A DNA stretch of 64,000 nt from Candidatus Stahliibacteriota bacterium (GTDB lineage Bacteria > Hydrothermota > Tepidihabitantia > B3-TA06). The stretch's first letter is position 1, and every line of letters begins with the position of its first letter. The notes beneath the pieces are model-generated. The model made no database searches. It was not told the DNA's origin and saw nothing but the letters and a program-made list of their open reading frames with translations. The DNA lies in the NCBI GenBank assembly GCA_004375895.1, contig SOJW01000040.1, forward strand, positions 16,616 to 80,615, given 5' to 3'. Of this stretch, positions 1 to 64,000 are shown one piece after another. Position numbers and translations under genes: made by a program.

Positions 1-169
1 GCTTCCCATCCAGTTTCCCGTAGAGAAAAAGCTGATCTTTATTGCCCTTACGGGGACAAAGCTCTCCCTTGATTTCCACCTCGGCGCCTTCTATCTTCCC
101 CATAAGGCTTTCACCCGGATTTGAAAACAGCTCCTTAAAGTAACGAATAATTACAGGCTCTTCCGCCAA
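1..169 (-). CDS. partial hypothetical protein running off the left edge (LAEEPVIIRYFKELFSNPGESLMGKIEGAEVEIKGELCPRKGNKDQLFLYGKLDGK...)
   Basis: open frame to the edge; candidate TTG start immediately after the upstream gene's stop. Confidence 0.4.
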   Translation of the reverse strand, partial: MAEEPVIIRYFKELFSNPGESLMGKIEGAEVEIKGELCPRKGNKDQLFLYGKLDGK

Positions 170-170
170 C

Positions 171-1499
171 TCAGCCCCCTGTAAGGGTCGGCAGTTCGGC
201 TATCTCCTCAAGTATCTGGCTCATCGTAGAGGCAAAGAGCTCAACCTCTTCAAGCGTATTGTAGAGATAGAAAGAGGCACGGAAGAGTGTGGGACGAAAA
301 CCCGGCCAGATGCTGTCAAACTGGGGCTCGTGTGCGTGATACCAGGAGTGGACGCAGAAGGTTCCCTTACGGATCATGATGTTGGCTCTCCCGTCAAGCT
401 TCTCGTCAATGTCAGGTTCGGAATCCGAGAACCGGGTCGCAGGTTTTAGCAGATAGAAGGTGCATATCCCTGAACGTTCCCCAGGATCGCTGGGGCCAAG
501 GATACGGATCTCGGGAAATTCGGAAAGCTTCGCTGTAAGTGCACGGTTGAGCACCCGTTCATGTTCCGCGATACGCTCAGACCCGACCTCGGCAAGGAAG
601 CGCGCGGCCGCACCTGCGCCGATGATGCCGGCGTAGTTCTGCAAACCGGCCTCGAACTTATAGGGCGAGCGGAAGTAGCGAGGATGTCCAAAGAGATGGG
701 TGTCTTCTACCGTGCCTCCACCAACAAGGAAGGGCTGGATCACCTCTTCATCGTTGAGGATCTCCTTTCGTCCGTACAGCACCCCCACACCCGTAGGTCC
801 GCACATCTTGTGGATAGAGAAGGCGATAAAGTCAACACCCAGTTCTTGCACATTAACCCGTTTGTGCGGCACGCTCTGCGCGGCGTCAAGGAAAACTAAG
901 GCATCAGGATTATGTGCCTTCGTGAGCTTAACTACCTCTTTTATTGTCGCGTCAGGGATAGCGGTTCCGTCAAGGTTAGAGCTGTGACAAAGACTCACCA
1001 TACGCACCTTGCCTTGCTCTTCGTCAAGAATCTTACGGAACTCCTGGAGGCTGAAGCGGCTTTGCTCGTCCGAAGGGATAGGCCGGTGTTTGGCGACGAT
1101 ACCCCGTTCTGCAAGCTTCTGCCATGGGCAGAGGTTTGAGTTGTGCTCCTTGTCGGTGGTTAAAACAACGTCTTCAGGATTCCATCGCAGCGACTGAGCC
1201 ACCAGATTGATCGCCTCGGTGGTGTTCTTGGTGAATACGATCTCCTTGATGCTAGATGCGCCGATAAGCTGTCTTATGGCCTTCCTGGACTCCTCGACCC
1301 CCTTATCCACCTGGGCAGCGAACCAGTGGGTGCTGCGCTCGCCACAAGCCGGATATCGGTTGTAGTAATCAAGGATAGCATCAATAACCGGCTGAGGTTT
1401 AAGCGTCATGCAGGCGTTGTCGAAATAGATCGGCGGTAGCCCTCCTCGCTCCTGATTTAAGGATGGAAACAGATTCCGGTAATCTTTGAGTTCAGACAT
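171..1499 (-). CDS. cysteine desulfurase / class V aminotransferase (SufS/CsdA-like)
   Basis: YFDNACMTLKP N-terminus, FSIHKMCGPTGVGVLYG PLP-lysine motif, 442 aa. Confidence 0.85.
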   Translation of the reverse strand: MSELKDYRNLFPSLNQERGGLPPIYFDNACMTLKPQPVIDAILDYYNRYPACGERSTHWFAAQVDKGVEESRKAIRQLIGASSIKEIVFTKNTTEAINLVAQSLRWNPEDVVLTTDKEHNSNLCPWQKLAERGIVAKHRPIPSDEQSRFSLQEFRKILDEEQGKVRMVSLCHSSNLDGTAIPDATIKEVVKLTKAHNPDALVFLDAAQSVPHKRVNVQELGVDFIAFSIHKMCGPTGVGVLYGRKEILNDEEVIQPFLVGGGTVEDTHLFGHPRYFRSPYKFEAGLQNYAGIIGAGAAARFLAEVGSERIAEHERVLNRALTAKLSEFPEIRILGPSDPGERSGICTFYLLKPATRFSDSEPDIDEKLDGRANIMIRKGTFCVHSWYHAHEPQFDSIWPGFRPTLFRASFYLYNTLEEVELFASTMSQILEEIAELPTLTGG

Positions 1500-1505
1500 C
1501 CCCTA

Positions 1506-1533
1506 ATCATAATAAAGATTAGCCGCCTGTCAA
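1506..1533 (-). promoter_or_regulatory. sigma70-like promoter TTGACA-N16-TATGAT, -10 ends 6 nt before the 1499 start codon
   Basis: direct reading. Confidence 0.6.
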
Positions 1534-1590
1534 TTGAGGAGACTTGACATCTTAGGGGGTTGAGTTAGGATAGAGCAAAGGAGGCGACTG

Positions 1591-3282
1591 ATGAAAAAAG
1601 TGGTGTTGATTATGGGAGGGCTGATTTTATGCGGCTCACTTTGGGCAACCGCTCCGATGAGAGAAGGTCCATACCCCAGGGTAGTAATTCCCTCTCCACT
1701 GATGCAGGACACCACAAATCCCTTAAAGCTTCGCTTCAACTACCTTTACGAGTTCGCCCAGATAGCCGGGTTCTGCGCGGATTGGCAGCTTAACGATCCG
1801 GACTCGGCAGATCACGGCGGGATGATAGAGGCGGAGTCGGGAGAACTCTGGGACGTTATCCAGACCGACAACACCCTGGAGGCGATCTGGGTGTGGTGTA
1901 GATATGGTGAGCTGACCGGGGATACCGGTCGCTTTCGTGATAACATCGAGAAGGCGTGGTTCTACTGCGAGAACTATCCGGCATGGGAGGAGGAGGGAGA
2001 TCCAGGCAAAGACTACTACCGCGCTCACAACTGTGCCTGGGGGCTGGCAGCAGAGGAACGCTATCGTGCTGTCTATAACGACGAGGGCTGGACATGGTAC
2101 CGGGATTCATGCGCGGAGTTCATAAAAAGCCATCCTTTGGGAACCACCTGGAACATAGACCGCTTCGTGAAGGGCTGGTGTGCCGGATGGCTCTATCACT
2201 ACGGTGTCCAGATGGATGATGCCGAGGCTCGCGACAGTGCATGTTCTTTTGCGGATACCCTTCTTGGATGGATAGACAATATGACTCCCCGGTATGCACT
2301 CACCGACGAGGCTTGGGCGATGTCTGCTGGAACCGTGGTGTGGGGTATCTCGAACTCGGCTTTTCAGCGCGATACCCTTAGAGGCAAAGAATGGATCGAG
2401 GTAAACGGCCCCTACCTTGACACCTTCCAGGAATGGAAGAAGGTTGACTACTTCTCGTGGGACAACGCCTGGAACGTTGCCTACGCAAACGGGCACGGAG
2501 CGATGTACGATATATCGCACGATGCGACCTACGCACGCCACCACAAGTGGCTGACACATAAATTGCTTTCTTATGACACCGACAATGACGGCGGTATCAT
2601 GGCCACCACCCAGGACGCGGACACCACCGACATGAGCTGGGTCTCGGCCTATCTCTGCATGATGGGGCTGGATCGGTTGATCGAAAAGGTTTGTGACTAT
2701 GATGCAGGCGCGCTGGAACTTGTAGGGATCTGTGATGGAGATCAGATAGAGCCTGGTAGGAGAATGGATCTGGTTGCTGTGGTTTCCAACTACGGCCGAG
2801 CCCTCCTCAGCAACGTAAAGGTAACGCTTTCAGGAGACGCCTGGGGTTCGGCCACCTCTGATCTACCCTTTCTGGGTATGGACACGATAACCCTGGTTAC
2901 AGACTGGCTTGTGCCTGATTCTGCTGTTCTCACCCTGGCCCTGTCTCATCCCCAGGACGAAGATCACGCTAACGACACATTAATCGTAAGCTTGAACAAA
3001 GCGGCAGGTGTGCTGGAAAAGCAAATCGCTTCTCTCCCCCTACGTTTGGAGGTTAAAAGCTTGACGAATTCTTCATGCCGCATCAGTTACGCCTTTCCAT
3101 ACGGAAGCAAAGGAAAGCTTGTGCTATACGACGTCCTAGGTAGCCGCATAAAGCAAGAGCACCTGAAAGATCCTGAAGGACAACTCATGTGGGATCTCTC
3201 GGATGTATCGCCAGGCGTCTACTTCCTACATCTCAAGGTTGGTGAAAGAACTACCTGCGAGCGGTTTATCCTTTTGCGTTGA
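1591..3282 (+). CDS. secreted protein with T9SS-like C-terminal sorting/FlgD-like domain
   Basis: signal peptide; C-terminus LVLYDVLGSRI...WDLSDVSPGVYFLHLKVGERTTCERFILLR; RBS aaaggagg. Confidence 0.75.
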   Translation: MKKVVLIMGGLILCGSLWATAPMREGPYPRVVIPSPLMQDTTNPLKLRFNYLYEFAQIAGFCADWQLNDPDSADHGGMIEAESGELWDVIQTDNTLEAIWVWCRYGELTGDTGRFRDNIEKAWFYCENYPAWEEEGDPGKDYYRAHNCAWGLAAEERYRAVYNDEGWTWYRDSCAEFIKSHPLGTTWNIDRFVKGWCAGWLYHYGVQMDDAEARDSACSFADTLLGWIDNMTPRYALTDEAWAMSAGTVVWGISNSAFQRDTLRGKEWIEVNGPYLDTFQEWKKVDYFSWDNAWNVAYANGHGAMYDISHDATYARHHKWLTHKLLSYDTDNDGGIMATTQDADTTDMSWVSAYLCMMGLDRLIEKVCDYDAGALELVGICDGDQIEPGRRMDLVAVVSNYGRALLSNVKVTLSGDAWGSATSDLPFLGMDTITLVTDWLVPDSAVLTLALSHPQDEDHANDTLIVSLNKAAGVLEKQIASLPLRLEVKSLTNSSCRISYAFPYGSKGKLVLYDVLGSRIKQEHLKDPEGQLMWDLSDVSPGVYFLHLKVGERTTCERFILLR

Positions 3283-3613
3283 ACTCCTGCCACGCGGGAA
3301 GGATGACTTTGTAGTAATAGTCTTCGGCCAAGCGTTTACGGTCGAAGCGCTCACCCACTTTTCTTGCCTGCTTTGACATCGCACGTAATCGAGCCGGATT
3401 TCTTAATAGAGCTGCAGTCTCTTCGGCTAGTCGTTTAGGGTCTTGATCCATTATTCCAGCACCATTGCCTACAATCAATTTACCACTTTCTATATAAAAC
3501 TCAGGATACATCAATCCAATTACTGGAAGTCCAGCAGCTAAGTATTCATGCTCTTTTGCTCCAACCGCTCCTATGCAAGTTGTACACCGCTGAATGAGAG
3601 AGTTGAAACACAA
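3266..3613 (-). pseudogene. 5'-truncated glycosyltransferase remnant (C-terminal part only)
   Basis: matches the C-terminus of the 5097..6407 GT (EYLAAGLPVxGL...DRKRLAExYYYxVILPAWxEFNA); the N-terminal domain is absent. Confidence 0.75.
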
Positions 3614-3671
3614 CCCGAAAACAAGTTTGTTATGAAACTGTTAAACAAAACAGCGTTGCGTAAGCCTTTAG

Positions 3672-3699
3672 TTGACTTACACCTACCGTTCAGTATAAT
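3672..3699 (+). promoter_or_regulatory. promoter TTGACT-N16-TATAAT, 5 nt before the GTG start at 3705
   Basis: direct reading. Confidence 0.7.
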
Positions 3700-3704
3700 A
3701 CTTT

Positions 3705-4913
3705 GTGGTTAAACCTTTAAGACTAGGCGTTTTCCTTGATCACAGCCATCTAAGTGACGGGCGCTTTACCGTAACGCAAGATGAAGCTTTAAAGTTCATA
3801 GAAGGTTTGAACCTAGCTGAATCTATTACACAGGCAGTTTCGATAATCCCTGTTGAAAAATTAGATCCGGAAAAGTACAATATAGTCCTCGAGCAAAGAG
3901 GCGTAACTGTGATCCCTTTACCAAGTTGGAGAAACGCTGCCGAAAACGTTCTGTCTTTGTTTTGTGACTTCAGATCTCATTTTGCTAAAGCTCGTTTATT
4001 CGTAGAGAACTGTGACGTAATTTGGTTAAGAATTCCCTCGATGATTGGTCTGTTCTTTTGGTGGGTTGCGAGAAAAAAACGAAAACCACTAATTCTTCAT
4101 GTGGTCAGCAACCTCCTTCTAGCGTCGAAACGATCTAAATATAAAGGGATAGTAAAAGTTTTAGCTCATTTGTTTTTTTTAATTTATCATCTAGCTGTTA
4201 AAATAATGACTCGTTATGGCCTTGTATTAACAGCCGGGGAAGAATTGAAGAGACTTTACTCGAATCCGTTACATCCCGCATTTTCAATAGACGACATTCT
4301 TATCAAGGAGAAGGATCTACAATCTGTAAAGAAAAAGAGCGGACAAGCGAAGGAAATACTATTTGTGGGAAGGTTTGCTTACGGTAAAGGGATAGATATT
4401 TTAATAGATGCAGTTGGAAATCTAAAATCTGAGTTTCCTGAAATACGTCTTGCGATGGCAGGGGATGGTATTTTATTGGAGGAGATGCGTCAACGAGTAG
4501 CGACGCAAGGGTTGAATAAGCACGTGAAAATCCTGGGGTTCGTCTCCGCGAGCGGGCCGCTACAAGAGCTTTACAAAAAAACCGATATCGCTGTACTACC
4601 ATCTGATAGTTATCCTGAAGGATTCCCAAGGGTAATTTTAGAGCTTTGGTCAGCCGGGTTACCTCTCATTGCAACTCGTCTAGCCGGGATACCTTATCGG
4701 GTTAAAGATGGCGTCAACGGTTTACTCGTTACCCCAGGGAATCTCAAAGAGTTAACTGATGCAATACGCAAGTTGATTGTCGATGCGGATTTACGACATC
4801 GACTTGCGGAGGGTGGTTCTCGGACTGTAAAAAGATTTACCTTTGAACATCAGGTAGATATTATCAAAAGACTCGTAAAGAGATATTATCCGGGGATCTA
4901 CGATCCTGTTTAA
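3705..4913 (+). CDS. glycosyltransferase family 4
   Basis: EILFVGRFAYGKGIDILIDAV, SYPEGFPRVILELWSAGLPLIATRLAGIP. Confidence 0.85.
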   Translation: MVKPLRLGVFLDHSHLSDGRFTVTQDEALKFIEGLNLAESITQAVSIIPVEKLDPEKYNIVLEQRGVTVIPLPSWRNAAENVLSLFCDFRSHFAKARLFVENCDVIWLRIPSMIGLFFWWVARKKRKPLILHVVSNLLLASKRSKYKGIVKVLAHLFFLIYHLAVKIMTRYGLVLTAGEELKRLYSNPLHPAFSIDDILIKEKDLQSVKKKSGQAKEILFVGRFAYGKGIDILIDAVGNLKSEFPEIRLAMAGDGILLEEMRQRVATQGLNKHVKILGFVSASGPLQELYKKTDIAVLPSDSYPEGFPRVILELWSAGLPLIATRLAGIPYRVKDGVNGLLVTPGNLKELTDAIRKLIVDADLRHRLAEGGSRTVKRFTFEHQVDIIKRLVKRYYPGIYDPV

Positions 4914-5096
4914 ACCAACACGCTACTTCAGGTTGAGATGCAGAACGAGTATGTTGCTTTAACCGGTAAAAATATCACCATGCTTAGTGGGTTTTAGGAA
5001 GTGGGAGAAGCGCTGACCTGCAGAGAGAACCTGAATCCTGATATATCCAGTCGCCCGGCGGCGTTTGCTTTATAAGGCCTGTGATTGGCTACTCGG

Positions 5097-6407
5097 CTAA
5101 AAATCAGAGATAGATTGTCTTGCGTTGAATTCCCTCCACGCAGGAAGGATTACATTGTAGTAGTATTCTTCGGCAAGACGCTTTCGGTCGAAACGCATAC
5201 CCACTTCCCGGGCCCGTTTGGACATCTCGCGGAGCCGGGCAGGGTCTTTTAATAGGTCCACAGTCTTGCGAGCAAGACTTTCTGGATCAGGATCTATGAT
5301 GCCTGCACCATTATCAAGTATCAAACGTTTGGTTTCAACGTAAAAACCAGGATCAAGCAAACCAACGACCGGTAAACCCGCTGCAAGATATTCGTAGTCT
5401 TTCGCGCTAGCCACTCCTTTATGGCTATATACTTCAGGAAATAGGGAATCAATTCCTAATCTCGCTTTTCCAAGATAGTCCGGAATCTGCCGTAAAGAAG
5501 TCATCCTTTCAAATTCTACGTTCTTACTTAAATCAAACTGTCTTAGACCAAGAATAAACTGACTTCCTAACGCCGTCTCAAGAATATCCGAAAGAAAGAG
5601 TAATTTCAGTCTGGGATAAATATCCCTGAGGCAGTGTAAAAACTTAAGCATTAAGACTGGATTTCTTACGGGTATTAATGTTCCTGAGTAAACAAGGTCA
5701 AACTCCTTCTTCACCCGAAGCGCCTTTTCGAAAAGCCTCACATCGCTTCCGTTAGGGATCAAAAAGATTGGCTTTCGCCGATAGCTGAGGGTTTTTATCA
5801 ACTCCTTCCGTAACCAATCGGTCACTGTTGCAATTCGTGACGCTTTGCAGAAAAGATGGTAAGAAACGAATCGCATAGAAAGGTTAAAGATGCGACGCAC
5901 AAAAGAGCCTTCTTTGAGCGGGAACATCGCAGCAGGTAAGTCCCGTATATCAACAACCAGCGGGCATCCCAGACGACGGGATAAGAGATAGCCTTCCAGT
6001 ATCTGCCATGTTGGTGGAAAACTTGCAAAAATAACGTCCACCTTCAAGCCTCGCACGAGGTGCAGCAACTTCGGGAATCTAGAGGGAAGCTTCAGAAAAT
6101 CCATGCGTGGTCCAGTAAGAGGAAATGCTATTCGAGAGTAACCCTCGTCGGAGTTCCCAGACTTATGTGTAACTACTGTCACATAAGCGAGGTTGCTCCA
6201 ATATCTCGCCAGAGAGTGAATGCGTGAGGATGCTGCCTTGTGGCTGGGGGGGAAATGTTTCTGCTCTACCAGGATGAGGATGTGAGGCTTACCCTTGTCT
6301 TCGCCAACCAAATCTTTGGGGATTCGAGAGAATGGTGTTCCTTTCGAAGCAGAGAGAGCGTACTCGGACATGGCAAGAATTGTATCCCTATCGATAACCA
6401 TTGTCAA
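5097..6407 (-). CDS. glycosyltransferase family 4
   Basis: GT-B architecture; KDYEYLAAGLPVVGL. Confidence 0.8.
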   Translation of the reverse strand: MTMVIDRDTILAMSEYALSASKGTPFSRIPKDLVGEDKGKPHILILVEQKHFPPSHKAASSRIHSLARYWSNLAYVTVVTHKSGNSDEGYSRIAFPLTGPRMDFLKLPSRFPKLLHLVRGLKVDVIFASFPPTWQILEGYLLSRRLGCPLVVDIRDLPAAMFPLKEGSFVRRIFNLSMRFVSYHLFCKASRIATVTDWLRKELIKTLSYRRKPIFLIPNGSDVRLFEKALRVKKEFDLVYSGTLIPVRNPVLMLKFLHCLRDIYPRLKLLFLSDILETALGSQFILGLRQFDLSKNVEFERMTSLRQIPDYLGKARLGIDSLFPEVYSHKGVASAKDYEYLAAGLPVVGLLDPGFYVETKRLILDNGAGIIDPDPESLARKTVDLLKDPARLREMSKRAREVGMRFDRKRLAEEYYYNVILPAWREFNARQSISDF

Positions 6408-6419
6408 TTTTTGAGATCT

Positions 6420-7916
6420 TCAGCTTTTGTTCCTGTTGCGCCTGAGCAGCTTGAGAATGAAATTGCGTTCAGAGGGCAGCAGAAATCCGAGAAGGAAAAG
6501 GATCCCCAGGTAAGCCGCACTCCCCAGACCAAGCTTTAAAAGAAACCCTACCAGCGGAGAGGAAACATGCCAGAAGTAAGAAGCAGCGGTTATCCCTGCA
6601 GATATTAAGGCGATGAGAACAATCCTTTTTGTCTCAAAGGGTATTTTCATTAGACGACGGCTGAAAAAGAACATTGACAAGGCCATCGCCCCATAGGAGG
6701 CGGCGGAAGCGATGGCCGCTCCCAAAAGCCCTATACGTGGCAGCAAAATCACGTTGGCCCCTACCGCTACACCCGCTCCAATAAACGTAACCAGCGTAAA
6801 GTAAATTGTCTTCCGTTGAAGATGGCAGGCGGTACCAAGAATAAAGTAGACCGCATAGAGACAAACCCCAAGAACCAGGAGAGGAACAAGAGGAGCACCC
6901 TGCCAGTACTCGGGGCGCTTTGCAATGAGACGTAGTATCTCGGAGGCCGCTCCCCCAAGTATCACAAGAGCCCATCCCGCGAGGAAAAGAAAGTAAGTCA
7001 AGACACGTGAGATTATATCCGGAAGGTCAGGTTGCTCCTTGACGGAAAATGCGTAAGGCAACCACGCCAAGGAAAGGGGAACGACTAAAATAAAAGATAC
7101 AATGTTGTGAAAATTTAAGGCAAATGCGAAGATACCCACATCTGTATGAGTAAGATAGAGTGGGATGAAGAGAAGTCGATCCAACATCCCTCTTCCCCAG
7201 AAGAAAAGAGAGGTAGGGATCAGGGGCAAAGAGTAAGCCAGCATACTCTTTAAGCTTGCAAAAGAAAATTTAATCCCTCGAGAATAGATATAGACAAAAG
7301 CTGAAGTAACGAGAAGAACAGGCACAACAAGCAAAACATCTACCTCATAAAGCCCCTGTAGCCCTCGTCCGAGAACCACGAGAAAAACGATGGTCAGAGC
7401 CACGCGCACAAGGCTGGTGGAGATAGTAAAAATACTGTACATCCCCGGTCGTTTTTCACTGCGCAGCAAGGCAAGAAAAATTAAAACCGCAGGATTGCCC
7501 ACCGTATAGATCCCGAACAGACGCAGGATCGACCTCAACTCCGCTGACTCAAGCCCCATTATTCTCTGAACGATGGAAGAATGAGACAGAAGTGGTGCAA
7601 AAACAAGAAGCAAACCGCCAAACAGCAATGAAGCCACTAAGGTGTAGGTAAACGCCGTGGAGACAAGCCGTCGGCGCTCCTCTTCACTCGTAGCCTTGTA
7701 GTAATCGGCGATCACAGCCTGGTTGAGTGCAAACAGAATAATTATCTGCAGAAATCTGTAAAAAGCTGTGGTGATGGAACGCACTCCGTAAAGATCTGCC
7801 GCAAGGTACGCTACATAAAGAGGAGCAAGCAAAACGCGAATGATCTGGTTGCTGGCGTTGCCTATCCCGTAGATCAGTGTATCTTTGGAGAGAAGTTTTA
7901 GATCACTAAGTTTCAT
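6420..7916 (-). CDS. polysaccharide flippase (Wzx/MATE-like oligosaccharide transporter)
   Basis: about 12-14 hydrophobic segments; start at MKLSDL gives ATGA overlap with wecB. Confidence 0.85.
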   Translation of the reverse strand: MKLSDLKLLSKDTLIYGIGNASNQIIRVLLAPLYVAYLAADLYGVRSITTAFYRFLQIIILFALNQAVIADYYKATSEEERRRLVSTAFTYTLVASLLFGGLLLVFAPLLSHSSIVQRIMGLESAELRSILRLFGIYTVGNPAVLIFLALLRSEKRPGMYSIFTISTSLVRVALTIVFLVVLGRGLQGLYEVDVLLVVPVLLVTSAFVYIYSRGIKFSFASLKSMLAYSLPLIPTSLFFWGRGMLDRLLFIPLYLTHTDVGIFAFALNFHNIVSFILVVPLSLAWLPYAFSVKEQPDLPDIISRVLTYFLFLAGWALVILGGAASEILRLIAKRPEYWQGAPLVPLLVLGVCLYAVYFILGTACHLQRKTIYFTLVTFIGAGVAVGANVILLPRIGLLGAAIASAASYGAMALSMFFFSRRLMKIPFETKRIVLIALISAGITAASYFWHVSSPLVGFLLKLGLGSAAYLGILFLLGFLLPSERNFILKLLRRNRNKS

Positions 7917-9022
7917 GCAGCTTGATTTTCTAAGAAGCCAAGCATCTCGCGGCACATGCATTCTGCCGCCCTGCCGCCGCCGAAACTTTCGATATCCGGA
8001 GATTGTGTTGGGATCGTTTCTTCCCTAATTCCCTCAAGTATCCGTTCCGGATCGATCCCCACGAGGCGATTCCACCTATCCTTTAAGGTCTCGGGCCACT
8101 CGGTCTCCTCCCGAAGCGTAAGACAGGGACGGGAAAGGAAGTATGCTTCGCGCTGCACGCCGCCAGAATCCGTAAGGATCAAGGAAGCATGTTCCTCCAG
8201 CAAAAGCATATCGAGATACGGCAAAGGGGCGATGATATCGATATGGTCGAGTTCGCTACTGGAAAGCTTCTTCAGGGTCTTGGCCGTCCGGGGATGGCAG
8301 GGAAAAATGATACGGGGGTGATTGTCGTGAGCGAGACACTTAATGACCCTTCTCAGGCAGTGCTCCTCGTCGACGTTCGCGGGACGATGCATCGTGAGGA
8401 GCCAGAAAGGTTCTTCTTCGATATCCAATTTCTTAAGGATGTTGGACTTTTCGCGAGCTATAGGGAGGAAGTGCTGGAGGGTATCCAGAAGAATGTCCCC
8501 GGTGTGAATCACCTCCTCGATCCGTCCTTCGCTTTTAAGATTGGCGACCGCGGTAGGGGTTGGACAGAACAAAATTTCCGAAACCGCATCGGTTACTATG
8601 CGATTTATTTCTTCCGGCATCCGGCGGTTGAAGCTGCGCAGCCCTGACTCCACATGAGCTACCGGAATGTGGAGCTTTACCGCGGCTAAGGCTCCGGCGA
8701 GCGTTGAGTTGGTGTCGCCGTAAACTATGACCAGATCAGGCTTCTCATCCATAAGCACCTTCTCAATCCCAATCATCGCATCGCCGGTCTGACGGGCGTG
8801 GGTTCCTGAACCTACCCCAAGATCGAAGTCAGGACGGTAGTTGAGTTCGTCGAAGAAGACCTGGGCCATGTCAGGACTGTAGTGCTGACCTGTGTGAAGC
8901 TGCAGGTGTTTTATCTCCTGCTTATCTTTGAAGGTCTTGGCAAGCATCGCCGCCTTGATGAACTGGGGACGAGCCCCGACTACCGAGAGGAGCTTTCTCT
9001 GCACTCCAGAACCATCAGGCAT
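7913..9022 (-). CDS. wecB: UDP-N-acetylglucosamine 2-epimerase
   Basis: GARPQFIKAAML, HTGQHYSPDMAQVFF, LTDSGGVQREAYFL. Confidence 0.93.
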   Translation of the reverse strand: MPDGSGVQRKLLSVVGARPQFIKAAMLAKTFKDKQEIKHLQLHTGQHYSPDMAQVFFDELNYRPDFDLGVGSGTHARQTGDAMIGIEKVLMDEKPDLVIVYGDTNSTLAGALAAVKLHIPVAHVESGLRSFNRRMPEEINRIVTDAVSEILFCPTPTAVANLKSEGRIEEVIHTGDILLDTLQHFLPIAREKSNILKKLDIEEEPFWLLTMHRPANVDEEHCLRRVIKCLAHDNHPRIIFPCHPRTAKTLKKLSSSELDHIDIIAPLPYLDMLLLEEHASLILTDSGGVQREAYFLSRPCLTLREETEWPETLKDRWNRLVGIDPERILEGIREETIPTQSPDIESFGGGRAAECMCREMLGFLENQAA

Positions 9023-9027
9023 ATTGA

Positions 9028-9055
9028 ATCATAAAGGGGATTGGTGATATGTCAA
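9028..9055 (-). promoter_or_regulatory. promoter TTGACA-N16-TATGAT, 5 nt before the wecB ATG
   Basis: direct reading. Confidence 0.65.
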
Positions 9056-9080
9056 TACGCACAACTGGGGTGCACCTTCG

Positions 9081-9109
9081 TTGACAGAACACTGGAAGCG
9101 AGGTATTAT
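9081..9109 (+). promoter_or_regulatory. promoter TTGACA-N17-TATTAT, 5 nt before the ATG at 9115
   Basis: direct reading. Confidence 0.7.
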
Positions 9110-9114
9110 CCAGT

Positions 9115-10320
9115 ATGTGGAAATTCTCGCGCTACGTTCTGCGGCAGTACATCGTCCCTCTTGTGTTTGCCTGGGCGGTCCTTACCGGCGTATTCCTTAT
9201 GGACAGGCTGTTTTTGCTCGTTGATCTCATCATCCGTAAAGGGCTGGCTTTGCAACACGTGTTCGAGATACTGCTTTACACCCTGCCCTTTGTCATGGCT
9301 ATGTCTGTCCCCCTTGCCGCCCTTGCAGGAGCGATGATGACCTTTGGCCGATTGGCGCAGGACAACGAGATCCTCGCCTTGCGCTCGGCGGGGGTACGGC
9401 TCTTTTCGGTCTTTGTGCCCATGCTTGGATTTACCGCCCTGCTTGCAGGACTCATGGTGTTCTTCAACCTCTATGTGCTGCCTGAAGCCAACCACCGCGT
9501 AAGGAACATGCTCGCAGACGTCTCAAGCAAGAAGCCAACGGCGCGTCTTGAGGAGGGGCTATTTAACGAAGACTTTCCAGGCTACACCATCTACATTGGT
9601 CGAAAGGACGAGCGCCGCTCCAAGATCTACGATGTGATGGTATATGTAAAGAAGAGCACGGTTCCCACGATGATCACAGCACCACAGGGTAAACTTGAGG
9701 TCACCGCGGATGAACGCTACATGATAATGACTCTCTACGGGAGCGAGATCCATGAACAGGTGGGGGATAACTACCGGCGCATCCAGTCGGACACGCAGGT
9801 AATCAACCTTGAGATAAACACCGAACTTGTAAGGCGGGAACGCAGCAGGCGCTCGGAAAGGGAGATGACACTGCCGATGCTTACAGCGGATATAGACAAA
9901 CATAGAAAGAGGATAGAAGGATACGAAGCAGAACTCGCAGAAGTAGGAAGCAACAAGATTAAACGTGAGGAGCTCGATCGTCGCATAGCCAGCCTGGGGC
10001 GAAGGATCAACCGCCTGCGGGCTGAGATCCACAAATCCATTGCCTTTGCGATTGCGGGAATCATCTTCCTCTGCTTCGGTTCAGCCCTTGGAGGCAAGCT
10101 TCGCCGAGGCGGGATTGGACTTGCGATCGTGTTGAGTCTTATCTTCTTCGCATTCTACTACATCCTTCTCATAGGAGGGGAGAATCTTGCCAAGTCAGGC
10201 AAGCTGACCGCATGGATCGCGATGTGGATGCCTAACCTCATCTTCCTTCCATTCACTGTTGAGATCTTTGGAGAGGTGTTTTTCGAGAGCTCCCTCTTTT
10301 TGTGGAGGCTGCGCAGATGA
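9115..10320 (+). CDS. lptF: LptF/LptG-family permease
   Basis: N-terminal TM block, periplasmic region with coiled coil, C-terminal TM block; paired with the next gene. Confidence 0.85.
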   Translation: MWKFSRYVLRQYIVPLVFAWAVLTGVFLMDRLFLLVDLIIRKGLALQHVFEILLYTLPFVMAMSVPLAALAGAMMTFGRLAQDNEILALRSAGVRLFSVFVPMLGFTALLAGLMVFFNLYVLPEANHRVRNMLADVSSKKPTARLEEGLFNEDFPGYTIYIGRKDERRSKIYDVMVYVKKSTVPTMITAPQGKLEVTADERYMIMTLYGSEIHEQVGDNYRRIQSDTQVINLEINTELVRRERSRRSEREMTLPMLTADIDKHRKRIEGYEAELAEVGSNKIKREELDRRIASLGRRINRLRAEIHKSIAFAIAGIIFLCFGSALGGKLRRGGIGLAIVLSLIFFAFYYILLIGGENLAKSGKLTAWIAMWMPNLIFLPFTVEIFGEVFFESSLFLWRLRR

Positions 10321-11399
10321 ACCGCATCGATCGCTTCCTTGCGCGAGAGTTCATCCTCTTTGCCTTGCTGGGGTTGGTGACCGTCGTGGTTATCTACGAT
10401 CTAATCAACCTTATTGAACGAATGGGTTACTTCCTGCGCCACAAGTCCGCTGCAGTGGAGATATTGCTTTACTACGTCTACGATCTTCCTGCAACGATTG
10501 AACTTCTTCTGCCAGTGGGTTTTGCATTGGGGGTGTTCATAGTGATTGGACGTCTTATCCGCTCAAACGAGCTTGTCCCACTTCTCGCCTGTGGGGTGAA
10601 TCTCTACCGCTTGTTCGCGGTTTTCATTGCCGTATCTGCAGCTGTGGCCGCACTGGCCTTCCTCCAGAGCGAGTTAGTGGCGCCTCGCACCAAGACCCGT
10701 TTTGTGGAATACAAGACCGAGACCATTGAAAAGCGCAAAGCCAAACGCAAGCAGATAAAGAACCGGATCTTCTATATCTCGGAGAGTGGGCGTGTCTACT
10801 ACATCCGCCAACTTCGTCTTCCCGACAGCCTCGCTCTGGACTGGGTAATATGGGAACTTGGCCCTAAACGCAAGATAGAACGCAGTATTCGTATAAGGAG
10901 CGCAAGATACTCCTCAAGCCAAGGCTGGAAGGGAGAGCAGGTTGAGATTCATGACTTCAGTGGGAGGCAAACAATCTTCACAAGTTACCCCAGCCGAATT
11001 ATGTCTGAGGTTACGGAAACACCTGCAGAGCTTGGGGTTCGCACCAAGGGAACCGATGAGATGGGGGTTGGTGAACTTAGAGACTACATACAACGCATGA
11101 GAGCTGCGGGATCAAACGTGGCGGTGGAGCTTGTCGAGTACCACTTCCGCTTCTCCTCCCCTTTGATTATTGTGATCGTAACGGTGATCTCACTTGCTGC
11201 GGCTACCATGCTCAGAAGGGGGAATATAACCCTGGGGCTCGGCCTGGGGCTTCTTGTGAGTTTCCTTTACTGGGGTGCGCTCCAGGCGTCACGGGCCTTC
11301 GGTTACGCCGGCGCTTTGCCGCCGTGGCTTGCCGCCTGGCTACCGAATATCTTGTTTTCTGGTCTTTCAGGTGTATTATTGGCAAAAGTCAAACGCTAA
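10317..11399 (+). CDS. lptG: LptF/LptG-family permease
   Basis: MNRIDRFLAREF start, ATGA overlap with lptF; YjgP/YjgQ architecture. Confidence 0.85.
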   Translation: MNRIDRFLAREFILFALLGLVTVVVIYDLINLIERMGYFLRHKSAAVEILLYYVYDLPATIELLLPVGFALGVFIVIGRLIRSNELVPLLACGVNLYRLFAVFIAVSAAVAALAFLQSELVAPRTKTRFVEYKTETIEKRKAKRKQIKNRIFYISESGRVYYIRQLRLPDSLALDWVIWELGPKRKIERSIRIRSARYSSSQGWKGEQVEIHDFSGRQTIFTSYPSRIMSEVTETPAELGVRTKGTDEMGVGELRDYIQRMRAAGSNVAVELVEYHFRFSSPLIIVIVTVISLAAATMLRRGNITLGLGLGLLVSFLYWGALQASRAFGYAGALPPWLAAWLPNILFSGLSGVLLAKVKR

Positions 11400-11412
11400 G
11401 CTGGAGGTTTGT

Positions 11413-12474
11413 ATGAAGAGGTTAGGACTTTGCCTCACATTTATCTTGGCTCTTGCAGGCTGCGGTAAGAAACCGGTGCATATAATCTACGAAGGCGATC
11501 CTATTGCTACCGATACCTTCGGAGGCCGTATATTTACAATAGCCTCGGATCCTTCAAGCGCGGGCCTGGCCATAGGATTCTCCGACAGCCTTGTTATGAT
11601 ATGGGATCCGGTTGAACGCAAATCCATAAAGAAAATTCGCCGACACCGCCACATCATCAACGACGTGGCCTTCTCACCCGACGGCAATCTCCTGGCGGTG
11701 GCAGGCGCTGATGAGGTATTAACCGTCAACGACTTGCGTACGGACCAACTCCTCGATTCGATAGTGCTCTTCAATGGTGCGGTGACCAGCGTGGACTTCT
11801 CATCCGACGGCCGCTTCCTGGCCGCCGGCTTCACCGGCAGTGATGTGGAGGTCTGGGACGTGGCTAAACGCGAACGTTTCGGCGAGTTCGATGGACACAC
11901 CGGGGTAGTCACCGATCTGAGGTTCAGACCCGGAACATCCGAGCTCTACACCGCAGGACGCGACAGCCTATTCTATATTGCAGATGTGGAGGACACCATC
12001 TCCTTCAAATCCAAACAGAACTACGGCTACCTCATAGTGATCGCCTTCTCTCCGGACGGGGAGTACTTCGGCACCGGAGGCACCGATAAACTCATAAAGG
12101 TATGGAGATGGCTGGGGGAAGAACTCAGCTCCATAGGTTGGTACCAGAGCGATCTCGGAAATGTGCTTGACCTTATCTTCTTGCCCGACGGCTCAAGGAT
12201 GGTGGCTGTGGACCAGGAAGGACAGGTTGTCTTCCTAAAGCGCACCGAGCCGGTTGATACAACTAAGGAGAAGGGGCTTGCAAGCGGAGGGGCATTCAGA
12301 CTTGGCATCGTTGAAGTCGGACGCTTCAAGGCGCATGATGGAGCCATCCGTGCCTGTGCAATCTCGGCTGACGGCAGCAAGCTTTACACAGGCGGCGATG
12401 ACCGCACGCTCAAGGTGTGGGATACAGAGGCCATCCTTGCCCAACTGAAAGCCAAGGCACCTGAGGAGAAGTAA
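11413..12474 (+). CDS. WD40-repeat lipoprotein
   Basis: lipobox LALAGCGKK; repeated FSPDGxxLAxxGxDxxxxVWD units; RBS ggagg. Confidence 0.85.
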   Translation: MKRLGLCLTFILALAGCGKKPVHIIYEGDPIATDTFGGRIFTIASDPSSAGLAIGFSDSLVMIWDPVERKSIKKIRRHRHIINDVAFSPDGNLLAVAGADEVLTVNDLRTDQLLDSIVLFNGAVTSVDFSSDGRFLAAGFTGSDVEVWDVAKRERFGEFDGHTGVVTDLRFRPGTSELYTAGRDSLFYIADVEDTISFKSKQNYGYLIVIAFSPDGEYFGTGGTDKLIKVWRWLGEELSSIGWYQSDLGNVLDLIFLPDGSRMVAVDQEGQVVFLKRTEPVDTTKEKGLASGGAFRLGIVEVGRFKAHDGAIRACAISADGSKLYTGGDDRTLKVWDTEAILAQLKAKAPEEK

Positions 12475-12612
12475 GCTCTTAAACTCACGAACCTAAAGGC
12501 TGCGGGGAGCATCCCAGATGGTTAGTGGTTGGCCGCTATCCAAGCAAAGAAAGAAAATACCCTAACCACATTGAACTCCCCTCAAAAGGACCCTGGATAC
12601 GCCTGGCTTGAT

Positions 12613-13170
12613 CTAGTCTTTCTTCCCCTCGATCCGACGAGCCAGGGAGCCAAGCTCATCTATCTTCGGTTGAATATTCTCTATCTCTTCACGAGGGATA
12701 CCCTTTTCTTCGAAATCCTTCACCGCACGCTTCAGGCTCCAGAGCTTCATCAGAAAAACATTAAGCGCCCGTTTGCGTCTGCCTTCGGCCTTCTCTGCCT
12801 CCTCGTCTTCTTCCTCACCACGGGCCGCCTCGATCTCCTCAAGCTCGGCGGAGACCGCATCCCCTAAGGCCTCGATATGACGCAGTAAGCGCTTGGCATC
12901 CCCACGGGAAAGATCGTGTTCCAGAAGCACCACAGCCCCGGTAAGGCTCATGGTGCGAACGCCGCCCTCGCGCTTTAATAGGGTGTCAGGAACGACCACT
13001 GTATCCACCACAACCACCGTGTCGACTATCGTATCCACCGCGTGCTGCTCGCTGGTATCCTCTGAGGTCTCATCCTGGATTATGACCACTATCTTCTCTT
13101 CCCTCGCTTTCCGGCAAAAAATCGCTACCAGAAGCAAAGATAAGGGAAGAAGCAAAACTAACTTCCTCAT
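12613..13170 (-). CDS. hypothetical lipoprotein, cyclase-coupled
   Basis: LLLVAIFCRK lipobox; ATGA overlap with the cyclase gene. Confidence 0.65.
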   Translation of the reverse strand: MRKLVLLLPLSLLLVAIFCRKAREEKIVVIIQDETSEDTSEQHAVDTIVDTVVVVDTVVVPDTLLKREGGVRTMSLTGAVVLLEHDLSRGDAKRLLRHIEALGDAVSAELEEIEAARGEEEDEEAEKAEGRRKRALNVFLMKLWSLKRAVKDFEEKGIPREEIENIQPKIDELGSLARRIEGKKD

Positions 13171-14489
13171 GTCTTAACCTCCTTGGGTTGAAGTAGTTCA
13201 AATACCTCTATCTCGGCATCTCCGTAATCTTCTATTCTTATGCGCCGTGGAAGGAACGTCAAACGCTCGCCCACAAGCTCACGAGTACGAGCGGATACAA
13301 GTATCTCGCCCTGCATAGCCGACTCCTGCAACCGCTCGGCGAAGTTGACGCTCTCCCCTATGATTGTATACTCCATCCTGCGGGAAGAGCCGATGTTGCC
13401 TGCAATGGCCGTACCGGTATGTATCCCCATCCCCATCTGGATCTGGACCTTGCCTTCGTTCTCACGCTGGAAATTCAGACTGGCGATTACACGTTTTATC
13501 TCAAGGGCTGCCTGACATGCCCGCAAAGCGTAGTCACTCTGAGACAGAGGTGCATTCCAAAAAGCGAGGAAGCCATCGCCTATAAACTTATCCAGCACCC
13601 CTTCATTCTCGATTATCACGTCAATTATTGGGGCGAAGTAGTGGTTGAGCAAAGCTATGATCTCCTCGGGGGACATATGCTGGGAAAACTTAGTGAAGCC
13701 GCGGATGTCGGCAAAGAGAATCGAGACCTCTCGCCGATCACCCTTAAGATTAACGAATTCCTTTTCGGAGAGTATCTTCTCCGCAACCTGACGGGTCACG
13801 TATCGTTTGAAGATACCCTTAACGAACTCCCCCTCTTCCAGCCCGCGCATCATCCAGTTGAACGCCTCACTCAAGACACCAACCTCGTCTCTTGAGGTGA
13901 TGCTGACCCGGGTAGAGAGATTCCCTCGTCCCACCTCCTGCATCGCAGAGGCAAGTGACCGCAGGGGCTTTGTGCTTTGCCTGACGAAGAGAAGGACAAG
14001 CGCTATCCCGACCACAAACGCGGCTGCCCCTACAACAACAATCCGCCAGACAAAACCCCATATCCCACGCTCAAGGTTGGCCAACGAATAAACAAGGTCT
14101 ATGGTATATGCCACCTTGTTTGTCTGCGGGTCTTGTATCTCAGTATGGTAACGTCTAGTACGCCCTCCCTCCGGCGTCTCGCGCTTCTCGCTTAAAACCG
14201 TACCGTCTGATGCTATAGCGATCTCCGTAAGCTCAAGATCGTACCCTGCTGCGCTAAACCGTCTGGTTAAGAGATCGGAGATATAAGCTTCAAGCTCCTC
14301 GGAAGCCATATACTTATGTGCAAGATCTATGGAGTTGATTACGTCAAGCACCCTGTATTGGGCATCGCGTTCCTTAGCCTGGATAAAGAAGTGGGCCGAC
14401 ATCACCAGTACCCCGGCCAGCAGTAGGGCGTAAAGCGCGCTAAAGATTATAACCAGCTTACATGCAAGCCCCATGCCCTGCCTTTTCAT
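13167..14489 (-). CDS. membrane HAMP-domain class III adenylate/guanylate cyclase
   Basis: two TM segments, HAMP, VSILFADIRGFTKFS...DKFIGDGFLAFWNAP metal-binding Asp motifs. Confidence 0.9.
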   Translation of the reverse strand: MKRQGMGLACKLVIIFSALYALLLAGVLVMSAHFFIQAKERDAQYRVLDVINSIDLAHKYMASEELEAYISDLLTRRFSAAGYDLELTEIAIASDGTVLSEKRETPEGGRTRRYHTEIQDPQTNKVAYTIDLVYSLANLERGIWGFVWRIVVVGAAAFVVGIALVLLFVRQSTKPLRSLASAMQEVGRGNLSTRVSITSRDEVGVLSEAFNWMMRGLEEGEFVKGIFKRYVTRQVAEKILSEKEFVNLKGDRREVSILFADIRGFTKFSQHMSPEEIIALLNHYFAPIIDVIIENEGVLDKFIGDGFLAFWNAPLSQSDYALRACQAALEIKRVIASLNFQRENEGKVQIQMGMGIHTGTAIAGNIGSSRRMEYTIIGESVNFAERLQESAMQGEILVSARTRELVGERLTFLPRRIRIEDYGDAEIEVFELLQPKEVKT

Positions 14490-14495
14490 TATTAT

Positions 14496-14523
14496 AGCAT
14501 ACTCCCCATTAAGAACTTGTCAA
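14496..14523 (-). promoter_or_regulatory. promoter TTGACA-N16-TATGCT, 6 nt before the cyclase ATG
   Basis: direct reading; an overlapping TATAAT also lies nearby. Confidence 0.55.
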
Positions 14524-14551
14524 GACTACAAGCCAAGATGCAGTAAAACGA

Positions 14552-14579
14552 TTGACAAATCCTCCAGGTGGGATATGAT
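14552..14579 (+). promoter_or_regulatory. promoter TTGACA-N16-TATGAT for the 14604 gene
   Basis: direct reading; followed by an SD-led start. Confidence 0.7.
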
Positions 14580-14603
14580 TTAGGCATAAAAGACGGAGGC
14601 AAG

Positions 14604-15074
14604 ATGAAGCATGTGCTTTTAGTGGTCTTGGTGTGTTCAACTGTCTTCTCAGGAGCAGCATTAGCCGCCTATTCAGACCACGGGAATATAGGGGCAGGTG
14701 TTGTTTTGGGAAAACCTACAGGACTCTCAGGCAAGTTCTGGCTCTCGAGGAAGGATGCTATTGACGCTGCACTCGGTTGGAACTTCGAGGAGGATCTGTT
14801 CGCCCTGCAGGCGGGATACCTGTACAACCATCCTATAGATGTGTCGTCAGGATTCCTCGCTGTCTACATAGGAGCAGGCGGATTATTTGAAGCCGTATCT
14901 CCATCAGACGAACGACCAATTGACAAGATTTACCTCTCTGGAAGAATCCCGCTGGGTCTTGAGTATATCTACGAACTGATAAGCTTCTTTGTCGAGGTCG
15001 ATCCGCTTCTGCTCCTATATCCTGGCCTGGGCTTCGAGTTCGGTGGTGGGGTGGGCTTCAGGTTCTATTTCTAA
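14604..15074 (+). CDS. hypothetical secreted/outer-membrane beta-barrel-like protein
   Basis: signal peptide MKHVLLVVLVCSTVFSGAALA; alternating glycine/aromatic strands; RBS ggaggc. Confidence 0.65.
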   Translation: MKHVLLVVLVCSTVFSGAALAAYSDHGNIGAGVVLGKPTGLSGKFWLSRKDAIDAALGWNFEEDLFALQAGYLYNHPIDVSSGFLAVYIGAGGLFEAVSPSDERPIDKIYLSGRIPLGLEYIYELISFFVEVDPLLLLYPGLGFEFGGGVGFRFYF

Positions 15075-15090
15075 TTTAAGAAAGTAAATA

Positions 15091-15116
15091 AAGGAGCGAC
15101 CTAAAGGTCGCTCCTT
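15091..15116. terminator. hairpin AAGGAGCGACC-TAAA-GGTCGCTCCTT, convergent intergenic
   Basis: perfect 11-bp stem between convergent genes. Confidence 0.7.
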
Positions 15117-15172
15117 ACTTATCTTAAATCCGCGACACCGATTGCGTGGTCCAGCTTTGACTAACAGTGAAG

Positions 15173-16261
15173 CTACTCTTCACCAACGACAAAGCGCCAG
15201 GCCTTCAACCCCGTTGTATCTTGAGTTGCCTCCCATAAGTCCGTGGGAACCGGTCGCCAGTAGTAGGTAACACCCGCCGATACCTGGACCGAATACTCCG
15301 CAGCCGTCATCAAACTATCCAGCTTCCCCAAATCCGAGACAAAAACTGTCGTATCCTTTTCTGGATCGGGCGCGAAGTAGAGATCGTAGATAAGTGGATC
15401 ACCGTCCGGATCATTGGGGCTCCAGAGCAGCTTTAGGGAGCCGCCGGATGGAGGATCTATAGGTGCGAAAGTGTCAGGGGGGGTTGGCCCATAGGTTGAC
15501 GGGGTTCTATTGGTATCGCGAGCAAAGTGGAAGACCTCACTTTCAGTCTCCAGGCCATAGGGATCTCGGGTCAAGATCATCCAGTAATAATCCTGCTTGG
15601 GCTCAAGAGAGGTGGTGTCGTGTTCCCACTGAGAGGTTCCCCAGCTGCCGGTATCAGGAACGGTAGCGGATTTGGTGTAATATACCGAGTCCATATTGCT
15701 GGCGCTTCCTTCGCCGAACCAGACCACATAGGTGAGCTCTTGTACTGGGTACTCGTCAGGATCACTACCTTGCCATCTCAGGATCACAGAAGCCGTCTTA
15801 ACTATCGCCTCATCTGTGGGAATCAGCAAATCAGCCTTGTTGGGAGGATCGTTGGGGATCCTGATGAGGTAGGAAAGTGTCTCGGAGACCCCTTCGTTTC
15901 TAGCCGCATCATACGCCTTTGCACTGATGGTGTATACAACGTTGTCCTCAAGCTCTTGAGTCTGCCACTTGTAGACGTATTCATTCTCCCCTTCCCCGTT
16001 TGGCTCTGTCATGGGTTGTCCCACGTGTTCATCGTTTACAAAGAACCTTACCGTATCTACACCGACGTCGTCAGTGGCTGTTGCGATTACTTCCACTATT
16101 CCTTTGATGCTGTCACTGAAAAGCTCTGAGCGGTAGTTGTCAGTTGCCTTAACGGTAATCGATATCTCAGGGGGGGTGGTGTCTTCCGGCTTACAGCCTA
16201 CGAACACTCCCATAACCACAACCAACATCAAAGTACCCAGAACCACAAAGGTCTTCTTCAT
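15173..16261 (-). CDS. lipoprotein with Ig-like/fibronectin-like modules
   Basis: VGCKPEDTTPPEI lipobox; repeated P..G..L.WS.NDPDGDPL modules. Confidence 0.75.
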   Translation of the reverse strand: MKKTFVVLGTLMLVVVMGVFVGCKPEDTTPPEISITVKATDNYRSELFSDSIKGIVEVIATATDDVGVDTVRFFVNDEHVGQPMTEPNGEGENEYVYKWQTQELEDNVVYTISAKAYDAARNEGVSETLSYLIRIPNDPPNKADLLIPTDEAIVKTASVILRWQGSDPDEYPVQELTYVVWFGEGSASNMDSVYYTKSATVPDTGSWGTSQWEHDTTSLEPKQDYYWMILTRDPYGLETESEVFHFARDTNRTPSTYGPTPPDTFAPIDPPSGGSLKLLWSPNDPDGDPLIYDLYFAPDPEKDTTVFVSDLGKLDSLMTAAEYSVQVSAGVTYYWRPVPTDLWEATQDTTGLKAWRFVVGEE

Positions 16262-16301
16262 TATGCACCTCCTAACGTGCTTTATTTCATCCTAATACTA
16301 A

Positions 16302-16329
16302 AGAATACCCGTGGAGTAAAGCTTGTCAA
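16302..16329 (-). promoter_or_regulatory. promoter TTGACA-N16-TATTCT for the 16261 gene
   Basis: direct reading. Confidence 0.6.
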
Positions 16330-16378
16330 GACCTGCGGGCTTGACTTCCTGCTTTAATCAGTTATATTTATGATCGTT

Positions 16379-16460
16379 GCCGGGGTGGTGGAATTGGCAG
16401 ACACGTACGTTTGAGGGGCGTATGGGTAACTCCGTGCGGGTTCAAGTCCCGCCCCCGGCA
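16379..16460 (+). tRNA. tRNA-Leu (anticodon GAG at 16413-16415)
   Basis: acceptor GCCGGGG/CCCCGGC, anticodon stem TACGT/GCGTA, GGTTCAAGTCC T-arm, long variable arm; no encoded CCA. Confidence 0.93.
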
Positions 16461-16467
16461 CTTAAAT

Positions 16468-16497
16468 CCTCCTTTTGTCCTTCGGACAAAAGATCGG
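16468..16497 (-). repeat. GATCGCAG/GGAGCA stem-loop family, copy a (core TTTTGTCC-TTC-GGACAAAA)
   Basis: palindrome with family flanks. Confidence 0.7.
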
Positions 16498-16543
16498 AAA
16501 AAGATAGATCGACGGGCTGGCAAAGCCAGTCCTTTCGTTTTTT

Positions 16544-16575
16544 CTGCGATCTTTTCTGCGTAGCAGAAAAGGAGC
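16544..16575 (+). repeat. stem-loop family copy b (core TTTTCTGC-GTA-GCAGAAAA)
   Basis: CTGCGATC...GGAGCA flanks. Confidence 0.85.
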
Positions 16576-16602
16576 ATATCATTAGCCTTCTTTCTCTTGC
16601 TC

Positions 16603-16977
16603 CTAATAACCGAGTCTTCTGAGCTCTACGTCACTCAGCCCGAAGAAGTGGCCGATCTCGTGAAGCACAACACGGCGCAGGAGTGCCTTGATCTCTACAG
16701 GAGTCCTGGCGTAGCGTTCAATCAGAGATTTGTAGATAACGATCCGATCCGGCCAAAGACCGTAACCCGTGGCTCCGCGACGCCGCAGCGGAACGCCGTG
16801 ATAGAAACCCAACACCCTCCCCCCTATAAACGAGGGTGGATCAGCGGCATCCGGGTAATCCTTGACCGCGATAACGATGTTACGCTCATCGAGCGCCTTG
16901 CGAAACTCCTCGGGCAAACCGTCGATTGTCTCCTGCACGATCCGCTCGAACTCCTCGTAGCTCAGCTTGGAATTCAT
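16603..16977 (-). CDS. metallopeptidase family protein (small zincin-like)
   Basis: VVLHEIGHFFGLSDVELRRLGY; start MNSKLSYEEF with ATGA overlap to the recombinase gene. Confidence 0.8.
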   Translation of the reverse strand: MNSKLSYEEFERIVQETIDGLPEEFRKALDERNIVIAVKDYPDAADPPSFIGGRVLGFYHGVPLRRRGATGYGLWPDRIVIYKSLIERYARTPVEIKALLRRVVLHEIGHFFGLSDVELRRLGY

Positions 16978-17918
16978 GGCCGCGGATGGAAGGTCTTGTA
17001 GACCTCGCGCAGGTAGGAGCGGTCCACGTGGGTGTATATCTCGGTTGTGGAGATGCTTGCATGCCCAAGCATCTCCTGAACTGCCCGCAGGTCGGCTCCG
17101 CCTTCCAGAAGATGGGTGGCAAAGGAGTGGCGGAAGGTGTGAGGGGTGACGCGGCGCTTGATCCCTGCCGCCTGAACGTAGGAATGAATGATTCTCCACG
17201 CACCCATGCGAGAAAGTGGCCCCCCACCGCGAACGTTCAAAAAGAGCACGTCTCGTGCCTGACTGTGCGTGCGAAGCAACTTAAAGCGACCCAGATCAAT
17301 GTAGCGGCGAACCGCACGGATCGCAGGCTCGCCTAGAGGAACCACCCGTTCCTTATCACCCTTGCCGATGACCCGAAGAAAGCCTTCGTCTAGATAGATA
17401 TCCCCCAGACGCAGGCCGATCAGCTCGGATATGCGCAGCCCTGCCCCATAAAGTACCTCAAGCATGGTGTGGTCGCGCAACGCCAGGGCGGTGGAACGCT
17501 CGGAATCCGCGGATCTCTGGGCGTTCAAAGCGGCCTCAAGCACCCTTTTTACCTCATCCACCGAGAGCACCTGGGGCAGCTTACGAGGCAGCCTGGGCCC
17601 GGAGATATTCTCACCAGGGTCATGAGAGAGCTTACCAGTATCGTTGAGGTAGCGCAAAAACATACGTATGGCTGATAGCTTGCGAGCCACCGAACGGGGA
17701 GCAAGCTCTGCCTCGGCAAGGCGTGAAAGGTACTCCCGGAGAAGGGCAGAGGTTACATCGAGGATCCTCTTGCCTTTCTCTCTGAGAAAAGAGATGAACT
17801 GGCCGAGGTCACGCCCGTAAGCATCCACCGAATTCGGAGAGAGCCCACGTTCCGCAACAAGGTAGTTAAGGAACTCCTCAAGCAGAGGGTCGTCTTTCTT
17901 CTTATCAGCGTATATCAA
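16974..17918 (-). CDS. tyrosine recombinase XerC/XerD family
   Basis: HTFRHSFATHLLEGGADLRAVQEMLGHASISTTEIYTHV. Confidence 0.93.
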   Translation of the reverse strand: MIYADKKKDDPLLEEFLNYLVAERGLSPNSVDAYGRDLGQFISFLREKGKRILDVTSALLREYLSRLAEAELAPRSVARKLSAIRMFLRYLNDTGKLSHDPGENISGPRLPRKLPQVLSVDEVKRVLEAALNAQRSADSERSTALALRDHTMLEVLYGAGLRISELIGLRLGDIYLDEGFLRVIGKGDKERVVPLGEPAIRAVRRYIDLGRFKLLRTHSQARDVLFLNVRGGGPLSRMGAWRIIHSYVQAAGIKRRVTPHTFRHSFATHLLEGGADLRAVQEMLGHASISTTEIYTHVDRSYLREVYKTFHPRP

Positions 17919-19296
17919 AGGTTTGTTCTACCTCAGGAATCTGGATGTTCTCATAGCCCAACTCCCAGACAGCCTCGGCAAGTGCTTTAGATTGGTCCTC
18001 ATCCCCATGCACAAGAAAAACCTGTTTCACCTTCTTCGGGTTATAAGCGCGGAAGAACTCCAGAAGATCGTTTTGATCCGCATGAGCCGAGTACTCGTTG
18101 AGAACCTCCACCTGACAGTTCAAGGGATACTCCTCTCCATAGAGACGAACCACCTCAGCCCCCTCCACGATACGCCGACCCAGGGTGCCTGGTGCCTGGA
18201 AGCCGGTGATCAAAACCAGGTTCTTCTCGTCAGGGACGATTTTTTTTAGATGGTGGACAACACGTCCGCCCTCGCACATGCCGGAGGCGGCGATGATCAC
18301 GCAGGGACCCTTGATGTCGTTAAGCGCTTTAGACTCGGCAACCGTCTTCACGTAACGCAAACGGAAGAAACCGAAGGGGTCTTTATCCTGATCGAGATAC
18401 TCACGTGTCTCATCGTCGAAACACTCAGGATGCTTTCGGAAGACCCCGGTAGCCTCAAGCGAGAGGGGCGAATCGACCCATATCGGCATCTGGGGCAGCC
18501 TCCCCTCATCCATAAGCTGATGCATGACGAACACAAGCGACTGGGTCCGGCCGACCGAGAAGGCCGGAACGACTATCTTGGCCTTACGGTCATAGGCATC
18601 TTGAAGGATCTTCTGCAAACATTCTTTTGCTTCTTCAACCGGAGGATGTACCCTGCCCCCGTAGGTTGATTCCGAGATGATGACGTCAGGATCAGGGACG
18701 CGCTCCGGATCGCGCACCACAGGCAGATCAGGCTGGCCCAGATCACCGGTGAAGAGAATACGTCTCCCGTCGATCTCATAGAGCACCTGGGCCGACCCAA
18801 GAATGTGCCCTGCGTCATAAAAGGTCACGTGGATGCCACGAGCCAACTCACGCCTCTCGTGGTAATGCAGGGGAAGAAATTGCTTCGCCGCAGTCTGGGC
18901 CTCTTCGACAGTGTAGAGCGGCTCTACCAGAGGCTCTCCCCGTCTGGCGTGTTTCTTGTTCACGTACTCGACGTCACGCTCCTGGATCTCAGCCGAGTCA
19001 AGAAGCATTATCTTTGCAAGATCAATCGTGGCAGGTGTAGCATATATTAGACCCTTGTATCCATCTGCCACCAGCCTGGGGATGTTGCCTGAATGATCGA
19101 TATGGGTGTGTGAAAAAACCATAGCGTCTGCATTAAGGGCCGCCTGAGGCACTCGGCTGTTGATCTCAAATGCCTTTTTGCGATGGCCCTGGAACATTCC
19201 GAACTCGGTAAGGACTGAAGCTTTGCGCGTGCGCAGGACGAACTTGGAGCCTGTAACCGTCCTCGCCGCACCGAAGAAGGTCAATTTCAAGGACAT
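17905..19296 (-). CDS. MBL-fold beta-CASP nuclease / RNA-processing exonuclease family
   Basis: FSHTHIDHSG, FTGDLG, SAHADQNDLL, FLVHGDEDQ motifs. Confidence 0.9.
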   Translation of the reverse strand: MSLKLTFFGAARTVTGSKFVLRTRKASVLTEFGMFQGHRKKAFEINSRVPQAALNADAMVFSHTHIDHSGNIPRLVADGYKGLIYATPATIDLAKIMLLDSAEIQERDVEYVNKKHARRGEPLVEPLYTVEEAQTAAKQFLPLHYHERRELARGIHVTFYDAGHILGSAQVLYEIDGRRILFTGDLGQPDLPVVRDPERVPDPDVIISESTYGGRVHPPVEEAKECLQKILQDAYDRKAKIVVPAFSVGRTQSLVFVMHQLMDEGRLPQMPIWVDSPLSLEATGVFRKHPECFDDETREYLDQDKDPFGFFRLRYVKTVAESKALNDIKGPCVIIAASGMCEGGRVVHHLKKIVPDEKNLVLITGFQAPGTLGRRIVEGAEVVRLYGEEYPLNCQVEVLNEYSAHADQNDLLEFFRAYNPKKVKQVFLVHGDEDQSKALAEAVWELGYENIQIPEVEQTFDIR

Positions 19297-19370
19297 TGCC
19301 TAGTTTACATAAAATCAGATCGGATGCAAGGTCCCCCTCCCGATAAAGATAACTGGAGCTGGCCGGTTCC

Positions 19371-19976
19371 TTAAATCCCCCTAAGCCTCTTACCAGTAAA
19401 CCCGAAAGGCACGGTGGCCCTGGTAGCGACAATAATCGTTCCCTTTGAACTCAACTCACCCTTCAAGGATCCTTTCTCGAGATGTGTCTTCAAGACAGCC
19501 TCAACGTCGGTCTTGGTCATCCCTTCGAAATGTACCTCGAACTTGGTCGCATACCAGAGTCTTTGCGCCAGAAAACAGTTCTTGAGTCTCTTACCTGCCT
19601 GCGTTTCTAGAAATTTCTCGATTGCCTGGGCTTTCTTTATTAGGGTGTTGGGGTCGTTAAATTCCTTCACCCTGACGTCTTCAACTTCGTAAGTGACTGA
19701 GCTAGCGTGCTGCAAACCTCCTGAGATGTTCAAACCGAAGTTCTTTGCGCTCGCTTTACCCTTAAGGCTCAATCTGCGGGTGAAGTTACCTACCACTATG
19801 CTGGCGTCGTCAGAGGAAGCCGCCCACTCCGCCTTATCAAGCAGATCATCCAACCTGCCCTCCTCAAATAATCCCCGCCTATCTGGACATAAGATAGAAG
19901 CCGGGTGCAGCCTTCTGGTCGCCACCGGCAAGGAACGTATCCCGTTGCGCTTCAAATATTGCATGTAGGTTGCCAT
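19371..19976 (-). CDS. hypothetical 201-aa beta-rich protein; possible bacterial gasdermin-like pore domain
   Basis: intact ORF with promoter and strong SD; layout resembles bGSDM (see findings). Confidence 0.55.
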   Translation of the reverse strand: MATYMQYLKRNGIRSLPVATRRLHPASILCPDRRGLFEEGRLDDLLDKAEWAASSDDASIVVGNFTRRLSLKGKASAKNFGLNISGGLQHASSVTYEVEDVRVKEFNDPNTLIKKAQAIEKFLETQAGKRLKNCFLAQRLWYATKFEVHFEGMTKTDVEAVLKTHLEKGSLKGELSSKGTIIVATRATVPFGFTGKRLRGI

Positions 19977-19999
19977 TATCTCCTCCTTTGGTGAAACTT

Positions 20000-20027
20000 A
20001 TTATAGATTTTTTTCGTCAAATGTCAA
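20000..20027 (-). promoter_or_regulatory. promoter TTGACA-N16-TATAAT for the 19976 gene, followed by AAAGGAGGAG SD
   Basis: direct reading. Confidence 0.75.
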
Positions 20028-20086
20028 GTTATTTGCAGGTTTGTTTGTCTCCAATACCTCGTTTTAATGGAACCTCTGGCCATACC

Positions 20087-20114
20087 TTGACTATGCCCGA
20101 ATTCTCGCTATTCT
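20087..20114 (+). promoter_or_regulatory. promoter TTGACT-N16-TATTCT, 6 nt before the ATG at 20121
   Basis: direct reading. Confidence 0.6.
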
Positions 20115-20120
20115 TTTAGT

Positions 20121-20987
20121 ATGCCGAAGTTTACACCTAAAGCGAAGAAGGAGCAAAAAGAAAAACAGGCCCCCAAGCCGCCTGAGAAGAAAGAAGAACC
20201 CAAGCCTGCGGACGAGGAGCTTGAAAAACTGCGTGAACTAGAACGCAAGTTCGGTAAGGCAGGTGGTAGGGAACCCCCAAAAGAGGGGAAGAAGGAAGAA
20301 AAGCAACCCTGGGGGGGGCAGGAAAAGGTATGGGAAAAGATAGAGGGTTCAAAGAGGGGAGAGCAAGGGAAAACCTCGGATAGCCGTGAGCGAATCATCC
20401 GGCATGAGGCAACCCGTCATTACAGGCCGCCTGAGGGGATGATAGGGCGTGGCGAACCCGAATACATCCCCCCCGAGAAGCTTGAGAAGTGCAAGCGTGA
20501 GCTGGCAATGACCGAAGCGCGGCTGCGCACCCTGGAGCGCGAAGAGCATGATATCAACAAGCGGCTTGAGTACCTGCGCAAGGAGCACTCGGCCATGGAG
20601 ATGGCTATAAAGGAGAAGACCTACCTTGAGCGGGAGATAGCCGAGCTGCGCGAGGACCGCGACCGGATAAAGTCCAAATTGGACGAACTCAAGGAGATGG
20701 AGGGCGAGCTGGAGAAAAAAACCTGGGAGGAACTTAAGCGCTCGCCCGCCATAGGTGCCAAGATCTCAGCGCTGGAGCGGCGCATCCACGAGCTTGAGGG
20801 CCAGATCATTGAACTCAACGAGCAGCGTTTGAAGGCGGCAGGCGCTCCTATGGAAACCCCTGAACCGAAGCCCGCTCCCAAACCCCGGCCCAAGGTAGAG
20901 AAACCCGTAACACCAGCACCTCAGCCCAAGCAGGAAGAAAAGAAGAAACCGCCTACCAAGAAGAAAAAACCCCGCCTGACGTTTTAA
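20121..20987 (+). CDS. hypothetical K/E/P-rich coiled-coil protein
   Basis: long heptad region flanked by Lys/Pro-rich tails. Confidence 0.7.
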   Translation: MPKFTPKAKKEQKEKQAPKPPEKKEEPKPADEELEKLRELERKFGKAGGREPPKEGKKEEKQPWGGQEKVWEKIEGSKRGEQGKTSDSRERIIRHEATRHYRPPEGMIGRGEPEYIPPEKLEKCKRELAMTEARLRTLEREEHDINKRLEYLRKEHSAMEMAIKEKTYLEREIAELREDRDRIKSKLDELKEMEGELEKKTWEELKRSPAIGAKISALERRIHELEGQIIELNEQRLKAAGAPMETPEPKPAPKPRPKVEKPVTPAPQPKQEEKKKPPTKKKKPRLTF

Positions 20988-21011
20988 TGCACCCCAAAGC
21001 AAACTATGTGG

Positions 21012-21069
21012 AACAGCCTCTCCAGGCTGTCTGTGATATCACGCACAGGCTGGAGAGCCTGTGCTACAC
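21012..21069. repeat. imperfect inverted repeat ACAGCCTCTCCAGGCTGT...ACAGGCTGGAGAGCCTGT
   Basis: direct reading. Confidence 0.7.
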
Positions 21070-21147
21070 GCTCGCAGGGACCCCGAGTAATACCCCAACC
21101 AAACGCTTCGCGTTTGGCCGGGGACCCCGAAAGAAAAATCCCACCCC

Positions 21148-21389
21148 TTCGTCATCGCGAGGAGCGTAGCGACGCGGCGATCTCATATATCTTGCCGCGC
21201 AGAAAAGAAGCTGCGACCTTTATTCTCCCGCTAACAGAAAAGAGGGCAAACTCTCCGATTGTCAAGAAATGCAAAGGTATTCTTTTGCTTTAGCGTCGTG
21301 CCACATATGAGATTGTTCCGCAAGCGTCACCCTCCGGAGCTTCGTCCTCCATCGCCTTCGGCTCTGTAGTTCTCGCAATGACGAGTGGT
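21148..21389. repeat. composite element bounded by GTCATCGCGAG...GATCTCATAT and ATATGAGATTG...CTCGCAATGACG in inverted orientation
   Basis: matching terminal sequences in inverse orientation. Confidence 0.65.
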
Positions 21390-21440
21390 GTTTTACTCGC
21401 TTTATGAACAGACAAGAGTGTCTGTTCTACCTTCACCCCC

Positions 21441-21472
21441 TCCTTTATCCTCCCCCATCAAGGGGGAGGTAA
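21441..21472. repeat. CCTCCCCCATCAAGGGGGAGG dispersed palindrome
   Basis: direct reading; related copies at 21575, 45430 and 63770. Confidence 0.75.
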
Positions 21473-21477
21473 TATTG

Positions 21478-21509
21478 TGCTCCTTTTCGCTTACGCGAAA
21501 AGATCGCAG
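21478..21509 (-). repeat. stem-loop family copy c (core TTTTCGC-TTAC-GCGAAAA)
   Basis: TGCTCC...GATCGCAG flanks. Confidence 0.9.
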
Positions 21510-21608
21510 AAAAATAAAGACGATACATTAACCCCCGCAAAGGAGCGAAGCTACTTTGTGGGGGGGCAATCACCCCTCCCTTGATGGGAGGGGGTAGGGG
21601 GAGGGTGG

Positions 21609-22862
21609 TTATTCGTACCTTATTGCGTCTATCGGATTCAGCTTGGAGGCCTTCTGCGCCGGGTAGATGCCGAAGAAGATTCCCACCGCGGCTGAGAAGC
21701 CGAAGCCCAACGCTATCGTCCACCATGGCGATGCGGCGTCAAGAAATTTGACCAGGACCGAAACAAGTCGGGCGATCCCTATACCCACTATGATGCCTAT
21801 AAGTCCACCCAGCAGCGCAAGCACCACCGCCTCCATAAGGAACTGGATCATGATGTCACGATCCCGCGCGCCCACCGCCTTGCGGATGCCGATCTCGCGG
21901 GTGCGCTCGGCTACCGAAACCAGCATGATGTTCATGATGCCGATACCGCCCACGATGAGCGAGATTGCGGCTATCCCCACCATTACGATCCACAGGGTTG
22001 AGGTAATTCCCTGCAGGGCGGTCATAATCATCTGCTGGGTATTCAGGCCGAAGTCGTTATCCTGGTCGTAGCGTAAACCACGCCGCAGACGCAAAAGCTC
22101 TTCCACATCCTCCATCGCCTTCTCAAGCACCACCCCGGGCTTGGGCAACGCCTCGATGCTCAAACCACCCCAGATGGCGCGCCAACCCCGGGGCAAGGGG
22201 TTGTATTTGAGATAGGTGGAGACAGGGATAATAATCACGTTGTCCTGGGTCTGACCGAACATGGCACCCTTCTCTTCAAGCACTCCCACTACGAAGTAAC
22301 GGTGACCGTCCACGTCCAGCGTCTGCCCCAGCGGATTCTCCGCGCCGAACAGGTTCTCGGCGATATAGGAACCTATTACGCAAACCAGACGGCGGTGAAG
22401 CCTATCCTCACGGGTGATGAACCGCCCCTGGTCCACCACCCAGTTACCGGTAAGATCCCCGCCCTCGGCAGTACCCTTCAGTTGGCAGTTCTGGGCCTCA
22501 TTACCCAGACGTTTAATGGTGCCTACCCCCTTACCTATGCTGGGAACAGCAGCCTCGATGCTAGGAAGTTTGGCAAGAGCTTCCGCATCTTCGACAGTGA
22601 AGTTGGGGCGTTTGCGAAGCTCCTCGAAGTCAAGTCGATGCTGCCCAGGACCGACCTGCCATTCCATCTTCTGGATGTAGATGGTGCTCGAGCCCAGGGA
22701 GGAGAACTCTTCTTGTATCTTTCGGTTAAGACCTTCTAAAAGAGAAAGGATGGTGATCACCGTCATCACCCCGATGATTATCCCCAGGGTAGTGAGGAAG
22801 GAGCGAGATTTATGATGCCGCAGGGTGACCACCGACAGCCCCAGGAGGGCGAGGAAGCTCAT
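21609..22862 (-). CDS. MacB-like ABC transporter permease
   Basis: FLTTLGIIIGVMTVI; MNIMLVSVAERTREIGIRKAVGARDRDI. Confidence 0.9.
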   Translation of the reverse strand: MSFLALLGLSVVTLRHHKSRSFLTTLGIIIGVMTVITILSLLEGLNRKIQEEFSSLGSSTIYIQKMEWQVGPGQHRLDFEELRKRPNFTVEDAEALAKLPSIEAAVPSIGKGVGTIKRLGNEAQNCQLKGTAEGGDLTGNWVVDQGRFITREDRLHRRLVCVIGSYIAENLFGAENPLGQTLDVDGHRYFVVGVLEEKGAMFGQTQDNVIIIPVSTYLKYNPLPRGWRAIWGGLSIEALPKPGVVLEKAMEDVEELLRLRRGLRYDQDNDFGLNTQQMIMTALQGITSTLWIVMVGIAAISLIVGGIGIMNIMLVSVAERTREIGIRKAVGARDRDIMIQFLMEAVVLALLGGLIGIIVGIGIARLVSVLVKFLDAASPWWTIALGFGFSAAVGIFFGIYPAQKASKLNPIDAIRYE

Positions 22863-23578
22863 ACTATCCTCCCGTCCAATAGATGTAAGGTGCGCCTGGC
22901 GTGTTTGGCGACAGTGTCGTCATGCGTAACTACTATAACGGTCCTTCCCTGTTCGTTGAGTTCATCCAGGAGTGCCATTATCTCTTCCTCGGTCTTGGTG
23001 TCCAGATTTCCGGTCGGTTCGTCGGCCAGAAGTATGGCGGGGTCGTTGGCAAGTCCGCGGGCTATGGCTATACGCTGCGACTCACCCCCTGACAGCTCGT
23101 TCGGACGGTGATGCCCGCGGTCCACAAGACCTACCTTGGCGAGCATTTCTGCCACGATCTCCTTCCTGCGATCGATAGGGACGCTTGAGTAGAGAAGCGG
23201 GAGTTCGACGTTCTGGGCCGCAGTAAGACGCGGAAGCAGGTTATATTGCTGGAACACGAAACCCACCTCCCGGTTGCGCACCCTTGCGAGTTGATCGGAA
23301 TCGTAGCGGGATATCTCCTGTCCCTTGAGGAAGTACTCGCCATAGGTAGGGACGTCAAGACAGCCAAGGATGTGCATGAGGGTGGACTTGCCGGAACCTG
23401 AGGGTCCCATGATGGCCACGTACCCACCCTCATAAATCTCAAGGTTAATCTCCTTGAGCGCCTCCACCGCGACAGGGCCGCCGTCGTAGGTCTTCGATAG
23501 ACCCTGAAGCCTGATTAACGGCTCTACGTCCGGACCCTTACTCTTCTTACCTGGGGGCCGTCGGATCTTTCCTGCCAT
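22859..23578 (-). CDS. ABC transporter ATP-binding protein (MacB/LolD type)
   Basis: GPSGSGKSTLMHILG, LSGGESQRIAIARGL, LADEPTGNLD. Confidence 0.95.
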   Translation of the reverse strand: MAGKIRRPPGKKSKGPDVEPLIRLQGLSKTYDGGPVAVEALKEINLEIYEGGYVAIMGPSGSGKSTLMHILGCLDVPTYGEYFLKGQEISRYDSDQLARVRNREVGFVFQQYNLLPRLTAAQNVELPLLYSSVPIDRRKEIVAEMLAKVGLVDRGHHRPNELSGGESQRIAIARGLANDPAILLADEPTGNLDTKTEEEIMALLDELNEQGRTVIVVTHDDTVAKHARRTLHLLDGRIV

Positions 23579-24690
23579 TCGGTTTCTCCTTTGCTGGGTT
23601 TAACCTCGTCTCCGTCTTGAAGTGTTCTCAGCACCTTGTATGGACCGATGATCACAGTCTGGCCTTCCTTTATACCTTCGATGATCTCTATGAAGCGTCC
23701 GTCCGAGATCCCGGTCTCTATAGAAACCAGTTTAGCCTTTCCGTCTTCAAGAACGAACACCGTCTCCGAGAGCTTCCCCTCGACTTCACGTCTGCCTATG
23801 GCCTGCAGGGGACAGGTGATTACATCCTCGCGCATGGCGGTGGTTATGTCGGCAGAAACACTCATACCAGGCCGCTGTGCAGGGTCAATATCCACAAGGT
23901 CGAGGATCACTTCAAAGTCAGTTACCCCTTCTGCGGCGGAGGTTAGGTTCGTGGAGGGCATGTAACTGATGCTTCTCACCGCGGCCGCAAATGCGGTGTC
24001 AGGCATCGCATCAAGTTTAACCTGTGTGCGCTGGCCGGTCCGCAGATCGACAACGTCGGATTCATCCACATCCACCCTTGCCTGCATGGCGGCTAGGTCG
24101 GCAATCGTCATCATAATGGTTCCGGGGTTGTTCATGGTGCCCATCATCACCGCCTCACCCTCCTCGATGTTCAAGCGAACCACCCTGCCGGAGATGGGGG
24201 CGTAGATACGGGTCTTGGCCAGTCTGTCCTCGCTCTGATCGAGCTGCGCCTTTGCCACCTCAAATGCGGTTCTGACCCGCTCAAACTCAGCGGTGGATAT
24301 AAGAGTGTCTCGATAGAGAGCTTCTCCTCGTTTGTATGCGGCAGAAGCTTCATCGAAGTTGGCCCGGCTAAGGTCGCGGCTGGAAAGCAACGCGGCGTCG
24401 TCAAGCACGCAGAGAAGCTCGCCCTTGCGAACCTCTTGTCCTTCCTTCACGTAGAGCCTGGAGACGCGGGCAAGGATCTCTGCAGAGATATCCACCTGAT
24501 TGGCGGCGCGAAGCTCGCCTGTGGCGGAGACGGTGGAAACTATCCTGCGTTTGCCAAGCTCGGTAACCGTGACCTGAGGTGTCCTGGGGAGCCTGCACTG
24601 AACGACACAGACGATTATCAAAACAAACACCACCCTTGCGGGGATGCCAAGCCTTAAGGCTAATCTACGTTTCCTCTTCTTCTTGTTCAT
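23524..24690 (-). CDS. efflux periplasmic adaptor subunit (MacA/HlyD family)
   Basis: biotinyl-lipoyl-like VKEGQEVRKGELLCVLDD and YAPISGRVVRLNIEEGEAV. Confidence 0.9.
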   Translation of the reverse strand: MNKKKRKRRLALRLGIPARVVFVLIIVCVVQCRLPRTPQVTVTELGKRRIVSTVSATGELRAANQVDISAEILARVSRLYVKEGQEVRKGELLCVLDDAALLSSRDLSRANFDEASAAYKRGEALYRDTLISTAEFERVRTAFEVAKAQLDQSEDRLAKTRIYAPISGRVVRLNIEEGEAVMMGTMNNPGTIMMTIADLAAMQARVDVDESDVVDLRTGQRTQVKLDAMPDTAFAAAVRSISYMPSTNLTSAAEGVTDFEVILDLVDIDPAQRPGMSVSADITTAMREDVITCPLQAIGRREVEGKLSETVFVLEDGKAKLVSIETGISDGRFIEIIEGIKEGQTVIIGPYKVLRTLQDGDEVKPSKGETEWQERSDGPQVRRVRVRT

Positions 24691-25958
24691 TTAACCTCCA
24701 GTGAAGTTCCCAAAAAGTAGTTAAGCTCTGCGCGGCTGGACCAGTAATCCGCTTTTGCCTGGACCAATGCTCGCTCTGCCTGAACAAGCTCAGCCTCCAC
24801 CTGGAGTAGATCAGCCAATGAGGAGGCCCCCAACTCGTAGCTGCGGAGGCTGAGGCGGTAAACCTCGCTTGATAGTTCAACATTCTTGGATGCAACCTCC
24901 CATCCCTTGTAGGACGAGGACTGGGTAGCGAGTAGTGCGGCCAGACGCTGACGGAAGCTAAGCTCCTGCCGGGCCAGAGTTATCCTCGAGTTCTTACGCT
25001 CCAGCCGAGCCCGGTTGATGGAAAGTATCTTCCCTTTGAGATCAGCTATGGGGAAGCCTATTGCGAGGCCGTAATTCGTAACCCCATCGTCCCAATCCGA
25101 GAACGCGGGAAGGATCTCTTCCTGGATGAAGTTCTTCGAGGCGGTTAGAGAAAGGGAAGGCAGGATCGAAGCCCACGACCCCAAGTATGTGAGCTCGGAG
25201 GCTTTAACCTGCCGCAGGAGCACGTCGAAGTCCGGGTTCTCGGCTAATATGGCGGCGGAGATAACTGTGGTGGGCAGGGAATAAGGTTCCTCTACTTGCG
25301 GGAGTTTGTCAGCCTCTATGGGCTGCCACTGGGAAAAACCTATGAGATCTGAAAGGATGCGTTGGTTGTTCTCAAGCGAAGTACGAGCTGAGACGAGTTC
25401 CATCTCCGCCGAGAGGAGACTCGCTTCCGCCCTCAACTTATCAGCCTTGTTTGCTGCCCCCAGTTCAAAGCGTTTGGCAACGATCCGCAGGTTCTCTCTA
25501 CCACGGTTGTCCCGCCCCTCGGCACTGGCCACCAACGCCTGGGAGGCGGCAAGGTTGTAGTAGAAGTTCTGGACATCCAGGATCAGCTTGGCCATACTCT
25601 GACGAGCCTGTGCACGGGAGACTCCGTTCTGTTGTATGCCTCCGATCAGGCCAAAGATGACGGTAGCATCAACCACAGGTTGGGACAGGGAGAACTGAGA
25701 GGCCCACATTCCATCACCCAGGTCGGCGAGAGAGGAGTCAGTGGTTGATGAAGATGCAGCGAGGCGAGGCAGTAGTCCTCCCGCGCCCTCGACCAGAGAC
25801 TGCGCCCCTTTAGCCTTCTGGATATTCGTCTCATCTACGGCCAAACTTTGTTCCAACGCGATCTCAAGCGCCTCATCCAAGCTGAGCTTTAGACGAGCAG
25901 GCTCAGACTCGACGGACAGGAGCGTTGCCAGTAGCAAAATGAGACCTGTGATGGTCAC
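24687..25958 (-). CDS. TolC-family outer-membrane efflux protein
   Basis: duplicated helical repeats; operon position; ATGA overlap. Confidence 0.85.
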   Translation of the reverse strand: MTITGLILLLATLLSVESEPARLKLSLDEALEIALEQSLAVDETNIQKAKGAQSLVEGAGGLLPRLAASSSTTDSSLADLGDGMWASQFSLSQPVVDATVIFGLIGGIQQNGVSRAQARQSMAKLILDVQNFYYNLAASQALVASAEGRDNRGRENLRIVAKRFELGAANKADKLRAEASLLSAEMELVSARTSLENNQRILSDLIGFSQWQPIEADKLPQVEEPYSLPTTVISAAILAENPDFDVLLRQVKASELTYLGSWASILPSLSLTASKNFIQEEILPAFSDWDDGVTNYGLAIGFPIADLKGKILSINRARLERKNSRITLARQELSFRQRLAALLATQSSSYKGWEVASKNVELSSEVYRLSLRSYELGASSLADLLQVEAELVQAERALVQAKADYWSSRAELNYFLGTSLEVK

Positions 25959-26126
25959 TCCTTGGTTTAAAATTAAACGATTACAGCAAGAGTTTTGTCT
26001 GCTTGCCAGTATCCTTTTCTATACCCATTAGACACCGGGATTATTCAAAAGTAAAACCTTTCTCTGTCCAACTGGGTTACTGACTATACACACTAGACGC
26101 AGGAACCCCTCAAAGGTTACATACCT

Positions 26127-26158
26127 TGCTCCTTTTCTCCTGCGGAGAAAAGATCGCA
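26127..26158 (-). repeat. stem-loop family copy d (core TTTTCTCC-TGC-GGAGAAAA)
   Basis: TGCTCC...GATCGCA flanks. Confidence 0.9.
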
Positions 26159-26256
26159 TTATCCTCCATTGATAGTATTGATCGCGGCCTTGCGCAGCAA
26201 GGACGTGGGGTGTAAAGTGGGGGCAACCCGCGGGTCGCCCCCATCAGATTTTGTCT

Positions 26257-26289
26257 CTGCGACCTTTCTCCCTACGGGAGAAAGGAGCA
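26257..26289 (+). repeat. stem-loop family copy e (core CCTTTCTCCC-TAC-GGGAGAAAGG)
   Basis: CTGCGA...GGAGCA flanks; faces copy d. Confidence 0.9.
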
Positions 26290-26292
26290 TCC

Positions 26293-27372
26293 TTAAAACG
26301 CTATCCCGAGCGATGCGCGATGAACCGGTGCTAAATACCAGTGCCACTCGAAGCTGTAGTCAACCCCTACCTCGTAGCTTCCAATAGGAATCTTGACACC
26401 GAGCCCTGCCGAAGGACCACGGCTGTTGCGGTTAGAAAGCACCTCACGAACGATAGTGGCTGCATCAACGGATGTGTTGTCCTCTTCGCCTCCAAGCTCA
26501 GGTGCGGTGTTGAGTCCGAGACCCAGGCGCAGGAAGAGCGTCTCGTTGAGCCCATACTCCAGGCCGATGGCACCCTTGGCAGGCTGGTCCGATATATGAG
26601 CGAAATCCGCTGTCATTGTAAGACGTGAGGGTGGGCCTTCAACAAGGTCTATGGCCGCACCACCGGCAAACGTGAAGGGCATGTGGAACGGCTCGGATTT
26701 GTAGGTGGATGGTATATCCTCGGTTTGAAGGGTGTCTTTGTTGGTGTTGAAGATCAACCCTTCACCTTTGTAGGTCATGTCCGGACCAAAGTGCTGCACC
26801 ACGAATCCCAACCTGAGGTCGCGGATACCCACATTATAGGTAGCGCCGACATCTAGCGCGAATCCCCAGGCCGCAACTCTGTGCAGGGTAAGATCGATGA
26901 CTTTAAAGGTGATACCAGCCGAGAACTTCTCGGTCATCTTGCGTCCATAGGAGACACCAACTGCGTAGTTGTTGGCCGTGTAGTAATTGTCCGTACCGTG
27001 TTGATGCTCATAGGTTGTGATTTCAATCGGGCCGGAAAGATGTGCAAGAACCTGGAAACCTATCGCATCGAGCTCGCTTAACGGAACCACGAGGGCAAGG
27101 TTCTCTTCAAGCATACCGGCAAAAAGGATCGCCTGACCGAAGCTCCCAGCTATCCGGTCCATCCTTGCTATCCCGGCCGGGTTCCAGAATAAAGCGTCCG
27201 GTCCATCGGCCAAGGCCGTATAGGCACAACCCATAGCGATGGGACGAGCACCGCCACCCATCGTAAGGAAGGACACTGAGGCCCCGGATCCGCCCAGACG
27301 GGCCGATAGCGGCGTTGCGATCACCGCCAGCGCCAGGACGCTGAGGATAAGGATTCTTCTCTTTGTCTTCAT
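26293..27372 (-). CDS. PorV/PorQ-like outer-membrane protein
   Basis: SVSFLTMGGGARPIAMGCAYTALADGPDALFWNPAGIA motif. Confidence 0.85.
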   Translation of the reverse strand: MKTKRRILILSVLALAVIATPLSARLGGSGASVSFLTMGGGARPIAMGCAYTALADGPDALFWNPAGIARMDRIAGSFGQAILFAGMLEENLALVVPLSELDAIGFQVLAHLSGPIEITTYEHQHGTDNYYTANNYAVGVSYGRKMTEKFSAGITFKVIDLTLHRVAAWGFALDVGATYNVGIRDLRLGFVVQHFGPDMTYKGEGLIFNTNKDTLQTEDIPSTYKSEPFHMPFTFAGGAAIDLVEGPPSRLTMTADFAHISDQPAKGAIGLEYGLNETLFLRLGLGLNTAPELGGEEDNTSVDAATIVREVLSNRNSRGPSAGLGVKIPIGSYEVGVDYSFEWHWYLAPVHRASLGIAF

Positions 27373-27381
27373 CTATTCCTC

Positions 27382-30300
27382 CTACCTGACGATGGCAAAC
27401 TTGCCAACTTTGGTCTTCTTCTTGCCATCTGCGGTTTCGGTCTCAACCTGCCAGATATACAACCCGCTCGTGCAGTCCAGTCTTTCGTCGGTTCGCAGGT
27501 TCCACTCCTCGGAGCCTGCAGTTCCATACAGGCCTACTCCATCGTGTTCAATCGTACGAATAAGTAGGCCTGCCGTGTTGAAGATCCTGATTGTGCACGT
27601 AAGGGGTAGACCCTGGAAGATCACGTGGCGGTCATACTGGCTGAGATCCCAGGGGGCACGGACATAGTAAGGGTTGGGGACGACACGAATCTCATCCAGC
27701 AACGAATCTATGTCCTCTTCACTCATCTGGATGGCAAACGTGGTGTAGCGGAAGCGATCCTCTTCGGTGGTAGCTTTGAGCGTCTTTATGAGGAACTTCT
27801 CTCCAGACACAGGCGGTGAAACCAACGCTACTGTATCAGTTATGATGGAGTCAACTACGTCGTCAGTCTTGAAAGTGTCGATCTTGATCTGAGTAACCGT
27901 GTCCTTGAAGAAGAATGTGAATGCCTCGTCACCCGGCTTCATCTCTGGCCAGTAGATGATGAACTTATCTCCGTTTACGATGGGATCACCGGATCCACCA
28001 CGCCATAAGGCACGTACTGAGTCACCTGTATTGTAGTCCTCAACCTTTACAAGTTCAGGGGGTTCAACTATGGTAATCAGGAAATCCATCGTTACAGGAA
28101 CAGGCCTTCCTTGAATTTCGCCGGTCCAGTCAATATTGAAATGCATGTCGGTAGGGGTGAGTGAATCCTTCTCAAGCCATCCGGTGTAAAGGGTATCAAT
28201 CAACTCCTCGACATCCAAAGTATCCATGGAAACCGCTGCTACCTGAACCAGCACTCCGTCGATTATCGGACCGCTCAGCTCACCGCCGTGCACCAGGAAG
28301 CTGTCGAGAACAAGGGAGTCGGCATCAACGTCCTTGAAGTAGGCGTACTTGATGATGTACAAGGTGTCAATCGTCACATCCGATCCTTCAATAATGGTAT
28401 CGATCCTAGTCACCGCGCGGAAGCCTACCTCGTACTCGTGACCTGTGATCTCATCCGGGGAGACGAGGCTGTCTTTCACCAGCGCACTGCCGTCGCCAGC
28501 AACACGAATTACCGGCCCGACCATCGCATCCTGCCAGCCCATCGGGTTGGTGCGAGGAACCGCCCAGTATGTCTTGCCCGTCTTGCCGCCTTCAAGCGAC
28601 TCCACACCTTCTGTGGGCTGCTGACGTGAATAGGAGGTAACGGAGTAGTAGTAGATCTGACCGTTGCGAACATCCTCATCGATGTAGTAGTGACGCACGC
28701 CGGCCTGTCCGCCGAGCTGCTCTTTGACGTAGGTTTTAATGGAGAAGACCTCACCGTGGATTGGTTCAAGGATATCCCCGGTGGCGCCGGAGTCAGGGTT
28801 AGAGATACGATACTGCCCGCCGTCTATGAAGATTATATCCCCGGACTCGTAGGGATAGTGGTCCTTGCCATCGCCGCCGCCGGTAATGGGCTCTGCATTC
28901 GTAACCGAGGTAAGACCCTCAATATCGTCAACGATGGTAGTGATCTGACCGGCCGTGACGTTGCCTATAGTACCTGCTAGCCCTGCTTCGACATCCACGT
29001 CCACCGTGGTTCCCGCAGAATCAATCGCCGCATCTTGCGTAGTCTCGAACTCTACGTATCCGAAGACAGGGTTGTCGGCATCGGTGGCGACGATCGTAGC
29101 TTTGGGGATCTGTGTGCTACCGGCACCCGTAAAGGTCACTTTACCCTTGGCCCTTACCGCTGTAGAGAGAGCCTTGGAGGTGCCGTTGATTTCGTCAAGC
29201 ACGCAGTAACCGCCTTCGTCAAGGGCGTCGGGGTTGTAGGACAGCATTCTCTGATCCGCAATATCATAAACGATGTAGTAGGTGTAGCCCCTGTCCGTCT
29301 GGAAGGTGATGGTGTAGGTGTTGGGCTCGAATCCGTACTCGGCTGGCTCCTTTGGATATGATTCGTTATAGTAGAGACCAAGGAACTCTATCGTGGCCTT
29401 ACTTGGCCCGGAGGTATGTTCGACAACCGCCGTATCGGGATTCTCCGAATCCTTCAGATCGTAGTCGCCAAGAAGTTGCCAGGTCTCTGAGAGCCCTGAA
29501 AGACTCTTATAGATCCGGTAACCTTCAAAGGTCGGCTGCCCACTCATAGGATCGATATAGTGCTCAGGTTCACTGCCCCAGGTAAGATAAACCATGCTGT
29601 CACCAGGAATCACTGAAAGAGAAGGATTCGGAGGAGGTGCGTAACCGAAGTAACCGTTCTCGAACTGAACCTTAGCAGACTTGGCCTTCTCTTTGAGTTC
29701 ATCAAAGGAGTAGGCGACAATAACCGCGATGGTTAATTCTACCTCCTCACCAGGCTCCAGGTAGGGATAAGGGCCGCAGTTCAGAAGCATGCGGACGTCG
29801 TTGGGCTTATCATAAGTCCAAAACTCCGTATGGGCCATGTAAGCGTACTTGAGGCTGTCCTGACCCTCGAAGTCTATCTCATAACCGTTCGGCCAGGTCT
29901 CGAAGCCTGTGAGTCCGATATCCAGAGGGGTATCGAGGAAAACAGCACCTATGTATCCTGCCGGGGTAACCCAGCCTTCCTCCGAGCCGTTGGCATCGTA
30001 GGTGTAACCCATGTTGAGTTCCTGATCGAACCCGATCAGATCGTCCCAGAAACCGTCGTCGCCCGGACTTTGACCTCCTTCCCCGATGTCGTTGTCCATG
30101 AAGAAGGAGAAGTAGACCGAATCCAGCGCGAAGTTGTTCATGTTCTTAATCTTGTAGTTGATGAAGATGTAGGAGTCGTTGTACTCGTAGTTCCAGGCGT
30201 AGGTGCGCTGCTCAATTCGCAGCCCCTGCCCACGCAAATCGTAGGCACCTGTTGAGAGTATCCATATGCACGTGGCGTCACTCACGGGAATCCAGTCCCC

Positions 30301-31020
30301 ACCGCAGGCGTAGCCATCCTGCTGGGAGATGATGTCTCCGTTTCCAAAGGGGCCAGGGCTGACCTCAGGCATCCCTATCGCTCGGCGGCGAGGGTTGATA
30401 GAAGCACTGTCCGTAAACGGCCATAGAACCTGGTAGTCAAGGGGTGTAGTTCCGGGGATGGCAAAAAGCCTTCCGCCTTCACCGTCATATCCGTAGCCCT
30501 CAGGGATGGTCATATCACTGAAGTAAAGCCCGAGGTTACTGATATTTCCAAACCCGCCGGCGTCTTCCATCTCCGGGGCGGCCATAGCTCCAATGTCCGA
30601 GTTAAAGGCACCCTTGGAGACGTTATAGACCATCTCGTCTCCAACCGGGTAGTGGCTGCCGACCCACAGACCCCAGGCATAGGTGTAGAACTGCTCCGAG
30701 CCTTTGGGATACTCGGCGTTCCTGCCTCTCGTGTCAGGGTAAAGCCTGCTAGACGCTATGGGGAATTCCCCTCTGTATTCGTGTTCGTCTGCGGCGTGGC
30801 GGGCAAAGGTGCCGCCCTGAAGGGTGTTGCTGACCAAGAAGTCTGAGATGTTTCCTGCGTCTACCCACCATATCATCCACCGGGACGCCGCCTTATCGGT
30901 CTGGATGGTCAAGAGACGGTTCTGGGGTGCAAGCTGAGTGGGGGTATCTCTGGCCAAAAGGGGCATGGTAAGGATCAGCAGACCGGCTAAAACAAGGATT
31001 GGTTTTCTTTTCATCGTCAT
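27382..31020 (-). CDS. large secreted protein with fibronectin-like modules and T9SS-like C-terminal domain
   Basis: signal peptide; C-term TIRIFNTAGLLIRTIEH...SGLYIWQVETETADGKKKTKVGKFAIVR. Confidence 0.8.
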   Translation of the reverse strand: MTMKRKPILVLAGLLILTMPLLARDTPTQLAPQNRLLTIQTDKAASRWMIWWVDAGNISDFLVSNTLQGGTFARHAADEHEYRGEFPIASSRLYPDTRGRNAEYPKGSEQFYTYAWGLWVGSHYPVGDEMVYNVSKGAFNSDIGAMAAPEMEDAGGFGNISNLGLYFSDMTIPEGYGYDGEGGRLFAIPGTTPLDYQVLWPFTDSASINPRRRAIGMPEVSPGPFGNGDIISQQDGYACGGDWIPVSDATCIWILSTGAYDLRGQGLRIEQRTYAWNYEYNDSYIFINYKIKNMNNFALDSVYFSFFMDNDIGEGGQSPGDDGFWDDLIGFDQELNMGYTYDANGSEEGWVTPAGYIGAVFLDTPLDIGLTGFETWPNGYEIDFEGQDSLKYAYMAHTEFWTYDKPNDVRMLLNCGPYPYLEPGEEVELTIAVIVAYSFDELKEKAKSAKVQFENGYFGYAPPPNPSLSVIPGDSMVYLTWGSEPEHYIDPMSGQPTFEGYRIYKSLSGLSETWQLLGDYDLKDSENPDTAVVEHTSGPSKATIEFLGLYYNESYPKEPAEYGFEPNTYTITFQTDRGYTYYIVYDIADQRMLSYNPDALDEGGYCVLDEINGTSKALSTAVRAKGKVTFTGAGSTQIPKATIVATDADNPVFGYVEFETTQDAAIDSAGTTVDVDVEAGLAGTIGNVTAGQITTIVDDIEGLTSVTNAEPITGGGDGKDHYPYESGDIIFIDGGQYRISNPDSGATGDILEPIHGEVFSIKTYVKEQLGGQAGVRHYYIDEDVRNGQIYYYSVTSYSRQQPTEGVESLEGGKTGKTYWAVPRTNPMGWQDAMVGPVIRVAGDGSALVKDSLVSPDEITGHEYEVGFRAVTRIDTIIEGSDVTIDTLYIIKYAYFKDVDADSLVLDSFLVHGGELSGPIIDGVLVQVAAVSMDTLDVEELIDTLYTGWLEKDSLTPTDMHFNIDWTGEIQGRPVPVTMDFLITIVEPPELVKVEDYNTGDSVRALWRGGSGDPIVNGDKFIIYWPEMKPGDEAFTFFFKDTVTQIKIDTFKTDDVVDSIITDTVALVSPPVSGEKFLIKTLKATTEEDRFRYTTFAIQMSEEDIDSLLDEIRVVPNPYYVRAPWDLSQYDRHVIFQGLPLTCTIRIFNTAGLLIRTIEHDGVGLYGTAGSEEWNLRTDERLDCTSGLYIWQVETETADGKKKTKVGKFAIVR

Positions 31021-31032
31021 TCCTCCTCTGGC

Positions 31033-34000
31033 CTAAAAGCTCACACGGATGCCGAAGCGCAGCTCACGCGGACTACCGAACATCGCCGGATTCTCTGTCA
31101 CACGGCGCTCCCAGTCAGCAACGTCGGCCTCCCAGTATTCGTATGTATCTGCGAAACCGTAGTTCGCGTAGTTGCGGTAGGTGACTTCTTCGTAGACAGG
31201 TCGTTTACCATCATCGTCAGGAAAACCGGTGCCGCTGTAGACCTTCGCCACGTTGCGCCAGTCAAAGAGGTTGCGAACATCTACATACGCTCCCAGCTTG
31301 AGCTTCTTTCCGAGAGGGAACCACTTCTCCAGCTTGGCATCCATGGTCTTCGTGCCCGGCATACGCCGGCTGCCCATGGGTATTATGTTACCGCGGGAGT
31401 CGGTTCCCCAGTAGGGCTGTCCTGAAGCGTAGTTGAACTGAACGTTCAGGTTGGTCATTCTTAAAGCCTTAACTGAGAAGTCCGGATCGAGATAGAAGTT
31501 TACGTTCGTCTTTAGCGAGTGGGTGATGTCAAACTCCAACGGGTACTCATGCTTCGGTGGCTCCAGAGCGGTGCCGCGATAGCGGTAGTAGAACTCCCGG
31601 CCTGAAGAACCGGTACCCTTGGCATCCATGAAGGAGTAGGTTATATTCCAGGAAAGGAAGCGTGGTGCCCGACGCACCAAACCCACATCGAACCCTTTGG
31701 TCTTGGCAAAGTCCTCGATCACATACACGGTGTAGGTTGCAAGTTTACCTTTGTAGATGGTGTTCACACTGCGAGTGGCCAGAAGGTTCTCCTGATCCTT
31801 GTAGTAGCCCTTAAGTTCAAACGCCATGTTCTTGGATATGAGGTACTTGTATCCCGCCTGGTAGAAGATCGTCTTTAAAGGCGGCAGGTTGGGGTTACCC
31901 AAGAGAGGCACACCTACGGTGATATCGGCTTCCAGGTTCTCATAAAGATCCCGCAGGTTGACCGGCTGGAAGAAGTGACCGTAGGAGGCATACATCATGG
32001 ATTTTTCAGAGACCGCGAAGGAGATCGAAAGACGAGGGCTGAACTGGAATTTAGGCTTTGCCCGTTCCTTACCGACGTCGATGTTCTCAGGATCAACAAA
32101 GTAGTCGGATGCGGGATGGAAGTAGTCGAAGCGAACACCGGCGTGAAGCTCCATGTCCTCGTATTTGACCTTGTCCTGAACGTAGGCTGCAGCGATGATC
32201 GGTTCCTTGTGGTAGGTATCGTTGTAGGGATTCTCGTTGACGAACTGAATCTCTTTGTAGTCGAGGAAATGGTAGTTCCCGCTGACCCCGGCCTTGAACC
32301 AGTGAACCTCGTTGGGGTTCCAGTCAACAGCAACATCCGCTATGTACTTGGTGGTGTTACGCTCCGCCCAGGCGGGTAAAAAGTAATAACGGAAGCGCCT
32401 GAATACGGGCTCGGAGTTATAACGAACGTAGTACAGGTTCCCTGAGCTCTCAAGGCTGTCCTCGTAGGGATTGTCCACGTCCAGTGTATCGAACAGTGTG
32501 TCGCCGTTCTCGATAACGGTATCCACGGGTGCTCGCCAGTCACGGTACTTATCGTAGTACTGTTTGTATAGGTCAAAGTCAAAGGGGTGGTAGTGCACGC
32601 CTACTGTATCCCCGTTTTCATCAAGCGTGGGTCGCCACTCGTTGACCTCGTACCAGCGCCAGTTGAGTGCCTCAAGCTGCTCTTTCCAGCCTACCCACCG
32701 GAAGGCATCGTCCTTATCTATAAGGTAACCGCTTTGTTGGATGTATTCGTTGTGGTAGAACCAGACCGCTGAGTCAGGGTCAGAAGTGATGCCTGAGTAG
32801 CGCTTCCGGATGTCGGGGAAGAAGACCTCCCGGAAATCTTCCTCCTCATCATCCCATACGAGTATCAGGGTGTCGGAAGGGAAATAGAAGCTCATAGAAT
32901 CGGCGTTGTAGAGCCTTCTGAATACCAATACCGAGTCTACAAAGGTGGTATCGCCGACGCTGTTAATGATGGTGTCGGTTTGAGTGGTATCCCATTCCCA
33001 CCATTTCTGACCGTAGGCCCAGGTAACCCAGGCCATCAGCTGACGACCGATCATGCGGAACTCGTTGTAGCCTGCGCCATCCATGTAAGAAGTCTTGGTG
33101 TGGGTGTTGAATGTACCCACGTTGACAGTGTAGGCTATCTTGTCAATGCGCTGGTTGACCTTGAGATTCAACTGGTAGTTGTCCTGGTTAACCATGGGTC
33201 CCTTCTGTAACCAGATGCCCTTCGAGTAAACATGGCTATAGCCATGACGCCAGGTGTTCGAGTAGTTGCCTGAGAGGGTGAACTTCGCCCCGCCCGTGAA
33301 CGGACGCCAGGCAAGCTTAAGCGTCCCGTTCTTGCGGTGCTGATCGTTGAACGGAAGCCTATCTTCATGCTCCAGGATGTTCCCAGAGATGAAGAAAGAG
33401 GAGCGCGGCAGACCCAAGGGTCCACCAAGGGACAAGGACCCCTTGTTGTGCCACATATCCTCGTTAGGAGCCTTGATCGGGTCTTTGCTCAACCTCAGGT
33501 GGGCGTCGGTCTCATACTCCACCGTGCCCTCGAATCTCTGGCTACCTTCGCGGGTGACGATGTTGATCACCGCCGACATGGCATCGCCGTACTCGGCATT
33601 AAAGGTGCCGGTGTTGATGGTAATCTCCTGGATGGCGGTGTTGTCGATGTAGACGCCCGATTGACCTGTAACAGGATCGTTGGCGTTGATACCGTCAACC
33701 ACGTAGACTACCTCGTTGGCTCGACCGCCCTGGATGTGCAGACCAGCCGAGTATCCACTCGCAGTCTCGGTGGCTCCGGCAACAAGCCTTACGACGTCCT
33801 CGTAGTTATCCACCGGCCTACGTGCGATCTCCTCGTGCTCTATGGGAGGTGGTTCCGTGGTGAGAAGTTCCCGCTCGGCCGTAATAATCTGCTCAGGCAT
33901 CCCGATGGCGCCGGGCTTTAGCCTTGCGTCCTGTTTGGTAACCTGGTCGGCCGTAACCTTGACGTTTTTTACCAGGACGGTCTGGTAGCCAATCATCGAG

Positions 34001-34242
34001 AACTCAAGGGCGTATGTGCCGGCACGAAGGTTAGAGATCACGTAGGTTCCATCCGTCCCGGTCGCAGCACCAGTGACAGGTTCCCCATCTTGTTGCACGG
34101 TCACGTTCACAATGGGAAGTGGTTCCCCTGTTTCGGCGTCTCTTACCCGCCCGGTGATCTTCCCCATGATACCGGCCATCAAAAAACAGGGAATAAGAAG
34201 TAACACCAGGACGAGAAAAACGCCCCTTACTTTTATTCTCAT
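31033..34242 (-). CDS. TonB-dependent receptor with N-terminal carboxypeptidase-regulatory-like domain
   Basis: GKITGRVRDAETGEPLPIVNVTV; plug-like GLHIQGGRANEVVYVVDGINANDPV; C-terminal strand ending FGIRVSF. Confidence 0.9.
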   Translation of the reverse strand: MRIKVRGVFLVLVLLLIPCFLMAGIMGKITGRVRDAETGEPLPIVNVTVQQDGEPVTGAATGTDGTYVISNLRAGTYALEFSMIGYQTVLVKNVKVTADQVTKQDARLKPGAIGMPEQIITAERELLTTEPPPIEHEEIARRPVDNYEDVVRLVAGATETASGYSAGLHIQGGRANEVVYVVDGINANDPVTGQSGVYIDNTAIQEITINTGTFNAEYGDAMSAVINIVTREGSQRFEGTVEYETDAHLRLSKDPIKAPNEDMWHNKGSLSLGGPLGLPRSSFFISGNILEHEDRLPFNDQHRKNGTLKLAWRPFTGGAKFTLSGNYSNTWRHGYSHVYSKGIWLQKGPMVNQDNYQLNLKVNQRIDKIAYTVNVGTFNTHTKTSYMDGAGYNEFRMIGRQLMAWVTWAYGQKWWEWDTTQTDTIINSVGDTTFVDSVLVFRRLYNADSMSFYFPSDTLILVWDDEEEDFREVFFPDIRKRYSGITSDPDSAVWFYHNEYIQQSGYLIDKDDAFRWVGWKEQLEALNWRWYEVNEWRPTLDENGDTVGVHYHPFDFDLYKQYYDKYRDWRAPVDTVIENGDTLFDTLDVDNPYEDSLESSGNLYYVRYNSEPVFRRFRYYFLPAWAERNTTKYIADVAVDWNPNEVHWFKAGVSGNYHFLDYKEIQFVNENPYNDTYHKEPIIAAAYVQDKVKYEDMELHAGVRFDYFHPASDYFVDPENIDVGKERAKPKFQFSPRLSISFAVSEKSMMYASYGHFFQPVNLRDLYENLEADITVGVPLLGNPNLPPLKTIFYQAGYKYLISKNMAFELKGYYKDQENLLATRSVNTIYKGKLATYTVYVIEDFAKTKGFDVGLVRRAPRFLSWNITYSFMDAKGTGSSGREFYYRYRGTALEPPKHEYPLEFDITHSLKTNVNFYLDPDFSVKALRMTNLNVQFNYASGQPYWGTDSRGNIIPMGSRRMPGTKTMDAKLEKWFPLGKKLKLGAYVDVRNLFDWRNVAKVYSGTGFPDDDGKRPVYEEVTYRNYANYGFADTYEYWEADVADWERRVTENPAMFGSPRELRFGIRVSF

Positions 34243-34483
34243 GTTGAACCTCCTAGCTTAAGCTGGATGGTTTGCTCAACATACTCTATGTTAACTGGGG
34301 TCGGAATACTCCGATTGGTGGAGATTGAAGCACCTCCTTTTCTTTCGTGTGAGTTTACACTTTGGCATGCAATCATAATACCCGTCCATTTTTCCGGGCC
34401 ACCCTAGAAAGCCCGACATTAACCTGCTCCAAAAGGTTACACGGGGAGACAATTCGACTCCTTCGTGCATCCCTTTTTACTTG

Positions 34484-34511
34484 AGTATAGGTTTCTTTCC
34501 CAACTTGTCAA
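34484..34511 (-). promoter_or_regulatory. promoter TTGACA-N16-TATACT giving an approx. 230-nt leader upstream of the TonB receptor gene
   Basis: direct reading. Confidence 0.6.
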
Positions 34512-34578
34512 GAGGTAAGAAGGGTTAATCTAACTGGAATTTCGCCTCAAAAAACGCGCTCATCTGCCAGTACGTAGG

Positions 34579-34606
34579 TTGACGTATCCTCCTCGAGGAG
34601 TATTCT
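34579..34606 (+). promoter_or_regulatory. promoter TTGACG-N16-TATTCT, 7 nt before the ATG at 34614
   Basis: direct reading. Confidence 0.55.
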
Positions 34607-34613
34607 AGGGGTT

Positions 34614-35384
34614 ATGGGACGGAAATCTCTTCTTCAAGCAAGTGTCGCAATGATTGTGCTGATTGCGGCAATCTCCTGCACGCCTCCGGCACAGATCCAG
34701 CCCTTCCTTTGGATCAAGTGGATCAAGGCGCTGGAAGGCGACGGGAGGGTCACGGTCCAGTTCTGGCTCACCGAGGAAACCCTACTTGATCAGGGCGGCC
34801 GATACGGCTACTTCACGCTGCTTCGTGCCGAAGGCGAGGGAAAATTTATCGAGGTAGCCGAGTTATGCCCAATAAATCCCCTGCGCGTCACCTGGTGCTG
34901 GACCGATTCTTCGGTTACGAACGGTAAAAGCTACCGCTATCTAGTGCACGCGATCTTTGCGGTCTTCGATGACCCTGAGGCTGAAGGCTACTCGGACACG
35001 TTAACGGTCACTCCCCAGGCTGGTCTTGCCGACCCTCGCCCCCAACCCCCGGAAAGCCTTAGACATATGCCTTTATTCGAAGACACCGTCACCCTTCTCT
35101 GGGCAGAGCCTTCTGAACACGACAGCCTCTACTACCTTCTATATTACTCCCCTGCCATCCACGATTTCACCACCTACGAGGAAAACCTGGATGGCGCGGG
35201 CCACGAGTGGGACCCGACCGGAGGCGATCTTGGAGTGCACCCGGTTCGGTTGGACTCGGCAAGGTATACCTTCTATTGCGACCGCGACGATAAGACACGC
35301 TCCTATCGGATAATCTACTTCGTGGATTCTGTGATGAGCTACCCCTCCGAGATCTTGGAGATAGAACATACCTGGCAGCCATAG
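34614..35384 (+). CDS. hypothetical lipoprotein with fibronectin-like fold
   Basis: LIAAISCTPPAQ lipobox; FN3-like strands. Confidence 0.7.
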   Translation: MGRKSLLQASVAMIVLIAAISCTPPAQIQPFLWIKWIKALEGDGRVTVQFWLTEETLLDQGGRYGYFTLLRAEGEGKFIEVAELCPINPLRVTWCWTDSSVTNGKSYRYLVHAIFAVFDDPEAEGYSDTLTVTPQAGLADPRPQPPESLRHMPLFEDTVTLLWAEPSEHDSLYYLLYYSPAIHDFTTYEENLDGAGHEWDPTGGDLGVHPVRLDSARYTFYCDRDDKTRSYRIIYFVDSVMSYPSEILEIEHTWQP

Positions 35385-35606
35385 GGTCTTCTTTCGATTG
35401 CCCTCCGGATCCCTTTCGGCACGAGGCCACCCAAGAGAGATATTTTGAGGAAGGAGTATCACCCCCAGTCAAGCCATCGAACGACGGAAGCCGGACTCGC
35501 ATGAATCCCAATTCAACACCCTCAGTATTGATGGAATCAGTTGTTTAATAAAGGCATCGCCGCTTGATTATTTCAAGATATCCACTCCGAAGTCTGTGAG
35601 GACAAC

Positions 35607-36758
35607 TCAACGTCTAGCTGTCTCGGTCCACACCGAGTAGTCCTTGCCCCTCAACAGGTTAAAGAAAGCTACTATCGAGGCCCATGCGGAAAGGATGAAG
35701 TACCAGATGGAGCTAACCAATGGTACATTAAGCTTGCGTTTGGAAACCCACGCCCCAAGGGCACCTGCCAGATAGAACAGGACCTGGCAGCCGAAGAGTA
35801 TCTGCCAGAAAAGCGAGGTGGTCACAAGGAAGGCGTTGCTAATAAAGATGAGTATCATGAACACCGGCAGGAGCCAGCGCAAAATCTTATGTGACCATGT
35901 CTGCCATGAAAGTACGGGGAAGCGGAAGGGATTAAGGTAACGGCCGTTGCGAGCCAGACTCCAGAGCGCCAGGGTGATTGTCCTTACCCGACGAGCAAAA
36001 AGCGAGGTGGTGGTAGCGGGCGAGAAATCCCTTGCCGAAACCCTGTCGAGTAGCAACACCTTTTTCCCCTGTTCCAGAACCTGAAGCGGAGCGAGGAAGT
36101 CGGCGTCCAGCCGAGGATCTTCTACATTAAAGAGCGCAGGACGGACGGCATAGATCGCTCCGATCACCCCAATCAATCGTCCCAGAAGACTCTCTGCCTT
36201 CCGGGTAAGCATCTCGAAGCGCCAGTAAATCCCTTCGTTACGGCTGATACCCGACTCACCTACGTTCACGTAGTGGATGGTGCCGGTAGTGGCACCCACC
36301 TTGGGATCGGCAAACGGAGCGACAAGCTCATTGAGATGGTGCGGTTCAAGGAGTGCGTCTGCGTCCGTTACCACGAAGATGTCCGCTTCGCATTGTGCAA
36401 GTGCCCTTGCAAGGCCCGCACTCTTGCCCGAACGGCGGGGATTCTCCAATACCCGAAGGATTCCTTCACGCTCGGCACGCCTGAGAATCTCAAGTGTCTC
36501 AGGGGTGGCTGCGTCTGAAACCGCCACCACATCAAGCTTCTCACTCGGATAATCCAAGGCAAGACAGTTCTTGATCTTCTCCTCCAGCCTCTTACCCTCC
36601 CAGCAGCAGGCAAATACAAACATAACACTGGGTAGCTCTTTATAGGTACAACTCCTTTTCCTGCGTCCTCGGGCCGCGGCCATGGAAAGAAGAATCAAGG
36701 GATACCCAAAGAAGGAGTAAAGCAAAAGGAAAGCGGCGCATAGGAACAGGACAGTCAT
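35607..36758 (-). CDS. glycosyltransferase family 2
   Basis: VVAVSDAATPETLEIL, ADIFVVTDADALLEPHHL; C-terminal TM segments; MTVLFL start. Confidence 0.85.
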   Translation of the reverse strand: MTVLFLCAAFLLLYSFFGYPLILLSMAAARGRRKRSCTYKELPSVMFVFACCWEGKRLEEKIKNCLALDYPSEKLDVVAVSDAATPETLEILRRAEREGILRVLENPRRSGKSAGLARALAQCEADIFVVTDADALLEPHHLNELVAPFADPKVGATTGTIHYVNVGESGISRNEGIYWRFEMLTRKAESLLGRLIGVIGAIYAVRPALFNVEDPRLDADFLAPLQVLEQGKKVLLLDRVSARDFSPATTTSLFARRVRTITLALWSLARNGRYLNPFRFPVLSWQTWSHKILRWLLPVFMILIFISNAFLVTTSLFWQILFGCQVLFYLAGALGAWVSKRKLNVPLVSSIWYFILSAWASIVAFFNLLRGKDYSVWTETARR

Positions 36759-36769
36759 TGTCTTAACTC

Positions 36770-36946
36770 CTAAAAGCTCGGGGTGGTGAAGGCGGCAACA
36801 CAGTAAAGCCTGACCCTGCGCAGAGGGACCCTCCATGTCCAGGCTCTGGGAAAGCTTATGATCACCTTGCTGGTGGCAGACTCTCGCATCTTCTTAAGGA
36901 TAGGCAATGGCTCTTTGACGTAATCAAACGATCCGATGCCAATCAT
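36770..36946 (-). pseudogene. SAM-methyltransferase C-terminal remnant (MIGIGSFDYVKEPLPILKKMRESATSKVIISFPRAWTWRVPLRRVRLYCVAAFTTPSF)
   Basis: hand translation of an open frame below the 60-aa track cut-off. Confidence 0.5.
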
Positions 36947-37332
36947 GGTTTCCGCTTCCCTGTCACAGAGATCTTCCTGAAGGGAGAGACCCTCCCGTAA
37001 TCAGGATGGAATCCTTCCTCTTCGATCTCCCTTACGAGACCTGGAACCTGCTCGGCGATCCACCCCAGAACGAAAAACGTGGCTTTGGTGTTATGTATGG
37101 AGAGGAGTTTCAATATAAGCCTGGTACTTTGATCTATACGCAGCTCCTGGATGTCCCAATCTTCCCGTCTGACCACATCCCTTAGGTTATAAACACAGAA
37201 CCAATCTTCCAGGTCAATTGAGATACCGTTTCTCATCTTTAACCTTTGCAGCCCCATCTGGGTTCTCGATGGACTGAGTTCCACTAAAATCTTGCCTACT
37301 ACCCTGCTCTCACTCAACTTAGACCTATCCAT
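36943..37332 (-). pseudogene. 3'-truncated polysaccharide deacetylase (NodB-domain N-terminus)
   Basis: NGISIDLEDWFCVYNL...NTKATFFVLGWIAEQVPGLVREIEEEGFH, then ends. Confidence 0.7.
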
Positions 37333-37338
37333 CGTCTA

Positions 37339-37367
37339 AGTATAGCCAAAATCCCGGAGGGGGTCAA
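37339..37367 (-). promoter_or_regulatory. promoter TTGACC-N17-TATACT, 6 nt before the ATG at 37332
   Basis: direct reading. Confidence 0.6.
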
Positions 37368-37633
37368 GCCGAAGTAATATATTTTCTGGTTCGAAGATGG
37401 TAACGTTGGTTAACGTCCACAAGAACGAGGGGCTGAGAGACCTAAAACAAAGTCTGACGAAACAAACGAGAACCCCTGAGCTTTAACCCTGAATGCTCTT
37501 AGCGAGGGAAGAGAACTAGATAATAAGTCTGTCTCTGTTCCGTTCAGGAACGCAACCTCGGATTAAGGGTCCTTGCCTTTGGCAAATCCCCATCCTTCCT
37601 TTCCCATACTATTTTTCCCCAGCGCTCGGCGTT

Positions 37634-38401
37634 CTATTGCCGGTCGATGATGATGGTCACCATGCACTCGCAAAGCAAACGCAGGTTAAGCGGCGAATCC
37701 AGGATACGTTCTGCGTCCGCAGCGGAAAGGACGATGTCACAGCGATCACGCCCTGCGGCACGTTCGGCTATCAACCTCAAGGGGTTGAGTCCAAGCTCCC
37801 GGGTTTGGAGCGCGGCCCGCGGTGAGTATGCATAATGCACATAGCCGCGTTCCAACAAAACATCTCTATCCACGTTGCCCGCATCAAGGATTACGTTACC
37901 CTGTGGATCAAGGAGTCGCGGAAAGATACCCGGTCGGAAACCTGTGCCTCGCGCGTCGATAATGAAGCCGGTGCTGGGTATGGAGCTCAGGTTGTTCTGT
38001 TCTGGGCCGGTTGAGGCATCCGGTTCTTGCTCATGCAAAGTAGAAGGTTGCATGGGACGCGGGATGAGTTCTTCGAGGAAGGGACCAACCAGGCTTATTA
38101 CATACTCGTTCTGGACCTCTCCTGCGGTGGAGTAGCGAGTAGAAACGACTTGTGGATATGAGAGCGCGGTTTGGAAATAATTCTGAGCATCTCGTGAGCG
38201 AGCCACCGCATCCCCTAGACTCAACTCCCCGTATAGGGGTATAGTCGCAAGCATTGAATCGAGGCTTGCCTCGAGCTCCCCCTTATAGAACGTGTCGCTG
38301 GCGAGATTAACCGGTCCATAGAAGTGAACCGAGAGTTCGCTCCAATCCACCTCCAACTCAACACCGCCGATCAATAAGAATGCTAACACAAACTGAGCCA
38401 T
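37634..38401 (-). CDS. hypothetical secreted protein
   Basis: N-terminal hydrophobic segment; GFIIDARGTGFRPGIFPRLLDPQGNVI. Confidence 0.6.
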   Translation of the reverse strand: MAQFVLAFLLIGGVELEVDWSELSVHFYGPVNLASDTFYKGELEASLDSMLATIPLYGELSLGDAVARSRDAQNYFQTALSYPQVVSTRYSTAGEVQNEYVISLVGPFLEELIPRPMQPSTLHEQEPDASTGPEQNNLSSIPSTGFIIDARGTGFRPGIFPRLLDPQGNVILDAGNVDRDVLLERGYVHYAYSPRAALQTRELGLNPLRLIAERAAGRDRCDIVLSAADAERILDSPLNLRLLCECMVTIIIDRQ

Positions 38402-38426
38402 TCAGCCTCCAGTATTAGACACTTCA

Positions 38427-38499
38427 AGCGGACGACGGGACTTGAACCCGCGACCACAGGCTTGGGAAGCCTGTGCTCTACCAACTGAGCTACATCCGC
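38427..38499 (-). tRNA. tRNA-Gly (anticodon CCC)
   Basis: GCGGATGTAGCTCAGTTGGTAGAGCACAGGCTTCCCAAGCCTGTGGTCGCGGGTTCAAGTCCCGTCGTCCGCT. Confidence 0.95.
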
Positions 38500-38662
38500 A
38501 TCTTTCAAGAAAAGTATAGGCCAGAAAGCGGGTCTGTCAAGAGGACGCATTGCCTCATCAAAAATCCACCTGAAGTTGAGTGGTTGCCTCACGTAAGAAT
38601 CCACATGAACGAAGATCTGTATATGATCGTTTCCAAGAGCAACAATTATAGGAGGCGGTCAT

Positions 38663-39826
38663 ATGGCATTGACATTGCAAGCGAGGAAAGCCGTGACTAA
38701 AGAGACTTTCAAGCGCTACCAGAAAGCTCCTAAGAAGGAGAAGACGAGGATACTGGACGAGTTTGTGGCTTTGACTGGCTACACGAGACACCATGCCTCG
38801 TGGGTTTTAATGACCTGGGAGAAGCGCAGGCCCCCAAAGCGCACCAGGTCGAGGCCCCTTATCTACGACCGCAAGGTGTTTAAGGCACTGCGTAAGGTCT
38901 GGATAGTATGCGACTGTATCTGCGGCAAGCGCCTGGCTCCCTATCTTAAAGAGATATTGCCTATTCTTATATCATACGGTGAGTTAACGGTGGATGGCGA
39001 GACCAGGGATAAGCTGGTTAGGATAAGCGCTGCTACTATAGACCGGCTTCTGGCATCGGAGAAGGCGAAGTATAAACTAAAGCCCAGATCGAAGCCTGGA
39101 ACCTCACTACTGAATCGGATACCGGTAAAGACGTTCTCACAGTGGGACAGGAGCAAGCCTGGTCAGGTTCAGGTGGATCTGGTAGAGCATAACGGAGGTA
39201 TCACCAGAGGCGAATACGCCTGCAGCCTGGTTATGACCGATCCCTTCAGCGGCTGGACAGAGGTTCGTGCAGTAAAGAACAAGTTAATGTTACTTTTTGC
39301 CCAAGGCCAAAAAATCCGCAACGGAAAACAGGTAAGACCAACCTGTGAGTTGTGCTTCCTGCGATCTTTTGTTCCGCAGGAACAAAAGGAGCATAAAAGG
39401 CGTTACAAGAAGAATGATAACTTCTGCGTAGAGCAGAAGAACGGTAACGTAGTGAGAAGAGCCGTAGGTTACGGTCGTTACAGCGGGGAGCGGGAAGTGA
39501 GTATGCTGAACCGGTTGTACGAGTCTCTTAGATTATACGTAAACTACTTCCAGCCCATGATGAAGCTCGCCGAGAAGAGCAGGATAGGAAGTAAGGTAAG
39601 TAAACGTTACGACGAGGCCAAGACACCTTATCGCAGGCTCCTTGAGTACACAGAAGTTTCTCCAGAGCTGAAGGAGTTTCTAAACAGACGGTATGAGGCA
39701 TTGAATCCAGCGGAGTTGAAAAGAGAAATAACACGTTATCAACAAGAACTATTTACATACTCTTCCCGCAGACGAGGTATAAGGAAACCTGAGATGGACA
39801 AAACCTTACTTTCAGGTAGAATTTAG
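38663..39826 (+). pseudogene. DDE integrase-type transposase, open frame but catalytic centre replaced
   Basis: N-terminal HTH, QVDLVEHNGG...MTDPFSGWTEVRAVKNK and YKKNDNFCVEQKNGNVVRRAVGYGRYSG; no DNGSEF-type motif between them. Confidence 0.75.
39359..39393 (+). repeat. stem-loop family copy f (core TTTTGTTCC-GCA-GGAACAAAA) inside the transposase
   Basis: CTGCGATC...GGAGCA flanks. Confidence 0.9.
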
Positions 39827-39887
39827 GTGAGGCAACAGGTAATCATCTCAAGTGGATTTTTATGTGAGGCAACAGGAGAGAATTAAC

Positions 39888-39916
39888 TTGACAACCTGTA
39901 TACTCGTCGATAAAAT
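39888..39916 (+). promoter_or_regulatory. promoter TTGACA-N17-TAAAAT
   Basis: direct reading. Confidence 0.65.
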
Positions 39917-39934
39917 AGTTTAATAGGGTGGATT

Positions 39935-41437
39935 ATGAATAAATCTAAGAACTTGCTCTCAATTATCCTTTTTATGATGACTCTCCTGCTTCTTGCCGGC
40001 TGTAACGTGGAGTCGCGTGCTCTGTGGCAGGTTCGCCATTCACCCAACCCTGAGAAGCGCATGCAAGCGGTCAAGAAGCTGGGAGAGATCGGGAATGAAG
40101 AGGCCGTTTCAGCGCTCATCAAGGCACTGGACGACAAGGATGTCAGGGTTTCCATCACCTCTATGGAGGAGTTAAGTGATCTTGAGGTTAAGGCAATTGA
40201 TGACCTGTTAGGCGCTCTGGAACACCAATCCACCGAGGTTCGCAGGAGAGCTATCCAGGCTCTGGGCAGGATGTACGGTGAAGTGTTCCGATTGATCTAT
40301 GAGCATAAGAGATTCGATCTTCTCTCCGGCAAGGAAGCCTACGTGGATCGAGTGGGGGTGGGACTGATAGAGAAGCTGGCAGATGCCGATTACTGCATAC
40401 GAAAGGCCGCGTGTGATCTCCTTATCAAATGGAGTCGGTGGTGGAAACCCGATTCCACTGCGGCCCAGCCACTTATCCGGGCTTACGCCGCTGTCGCATC
40501 TGAATCCTTTACGCAGAGTCCCCCGGTGATTGTCGATCCCATGAGTGAAGCCGTCTACCGTACTCCACATGATCGACGACGCGCAAGGTATCGGGTGATT
40601 ATCGATCTCATGATGGAGACCGCCGACCCCCGGCTGGTTCCCTCCCTCATCGATGCGCTCGCCAACGAGGATTTCACGGTGAGTGATTTAGCCACGAGTG
40701 CGCTGGGTCGGATCGGAGGAGATGAGGCGGTCAAGGCGCTTATCTCGATGCTGGACGACACCGGCTCCCACCACCATTACACGGCCACCCAGGCCCTGGC
40801 CAACATCGGGGACAGCGCCGCGATAGAAAGGCTGATCGAAGCCCTCGACGATGAAGATGTGTTTATAAGGCAGTATGCAGCTTCGGCTCTGGACGATGTG
40901 GATGACCGCCGTGCGGTGGATGCGTTGATCAAGGCGCTGGACGACGAATCTTGCCAAGTCAGGGGTGCGGCGGTTTTCTCGCTGGGCGTTATCCGAGACG
41001 ACCGGGTGTTGCCCGCTCTCGTTGAGGCGCTTGATGATGATTCGGCCCATGTCCGCGCATCTGCGGCCTACTTCCTGGGCGTAACCGGTGACGCGCGGGC
41101 ATTTAAACCGCTGCGCCGCGCCATGTATGATGACAGTTCTATTGTCCAGGAAAGTGCTATACGGGCATTGGGAAGGCTGGGGGACGGGCGGGCGTTTCAG
41201 CCTCTCATAAGCATAAGCACACTATCCCATCGTAAGCCGGGCATGAGGATTGCGGCTGCCGGAGCCCTGGGCGAATTGGGAGATCCACGTGCGGTTCCTT
41301 ATCTTGAAAGATTGCTGGCCGACGAATATCTGGAAGTTCGCCATGCCGCGGCTAACGCTTTATGGAAGATTACCGGAAGGTCATACGAGGTCTCTGAGGA
41401 GGGTGCGAGAACCTTTCCGAATGTCTGTTCGCATTGA
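39935..41437 (+). CDS. HEAT-repeat lipoprotein
   Basis: LLLAGCNVE lipobox; repeated AVxxLIxALDDxxxxVRxxAxxALGxIGDxRA units. Confidence 0.9.
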   Translation: MNKSKNLLSIILFMMTLLLLAGCNVESRALWQVRHSPNPEKRMQAVKKLGEIGNEEAVSALIKALDDKDVRVSITSMEELSDLEVKAIDDLLGALEHQSTEVRRRAIQALGRMYGEVFRLIYEHKRFDLLSGKEAYVDRVGVGLIEKLADADYCIRKAACDLLIKWSRWWKPDSTAAQPLIRAYAAVASESFTQSPPVIVDPMSEAVYRTPHDRRRARYRVIIDLMMETADPRLVPSLIDALANEDFTVSDLATSALGRIGGDEAVKALISMLDDTGSHHHYTATQALANIGDSAAIERLIEALDDEDVFIRQYAASALDDVDDRRAVDALIKALDDESCQVRGAAVFSLGVIRDDRVLPALVEALDDDSAHVRASAAYFLGVTGDARAFKPLRRAMYDDSSIVQESAIRALGRLGDGRAFQPLISISTLSHRKPGMRIAAAGALGELGDPRAVPYLERLLADEYLEVRHAAANALWKITGRSYEVSEEGARTFPNVCSH

Positions 41438-41490
41438 GGATTAGAGAAGAGGGGGGATTTACTTCACGATTGATGAAACTTGGAGGTTAA

Positions 41491-42801
41491 ATGAATATTA
41501 AATCTTTCTTAGCCTTTGCTTTAATTGCTTTAGGTCTTTGCTCCTGTGCCGTGATCAGGGGTATTAAAGGGCTGAAGGAGAGGCCCCAGGTTATCGAGAT
41601 ATTCGGCACCGAACACTACTACGAGATGGATGCCGGGGCGTGGGAGCCTGAGGAGGTTTACATCCCGTTGGGAGAGAATTTCCAGTTCTGGTATCTTTGG
41701 CAGGGGGAGAGTCAGATCACCTGGCGCACCGAGAACGGGGTCCTTTACCTTAACGGCGAGCCTGTGGGCGTGGATCTGAACAAAGCCTCTTCTTACAACA
41801 TTCCCGACCCTTCCGCCATCCGCACTGTCACCACCAACTCCTCATCGACCAGAGGCCTTGATCGGTTCCCAAACCTTAACGCGGTGGTAATGCACTCCAT
41901 AGGTCTAAGTGATCGGACCCTTAAAGAGCTCAGTGAATTTCCTGATCTAGGGCTCATCTCCCTTTCCTGTCCGCCTACTCCATCGGTTCCCTTTTCCCGG
42001 ACTATCGAGGTAACCAATGAGGGTCTTGTTCACCTTAAGAATCTTCCCCGGCTCAAGGTGCTTTCCCTGGATGACACCAGGATATCCAGTGCAGGGCTTA
42101 TCCACCTCAGGGATGTCGAGAGTCTCAGGTTCTTATCCTTGCGAAACAATATATGTGACGATTATCTGGAGCATTTGGCGGCTCTGCCCAATCTCAAGGT
42201 TCTTTACCTGGATAACACTTATGTTACCTATACCGGCCTGGCAAAGCTTGCCCCGCTTACCGGGCTTAAGGCCCTGGGGCTGTCACATACCACGGTGACC
42301 GATTCGGGACTTGCGATCATTAAAGGATTCCTGAATCTGCGCTGGCTCTTATTGTCCGAAACCCAGATAACCGATTCGGGTCTTCGCCATCTTTCCGGTC
42401 TGTCCGAATTGCGCTGGCTGGATATCTCCAACAACTTTCTAACCGATAACGCGTTTGTACACATTAAAGGGCTTGGAAAGATGATATGGATTGACCTTTC
42501 CGGCAACCGCGTCAGCGATGCGGCCCTTGACAACCTAAAGGGTATGAAGCACCTTCGCTGGATATGGCTTAGGAGTACTCAGATTACTGACCAGGGTTTG
42601 GTCATCCTGTCTGAATTCAGAAACCTGCATGGGCTCGATCTGCGCAACTGCCGCCGCATCACCGACGCCGGCCTGCGTCATCTAAAGCGTTGCAAAAATT
42701 TGCGTATGGTTCGATTGTATGACACACGGGTATCAAAGAAAGGGATTGAAAGCCTCCGCAAAGCCCTACCCCACTGTGAGGTGATTGCCGAACCGTGGTG
42801 A
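41491..42801 (+). CDS. leucine-rich-repeat lipoprotein
   Basis: GLCSCAVI lipobox; repeated LxxLxxLxxLxLxxTxITDxGL units. Confidence 0.9.
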   Translation: MNIKSFLAFALIALGLCSCAVIRGIKGLKERPQVIEIFGTEHYYEMDAGAWEPEEVYIPLGENFQFWYLWQGESQITWRTENGVLYLNGEPVGVDLNKASSYNIPDPSAIRTVTTNSSSTRGLDRFPNLNAVVMHSIGLSDRTLKELSEFPDLGLISLSCPPTPSVPFSRTIEVTNEGLVHLKNLPRLKVLSLDDTRISSAGLIHLRDVESLRFLSLRNNICDDYLEHLAALPNLKVLYLDNTYVTYTGLAKLAPLTGLKALGLSHTTVTDSGLAIIKGFLNLRWLLLSETQITDSGLRHLSGLSELRWLDISNNFLTDNAFVHIKGLGKMIWIDLSGNRVSDAALDNLKGMKHLRWIWLRSTQITDQGLVILSEFRNLHGLDLRNCRRITDAGLRHLKRCKNLRMVRLYDTRVSKKGIESLRKALPHCEVIAEPW

Positions 42802-42810
42802 TAGGTTGGT

Positions 42811-43053
42811 TTGGGCTATACCCTGGGCAAGGGCAACATCACCGTATCCGACGAGGGCGAGCCGCGTGTCCGTTTCGAGCTCGCTGACGGCTCCAAAGGC
42901 ATCGAGGTCTGCCTGACCGATGAAGCCAAGGCGCGAATAGCTTCTGCTAACGGCTGGGACGAAGCCGATCGGCTGGGCCGCCATATGCTTACCGACCCTG
43001 AGGAAGAACTCTTTATAGTTAACCACGCCGTAGCTGCAACAGGTAACCCTTAA
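42811..43053 (+). pseudogene. 5'-truncated FmdE-family duplicate
   Basis: LGKGNITVSDEGEPRVRFEL...LTDPEEELF shared with 43312..43749. Confidence 0.8.
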
Positions 43054-43248
43054 TATCCTCCCAACATGGAGCTTGCACTATCTTAAGGAGTAAGCCAATG
43101 TAGCCTATTTTTGGTGTGGGATTTACGAGGGGGCTAACTTCCACATCTCTTGAGTTATATCTTATCGGGGTCCCAGCGGCGTTGTGAAGCAACGGCGTGG
43201 GGTGATTATTTCATCTTCTCCCGGCTGTAGGCTATAATCTCGGCGTAG

Positions 43249-43273
43249 CGGCAACTCCGCGTTGCCGTTTTAT
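43249..43273 (+). terminator. CGGCAAC-TCCGC-GTTGCCG followed by TTTTAT
   Basis: 7-bp stem plus U-run. Confidence 0.6.
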
Positions 43274-43278
43274 AATCC

Positions 43279-43306
43279 TTGACTAGAAAGCCCGCTCGCT
43301 TAGAAT
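43279..43306 (+). promoter_or_regulatory. promoter TTGACT-N16-TAGAAT, 5 nt before the ATG at 43312
   Basis: direct reading. Confidence 0.65.
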
Positions 43307-43311
43307 CGGGG

Positions 43312-43749
43312 ATGCATAAAGAACTCTCGCACGAGGAGACGCTTGCGTTCCTTGCTCGCTTTCACGGACACATCGGGCCTTATCTGGTGCTTGGCTACCG
43401 GGCTGGGGTTATTGCTAATCGTATTCTGGGTGAAGACCCGTTCTGCAAGCGTGCCCATACCATGACCGGATTTAAGCCCCCGATTTCCTGCTTTACCGAC
43501 GGTATTCAGCTCGGCTCGTGCTGCACCCTTGGCAAGGGCAACATCACCGTATCCGACGAGGGCGAGCCGCGTGTCCGCTTTGAGTTAAGGGATGGTTCCA
43601 GGTCTCTCGAAATCTCTCTGAGTGACGATGCCAAGGCACGGATAGCTACCGCCCACGACTGGGACGGTGCGGAACGGTTGGCACGCCAGATGCTTACCGA
43701 CCCTGAGGAAGAACTCTTCATGCTCACCCACCATACGCCCAGCGGGTAA
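43312..43749 (+). CDS. FmdE-family protein
   Basis: FHGHIGPYLVLGYRAGVIANRIL, GSCCTLGKGNI. Confidence 0.8.
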   Translation: MHKELSHEETLAFLARFHGHIGPYLVLGYRAGVIANRILGEDPFCKRAHTMTGFKPPISCFTDGIQLGSCCTLGKGNITVSDEGEPRVRFELRDGSRSLEISLSDDAKARIATAHDWDGAERLARQMLTDPEEELFMLTHHTPSG

Positions 43750-43852
43750 CCCTTCCTCTCCTCCCGGCATGGGGGCTGGCACTGTCTTGGAGGCAGGATA
43801 GCTTCGGTACGGGATGCACGGTGGGACTTCTAAATCCTTGGATTGCATCTTA

Positions 43853-44737
43853 TCATCGTAATAACGTTTCAGATTCCCCTTGCGCTGGCGCTGTGTTCGA
43901 TGAATCTGTCTGCTCAAGGCTTGACAGATCAACAGTCCGGCCCGCGCCCAGCCTTAAGAATCTATTCTTGTAGTGCTGTGCAAACAGCTCTATCGCTCGG
44001 TCGCCTGAGCAGTGGCAGGGTCCGGCGTATCGCACACCCAGTTCACTGAACTCCGAGATAATCCTTTTGATTTGCGCATCACTGTGTCCCAGGAGATGAA
44101 ACCCGCCCATCACCAGCAACACCTCCTCACCTGTAAGCTCCTTTGCCTTCTTTACTATATTTACCACCCCGGGATGGGCGCAGCCGGTGATCACTATCAA
44201 ACCTTTATCCGTGGGGATTGCAAGGGACTGTTCCTTTATCATGGTTCCCATCTCGCCGGTGGAGAGGGCGTGCTCAGAGATCTTAGCCGGTCCAGCTACT
44301 TCAACGACCTCTGCACCGTGTCCTTTTGCCTCGTTCTTGATACTCGGAGGGAAAGACCTCAGAACGTAAACAGTAACGTTGGGGTTTGCGGAAAGGAAGC
44401 TTGCCAGACCACCTACATGGTCCCCGTGCCCGTGGGAAAGCACAACCATGTCCACTTGCTTGGGATCGATCTCCAGCTTATTCATATTGGACATAAGTAT
44501 CTCGCCGTCGCCGCCTGTATCGAAGAGGATCGTTTTATCCAATCCTTCGATCAAACAGGCAAACCCCCAGTCAGGCTCAAGACCCTCCTTCCATAACCGG
44601 TTGTCGTAGACGACGGTTATCTTGAGGCCCTCGATACCTACCGTCTCAATCTCTCCAGTCATGAGTTGCTCCTTTGAGCTTGCACGGCAACTGGCGATCA
44701 ACGCCGTTGCTAAGATCGCTAAGATAGCCCTTTTCAC
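43853..44737 (-). CDS. MBL-fold metallohydrolase lipoprotein
   Basis: LIASCRAS lipobox; LSHGHGDHVGGL; ITGCAHPGVVNIV; GGFHLLGHSD. Confidence 0.88.
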   Translation of the reverse strand: MKRAILAILATALIASCRASSKEQLMTGEIETVGIEGLKITVVYDNRLWKEGLEPDWGFACLIEGLDKTILFDTGGDGEILMSNMNKLEIDPKQVDMVVLSHGHGDHVGGLASFLSANPNVTVYVLRSFPPSIKNEAKGHGAEVVEVAGPAKISEHALSTGEMGTMIKEQSLAIPTDKGLIVITGCAHPGVVNIVKKAKELTGEEVLLVMGGFHLLGHSDAQIKRIISEFSELGVRYAGPCHCSGDRAIELFAQHYKNRFLRLGAGRTVDLSSLEQTDSSNTAPAQGESETLLR

Positions 44738-44776
44738 CTTTTCCTCCTCCTTGCTACGGAAGCCAAAAAGGATCCT

Positions 44777-45268
44777 CTAAAGCTTGGCCAGACGCTTCTC
44801 GAAGTCTCGAACCTTCCAGGTCTTGCGGATTTTTTCGACGGTGTGACCCTCGGCTTCAAGCTTCTCCGCGTAGGTTTCCATCCCGCCCGGGAACTTGGGA
44901 TTGAGTTCACCCTTGGATTTAAGCACCCGCCAGTAGGGGGCGATCCGCTTGCGGCCAGCTGCCCGATCCTCCTCTGCGGCTTTAGCCACTATATTCAGGA
45001 AGATGCCGGTGGTCATCGGGCAGGCTGAGTCCGTGCCGAAATCCTCACACAGCCTGTCCATGATCGCAGATACCGTTGCCAGCTTGCCTTTCGGTATCTT
45101 GCGTACGATCCCGTCGATTATCATGGGTGTGGCAATGATCATCTTGCCCTGCCCGAACCTGGGCTGCATCTTCGGCGGGACATCAACCACCTTCGGCTCA
45201 GCCGGGTTTTCCATCTTATCCCGCCAGGATTTCTTGGACTTCCAGGTGATCTTGGATTTGGACTTCAT
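44777..45268 (-). CDS. MGMT-fold family protein
   Basis: IPKGKLATVSAIMDRL and PYWRVLKSKGELN; start MKSKSK with AGGAGG SD. Confidence 0.65.
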   Translation of the reverse strand: MKSKSKITWKSKKSWRDKMENPAEPKVVDVPPKMQPRFGQGKMIIATPMIIDGIVRKIPKGKLATVSAIMDRLCEDFGTDSACPMTTGIFLNIVAKAAEEDRAAGRKRIAPYWRVLKSKGELNPKFPGGMETYAEKLEAEGHTVEKIRKTWKVRDFEKRLAKL

Positions 45269-45493
45269 GCTCTCTACCTCCTTTGATCGGCTTATACTAT
45301 GCAAAACGAACAAGCTGTCAATGATTCTCTCCTCGGCGTTATCTAACAACGACATCTCTACCCCCTCCCTTGAGTGGAGGGGGTAGGGGGAGGGTGATTG
45401 GGCTCACCTCCTCTTTAATCCTCCCCCATCAAGGGGGAGGATTTTTACCACCACACCGTCCTTGCGGGACGACGAGGAGACCTCGAATAACAT

Positions 45494-45541
45494 GTAGTGC
45501 GAGGCTTTAGCCTCGCTAGCGAACCTGAAGGTTCGCACTAC
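45494..45541. repeat. GTAGTGCGAGGCTTTAGCCTCGC-TAGC-GAACCTGAAGGTTCGCACTAC double hairpin
   Basis: two internal palindromes plus terminal GTAGTGCGA/TCGCACTAC inverted repeat. Confidence 0.8.
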
Positions 45542-45553
45542 ACACTAGTTAAC

Positions 45554-45585
45554 GCTCCTTTTCGCCCACGGCGAAAAGATCGCAG
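45554..45585 (-). repeat. stem-loop family copy g (core TTTTCGCC-CAC-GGCGAAAA)
   Basis: GCTCC...GATCGCAG flanks. Confidence 0.9.
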
Positions 45586-45614
45586 GGAAAAATCAATGAA
45601 CGCAGTAGCGCCCT

Positions 45615-48600
45615 CTATTTTTTATTTCGGTTTTCACGGCGAAGGGGCGCATCGCCGGAGGTGTTAAGTATCTCCGCAACCACCTCCTCAAACTTCCTGG
45701 CTTTCCCCTTCTTTAGCATCGCTTCGAATTCCTCGGGTGATAGCTTGGATTTAAGCTCGGCAAGCAGGTTATCTGCTTTATCCCTGGTGTCTTTTTCTGC
45801 GCCAGGGTTCTCAATCACCACCGCGAGAAGTTCCAGCGCCCTATGGGGTTCATCCTTTTGGGCAAGCAGTTGTGCTGTTTCAACTAAAATGTCTGCTTCT
45901 GCCATCACGCGTTTTATTTTGGTTGCTAACTCTAAGGCATCCCGGAAGTAGCTGCCCGCTTCTTCATATTTGCCAAGAGCGCAGGCAACCTTGCCCAGGC
46001 CCTTCAGGGAGAAAGATTTCCCCCATGGATTGTCCATTCCCTTAGAAATTTCCAGACCCTCCTGATGGAACCTTCTTGCTTCCCCCCAGGCTCCCAGAGC
46101 AAAGGCCACATCGCCCATGTGGTTCAAGCAGAAGACCATACCTTCCCGGTCGCCGACTTCCCTGGAGATATCAAGCGCTTCTGAAAGGAGCCCTCGCGCT
46201 CTTTCGTACTCCTTCTTGTAGAGCGCGGCCTCGCTCATGTTTCCAAGAACGATATCCATCCCCCAGCGGTGCCCCAGCTCTTTGTAAATGGCAAGGCTTT
46301 CGGCATAGCAGCGGTTCGCCTCGTCATAGGCTCCCATCGCCAGAAGGGCGTTTCCCATGTTGTTGAGGGTCCTTGCCAGACCTCGGTAATTGCTCATCTT
46401 TCTGTGCACCGCAAGACTCTCTTCACTCTTTGCCCTTGCTTCTTCATACTCCCCCTGATTTATGGCAATACTGGCCAGGCCTGAGAGGGCATTGCCTATC
46501 TTAACCTCGTCGTCGATCTCGCGGCTCAGGACAAGGCTTTCGGCAATAAACTCGCGTGATTTATCGTACTCGCCAAGACGGTGACAGATGGTTCCCAGGG
46601 CGCTAAGAACAAAGATGATCTCCTTTTTTGCATCGAGCTTACAGAAGACAGGAAGAGTTCTTTCAAGAAGCGACTTGCCCTCCTGGTAGTCTCCCAGTCG
46701 ATAGGTGAACGCTGCTTCGAAGGCTCCGACCTTTGCAGGCACCAGACCTTCGCTTCCCTCGATCTCTGCCGCCGCCCAGGAAAAGAGATCCTTGCCTTCC
46801 GCGAAACGCCCTTGGTGTTCGTAGAACAAAGAGAGGCTCTCAAGATACTTGGCGATCGTCACGAGGTCCTTTTTCCCCACCGCCCAGCGGAATCCCGCAC
46901 GGATGTTCTCGATCTCGGCTCTGATCTCCTCCAGGGCCTCCTTCTGCCTCGCGCCGGTAAGCTCGGGCTCCCTTTGATCCAGTGCCTGTCCCTGGTAGGC
47001 GGCGTGGAGGTCTTTTGTCTTCCCGTGCTCCTCGGTATCCTCTGCCAGCTTCTCCTCGGAGTATCGCCTTAAGACCTCCAGCATCTGGTAGCGGCCGGAG
47101 ACGTCTTTTGTAATGAGCGACTTGTCTATCAGAAGCGAGAGCAGGGGCAGCGAGGCACCTGCAATCCGCTCTGCCGCTTGGCGGGAGAAACCAGCTCTGA
47201 ATACCGAGAGCCTGCGGAACGCATCTTTCTCCTTCTCGTTCAGGAGCTTCCATGAGTAGTCGAAAACGAGCTTCAGGCTTCGGTGCCTTTCAGGAACGTC
47301 GCGAAGGGGGGTGGCCAGGAAATCGTAGCCTCGCTCGATCTCCTCGGCAATCTCGGCCAGGGAGAGTGCGCGCACCCATGAGGAGGCAAGCTCTATACCT
47401 AAAGGAACCCCCTCCACAAGCCTCGAGATGCGCGCTACGAAGGGCTTATCCTTTCCGCCTATCACCAGTCCTGGATCGAGGCGTCGTGCGCTTTCGGTAA
47501 AAAGCTGCACTGCGCTGTAGGCTTCGATATCTGTGACGGCGGCTTCCTGAGGAAAGTCCATCCCAGCGAGCTCCAGTATGGCTTCCCCTTGAAGGGCGAG
47601 CCTCTCCCGTGAGGTAACCAGCAACCTGAGCTTGGGAGCCTCTTTGAGGATCTCGGAAAGGAACCCTGCATCCTCAACCAGGTGCTCGAAGCTGTCGAGT
47701 AGGATGAGCGTCTCCTTCTCCCCGAGAAAGGCAAAAAGCTGGCTCTTAGGCTCCTGGCTGCCGTAGAATGAGAACTCAAATGAGTCGGCTATAGCCGGAA
47801 TAAGAAGGTCTACGGACCCCAGTGAGGCAAGCGCAACGAAGCGCACCCCGTCCGGGAAACGATCCAGGATCTCGGCAGCCGACTGGACAGCGAGGCGCGT
47901 CTTGCCGATCCCACCCGGACCCAGGACAGTTACCAGACGATTCTCCTCCAAGAGTCTCTTTGCCTCCTCTATCTCTTCCTCGCGTCCCACAAAGTTGGTG
48001 AGAGCGAGGGGAAGGTTATGTTCTACATATTCCCTCTTAACCCCGACCTTCTCTGCAAGAGGGGTCTCGGAGAAGTCCTCTCTAAGCAGCCATTTATTGT
48101 CTTCCCTCTTTAATACACCCCGGTTTATGAGATAGGTAAGCCCCTTGCGGAGGAAGGCGGGAAGGCCCCTTGTCTGGCTGTGAAGCCAGCGGATGAACTC
48201 AGATGGCGGTTCCCAACCCAGGGGGCTGCGCAGCCATACTTGAACTCCCTTCTGGGATAAAGGCTCAAGCTCCAACGTCTCCCAGAGATGGGTCTGAATA
48301 AACAGTCTGCGGGAGCTCTCCGCCTCCACGGTGTAGGAGAAAGCGACGATTGGTACTTCGCTTGAGGCGAGGAATCCACGCAGAAGCTGTAGGGTTGCTC
48401 CATCAAGCTCAGCAATGTTGTCGATCGCGAAGAGAAGTCTGGTTGTCCTCTTCTTACTTAAGAAATCCTCTAAGGCCTGCGTCAGTTTTTCTTTGGCTAA
48501 CGACGTCAAGGGGCTCTCTTCGAATGCCTGCAGCGCTTGGGCAAGTGCAAATCCCGGCCTCAGCTTGGTGGCCGGATTGCCCTCGAGCCGGATAACCTCG

Positions 48601-49298
48601 TAGGCCTGCAGACCTGCAGCCATTGCAATCTCGGCAAGAAATCTTGATCTTCCCGAACCCCGGGGTCCGGTAACCGCAAGCACCCCTCTCTTCTTCTCTT
48701 CCAGCTGCTTGAGAAAATCCTGCACCTGCTGCAGCGCCTCGTCCCGTTCAACCAGGCTGGAGGCTTCATCAAAGGGCAGATGGATACCCCTTGCCGGGCT
48801 CTGCGCCACCACCTGTCCGCGTCCAGCGCGCTTGGCCTCATAGAGTCTGAGATCGGCCTCCCCGAAGAGCTCATCGGCGCTGCGGCCGTCTTCGGGAAGA
48901 CTGACCACCCCGATGCTCACCGAGATTGACAGCGGCGGGTTGCCCTTGAAGGGCTCAGAACCGGTTACCTCCAGAAGCCTGTCCGCAAGGGTAAGCGCCT
49001 GATCCTTGGAGGTAGCGGGTGAGATAAGCAAGAACTCGTCCCCTCCGTAGCGGAAGAGGATGTCACTGTCCCTTATGGTGGATCGCGCGCGCTCTGCAAA
49101 CTCGGCCAGCACCTCGTCGCCCCGCGAGTGGCCGAAGCCGTCGTTTATGCTCTTGAAATGGTCTATATCCATAAAGAGAAGGGAGAGGGACCTGGCTTCC
49201 TTCGCGGCGCGCTTCACCTCCCCTTTAAGCCTTACCTTGAATTCCTCTCGGGAGTAGGCACCGGTGAGGTGGTCTCTCATCATCGGTTGTGAATTCAT
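45615..49298 (-). CDS. GGDEF diguanylate cyclase + AAA-type NTPase + STAND NTPase + TPR protein
   Basis: RYGGDEFLLIS; AVTGPRGSGRSRFLAEIA; NFVGREEEIEEAKRLLEENRLVTVLGPGGIGKTRLAVQ; several TPR units. Confidence 0.9.
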   Translation of the reverse strand: MNSQPMMRDHLTGAYSREEFKVRLKGEVKRAAKEARSLSLLFMDIDHFKSINDGFGHSRGDEVLAEFAERARSTIRDSDILFRYGGDEFLLISPATSKDQALTLADRLLEVTGSEPFKGNPPLSISVSIGVVSLPEDGRSADELFGEADLRLYEAKRAGRGQVVAQSPARGIHLPFDEASSLVERDEALQQVQDFLKQLEEKKRGVLAVTGPRGSGRSRFLAEIAMAAGLQAYEVIRLEGNPATKLRPGFALAQALQAFEESPLTSLAKEKLTQALEDFLSKKRTTRLLFAIDNIAELDGATLQLLRGFLASSEVPIVAFSYTVEAESSRRLFIQTHLWETLELEPLSQKGVQVWLRSPLGWEPPSEFIRWLHSQTRGLPAFLRKGLTYLINRGVLKREDNKWLLREDFSETPLAEKVGVKREYVEHNLPLALTNFVGREEEIEEAKRLLEENRLVTVLGPGGIGKTRLAVQSAAEILDRFPDGVRFVALASLGSVDLLIPAIADSFEFSFYGSQEPKSQLFAFLGEKETLILLDSFEHLVEDAGFLSEILKEAPKLRLLVTSRERLALQGEAILELAGMDFPQEAAVTDIEAYSAVQLFTESARRLDPGLVIGGKDKPFVARISRLVEGVPLGIELASSWVRALSLAEIAEEIERGYDFLATPLRDVPERHRSLKLVFDYSWKLLNEKEKDAFRRLSVFRAGFSRQAAERIAGASLPLLSLLIDKSLITKDVSGRYQMLEVLRRYSEEKLAEDTEEHGKTKDLHAAYQGQALDQREPELTGARQKEALEEIRAEIENIRAGFRWAVGKKDLVTIAKYLESLSLFYEHQGRFAEGKDLFSWAAAEIEGSEGLVPAKVGAFEAAFTYRLGDYQEGKSLLERTLPVFCKLDAKKEIIFVLSALGTICHRLGEYDKSREFIAESLVLSREIDDEVKIGNALSGLASIAINQGEYEEARAKSEESLAVHRKMSNYRGLARTLNNMGNALLAMGAYDEANRCYAESLAIYKELGHRWGMDIVLGNMSEAALYKKEYERARGLLSEALDISREVGDREGMVFCLNHMGDVAFALGAWGEARRFHQEGLEISKGMDNPWGKSFSLKGLGKVACALGKYEEAGSYFRDALELATKIKRVMAEADILVETAQLLAQKDEPHRALELLAVVIENPGAEKDTRDKADNLLAELKSKLSPEEFEAMLKKGKARKFEEVVAEILNTSGDAPLRRENRNKK

Positions 49299-49375
49299 CT
49301 CGTGGATCTCTCCTATCGGTTGTTCTACATCCCAGCAAACTATACCCTCGACGCAGTAAATGTCAAGGTTAAAAA

Positions 49376-49408
49376 TCCTCCCTTTCTGCTTCGCAGAAAG
49401 GATCGGAG
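49376..49408 (-). repeat. stem-loop family copy h (core CTTTCTGC-TTC-GCAGAAAG)
   Basis: CTCC...GATCGGAG flanks. Confidence 0.75.
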
Positions 49409-49437
49409 TAGAAAATCAGTAGGGGCCGATGAGGTTG

Positions 49438-50676
49438 TTATTCGGAGCCTGCTGGCTCAGGTGCCCTTGACGCAATCATCTCCTGAAGCTCGGCAACCAC
49501 ACCGGCTGTGTTAAATGCTGAAACGTTGCCGACCACCGCTATGGTGTAGTTCTTGTCCGGACAATACAGGGCAATTGCTTGAAAACCGAAAATCTGGCCC
49601 TCATGCCCCCATAGTTCCTCTCCTCCGATCTCATGTCGAAAAAGCCCCAGGCCGTAACCGGTCAAGAGAGGTGCGCGAGGATCACGGAGATCGCAAAAAT
49701 CCGTCATCTGGTGAAGGGTCTCCTCGGACAAGATAGCACCGCCAAAGAGGGAATCTGTAAACCTGCCGATGTCCTCGGCGGTTGAGACCATTGCACCGCA
49801 AGTATACACCAGGCTTGAGTAGGAGGTGTTGTCGGGTTTGTGCTTATGGATCCCGGGAAGGGGAACCAGGTCCCTGTCGAAACCGGTTATACGATTGGGA
49901 GCGGGTTCATGGGGAGGAAAAAAACTGTGCTCAAGCCCAAGAGGTGCAAAGATCCGTTCCCGATAGAGCTCGTGCATAGCCTTGCCGGTTACCTGTTCGA
50001 CGATCACACCCAGCAGTATATAATTCATGTTGGAATAAGATTCATCTGTTCCCGGATCGAACAGGGGTTTCTTTCTGGCTACAACCTCGATAAGTTCTTT
50101 AGGGTTCCACATCATGCGGGGATTTATTGCCGCTCTTCCTGCAACAGGAAAACTCCTCATGATATCCGGGATGCCGCTGGTATGATTCAACAGCTGACGG
50201 ACGGTGATCCGCTCAGCATTGGGGAAATCGGGAAACCACTTTGAGAGCGTATCTTTCAGATCTAGTTTACCTTCATCAACAAGCTTCAGAACCACAGCGG
50301 CGGTAAACATCTTGGTTACACTGGCTACTCCGAGGATGTGATCCTTCCGCATCAAAGCCGTTCTCTTGAAGTCAACCGTTCCGCTTACCCCGAACCAGGT
50401 TTTGTTATCCGGAGTGCGCACATATGCCTGCAATCCAGGCATTTTGAGATTGTTCACTGCTTCGTCGAGTACACTCTGAAGCCTAGCCGCTGTCTGGCTA
50501 TCCATGCTGCCCCAACCCTCAAGATCGCGATCGGCCGGCGGCAGGAAAACTTCGAAATATGGAGCCTGCGCACGCCTCACTGAAAAGATTACAATCAAAG
50601 CCACCACGATCACCAAAAGGATACATGGCAGCAATACATGCAATCTAAGCATGCTCCAACTTTTCGTTCTCGTCAT
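49438..50676 (-). CDS. serine hydrolase, beta-lactamase class C family
   Basis: VASVTKMFTAAVVLKL (SxxK), YSNMNYILLG, LWGHEGQIFGF. Confidence 0.9.
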   Translation of the reverse strand: MTRTKSWSMLRLHVLLPCILLVIVVALIVIFSVRRAQAPYFEVFLPPADRDLEGWGSMDSQTAARLQSVLDEAVNNLKMPGLQAYVRTPDNKTWFGVSGTVDFKRTALMRKDHILGVASVTKMFTAAVVLKLVDEGKLDLKDTLSKWFPDFPNAERITVRQLLNHTSGIPDIMRSFPVAGRAAINPRMMWNPKELIEVVARKKPLFDPGTDESYSNMNYILLGVIVEQVTGKAMHELYRERIFAPLGLEHSFFPPHEPAPNRITGFDRDLVPLPGIHKHKPDNTSYSSLVYTCGAMVSTAEDIGRFTDSLFGGAILSEETLHQMTDFCDLRDPRAPLLTGYGLGLFRHEIGGEELWGHEGQIFGFQAIALYCPDKNYTIAVVGNVSAFNTAGVVAELQEMIASRAPEPAGSE

Positions 50677-50692
50677 TCAAACAGCGATCAGG

Positions 50693-51001
50693 TTATGGCT
50701 TCCACAAGAAACGGTCGAAGTCTATCTTGCCCTGCTCGTCAAGGGTGATGCCTTCCGCCTCTAGGAACTTGCGCTGCAGCTCGTAACCTTCGCCTGTCAA
50801 AGAAATCGTTCCCCTGGAGTTTATCACCCGGTGCCAGGGCAGGTCGTGCTTCTCGGAGAGCGTGTGGAGGACCCTTACCACCTGTCTTGCGCCAAAAGGG
50901 TTGCCTGCCTTTGTGGCAATCTGCCCGTATGTTGCCACCTTGCCCTTGGGGATGCGCTTGATCGCCTCAACCACCAGTTCGGTAAAAGTTTTCTCACTCA
51001 T
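50693..51001 (-). CDS. alkyltransferase-like protein (ATL, MGMT-fold)
   Basis: KGKVATYGQIATKAGNPFGARQVVRVL...LPWHRVINSRGTISL; Trp replaces the acceptor Cys. Confidence 0.88.
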   Translation of the reverse strand: MSEKTFTELVVEAIKRIPKGKVATYGQIATKAGNPFGARQVVRVLHTLSEKHDLPWHRVINSRGTISLTGEGYELQRKFLEAEGITLDEQGKIDFDRFLWKP

Positions 51002-51531
51002 TGTACTACCTCTTCTGGATTATTAATCTCTTTCCTTTGCATGAAGGACCAACGAATGTCATTATCATTGAACAAGACGAGGCAGGCACCGCCTTCTGTT
51101 TTCCTTTTAATATATACTGTGTCTGTGAATAAAATCGGTGCAACGTCGCCGACTTCAGTAAGAGCATAAAAGTTCTTCGGACGCGAAAAATATTCGGCCG
51201 CCTTCCGGTCGTATAGGACGAGGATTGATACAGCGCTTAATCTGCCGTTTTTCTCCAACACCTCCTCTGCTCTGCGTATACTCCATTCCTTTATTTCTTC
51301 CTCGGATAGTGGATGATCAACGTAATAGATTTCGGCAACCAAATCAGGCATGAAAAGGGGTAGTTTCACAATTCCAACCCTTTGAAAGGGACTTAGCCGA
51401 TTACACGAGATAAGAGCAATCGTTAAGAAAACCAGATACGCTTTAAGGGCAGTGATTTTCCCGGCTACCATCCCTGTTGGGATGCGTTTGATGGCCTCAA
51501 CCACTCTTTCTGTAAACGTATTCTCGCTCAC
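50998..51531 (-). CDS. hypothetical lipoprotein whose 5' end duplicates the ATL gene start (alternative start 51471)
   Basis: MSENTFTERVVEAIKRIPTG then MVAGKITALKAYLVFLTIALISCN. Confidence 0.6.
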   Translation of the reverse strand: MSENTFTERVVEAIKRIPTGMVAGKITALKAYLVFLTIALISCNRLSPFQRVGIVKLPLFMPDLVAEIYYVDHPLSEEEIKEWSIRRAEEVLEKNGRLSAVSILVLYDRKAAEYFSRPKNFYALTEVGDVAPILFTDTVYIKRKTEGGACLVLFNDNDIRWSFMQRKEINNPEEVVQ

Positions 51532-51540
51532 GGCACCTCC

Positions 51541-51966
51541 TTACTTCTTTACAGGTTTGCGTTTAATGAGGAGCAACTGTTTAACGTCCTTTAGTGTCTG
51601 TTTTGAGGCCACCTTGATCCACAGCCACCGTCCGTCGTGATAGGCTTTGGCTTCTTTGATCATTTGTAAGGTAGACTTGCTGAGATTCGCTCCTAGAGCC
51701 TTTTCTGTCTGAGGAGGGTTGAGCACGATCTGGGCAACGAAATAACCCTTGGCAGGGAAAAGAGAGGTTAAAGCCTTGCCGCTTTTGCGATAACGTCGGG
51801 TCCAGCCGTACTTCTTGCCGTAGTGAATGAACTCCCCCTCCATCTGGTAGTTGTCGGAGATAAATTGAATCAATTCTTCCCACAGCGAACTTGTCTGACC
51901 GAGCGCTTGCGCTATTTCCTTACGGGTCGGTTCGTGTTCTTTATCCGTAAATATCCCCATGCTCAT
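51541..51966 (-). CDS. DUF3788-like protein
   Basis: W..L..F I......G....YGKKYGWTRRYRKSGKAL pattern. Confidence 0.6.
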   Translation of the reverse strand: MSMGIFTDKEHEPTRKEIAQALGQTSSLWEELIQFISDNYQMEGEFIHYGKKYGWTRRYRKSGKALTSLFPAKGYFVAQIVLNPPQTEKALGANLSKSTLQMIKEAKAYHDGRWLWIKVASKQTLKDVKQLLLIKRKPVKK

Positions 51967-52062
51967 TTTCTCCTCCGGTATGTTAGACTATAACCTTGAG
52001 ACCGGAAGATGTCAACGCAATTACCTGTTTTTACTTACGGCTCTTCGGAGTGTAATAACCAT

Positions 52063-52103
52063 GTCATTGCGAGATTCTGCGAAGCAGAATCGTGGCAATC
52101 TCA
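52063..52103. repeat. GTCATTGCGAG-[ATTCTGC GAA GCAGAAT]-CGTGGCAATCTCA dispersed element
   Basis: conserved flanks around a perfect palindrome. Confidence 0.75.
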
Positions 52104-52182
52104 TAGCACTTTATCGGCGGCCCGAGAATGCTGCCTTGGGATTGCTTCGTCCTAACACCCTTCGAGTCGTACTATCGTCAAT

Positions 52183-52623
52183 TCACTTGATCTTTTCTGC
52201 CAACCCCTCGGCCCAGGCGGTGATCTTATCCCAGTCGCGGTAATCTCTACCCTGATACTTGCCGCCGAACAGACCTACATCAACCGGTTCGACCTGCCTG
52301 GTGACAACCTTGAGTTTCTTCATCATCCTTTCCCGACGCTTTGGCGTATCTTCCTTCATAGTTATACCCAGGGAGAAGTAAGCAACCGGAATCTTACTTA
52401 AAGCCTCTTTGTTTGATTTAACGAACTTCTTTGCCGGTGGCAGGAACCGGAATCTCATAACGGGCGCGCCGATTACGGCAGCGTTGTAGGATGAGATGTC
52501 TGAGACTTCGGCTACATTGGAGACATTAACTTCCATACCTTTGGATTTAAGAATCTCCCCGATCTTTTCTGCCACCTCGCGGGTTGAGCCGCGCCTGGTG
52601 GTGTAGGCTATCAGAACCTTCAT
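52183..52623 (-). CDS. flavodoxin-domain protein
   Basis: MKVLIAYTTRRGSTREVAEKIGEIL. Confidence 0.88.
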   Translation of the reverse strand: MKVLIAYTTRRGSTREVAEKIGEILKSKGMEVNVSNVAEVSDISSYNAAVIGAPVMRFRFLPPAKKFVKSNKEALSKIPVAYFSLGITMKEDTPKRRERMMKKLKVVTRQVEPVDVGLFGGKYQGRDYRDWDKITAWAEGLAEKIK

Positions 52624-52723
52624 CAGACCTCCTCTGGTTTACGATTGTCCTCCGGATATTACTTGCTCTGCGCTCGGCGAATATCTCGCGAAATATACTC
52701 TAAGAGTCTGGTTTGTCAATAGC

Positions 52724-54007
52724 TTACGGCTCGTTCTGCGACCGCGTAGCGGACGAATGGGTTATGGCTATCTCCCTGAAGTGGCCGAGCCTGGTGGCGA
52801 AGATGAGGGCGGCAACCACCACCACACTGCCGCCTGCAAGAAGGGTCAAAGGCGCGCCTATTCGGTCTGCCAGCCAGCCCATCAAGAGGTTACCGAACGG
52901 CAGCACCCCCAGAAGCGACATGGTATATAAGCTCATAACCCTACCGCGCTTGTCCTCGTCCACGATGTTCTGCACTAGGGTGTTGGCTGAGGCGAACTGT
53001 ACCATCTGACCAAAACCCGCCAGGGCCATTAATCCTATGCTGAGATAGACGTTGCGTGAGAACGAGGAGGCGGCGATGGCCGCGCCGAATATCACCGAGG
53101 CTGCGGGCAGCATCTTCCACAGCCCAACAAAGCTCTTTCGCGTGCCGATGATTAAAGCCCCGATCACCGCCCCCACGCCCACCGCTCCCATCAGATAGCC
53201 GAAGGTGCGCGAGTCACCTGCGAGCACGTCCTTTGCCACCACCGGCATGAGATTGAGATAGGGTAGGCCCATCAAGGCGATGACCGAGATCAAGACAAGG
53301 ATGGAGCGGATCGAGCCGGTGCCGTAAGCGTATCTGACCCCTTCCTTGAGGTCCTGCACCGGGTGGGAGTCCTTCCGGCGGTTCTCCATGGGCGCAAGTC
53401 TCATGAGTAGAAGACAGCAGATGATGACCAGGTAGGCGGCGGAGTTTGTTAAAAAGCAAATCCCTTCGCCTGCGAACGCTACCACCAGCCCGGCCAGGGA
53501 GGGGCCGATGAGCCTTGCGATGTTGAAGATGGCCGAGTTCAAGGCGATGGCGTTGCCCACGTTCTCCCGCTGCTCCACCATCTGCACTATAAACGCCTGC
53601 CTGGCAGGGATATCGAAGGCACGGATAAGCCCGTAAAAGAGGCTTAAGGCGATAACGTGCCAGAGCTGGATGACGTCTGTAAGGGTGAGCACGGCAAGCA
53701 CAAGCGCCTGCAGGGATGCAAGGATCTGGGAGGTAAGTATCACCCGGTGGCGGCTTACGCGATCGATGAGTACTCCGGCAAAGGGGGAGATGAAGAAGTT
53801 GGGGATCATGGTGGTGAAGCCCACCACACCCAGGATGAGGGGTGAGTTGGTGATCCGGTAGACCAGCCAGCCCAACGTCACCCGCTGCATCCAGTAGCCG
53901 ATAAGCGATACCGTGTGCCCACCAAAGTAGAGCCTGAAGTTGCGATAACCAAACGCACGGGTGAGAAGCTTGAGACCGTCCCTGCGCTTTTCGATGAAGT
54001 TCTTCAC
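52724..54007 (-). CDS. MFS transporter
   Basis: 12 hydrophobic segments; GVLIDRVSRHRVI, GWLADRIGAPL. Confidence 0.9.
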   Translation of the reverse strand: MKNFIEKRRDGLKLLTRAFGYRNFRLYFGGHTVSLIGYWMQRVTLGWLVYRITNSPLILGVVGFTTMIPNFFISPFAGVLIDRVSRHRVILTSQILASLQALVLAVLTLTDVIQLWHVIALSLFYGLIRAFDIPARQAFIVQMVEQRENVGNAIALNSAIFNIARLIGPSLAGLVVAFAGEGICFLTNSAAYLVIICCLLLMRLAPMENRRKDSHPVQDLKEGVRYAYGTGSIRSILVLISVIALMGLPYLNLMPVVAKDVLAGDSRTFGYLMGAVGVGAVIGALIIGTRKSFVGLWKMLPAASVIFGAAIAASSFSRNVYLSIGLMALAGFGQMVQFASANTLVQNIVDEDKRGRVMSLYTMSLLGVLPFGNLLMGWLADRIGAPLTLLAGGSVVVVAALIFATRLGHFREIAITHSSATRSQNEP

Positions 54008-54188
54008 GTTGGCTAGATTAGCCTTTCTACTTGGATGCGTTCATCTTGGGACGACTGGACAGACATTAAACATTAGTGTATGGGCTAGAGGTGGATTGTC
54101 AATACAGGTGATCAAGGATGCGGGCCAGCCTTACGGCCGACCCTTCAGGTTATCATAGTAATTTAAGAGGGGATGTCAATGTGAAGAT

Positions 54189-54218
54189 CCCCAACCGGTG
54201 GCTAATCACCGGTTGGGG
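54189..54218. terminator. CCCCAACCGGTG-GCTAAT-CACCGGTTGGGG hairpin
   Basis: perfect 12-bp stem downstream of the 54234 operon; no clear U-run. Confidence 0.6.
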
Positions 54219-54233
54219 ACAAACAAGGTATGT

Positions 54234-55478
54234 CTAGTCGTTTTTGGATTCAAGAGTAGGGAATGGGATCTTTAAATCGTTCCCTAAGAGGATTTTGAAA
54301 TAAGCGATTGGCTTACCTATGTCGGGGCCGAACTCGTTTCCTGTTGCCAAGGAGATTACGGCGAAATTACCTAGCCTGTAATCCGCAATTAAGACCGCAC
54401 GTAACCGATCATCGTCTCTTTCTTGCGACAATAGCCTGTGATATAGTAATTCTCCTGAGAAAGAGAGGGGCTTCCTCGGCTTATCGAAAAATGCTTTGAA
54501 TCCGACATCGATGCTTACTTCTGTCGAGTCGAATCGCTCTAGTAGAGCGCGTGCGACTATCATTCCACCCCAGTTTTTCCATTCGTATCCCAAGGTCGTC
54601 CATGCCCCTCCTTTGAATCCGATATCTTTCCATCCACCTTGGGGTGAAATTGTAGCTAAACCGCCAGCGAGATCCCATTTGAACCCTATGCGTCTGAGGT
54701 AAATTGAAGATGCTATTCCTTCGATTTCCTCTAGTCTTTCGGATTCTACAACTTCCAAACTATCCTCTAATCTTTGTGTTACTTCGGCCTTTATCGCTTT
54801 CATTTCCTCGTTTATGTTGCTCCATTCTGTGCTTCCAAAGGAAACTTTCTTGAGGCTGTCGTTTAATTCCATATACCTATCATTGGCTTTCAACAGACTC
54901 TCGACTGTATTACCCCATTCTCTGTTATGGTGGGCTAAGAGAGAATCCAACAATTCTAGTTTGGATTGATAGTTTTCGAATTCAGGATCTACTTTGCCTC
55001 GGGAGAATGAAACATCAGCACCAACGGCTGCGGCGACAGCAGATGAGTCTGGTGTGCTCTTTTCTCCAAAGGAAGTTGCTAGAGACAAAGAGAACGTTTG
55101 CTTCAGAGAAGCACTCATACTGGAATCGGTGTATTCGTCAAAAGAGATGGTTCTTCCTTTACGCATCCAGTAAGGGTAAATCTCAATTGCCAAATCACTT
55201 GGAAGTTCGGTGAAATCATTGGTAGCAGTTCGAATAGTAGCTACCAACTCGTTCATAGTTCCTGGACGTTTGATTGATTCAGCATTCACCCCTAAAAGAG
55301 TGAACGCTGAAGGTATGGCTGACGGATAAACGGTCAACGATTCGGGGGGAGGTTTGAAAACAAGCGGAGAGAGTTGGGCCCAACAAACTACTGGGAGTAA
55401 GGAAAAAAGAATACTCCCTATTACTGTCGCCACCGAGGTCCTTGAAGACTTCAAAAAGTAGTCTCTTCTGATTTTCAT
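54234..55478 (-). CDS. hypothetical exported protein, predicted beta-rich
   Basis: signal peptide; start MKIRRDYFLK with AAAGGAGGG SD. Confidence 0.65.
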   Translation of the reverse strand: MKIRRDYFLKSSRTSVATVIGSILFSLLPVVCWAQLSPLVFKPPPESLTVYPSAIPSAFTLLGVNAESIKRPGTMNELVATIRTATNDFTELPSDLAIEIYPYWMRKGRTISFDEYTDSSMSASLKQTFSLSLATSFGEKSTPDSSAVAAAVGADVSFSRGKVDPEFENYQSKLELLDSLLAHHNREWGNTVESLLKANDRYMELNDSLKKVSFGSTEWSNINEEMKAIKAEVTQRLEDSLEVVESERLEEIEGIASSIYLRRIGFKWDLAGGLATISPQGGWKDIGFKGGAWTTLGYEWKNWGGMIVARALLERFDSTEVSIDVGFKAFFDKPRKPLSFSGELLYHRLLSQERDDDRLRAVLIADYRLGNFAVISLATGNEFGPDIGKPIAYFKILLGNDLKIPFPTLESKND

Positions 55479-55489
55479 TGTTCCCTCCT

Positions 55490-55924
55490 TTAGTGGGAGT
55501 AAAGGGTAATCCAAGCTTCAAAACGAACAGTATTGTTTTGAGCGTGAATTTCATTTATCCACTTTTGGGGATTCGGTCCACCTTCCAAGATATAGGTTAT
55601 GCTGAATAGATTTGAGGGGTCGATATTCGGAAGGCGGGTTACAGTGGTTACGCAATGGATTTCTTTTCCATGTAAAGGGTGGTCGTTGAATATCCAGACA
55701 TATGGATGATCTTTCTTGCAAGGCTTCTTTCCGTTAAGATCTAGGGATACGTAAGGAGTTCCTGACTTTTTTTTGTGCCCAACAACGATCGTAAGTTTAA
55801 CGTCTTGTTTGTCACTCACTTGATAATTTGCATCTTTGAGATCAGGGCTATTGATTGGGCTTACTGTTCCTCCCGTATCTGTATCGGATGGAATGCACTT
55901 TAGTTCTTCTTCATTGCCACTCAT
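55490..55924 (-). CDS. hypothetical 144-aa protein
   Basis: ORF with SD; operon position. Confidence 0.6.
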   Translation of the reverse strand: MSGNEEELKCIPSDTDTGGTVSPINSPDLKDANYQVSDKQDVKLTIVVGHKKKSGTPYVSLDLNGKKPCKKDHPYVWIFNDHPLHGKEIHCVTTVTRLPNIDPSNLFSITYILEGGPNPQKWINEIHAQNNTVRFEAWITLYSH

Positions 55925-55996
55925 AGCGCTCCTCCTTTGCCCTTGCGGGCGGTTTGGGTTTTAGCGAAGCCTGGGCTTCGCCTTGGTTCATGCGGT

Positions 55997-56890
55997 CTAA
56001 GACCTCTTTCCTTCCCAAAACGGGCACTGCTTTTTAGCCTCTTCGTTTCCGGTTTCGCATATAGACCACAGTTTGGGAGTTATCTTCCTTTCCCAGTGAT
56101 GCTTTTGTATGTATGTACAGAAAGTAGGCCCCACTCCAGCAATTACACTTTTAATAAGAAGAGTAACGTTCGCACCCGGCAGGTATTCCTTGTTAAAAGC
56201 CTCCTTATGGACGGCCTCCAGTCTCAAATACAAAGAGTGCAGTGCGACCACACTTCTTCTTAAGTACTGCTCGTAATAACGATTCCTCTCGTAGTCCTGC
56301 GTGATGTAAAACCCTTCCTTCATTCTTCGGGCTACTCGTCGAGCCCCGAGATAGATCAGATAACCAACACCGGCGGCGAATAGAGAAAAAAGCACTATGA
56401 TTAAAGTTCTGTATTGTGAGCATCGGTGGAGTAAAAGATTGTCAAGGACTCCAATCAAAGCGAAGTCCCCAACAGCTGTGGTTATAGCCATTGTGGGTAG
56501 GGATTTGAGAAAGTCCCTTGCTTTGGTGCCGAAGCTTAGGGTCTCCTTTATAGCATTCAGTGTCTCCTCTCGCAGTTTCGCATTCTCCTCAAAGTTAAGT
56601 TCTCGTCCTTTGTGGATGATGTCCAGGCTGCGACGGGTAGATTCGATAGCTGCTTTCGCACCTGCCAGGTACCTTTTTTCTTGCTGGTCACCTTGGGGAC
56701 CGTCATGACTTTTCAGTATACTGTCCAATCTGGTTTCCACCCCAATTGCGGTGGTCTGTGTTGATTCTTCAGATGAGGATTTGCCGGTAAGCGCCCACAC
56801 CATCTCGACTGCATCAAGAGGCGACAGGACAGATGTTTTGTCCTTTCCCTTGCCGGTCTTTTTGTTCTGGGGTGTTGCTTTTTGCGGCAT
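55997..56890 (-). CDS. hypothetical membrane protein
   Basis: two hydrophobic segments around TLIIVLFSLFAAGVGYLIYLG; SD aggagg. Confidence 0.65.
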   Translation of the reverse strand: MPQKATPQNKKTGKGKDKTSVLSPLDAVEMVWALTGKSSSEESTQTTAIGVETRLDSILKSHDGPQGDQQEKRYLAGAKAAIESTRRSLDIIHKGRELNFEENAKLREETLNAIKETLSFGTKARDFLKSLPTMAITTAVGDFALIGVLDNLLLHRCSQYRTLIIVLFSLFAAGVGYLIYLGARRVARRMKEGFYITQDYERNRYYEQYLRRSVVALHSLYLRLEAVHKEAFNKEYLPGANVTLLIKSVIAGVGPTFCTYIQKHHWERKITPKLWSICETGNEEAKKQCPFWEGKRS

Positions 56891-56983
56891 AAGACCTCCT
56901 CTTATATTTATATGTCGATTATAGGCAAGTTCGAATTTTTGTCAAGTTTTTATCCAGCAAACTGTATGGGGTGCAAGCAGGGC

Positions 56984-57011
56984 TTGACAGTCCGCCAAAC
57001 TCCTCTAGTAT
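56984..57011 (+). promoter_or_regulatory. promoter TTGACA-N16-TAGTAT for the MscS gene
   Basis: direct reading. Confidence 0.55.
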
Positions 57012-57083
57012 AGGGTAGAGTTAACGGTTTTGGATGCTATGAGTTTTGAGTCCATAGGCAATTAATCCTGAAACCACACGGAG

Positions 57084-58016
57084 GTGGATTTGAAAGATTT
57101 TTTTGCATCTATTGCAACAGCCTGGCCTGCGATCCGCGACTGGCTGCTTTCTACAGGAATCCAGATCGGCATAACGCTGGTAATAGGCGTGTTGCTCACC
57201 TGGCTTGTAGGGTTCCTTATCAAGCGTGCTCTGGGCAGGACGGAGGCGGTCGAGACGCCGGAGGCCATCGCCCGTACCAAGCGCTTAAAGACCGTTCTCG
57301 CTGCCCTGCGAGTAGCGGCCGGGATCGTTATCTGGGTGATAGTGGGCATCACCGTGCTCGGTCAGCTGGGGGTGGCCATAGGTCCTATCCTTGCCGCTCT
57401 AGGTGTGGTAGGACTGGCCGTTGGCTTCGGCGCCCAGAGCCTGGTCAAGGATTTCCTGGCCGGTATCTTCTTGATAGTTGAGAACCAGTTCCGCGTTGGT
57501 GATATCGTGCGTATTGGCGACGCCTCTGGCGTGGTGGAGGCGTTGAACCTCAGGATAACCCAGCTGCGGAGCGTGAACGGTCACCTTTATACCATCCCCA
57601 ACGGTGAGATCAAGATGGTTGAGAACACGACCATGAAGTGGTCCCGGGCCGTTGTGAAGGTTGGGGTGGCCTACCACTCCCAGATAGAGCGGGTGATCGA
57701 GGCGCTGGGGAAGGCGGCGGCGGACATCAAGGCTGACGAGGCCTTCGGCTCCTATGTGCTGGAGACACCCCAGATCAAGGCGATAGATGACTTTGCCGCC
57801 TCTTCGATAGACGTGGCGTTGTGGATCAAGACCCAGCCTGCCAAGCAGTGGGATACCGCCCGCATGGCACGCCGCTACATCAAGAAACGCTTTGACGAGG
57901 CCGGTATCGAGATACCCTTTCCGCAGGTCACCTTAAGCATCGGTCCAAAGGAGGCAGAACTTCTGGCAGTGTTCGGACAAGAAAGAAGATCGGCTCCCAC
58001 CCCGCCACAAGGGTAG
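57084..58016 (+). CDS. MscS-family mechanosensitive channel
   Basis: ALGVVGLAVGFGAQSLVKDFLAGIFLIVENQFRVGDIVRI...TIPNGEI. Confidence 0.95.
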   Translation: MDLKDFFASIATAWPAIRDWLLSTGIQIGITLVIGVLLTWLVGFLIKRALGRTEAVETPEAIARTKRLKTVLAALRVAAGIVIWVIVGITVLGQLGVAIGPILAALGVVGLAVGFGAQSLVKDFLAGIFLIVENQFRVGDIVRIGDASGVVEALNLRITQLRSVNGHLYTIPNGEIKMVENTTMKWSRAVVKVGVAYHSQIERVIEALGKAAADIKADEAFGSYVLETPQIKAIDDFAASSIDVALWIKTQPAKQWDTARMARRYIKKRFDEAGIEIPFPQVTLSIGPKEAELLAVFGQERRSAPTPPQG

Positions 58017-58050
58017 GATGTTGACATTTAAAGATCCTTAAGGAGGAAAG

Positions 58051-58128
58051 ATGCGTAAGCCCGTAACACCCGTAACACATCATCTTCGGGAAAGCAGACG
58101 TGCTGTTGAAAGGAGGAAAGATGCGTAA
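58051..58128 (+). CDS. candidate 25-aa leader peptide MRKPVTPVTHHLRESRRAVERRKDA
   Basis: SD ggagg + ATG; stop overlaps the next gene's start region. Confidence 0.35.
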   Translation: MRKPVTPVTHHLRESRRAVERRKDA

Positions 58129-59257
58129 GCTTACAATTTCATTGTTACTTATGGTTGCTGTTGTCTCGGCCCAGGAGATATACGGTGAGTGGATCGCCCA
58201 GCGCACGGGTGAGATCCTTAAGCTTTCAGAGGACGGAAGCTACATGTGGGGTTCAAGCGTGGGAAACTTCTGGATCGAGGAGGGGTCCATTCTGTTCCGG
58301 GACGCGCTTACCAACGATATCCAGAGCTATGCCCTCGGCTTTGCTGGCGATGTTATGCAGTTCACCGATTACTGGATGGGTGCGAGGACGCTGTTTGTTC
58401 GCAAGGGTTCGCCTGCCGAGAACCTTCCTCCCACGATCCTTGAGGACGTGGAGTCGGTCTCGCCGCCGCTTGCAGAAAAGGACGGGGTTTGGCTGCGAGA
58501 GGAGGATACCGAGCTGGCCTTCGAGGTGCTACATTTTATCATCGGTGAGTCCCTATCTGAAGAGGAAGGCAGCCAGCTTGTGGATGCGTGGATAGCCGAG
58601 TTCAAGGCCCGGATAGGTTCATTCGCCTCCGCACGCGACGAGCTATACCGCACCCCCGCCCCATGGGAGGTCGGCAAGCTGCGCCGCAGGCTCCTTTCAG
58701 AGATTTACAAGGAATCCAAGGATCTGCCCACAGGCGAACAGTCAGCCTTCATCCGGGCGGTATATCGGCATCTGGAGGTCCTTGCGTTCAACGAGAAAGA
58801 GACTCATGCTCTCACCGACCGCGACCTTGAGGCCTATCTTGATTACGTAACCTTCCTTATCACCCTTTCAACCGGCAAGCCGACGGCGTGGCCCCAGGCA
58901 CAGCGTGACTCGGTAGCGAGCCGGATCGTCTCCGAATTCCCGACCTACCCGCTTGCAAAGAGGGAGTTCCTTTGCTCTGCTCAGGTGCTGCTTGGCTACT
59001 TCGGCTACGCATGGGACGAGGCTGATGCGGCTGAACGCGGCCGAATTGCAAAGGGGATGCTCGGTGACGCCGCTGCATCAGATGTAGACTACGGTATGCT
59101 CGCGCCCGGTGTCAGTGTCACCACTGCCAAGGGCAAGATGGATGATGCTACACTTGCGGCCTTGGCGAAACTCCTTGCAATGGATCACAAGGCAACGATG
59201 AAGACCTGGGCCGAGGGTCGCAGTTGGCCATACTACTATGAGATACTCACCCCGTAA
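58121..59257 (+). CDS. hypothetical secreted protein
   Basis: signal peptide MRKLTISLLLMVAVVSAQ; SD aaaggagg. Confidence 0.75.
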   Translation: MRKLTISLLLMVAVVSAQEIYGEWIAQRTGEILKLSEDGSYMWGSSVGNFWIEEGSILFRDALTNDIQSYALGFAGDVMQFTDYWMGARTLFVRKGSPAENLPPTILEDVESVSPPLAEKDGVWLREEDTELAFEVLHFIIGESLSEEEGSQLVDAWIAEFKARIGSFASARDELYRTPAPWEVGKLRRRLLSEIYKESKDLPTGEQSAFIRAVYRHLEVLAFNEKETHALTDRDLEAYLDYVTFLITLSTGKPTAWPQAQRDSVASRIVSEFPTYPLAKREFLCSAQVLLGYFGYAWDEADAAERGRIAKGMLGDAAASDVDYGMLAPGVSVTTAKGKMDDATLAALAKLLAMDHKATMKTWAEGRSWPYYYEILTP

Positions 59258-59287
59258 GAACGCTTCGGATTCTTATGTGGTAAGGCC

Positions 59288-59316
59288 TTGACTATACCTT
59301 ATATGCAGGGTACTAT
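59288..59316 (+). promoter_or_regulatory. promoter TTGACT-N17-TACTAT
   Basis: direct reading. Confidence 0.6.
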
Positions 59317-59380
59317 GAACTCCGGGATCTAAGGAAGCCTAATGCGTGGGCGTTCAGTAGCCCCTTGGAGGGTATGAGCG

Positions 59381-60832
59381 GTGCTCTTAGCCTTGCTTCT
59401 TGCCTTGAGCCTCTCCGCAGCACAGGATGCAACCTGCTGCAACGAGTTCATCGTTAAAACAGCGGATTTCGGGGCCCTAAAAGGGTTTGCCTCGGGGTAT
59501 GGGATCGAAGTTGCTCCCTTTATAACCTACCCCAACCCCTCGGATGAGGTGCTGGAGCTGTTCGGAGACTACTATCTAGTCACAATACCTGGCGGAGGAC
59601 GCGTCTCCGTGGATAGCTTTTACTTGCTACTTAAAAACATGCCCGGTGTCGAGGAAGTTGAGCCGAACGCAATCCTTCAAGTGGGGCCCGAATTGGAATC
59701 CGCGAGCCTAGAAGAGACGTTTAGCACCCACGATTCAACTTTCGAAGGGCCATATATACCTAACGATTGGGGTTATTGGTATCAATGGAATCTCCATACC
59801 ACGAGAGCAGACTGGGCATGGAACATAACGAAGGGGGATTCAAATATCGTAATCGCAATAATTGATTCCGGTGTAGATACGTCGCATGTAGACTTGAGGA
59901 ATAACCTGGTTGCAGGCTACAACTTTATCGATAATAACACGGATATTCAAGATACCTACGGTCATGGTACGCGTGTGGCTGGCGTTGTTGCGGCGGAGAT
60001 AGACAACTACGAAGGGATAGCCGGTATAGCCGGTGGGTGTAGGGTTATGCCTTTGAGATGCATGGATGATTCGGGTGATGTAAAACTACGCCAGGCGACA
60101 AATGCGATTCTGTACGCGGCGGACGAGGAGGCAAAGATAATTAGTATGAGTTTCTCCGGAGGGGGCAGCTCTGCAGAAAGGCGTGCAATAGATTATGCCT
60201 GGCGCAAGGATCGTTTTTTATGTGCATCTGCCGGCAATGAGAGTCAGGATACTTCAAATCTTTATCCAGCGGCCTACAAGCATGTTATGTCAGTAGGTGG
60301 TTCAAATAGGGATGATGAAAGATGGAGTGATGAAGATTGTGGTTCCAATTACGGGGAATCGGTTGATATATACGCGCCCGGAGAACATATTTGGACAACC
60401 ATGTTGGGGAGTAATTACGGAACCTGTAGAGGGACTTCTTACTCTTCCCCTGCCATTGCGGGATTGGCTGCGTTGATCTGGAGCGTGCATCCTGAATATA
60501 CAAACGAAGAGGTTTGGGATGCCATAATCTCAAGTGCGGACACAATAGAGATCGATGTAGGGAAGGTATTAAGGATGAACTGCGATTTGTTCACCGCTTC
60601 CGCGCCGAGCATCCAGAAGGACACCTTATCCTTCGATTATACCGGCACCAAGCCGACGGACTACAGGCTTACCTTCTACGACGTATCCGGCCGCAAGGTA
60701 TACGAAACCCATGGATCGGTCGGCGAGATGGGGCGCATTGATCGTCATTCTCCCTTACCTCACGGCGTTTACTTCTGGGAGATGCGGACCCGGTTTGGCA
60801 CTGGCACAGGGAAGGTCGTCTACTTAAAATAA
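59381..60832 (+). CDS. subtilisin-like S8 peptidase with T9SS-like C-terminal domain
   Basis: AIIDSGVDTSH, YGHGTRVAGVVAAE, GTSYSSPAIAGLAAL; C-term LTFYDVSGRKVYE...PHGVYFWEMRT. Confidence 0.93.
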   Translation: MLLALLLALSLSAAQDATCCNEFIVKTADFGALKGFASGYGIEVAPFITYPNPSDEVLELFGDYYLVTIPGGGRVSVDSFYLLLKNMPGVEEVEPNAILQVGPELESASLEETFSTHDSTFEGPYIPNDWGYWYQWNLHTTRADWAWNITKGDSNIVIAIIDSGVDTSHVDLRNNLVAGYNFIDNNTDIQDTYGHGTRVAGVVAAEIDNYEGIAGIAGGCRVMPLRCMDDSGDVKLRQATNAILYAADEEAKIISMSFSGGGSSAERRAIDYAWRKDRFLCASAGNESQDTSNLYPAAYKHVMSVGGSNRDDERWSDEDCGSNYGESVDIYAPGEHIWTTMLGSNYGTCRGTSYSSPAIAGLAALIWSVHPEYTNEEVWDAIISSADTIEIDVGKVLRMNCDLFTASAPSIQKDTLSFDYTGTKPTDYRLTFYDVSGRKVYETHGSVGEMGRIDRHSPLPHGVYFWEMRTRFGTGTGKVVYLK

Positions 60833-60958
60833 CGATCCCTGATCTTACGGCCAAGGGTCACTTTTTATTCCCGGGGGGACGGACACGCGCTCATCGGGGT
60901 GAGAGCCGTGGTGAAATCAGCTTGGAAGAACGGCCTAAAACCTCACATCGAGGATGGG

Positions 60959-61606
60959 TCAGGTTTTGCCTTCTGGTTTACGCATACTCTTCGGGCGGTA
61001 GTCGCGGTGGTCAATGCAAGAATCGTATGTGGCTTTGTCGATTCTGATCCAGTCGGTCTTGGCAATGCCTCGTCTTTTGTGAGTGGGACTATATGGGAAT
61101 GCGCAAGCAACCTTAATCCACCGGTTCTGCTCCTGAGCAATTATACGTATCTCTTCGGCTGCTTCCGAGAAATCCTGATCCTCACTAAAGATAAGAGCCA
61201 CGTCGTATTCTCGCCGATGGGCCAATCTTATAACATCCAGAGCGATTCTCACATCCACACCCTTCTCCTGACCCAATAAGAAGGTATGTTGTGTTCCATC
61301 AGGCAAAGTTACTGTTATGTTGCGATAGCGCAGGGGCCGCGAGAAGATGTAAACTCCTTGATGGCTCAGCACTCTCAGTTTTAGAGACCAGAAATTATGC
61401 CAGAAAGCGTTGTCTGAGGCCTCTGGAATCCCGGTATAGAACCTTACTCGGCTCAATTGCCAACCTTCATTTTGACAAACAAGTTTCGATAAAGCCGATA
61501 CATCATAATTCGGGTAGGTATAGCCAAAGGCTTCCCGAGCCGAATGGAATAGATTTTGTCCGTCTATGAAAGCTATTGCTCGCTTTACTGAAGGTTCGTC
61601 TGGCAT
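60959..61606 (-). CDS. NYN-domain (PIN-like, LabA/DUF88 family) protein
   Basis: AIAFIDGQNLFHSA, GVDVRIALDVIRLAHRREYDVALIFSEDQDFSEAAEEI. Confidence 0.88.
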   Translation of the reverse strand: MPDEPSVKRAIAFIDGQNLFHSAREAFGYTYPNYDVSALSKLVCQNEGWQLSRVRFYTGIPEASDNAFWHNFWSLKLRVLSHQGVYIFSRPLRYRNITVTLPDGTQHTFLLGQEKGVDVRIALDVIRLAHRREYDVALIFSEDQDFSEAAEEIRIIAQEQNRWIKVACAFPYSPTHKRRGIAKTDWIRIDKATYDSCIDHRDYRPKSMRKPEGKT

Positions 61607-61675
61607 ACTTATCCTCCAAAGAATAACCCCGCCCGGGCCTTTCGGCGTGTCGAGCGGGGAGCAATTTGTAATTTT

Positions 61676-61703
61676 ATTATAGTTAAGATTCACTCCTTGT
61701 CAA
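61676..61703 (-). promoter_or_regulatory. promoter TTGACA-N16-TATAAT for the NYN gene
   Basis: direct reading. Confidence 0.7.
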
Positions 61704-61804
61704 GCCCTCCTCTGGAACATGGCCTCCCCTTAACGCCCCCAAGGTTACTAAGTAACCGCGAAAAATCACACTCAACCCTGCGAGTCGGCCCTCGGTCCGT
61801 CCGA

Positions 61805-61860
61805 CTGCGATCTTTTACCCCTAACGGAGTACAAGTGTCCCTTCTGGGACAAAAGGAGCA
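61805..61860 (+). repeat. stem-loop family copy i (core GTCCC-TTCT-GGGAC, extended left arm)
   Basis: CTGCGATC...GGAGCA flanks. Confidence 0.75.
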
Positions 61861-61864
61861 ATAA

Positions 61865-62428
61865 TCAGACGTATTCTCTTATAACCCCCAGCACCTTGCC
61901 TACGATCTTGAATGGGCCGGTGATCAGATCGTATGCCGGGTTTTCGGGTTTTAAGGCGTAGGCATCGCCGTGCAACACCAGCCGCTTGACCGTGGCCTCG
62001 TCCGCGAGCCTTGCTACCACTATGTCCCCGGCCCGCGGCACCTGGTTGGGATCGACCACCGCCAGATCGCCCTCCATGATGCCGGCATCGATCATCGAGT
62101 CGCCCTTGACCCGCAGCATGAACGAGCGGCGCCACCGGGTGGCGGTGAAGATCTCCTCTACGTCTTCCACGGCAAGATTGGGAATGCCGGCAGGAACACG
62201 ACCAACTATCGGGATGCCCCACGGCTCGATCTGAATCGCGCGAGCGTGGCCAAGTTTACGCTTAATGAGTCCCCGCGCTGCTAAGCCGTCCAGGTGAACC
62301 TTGATGGCCTTGGTGCTCGCATAACCCAGCCCCTTGGCAATCTCGCGGATCGAGGGCGGGTAGCCGTGCTCTGCCGCAAACCCCCTCACGAACTCGTATA
62401 TTCGCATCTTAGGGTTTGGCAGTCTCAA
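61865..62428 (-). CDS. lexA: LexA repressor
   Basis: winged HTH; VPAG cleavage site; GDSMIDAGI Ser and EATVKRL Lys. Confidence 0.95.
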   Translation of the reverse strand: MRLPNPKMRIYEFVRGFAAEHGYPPSIREIAKGLGYASTKAIKVHLDGLAARGLIKRKLGHARAIQIEPWGIPIVGRVPAGIPNLAVEDVEEIFTATRWRRSFMLRVKGDSMIDAGIMEGDLAVVDPNQVPRAGDIVVARLADEATVKRLVLHGDAYALKPENPAYDLITGPFKIVGKVLGVIREYV

Positions 62429-62651
62429 TATTCCCTCCTTAAATATTATATTGTAAACAGAAAATCTCTCCTGTCAACCCACGGAGACTCGAAGAGGTTT
62501 ATGCGGCGTTTTTGGATACGTTCCTTGACAGGGATATCATCGCGAGGGAAAGCGAGGCTCCAAAGGGCGACGCTTGCGGAGTACTCTCATATGTGGCGGA
62601 GCATGAGGATCTAAAGATACCCTGAGGATTTCTCGATGCGCTCGAATAAGT

Positions 62652-62676
62652 AGGGGCAAGGCATGCCTTGCCCTCC
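62652..62676. repeat. GTAGGGGCAAGGCATGCCTTGCCC palindrome
   Basis: direct reading. Confidence 0.7.
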
Positions 62677-62730
62677 CCTTTATCAGCCAAAGGCTATCCC
62701 GTCGAGCAGATTTGTGGGGTAATAATATGC

Positions 62731-62828
62731 TGGTCAAAAGATGGTCAAATGGTGGACAGGGCCCAAAGCCTAAGCTGGACAAAAGATGGTCAAATGGTGG
62801 TCAAAAGGTGGACAAAAGGTGGACAGGG
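62731..62828 (+). repeat. degenerate tandem array of TGGWCAAAAGR (approx. 11 bp units)
   Basis: repeated TGGTCAAAAGATGGTCAAATGGTGGACA... Confidence 0.85.
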
Positions 62829-63084
62829 GCGCGACTGCGTCGCAATTGCTCCGCAAGCGTCGCCCTCCGGTGCAAATATCAAAATGCAAATTTTAAAATG
62901 ACAGGGCGGACACGCCTGTACCCCCGTCGGGTGAAGCGAAGCGGACGCGCAGGCGACGTCTGGGGTGAAGAATTGGATGTAAAGGTGACGAATTGATGAG
63001 TTTTCAGGCTATGCAGCGGAAATAGACCAACACTCCAATACCAACAGCAAAAGGTCGTAGGGGCCGACCTGAAGGTCGGACCGC

Positions 63085-63448
63085 CTATTTGTCGTTTCTA
63101 GGTCCCGAGAAGGGATACTCCTCAACGATTTCAACCAATCCCTTACGTACAGGATTCGCCCAGATGTAGCGTGCTGCCTTTTCGATATCTTCATCTTTCC
63201 TTAATACATGGTCGTAATAGCCTCTTTGCCAGATGGGACGTGTATGTATTTTTTTGAATCGGTAGGATGAAATTTGCTTGCGAGCAGACGGAGCGAAGGG
63301 TTTCTAGAATATCATTGACGACCTTTTCGTCTTTGAAGATCGGCGATTTGTTATGAGTACAGATAGTTATGGAATAAGCATATTGGCCTTTGTAGTTGAA
63401 GGATTGAAGTCGGGGAGCAGGCTTTCGTTTGGGAAGTTCTTGATTCAT
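63085..63448 (-). pseudogene. REP-associated tyrosine transposase (RAYT/Y1) remnant
   Basis: N-term RLQSFNYKGQYAYSITICTHNKSPIF; in another frame RPIWQRGYYDHVLRKDEDIEKAARYIWANPVRKGLVEIVEEYPFSGPRNDK; HUH region missing. Confidence 0.8.
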
Positions 63449-63522
63449 TTAATCATTATCTTCGGGCCGACCTGACGCGTAGCGCGCAACTAACGTTGCG
63501 AACGTCGGCCCCTACGTTTCTC

Positions 63523-63603
63523 TCCCCCTCCCTGGTGGACAGTGTGCCCCTTGGGGTGCCAATTTTACTGCACCTCATAGGGTAGGGGGCTAGGGGGAGG
63601 GGT
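63523..63603 (+). repeat. 81-bp direct repeat, copy 1
   Basis: near-identical to 63888-63968. Confidence 0.9.
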
Positions 63604-63887
63604 AATGGTTACACACCCAGCTTTTCCTGTTTGTCCTTATCCTTGGTGATCCGCTCCGCGCGCTTGAAGGTTATCCCAATTTACCTCCCTCTCCCTTTTA
63701 TTCCCTCCCACCAGGGGAGGGATAATATAGGGTTAGACTACCAGCTCTCCTTGTCTGTCCTACATTTATATCACCTCCCCCTTGATGGGGGAGGGCAGGG
63801 AGGGGGTGAAACTCTTATCACCTTCCCCGCCACTTTGTGTTGACCTTTTACTCGACAGGAATACTTACGCCATCAAGGAAGGGGATT

Positions 63888-63968
63888 TCCCCCTCCCTGG
63901 TGGACAGTGTGCCCCTTGGGGTGCTAGCTTTACTGCACCCCATAGGGTAGGGGGCTAGGGGGAGGGGT
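63888..63968 (+). repeat. 81-bp direct repeat, copy 2
   Basis: near-identical to 63523-63603. Confidence 0.9.
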
Positions 63969-64000
63969 TAAACGTCCAGCTTCTTCTGCTTGTTTTGATC

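Follow-up and report, generated by a model that had tools for sequence, protein, structure and literature searches.

Results

Genomic Setting of the Gasdermin-Like Gene

The window, that is, the whole stretch of 64,000 nt that was analyzed, belongs to a genome of candidate division WOR-3, whose nearest relative in the named collection is the WOR-3 MAG contig JAGMDF010000082. On its minus strand lies an ORF of 201 codons with an ATG start (19371–19976), the product of which (201 aa, ending in ...TVPFGFTGKRLRGI-stop) is, on the evidence of profile matches and fold models presented below, very likely a tail-less gasdermin-core protein. The ORF is preceded on the same strand by a Shine–Dalgarno sequence AGGAGG (19982–19987), by a −10 hexamer TATAAT (20000–20005), and, across a 16-nt spacer, by a −35 hexamer TTGACA (20022–20027), both hexamers being exact, such that the promoter matches the consensus at 12 of 12 positions. 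The strong promoter and Shine–Dalgarno sequence claimed in a preliminary description of this stretch are thus confirmed to the letter. This promoter is retained in all five relatives despite differing DNA around it upstream, and the Shine–Dalgarno region reads AAAGGAGGAGA in G000, G001, G003, and G004 and AAGGAGAAG in G002. The ORF is a real gene, with orthologs in four other species, and its dN/dS amounts to 0.17–0.27 within each of the two versions described below, which indicates that it is under purifying selection. It is present in single copy, and none of the genomes contains another.

Five species of one genus (G000–G004) carry the gasdermin-like gene at one site, and in all of them the gene order is the same: a divergently transcribed coiled-coil protein (20121–20987, plus strand), the gasdermin-like gene, a beta-CASP/RMMBL metallo-beta-lactamase nuclease (17905–19296, minus strand), a XerC/D-type tyrosine recombinase (16974–17918, minus strand), and a small Zincin_1 metallopeptidase with a HEIGH motif (16603–16977, minus strand). 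These neighbors are of a housekeeping type, and the gene sits in no obvious defense island or recognizable defense operon. In G005, which represents the sister genus, the same gene row is found, but there the coiled-coil gene directly adjoins the beta-CASP gene and no gasdermin is present. On this basis, the simplest account of the gasdermin unit, which comes with its own promoter, is that it was inserted in this genus; the inserted unit, which G005 lacks at the corresponding intergenic site, approximately spans the promoter, the ORF, and some 55 bp downstream (19316–20084, minus strand, ∼770 bp). As G005 retains the coiled-coil gene, the beta-CASP gene, and the Zincin_1 peptidase in the absence of a gasdermin, we rejected these three as dedicated partners. 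With regard to the preliminary description, the beta-CASP and coiled-coil neighbors that it had listed are indeed there, and its claim that no protease is adjacent holds in the sense that synteny and the empty site of the sister genus leave no dedicated protease; its picture of the neighborhood nevertheless has to be corrected, for it did not mention the Zincin_1 peptidase, the nearest one to the gene, which is the third gene downstream of it, in the same orientation, and ends the run formed by the gasdermin, beta-CASP, and Xer genes.

Elsewhere in the window, we observed a 1,227-aa protein in which a GGDEF region is joined to two NTPase regions (AAA_16 and NACHT/NB-ARC-like) and to TPR regions in an unusual diguanylate-cyclase/STAND fusion (45615–49298, minus strand), a subtilase (Peptidase_S8) that probably carries a signal peptide (59381–60832, plus strand), and a protein with a NYN domain, to which PADLOC HEC-09 gave a match (60959–61693, minus strand; E = 5.6e-13). 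A 387-aa ORF that looks transposase/integrase-like by eye, with no Pfam match at 1e-4 (38663–39826, plus strand), is located just past the end of the synteny with G001, near 38.4 kb.

Sequence Profiles and Fold Models Point to a Gasdermin

The bGSDM profile of PADLOC (PDLC02986) aligned residues 5–194 of the 201-aa protein with profile positions 7–211 of 257 (E = 2.3e-7), and it also retrieved the G003 copy (E = 1.5e-8) and the divergent G004 copy (E = 8e-4); the G002 copy, when searched singly, gave no match to it. As controls, the reversed sequence and four shuffled sequences failed to match this profile, and a survey of 147 genomes of the phylum with the bGSDM profile returned a match at the gasdermin-like locus only. 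In NCBIfam, the prok_gasdermin family (NF051890) was matched with E = 5.6e-5, but at 23 bits against a curated cutoff of 100 bits. The resemblance of the protein to gasdermins hence exceeds chance. Sequence identity to bacterial gasdermins (bGSDMs) of the Bradyrhizobium, Vitiosangium, and Runella type is ∼20%, hhalign against one bGSDM clade gave only a weak result (probability 5.8%, E = 0.0065), no Pfam match was obtained, and sequence searches of the PDB with either the protein or a five-sequence profile as query found nothing. Likewise, no relatives of the protein were found in phages, plasmids, and viral contigs, nor in a further 142 genomes of the phylum.

AlphaFold models of the two versions of the protein, referred to as class I (to which the window's copy belongs) and class II, were built from alignments of their own family only, known gasdermins being left out and therefore unable to steer the predicted fold. 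Confidence is low for both models (pLDDT 57.6 for class I and 47.7 for class II). When the class I model was compared with the whole PDB by Foldseek, the Bradyrhizobium gasdermin 7n50 came out on top (E = 0.08), all other matches lying above 1. For class II, the first nine matches were all gasdermins (in order, 7n52, 7n50, 7n52, 7n52, 9pe0, 8sl0, 7n51, 7n52, and 9a84), the best being Runella 7n52 (E = 3.7e-4, prob 0.99). Given the low confidence of the models and the weakness of the hhalign result against a single clade, the case rests on the agreement of independent lines rather than on any one of them, and on that agreement we regard a gasdermin fold as very likely. The homology put forward in the preliminary description has thus held, with support from two profile libraries and two fold models that place gasdermins at the top of the PDB, and the outcome that would have refuted it, namely a confidently predicted fold of another kind or a match to the profile of a different family, did not occur.

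A Core without Tail, Dedicated Protease, or Palmitoylation Cysteine

The last core strand of the protein, TVPFGFTGKRL (residues 188–198; 19383–19415, minus strand), aligns with LTFAFSCVRL of ordinary bGSDMs, these being bGSDMs from another class, and the ORF stops three codons later. To put this figure in perspective, the tail was measured in the same way in 25 ordinary bGSDM loci: in every complete copy of the gasdermin-like protein, 3–6 residues follow the last core strand, versus at least 42 in 25 out of 25 ordinary bGSDMs. With only 57–74 nt between the stop codon and the next gene, there is also little room for a tail hidden behind a misread stop. The missing C-terminal tail, with an ORF ending three residues past the final motif, had been correctly noticed beforehand. 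A further departure concerns the N-terminal Cys, which is palmitoylated in most bGSDMs (PMC12547243) and invariant at residue 6 or 7 in our reference bGSDMs: it is absent here, no copy having a Cys before residue 30. The Cys residues that do occur differ in position between the versions: class I has them at residues 30 and 134, class II at residue 57. Other features are kept, as the hairpin regions and a basic/aromatic beta1–beta2 loop (e.g., RRKKGFF in class I and RRRRCKYTQW in class II) are retained in both versions, and the net charge of the proteins is +11 to +17. Their length of 201–205 aa is below that of the cores of RCD-1 (244–257 aa) and TrichoGSDM (250 aa), and it is accordingly possible that the ability to form pores has itself been lost. 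Overall, the predicted fold and the profile match are those of a gasdermin, whereas the tail, a dedicated protease, and the palmitoylation Cys are lacking, and for these three failures we filed the protein as a core-only variant rather than as an ordinary bGSDM.

Two Deeply Diverged Versions Are Exchanged at One Site

Class I is found in G000, G001, and G003, and class II in G002 and G004, the two being only ∼40–45% identical at the protein level. Between the sister species G003 and G004, the flanks are 89–97% identical in DNA (dS 0.10–0.38) while the gasdermin ORF is 49% identical with saturated dS; between the distant species G004 and G002, the flanks are 67–72% identical (dS from 1.4 to saturated) while the gasdermin is 88% identical in DNA (dS 0.30). 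The edges of the G003/G004 swap are sharp, with a break at the start codon and a return of similarity ∼50 bp past the stop, and the promoter and Shine–Dalgarno sequence are nearly identical between these two species; the exchange between lineages thus involved only the ORF. Two deeply diverged versions have therefore been swapped at a single chromosomal site; this is shown between species only, as we have no within-population data. A chimeric assembly is unlikely to lie behind this pattern, for the G004 gene, at 88% DNA identity, is distinct from that of G002, and on the 8.5-kb G004 contig that carries it the DNA to either side matches G003, albeit this is judged without raw reads. This polymorphism, the more unusual part of the locus, could not be seen by the author of the preliminary description.

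A second recombination is apparent in G001, where nt 451–603 derive from a G003-like copy and dS to G000 leaps from 0.05 to 0.74. Within this recombined segment, the G001 copy also carries an in-frame TAG at codon 157 (L003:1969–1971), which implies that the gasdermin-like gene can be lost.

Exchange is not confined to this gene, as the MacB of G004 is nearer to that of G000 than the G003 MacB is, and the polysaccharide genes at 3705–7961 are also strongly diverged in G003. In the latter interval, glycosyltransferases and a polysaccharide flippase-like gene are 50–56% identical to G003, between neighbors at 70–92%, as in a second replaced block. The further DNA that could be aligned between G003 and G004 (∼22 kb, 89–95% identity) is too little for a genome-wide swap rate. 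What stands out at the gasdermin locus is hence the depth of the two versions and not exchange as such.

Discussion

The reading that we favor, and to which we give roughly equal chances of being right or wrong, is that of a core-only gasdermin that acts without a protease and is subject to diversifying selection, in which pore formation, the trigger, any interaction between alleles, and a role in defense are all inferred. Since the gene has a strong promoter and neither a tail, nor a protease, nor a second copy, the free protein must be tolerated by the cell. We may thus imagine a protein that would be made constitutively and that would remain, when alone, soluble and monomeric or loosely membrane-bound. 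A nonproteolytic trigger, most likely the binding of a partner (a protein of phage origin, or else the other version), would then drive its oligomerization in the cytoplasmic membrane via the basic beta1–beta2 loop and the two hairpins, and the oligomer would open a pore and kill the cell. Because bacteria do not fuse, we infer that a phage or other foreign trigger is more likely than the other version. The two versions would be kept and swapped as the partner to recognize or avoid itself varies, and diversifying selection by such a partner would account for the version swap. A pore triggered by a partner or a signal is proposed by analogy with RCD-1 and TrichoGSDM, in the absence of any pore or killing data, and the idea of the preliminary description that the protein is regulated in another way likewise remains an inference. 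As for control by a disulfide dimer, as in Trichoplax, it was set aside on account of the Cys positions that differ between the versions.

A bolder, RCD-1-like reading, which we hold to be unlikely, would have class I and class II each inactive and forming a pore only together, so that a cell gaining the other version dies; the cross-species polymorphism would then amount to a self/non-self death switch, set off by gene transfer or by a phage-borne version, and the gene would be an incompatibility locus or a barrier to gene transfer (transformation, conjugation, or other). In its favor, the gene is tail-less and single copy, with two versions of ∼40–45% identity exchanged across species at one locus, and the formal pattern is that of N. 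crassa rcd-1 (PMC11760362, PMC12881547). Against it, fusion is unavailable to bacteria, diversifying selection by phages yields the same pattern in the absence of within-population data, and the transfer of the other version gave a viable lineage, G004, even though replacement, as opposed to co-residence, avoids the clash.

It is also doubtful, if conceivable, that the protein keeps the gasdermin fold without pore activity and acts instead in regulation, in the inhibition of other gasdermins, or as a structural component that binds the membrane. Its size below that of known core-only gasdermins, the lack of the palmitoylation Cys, the strong and apparently constitutive promoter, and the location among housekeeping-type genes would all fit. 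However, the genome has no other gasdermin to inhibit, the hairpin regions and basic loop are retained in both versions, and the turnover of versions is typical of conflict genes.

The two remaining alternatives are very unlikely. An unrelated alpha/beta protein with a chance profile similarity would be consistent with the weak hhalign result, the low pLDDT, and the lack of a Pfam match, but two profile libraries agree, shuffled sequences are negative, and a gasdermin is the top PDB match of both separately modeled versions. Finally, an ordinary protease-activated bGSDM with its inhibitory part and its protease encoded elsewhere, be it through an inhibitor in trans or through cleavage by the Zincin_1 peptidase nearby, could invoke the same-strand position of that peptidase three genes downstream, but there is no tail to remove, every complete copy of the ORF stopping directly behind the core, only 57–74 nt precede the next gene, and the peptidase and the two intervening genes occupy the same place in the gasdermin-less G005.

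Gasdermins kill cells by perforating membranes, and those known from bacteria have been characterized as restrained by a C-terminal peptide until a protease activates them. We found no report of such a tail-less bacterial gasdermin in the literature searched, most subscription papers and preprints being outside its scope. A core-only bacterial gasdermin implies either that another on/off control exists or that pore forming has been abandoned, and both possibilities bear on how the control of gasdermins evolved.

Comparison with Known Gasdermin Systems

Like the bGSDMs of Bradyrhizobium (7n50), Vitiosangium (7n51), and Runella (7n52), the WOR-3 protein has a full-length colinear profile match, the same predicted fold, and the same order of elements (beta-alpha-beta hairpin 1, hairpin 2, and a final FGF/FAF strand); unlike them, it is encoded by a single gene and has no C-terminal inhibitory peptide, palmitoylated Cys, or dedicated protease. 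Podospora HET-Q1/HET-Q2 is likewise a case of a microbial gasdermin at a polymorphic locus, but there the protease HET-Q2 cleaves a short tail off HET-Q1, and the WOR-3 locus has no such tail or protease. Precedents for tail-less gasdermins that work independently of proteases are RCD-1 and TrichoGSDM (PMC12547243, PMC11760362). TrichoGSDM of Trichoplax adhaerens (8jyv/8jyw) is also core-only, thereby by necessity cleavage-independent, and is held off as a disulfide homodimer (PMC12547243), whereas the WOR-3 protein does not conserve its Cys positions between versions. RCD-1 of Neurospora crassa (RCD-1-1/RCD-1-2) is core-only as well, with one copy per haploid genome and two deeply diverged versions at one locus, each of which is inactive alone while the pair makes a pore (PMC11760362, PMC12547243, PMC12881547). 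The WOR-3 protein differs in being bacterial, shorter, and without sequence relation to RCD-1 beyond the gasdermin fold, and the heterotypic activation and within-species polymorphism known for RCD-1 have not been shown for it; with two versions at one locus, a pair of small natural genes nonetheless offers a direct test of the comparison with RCD-1.
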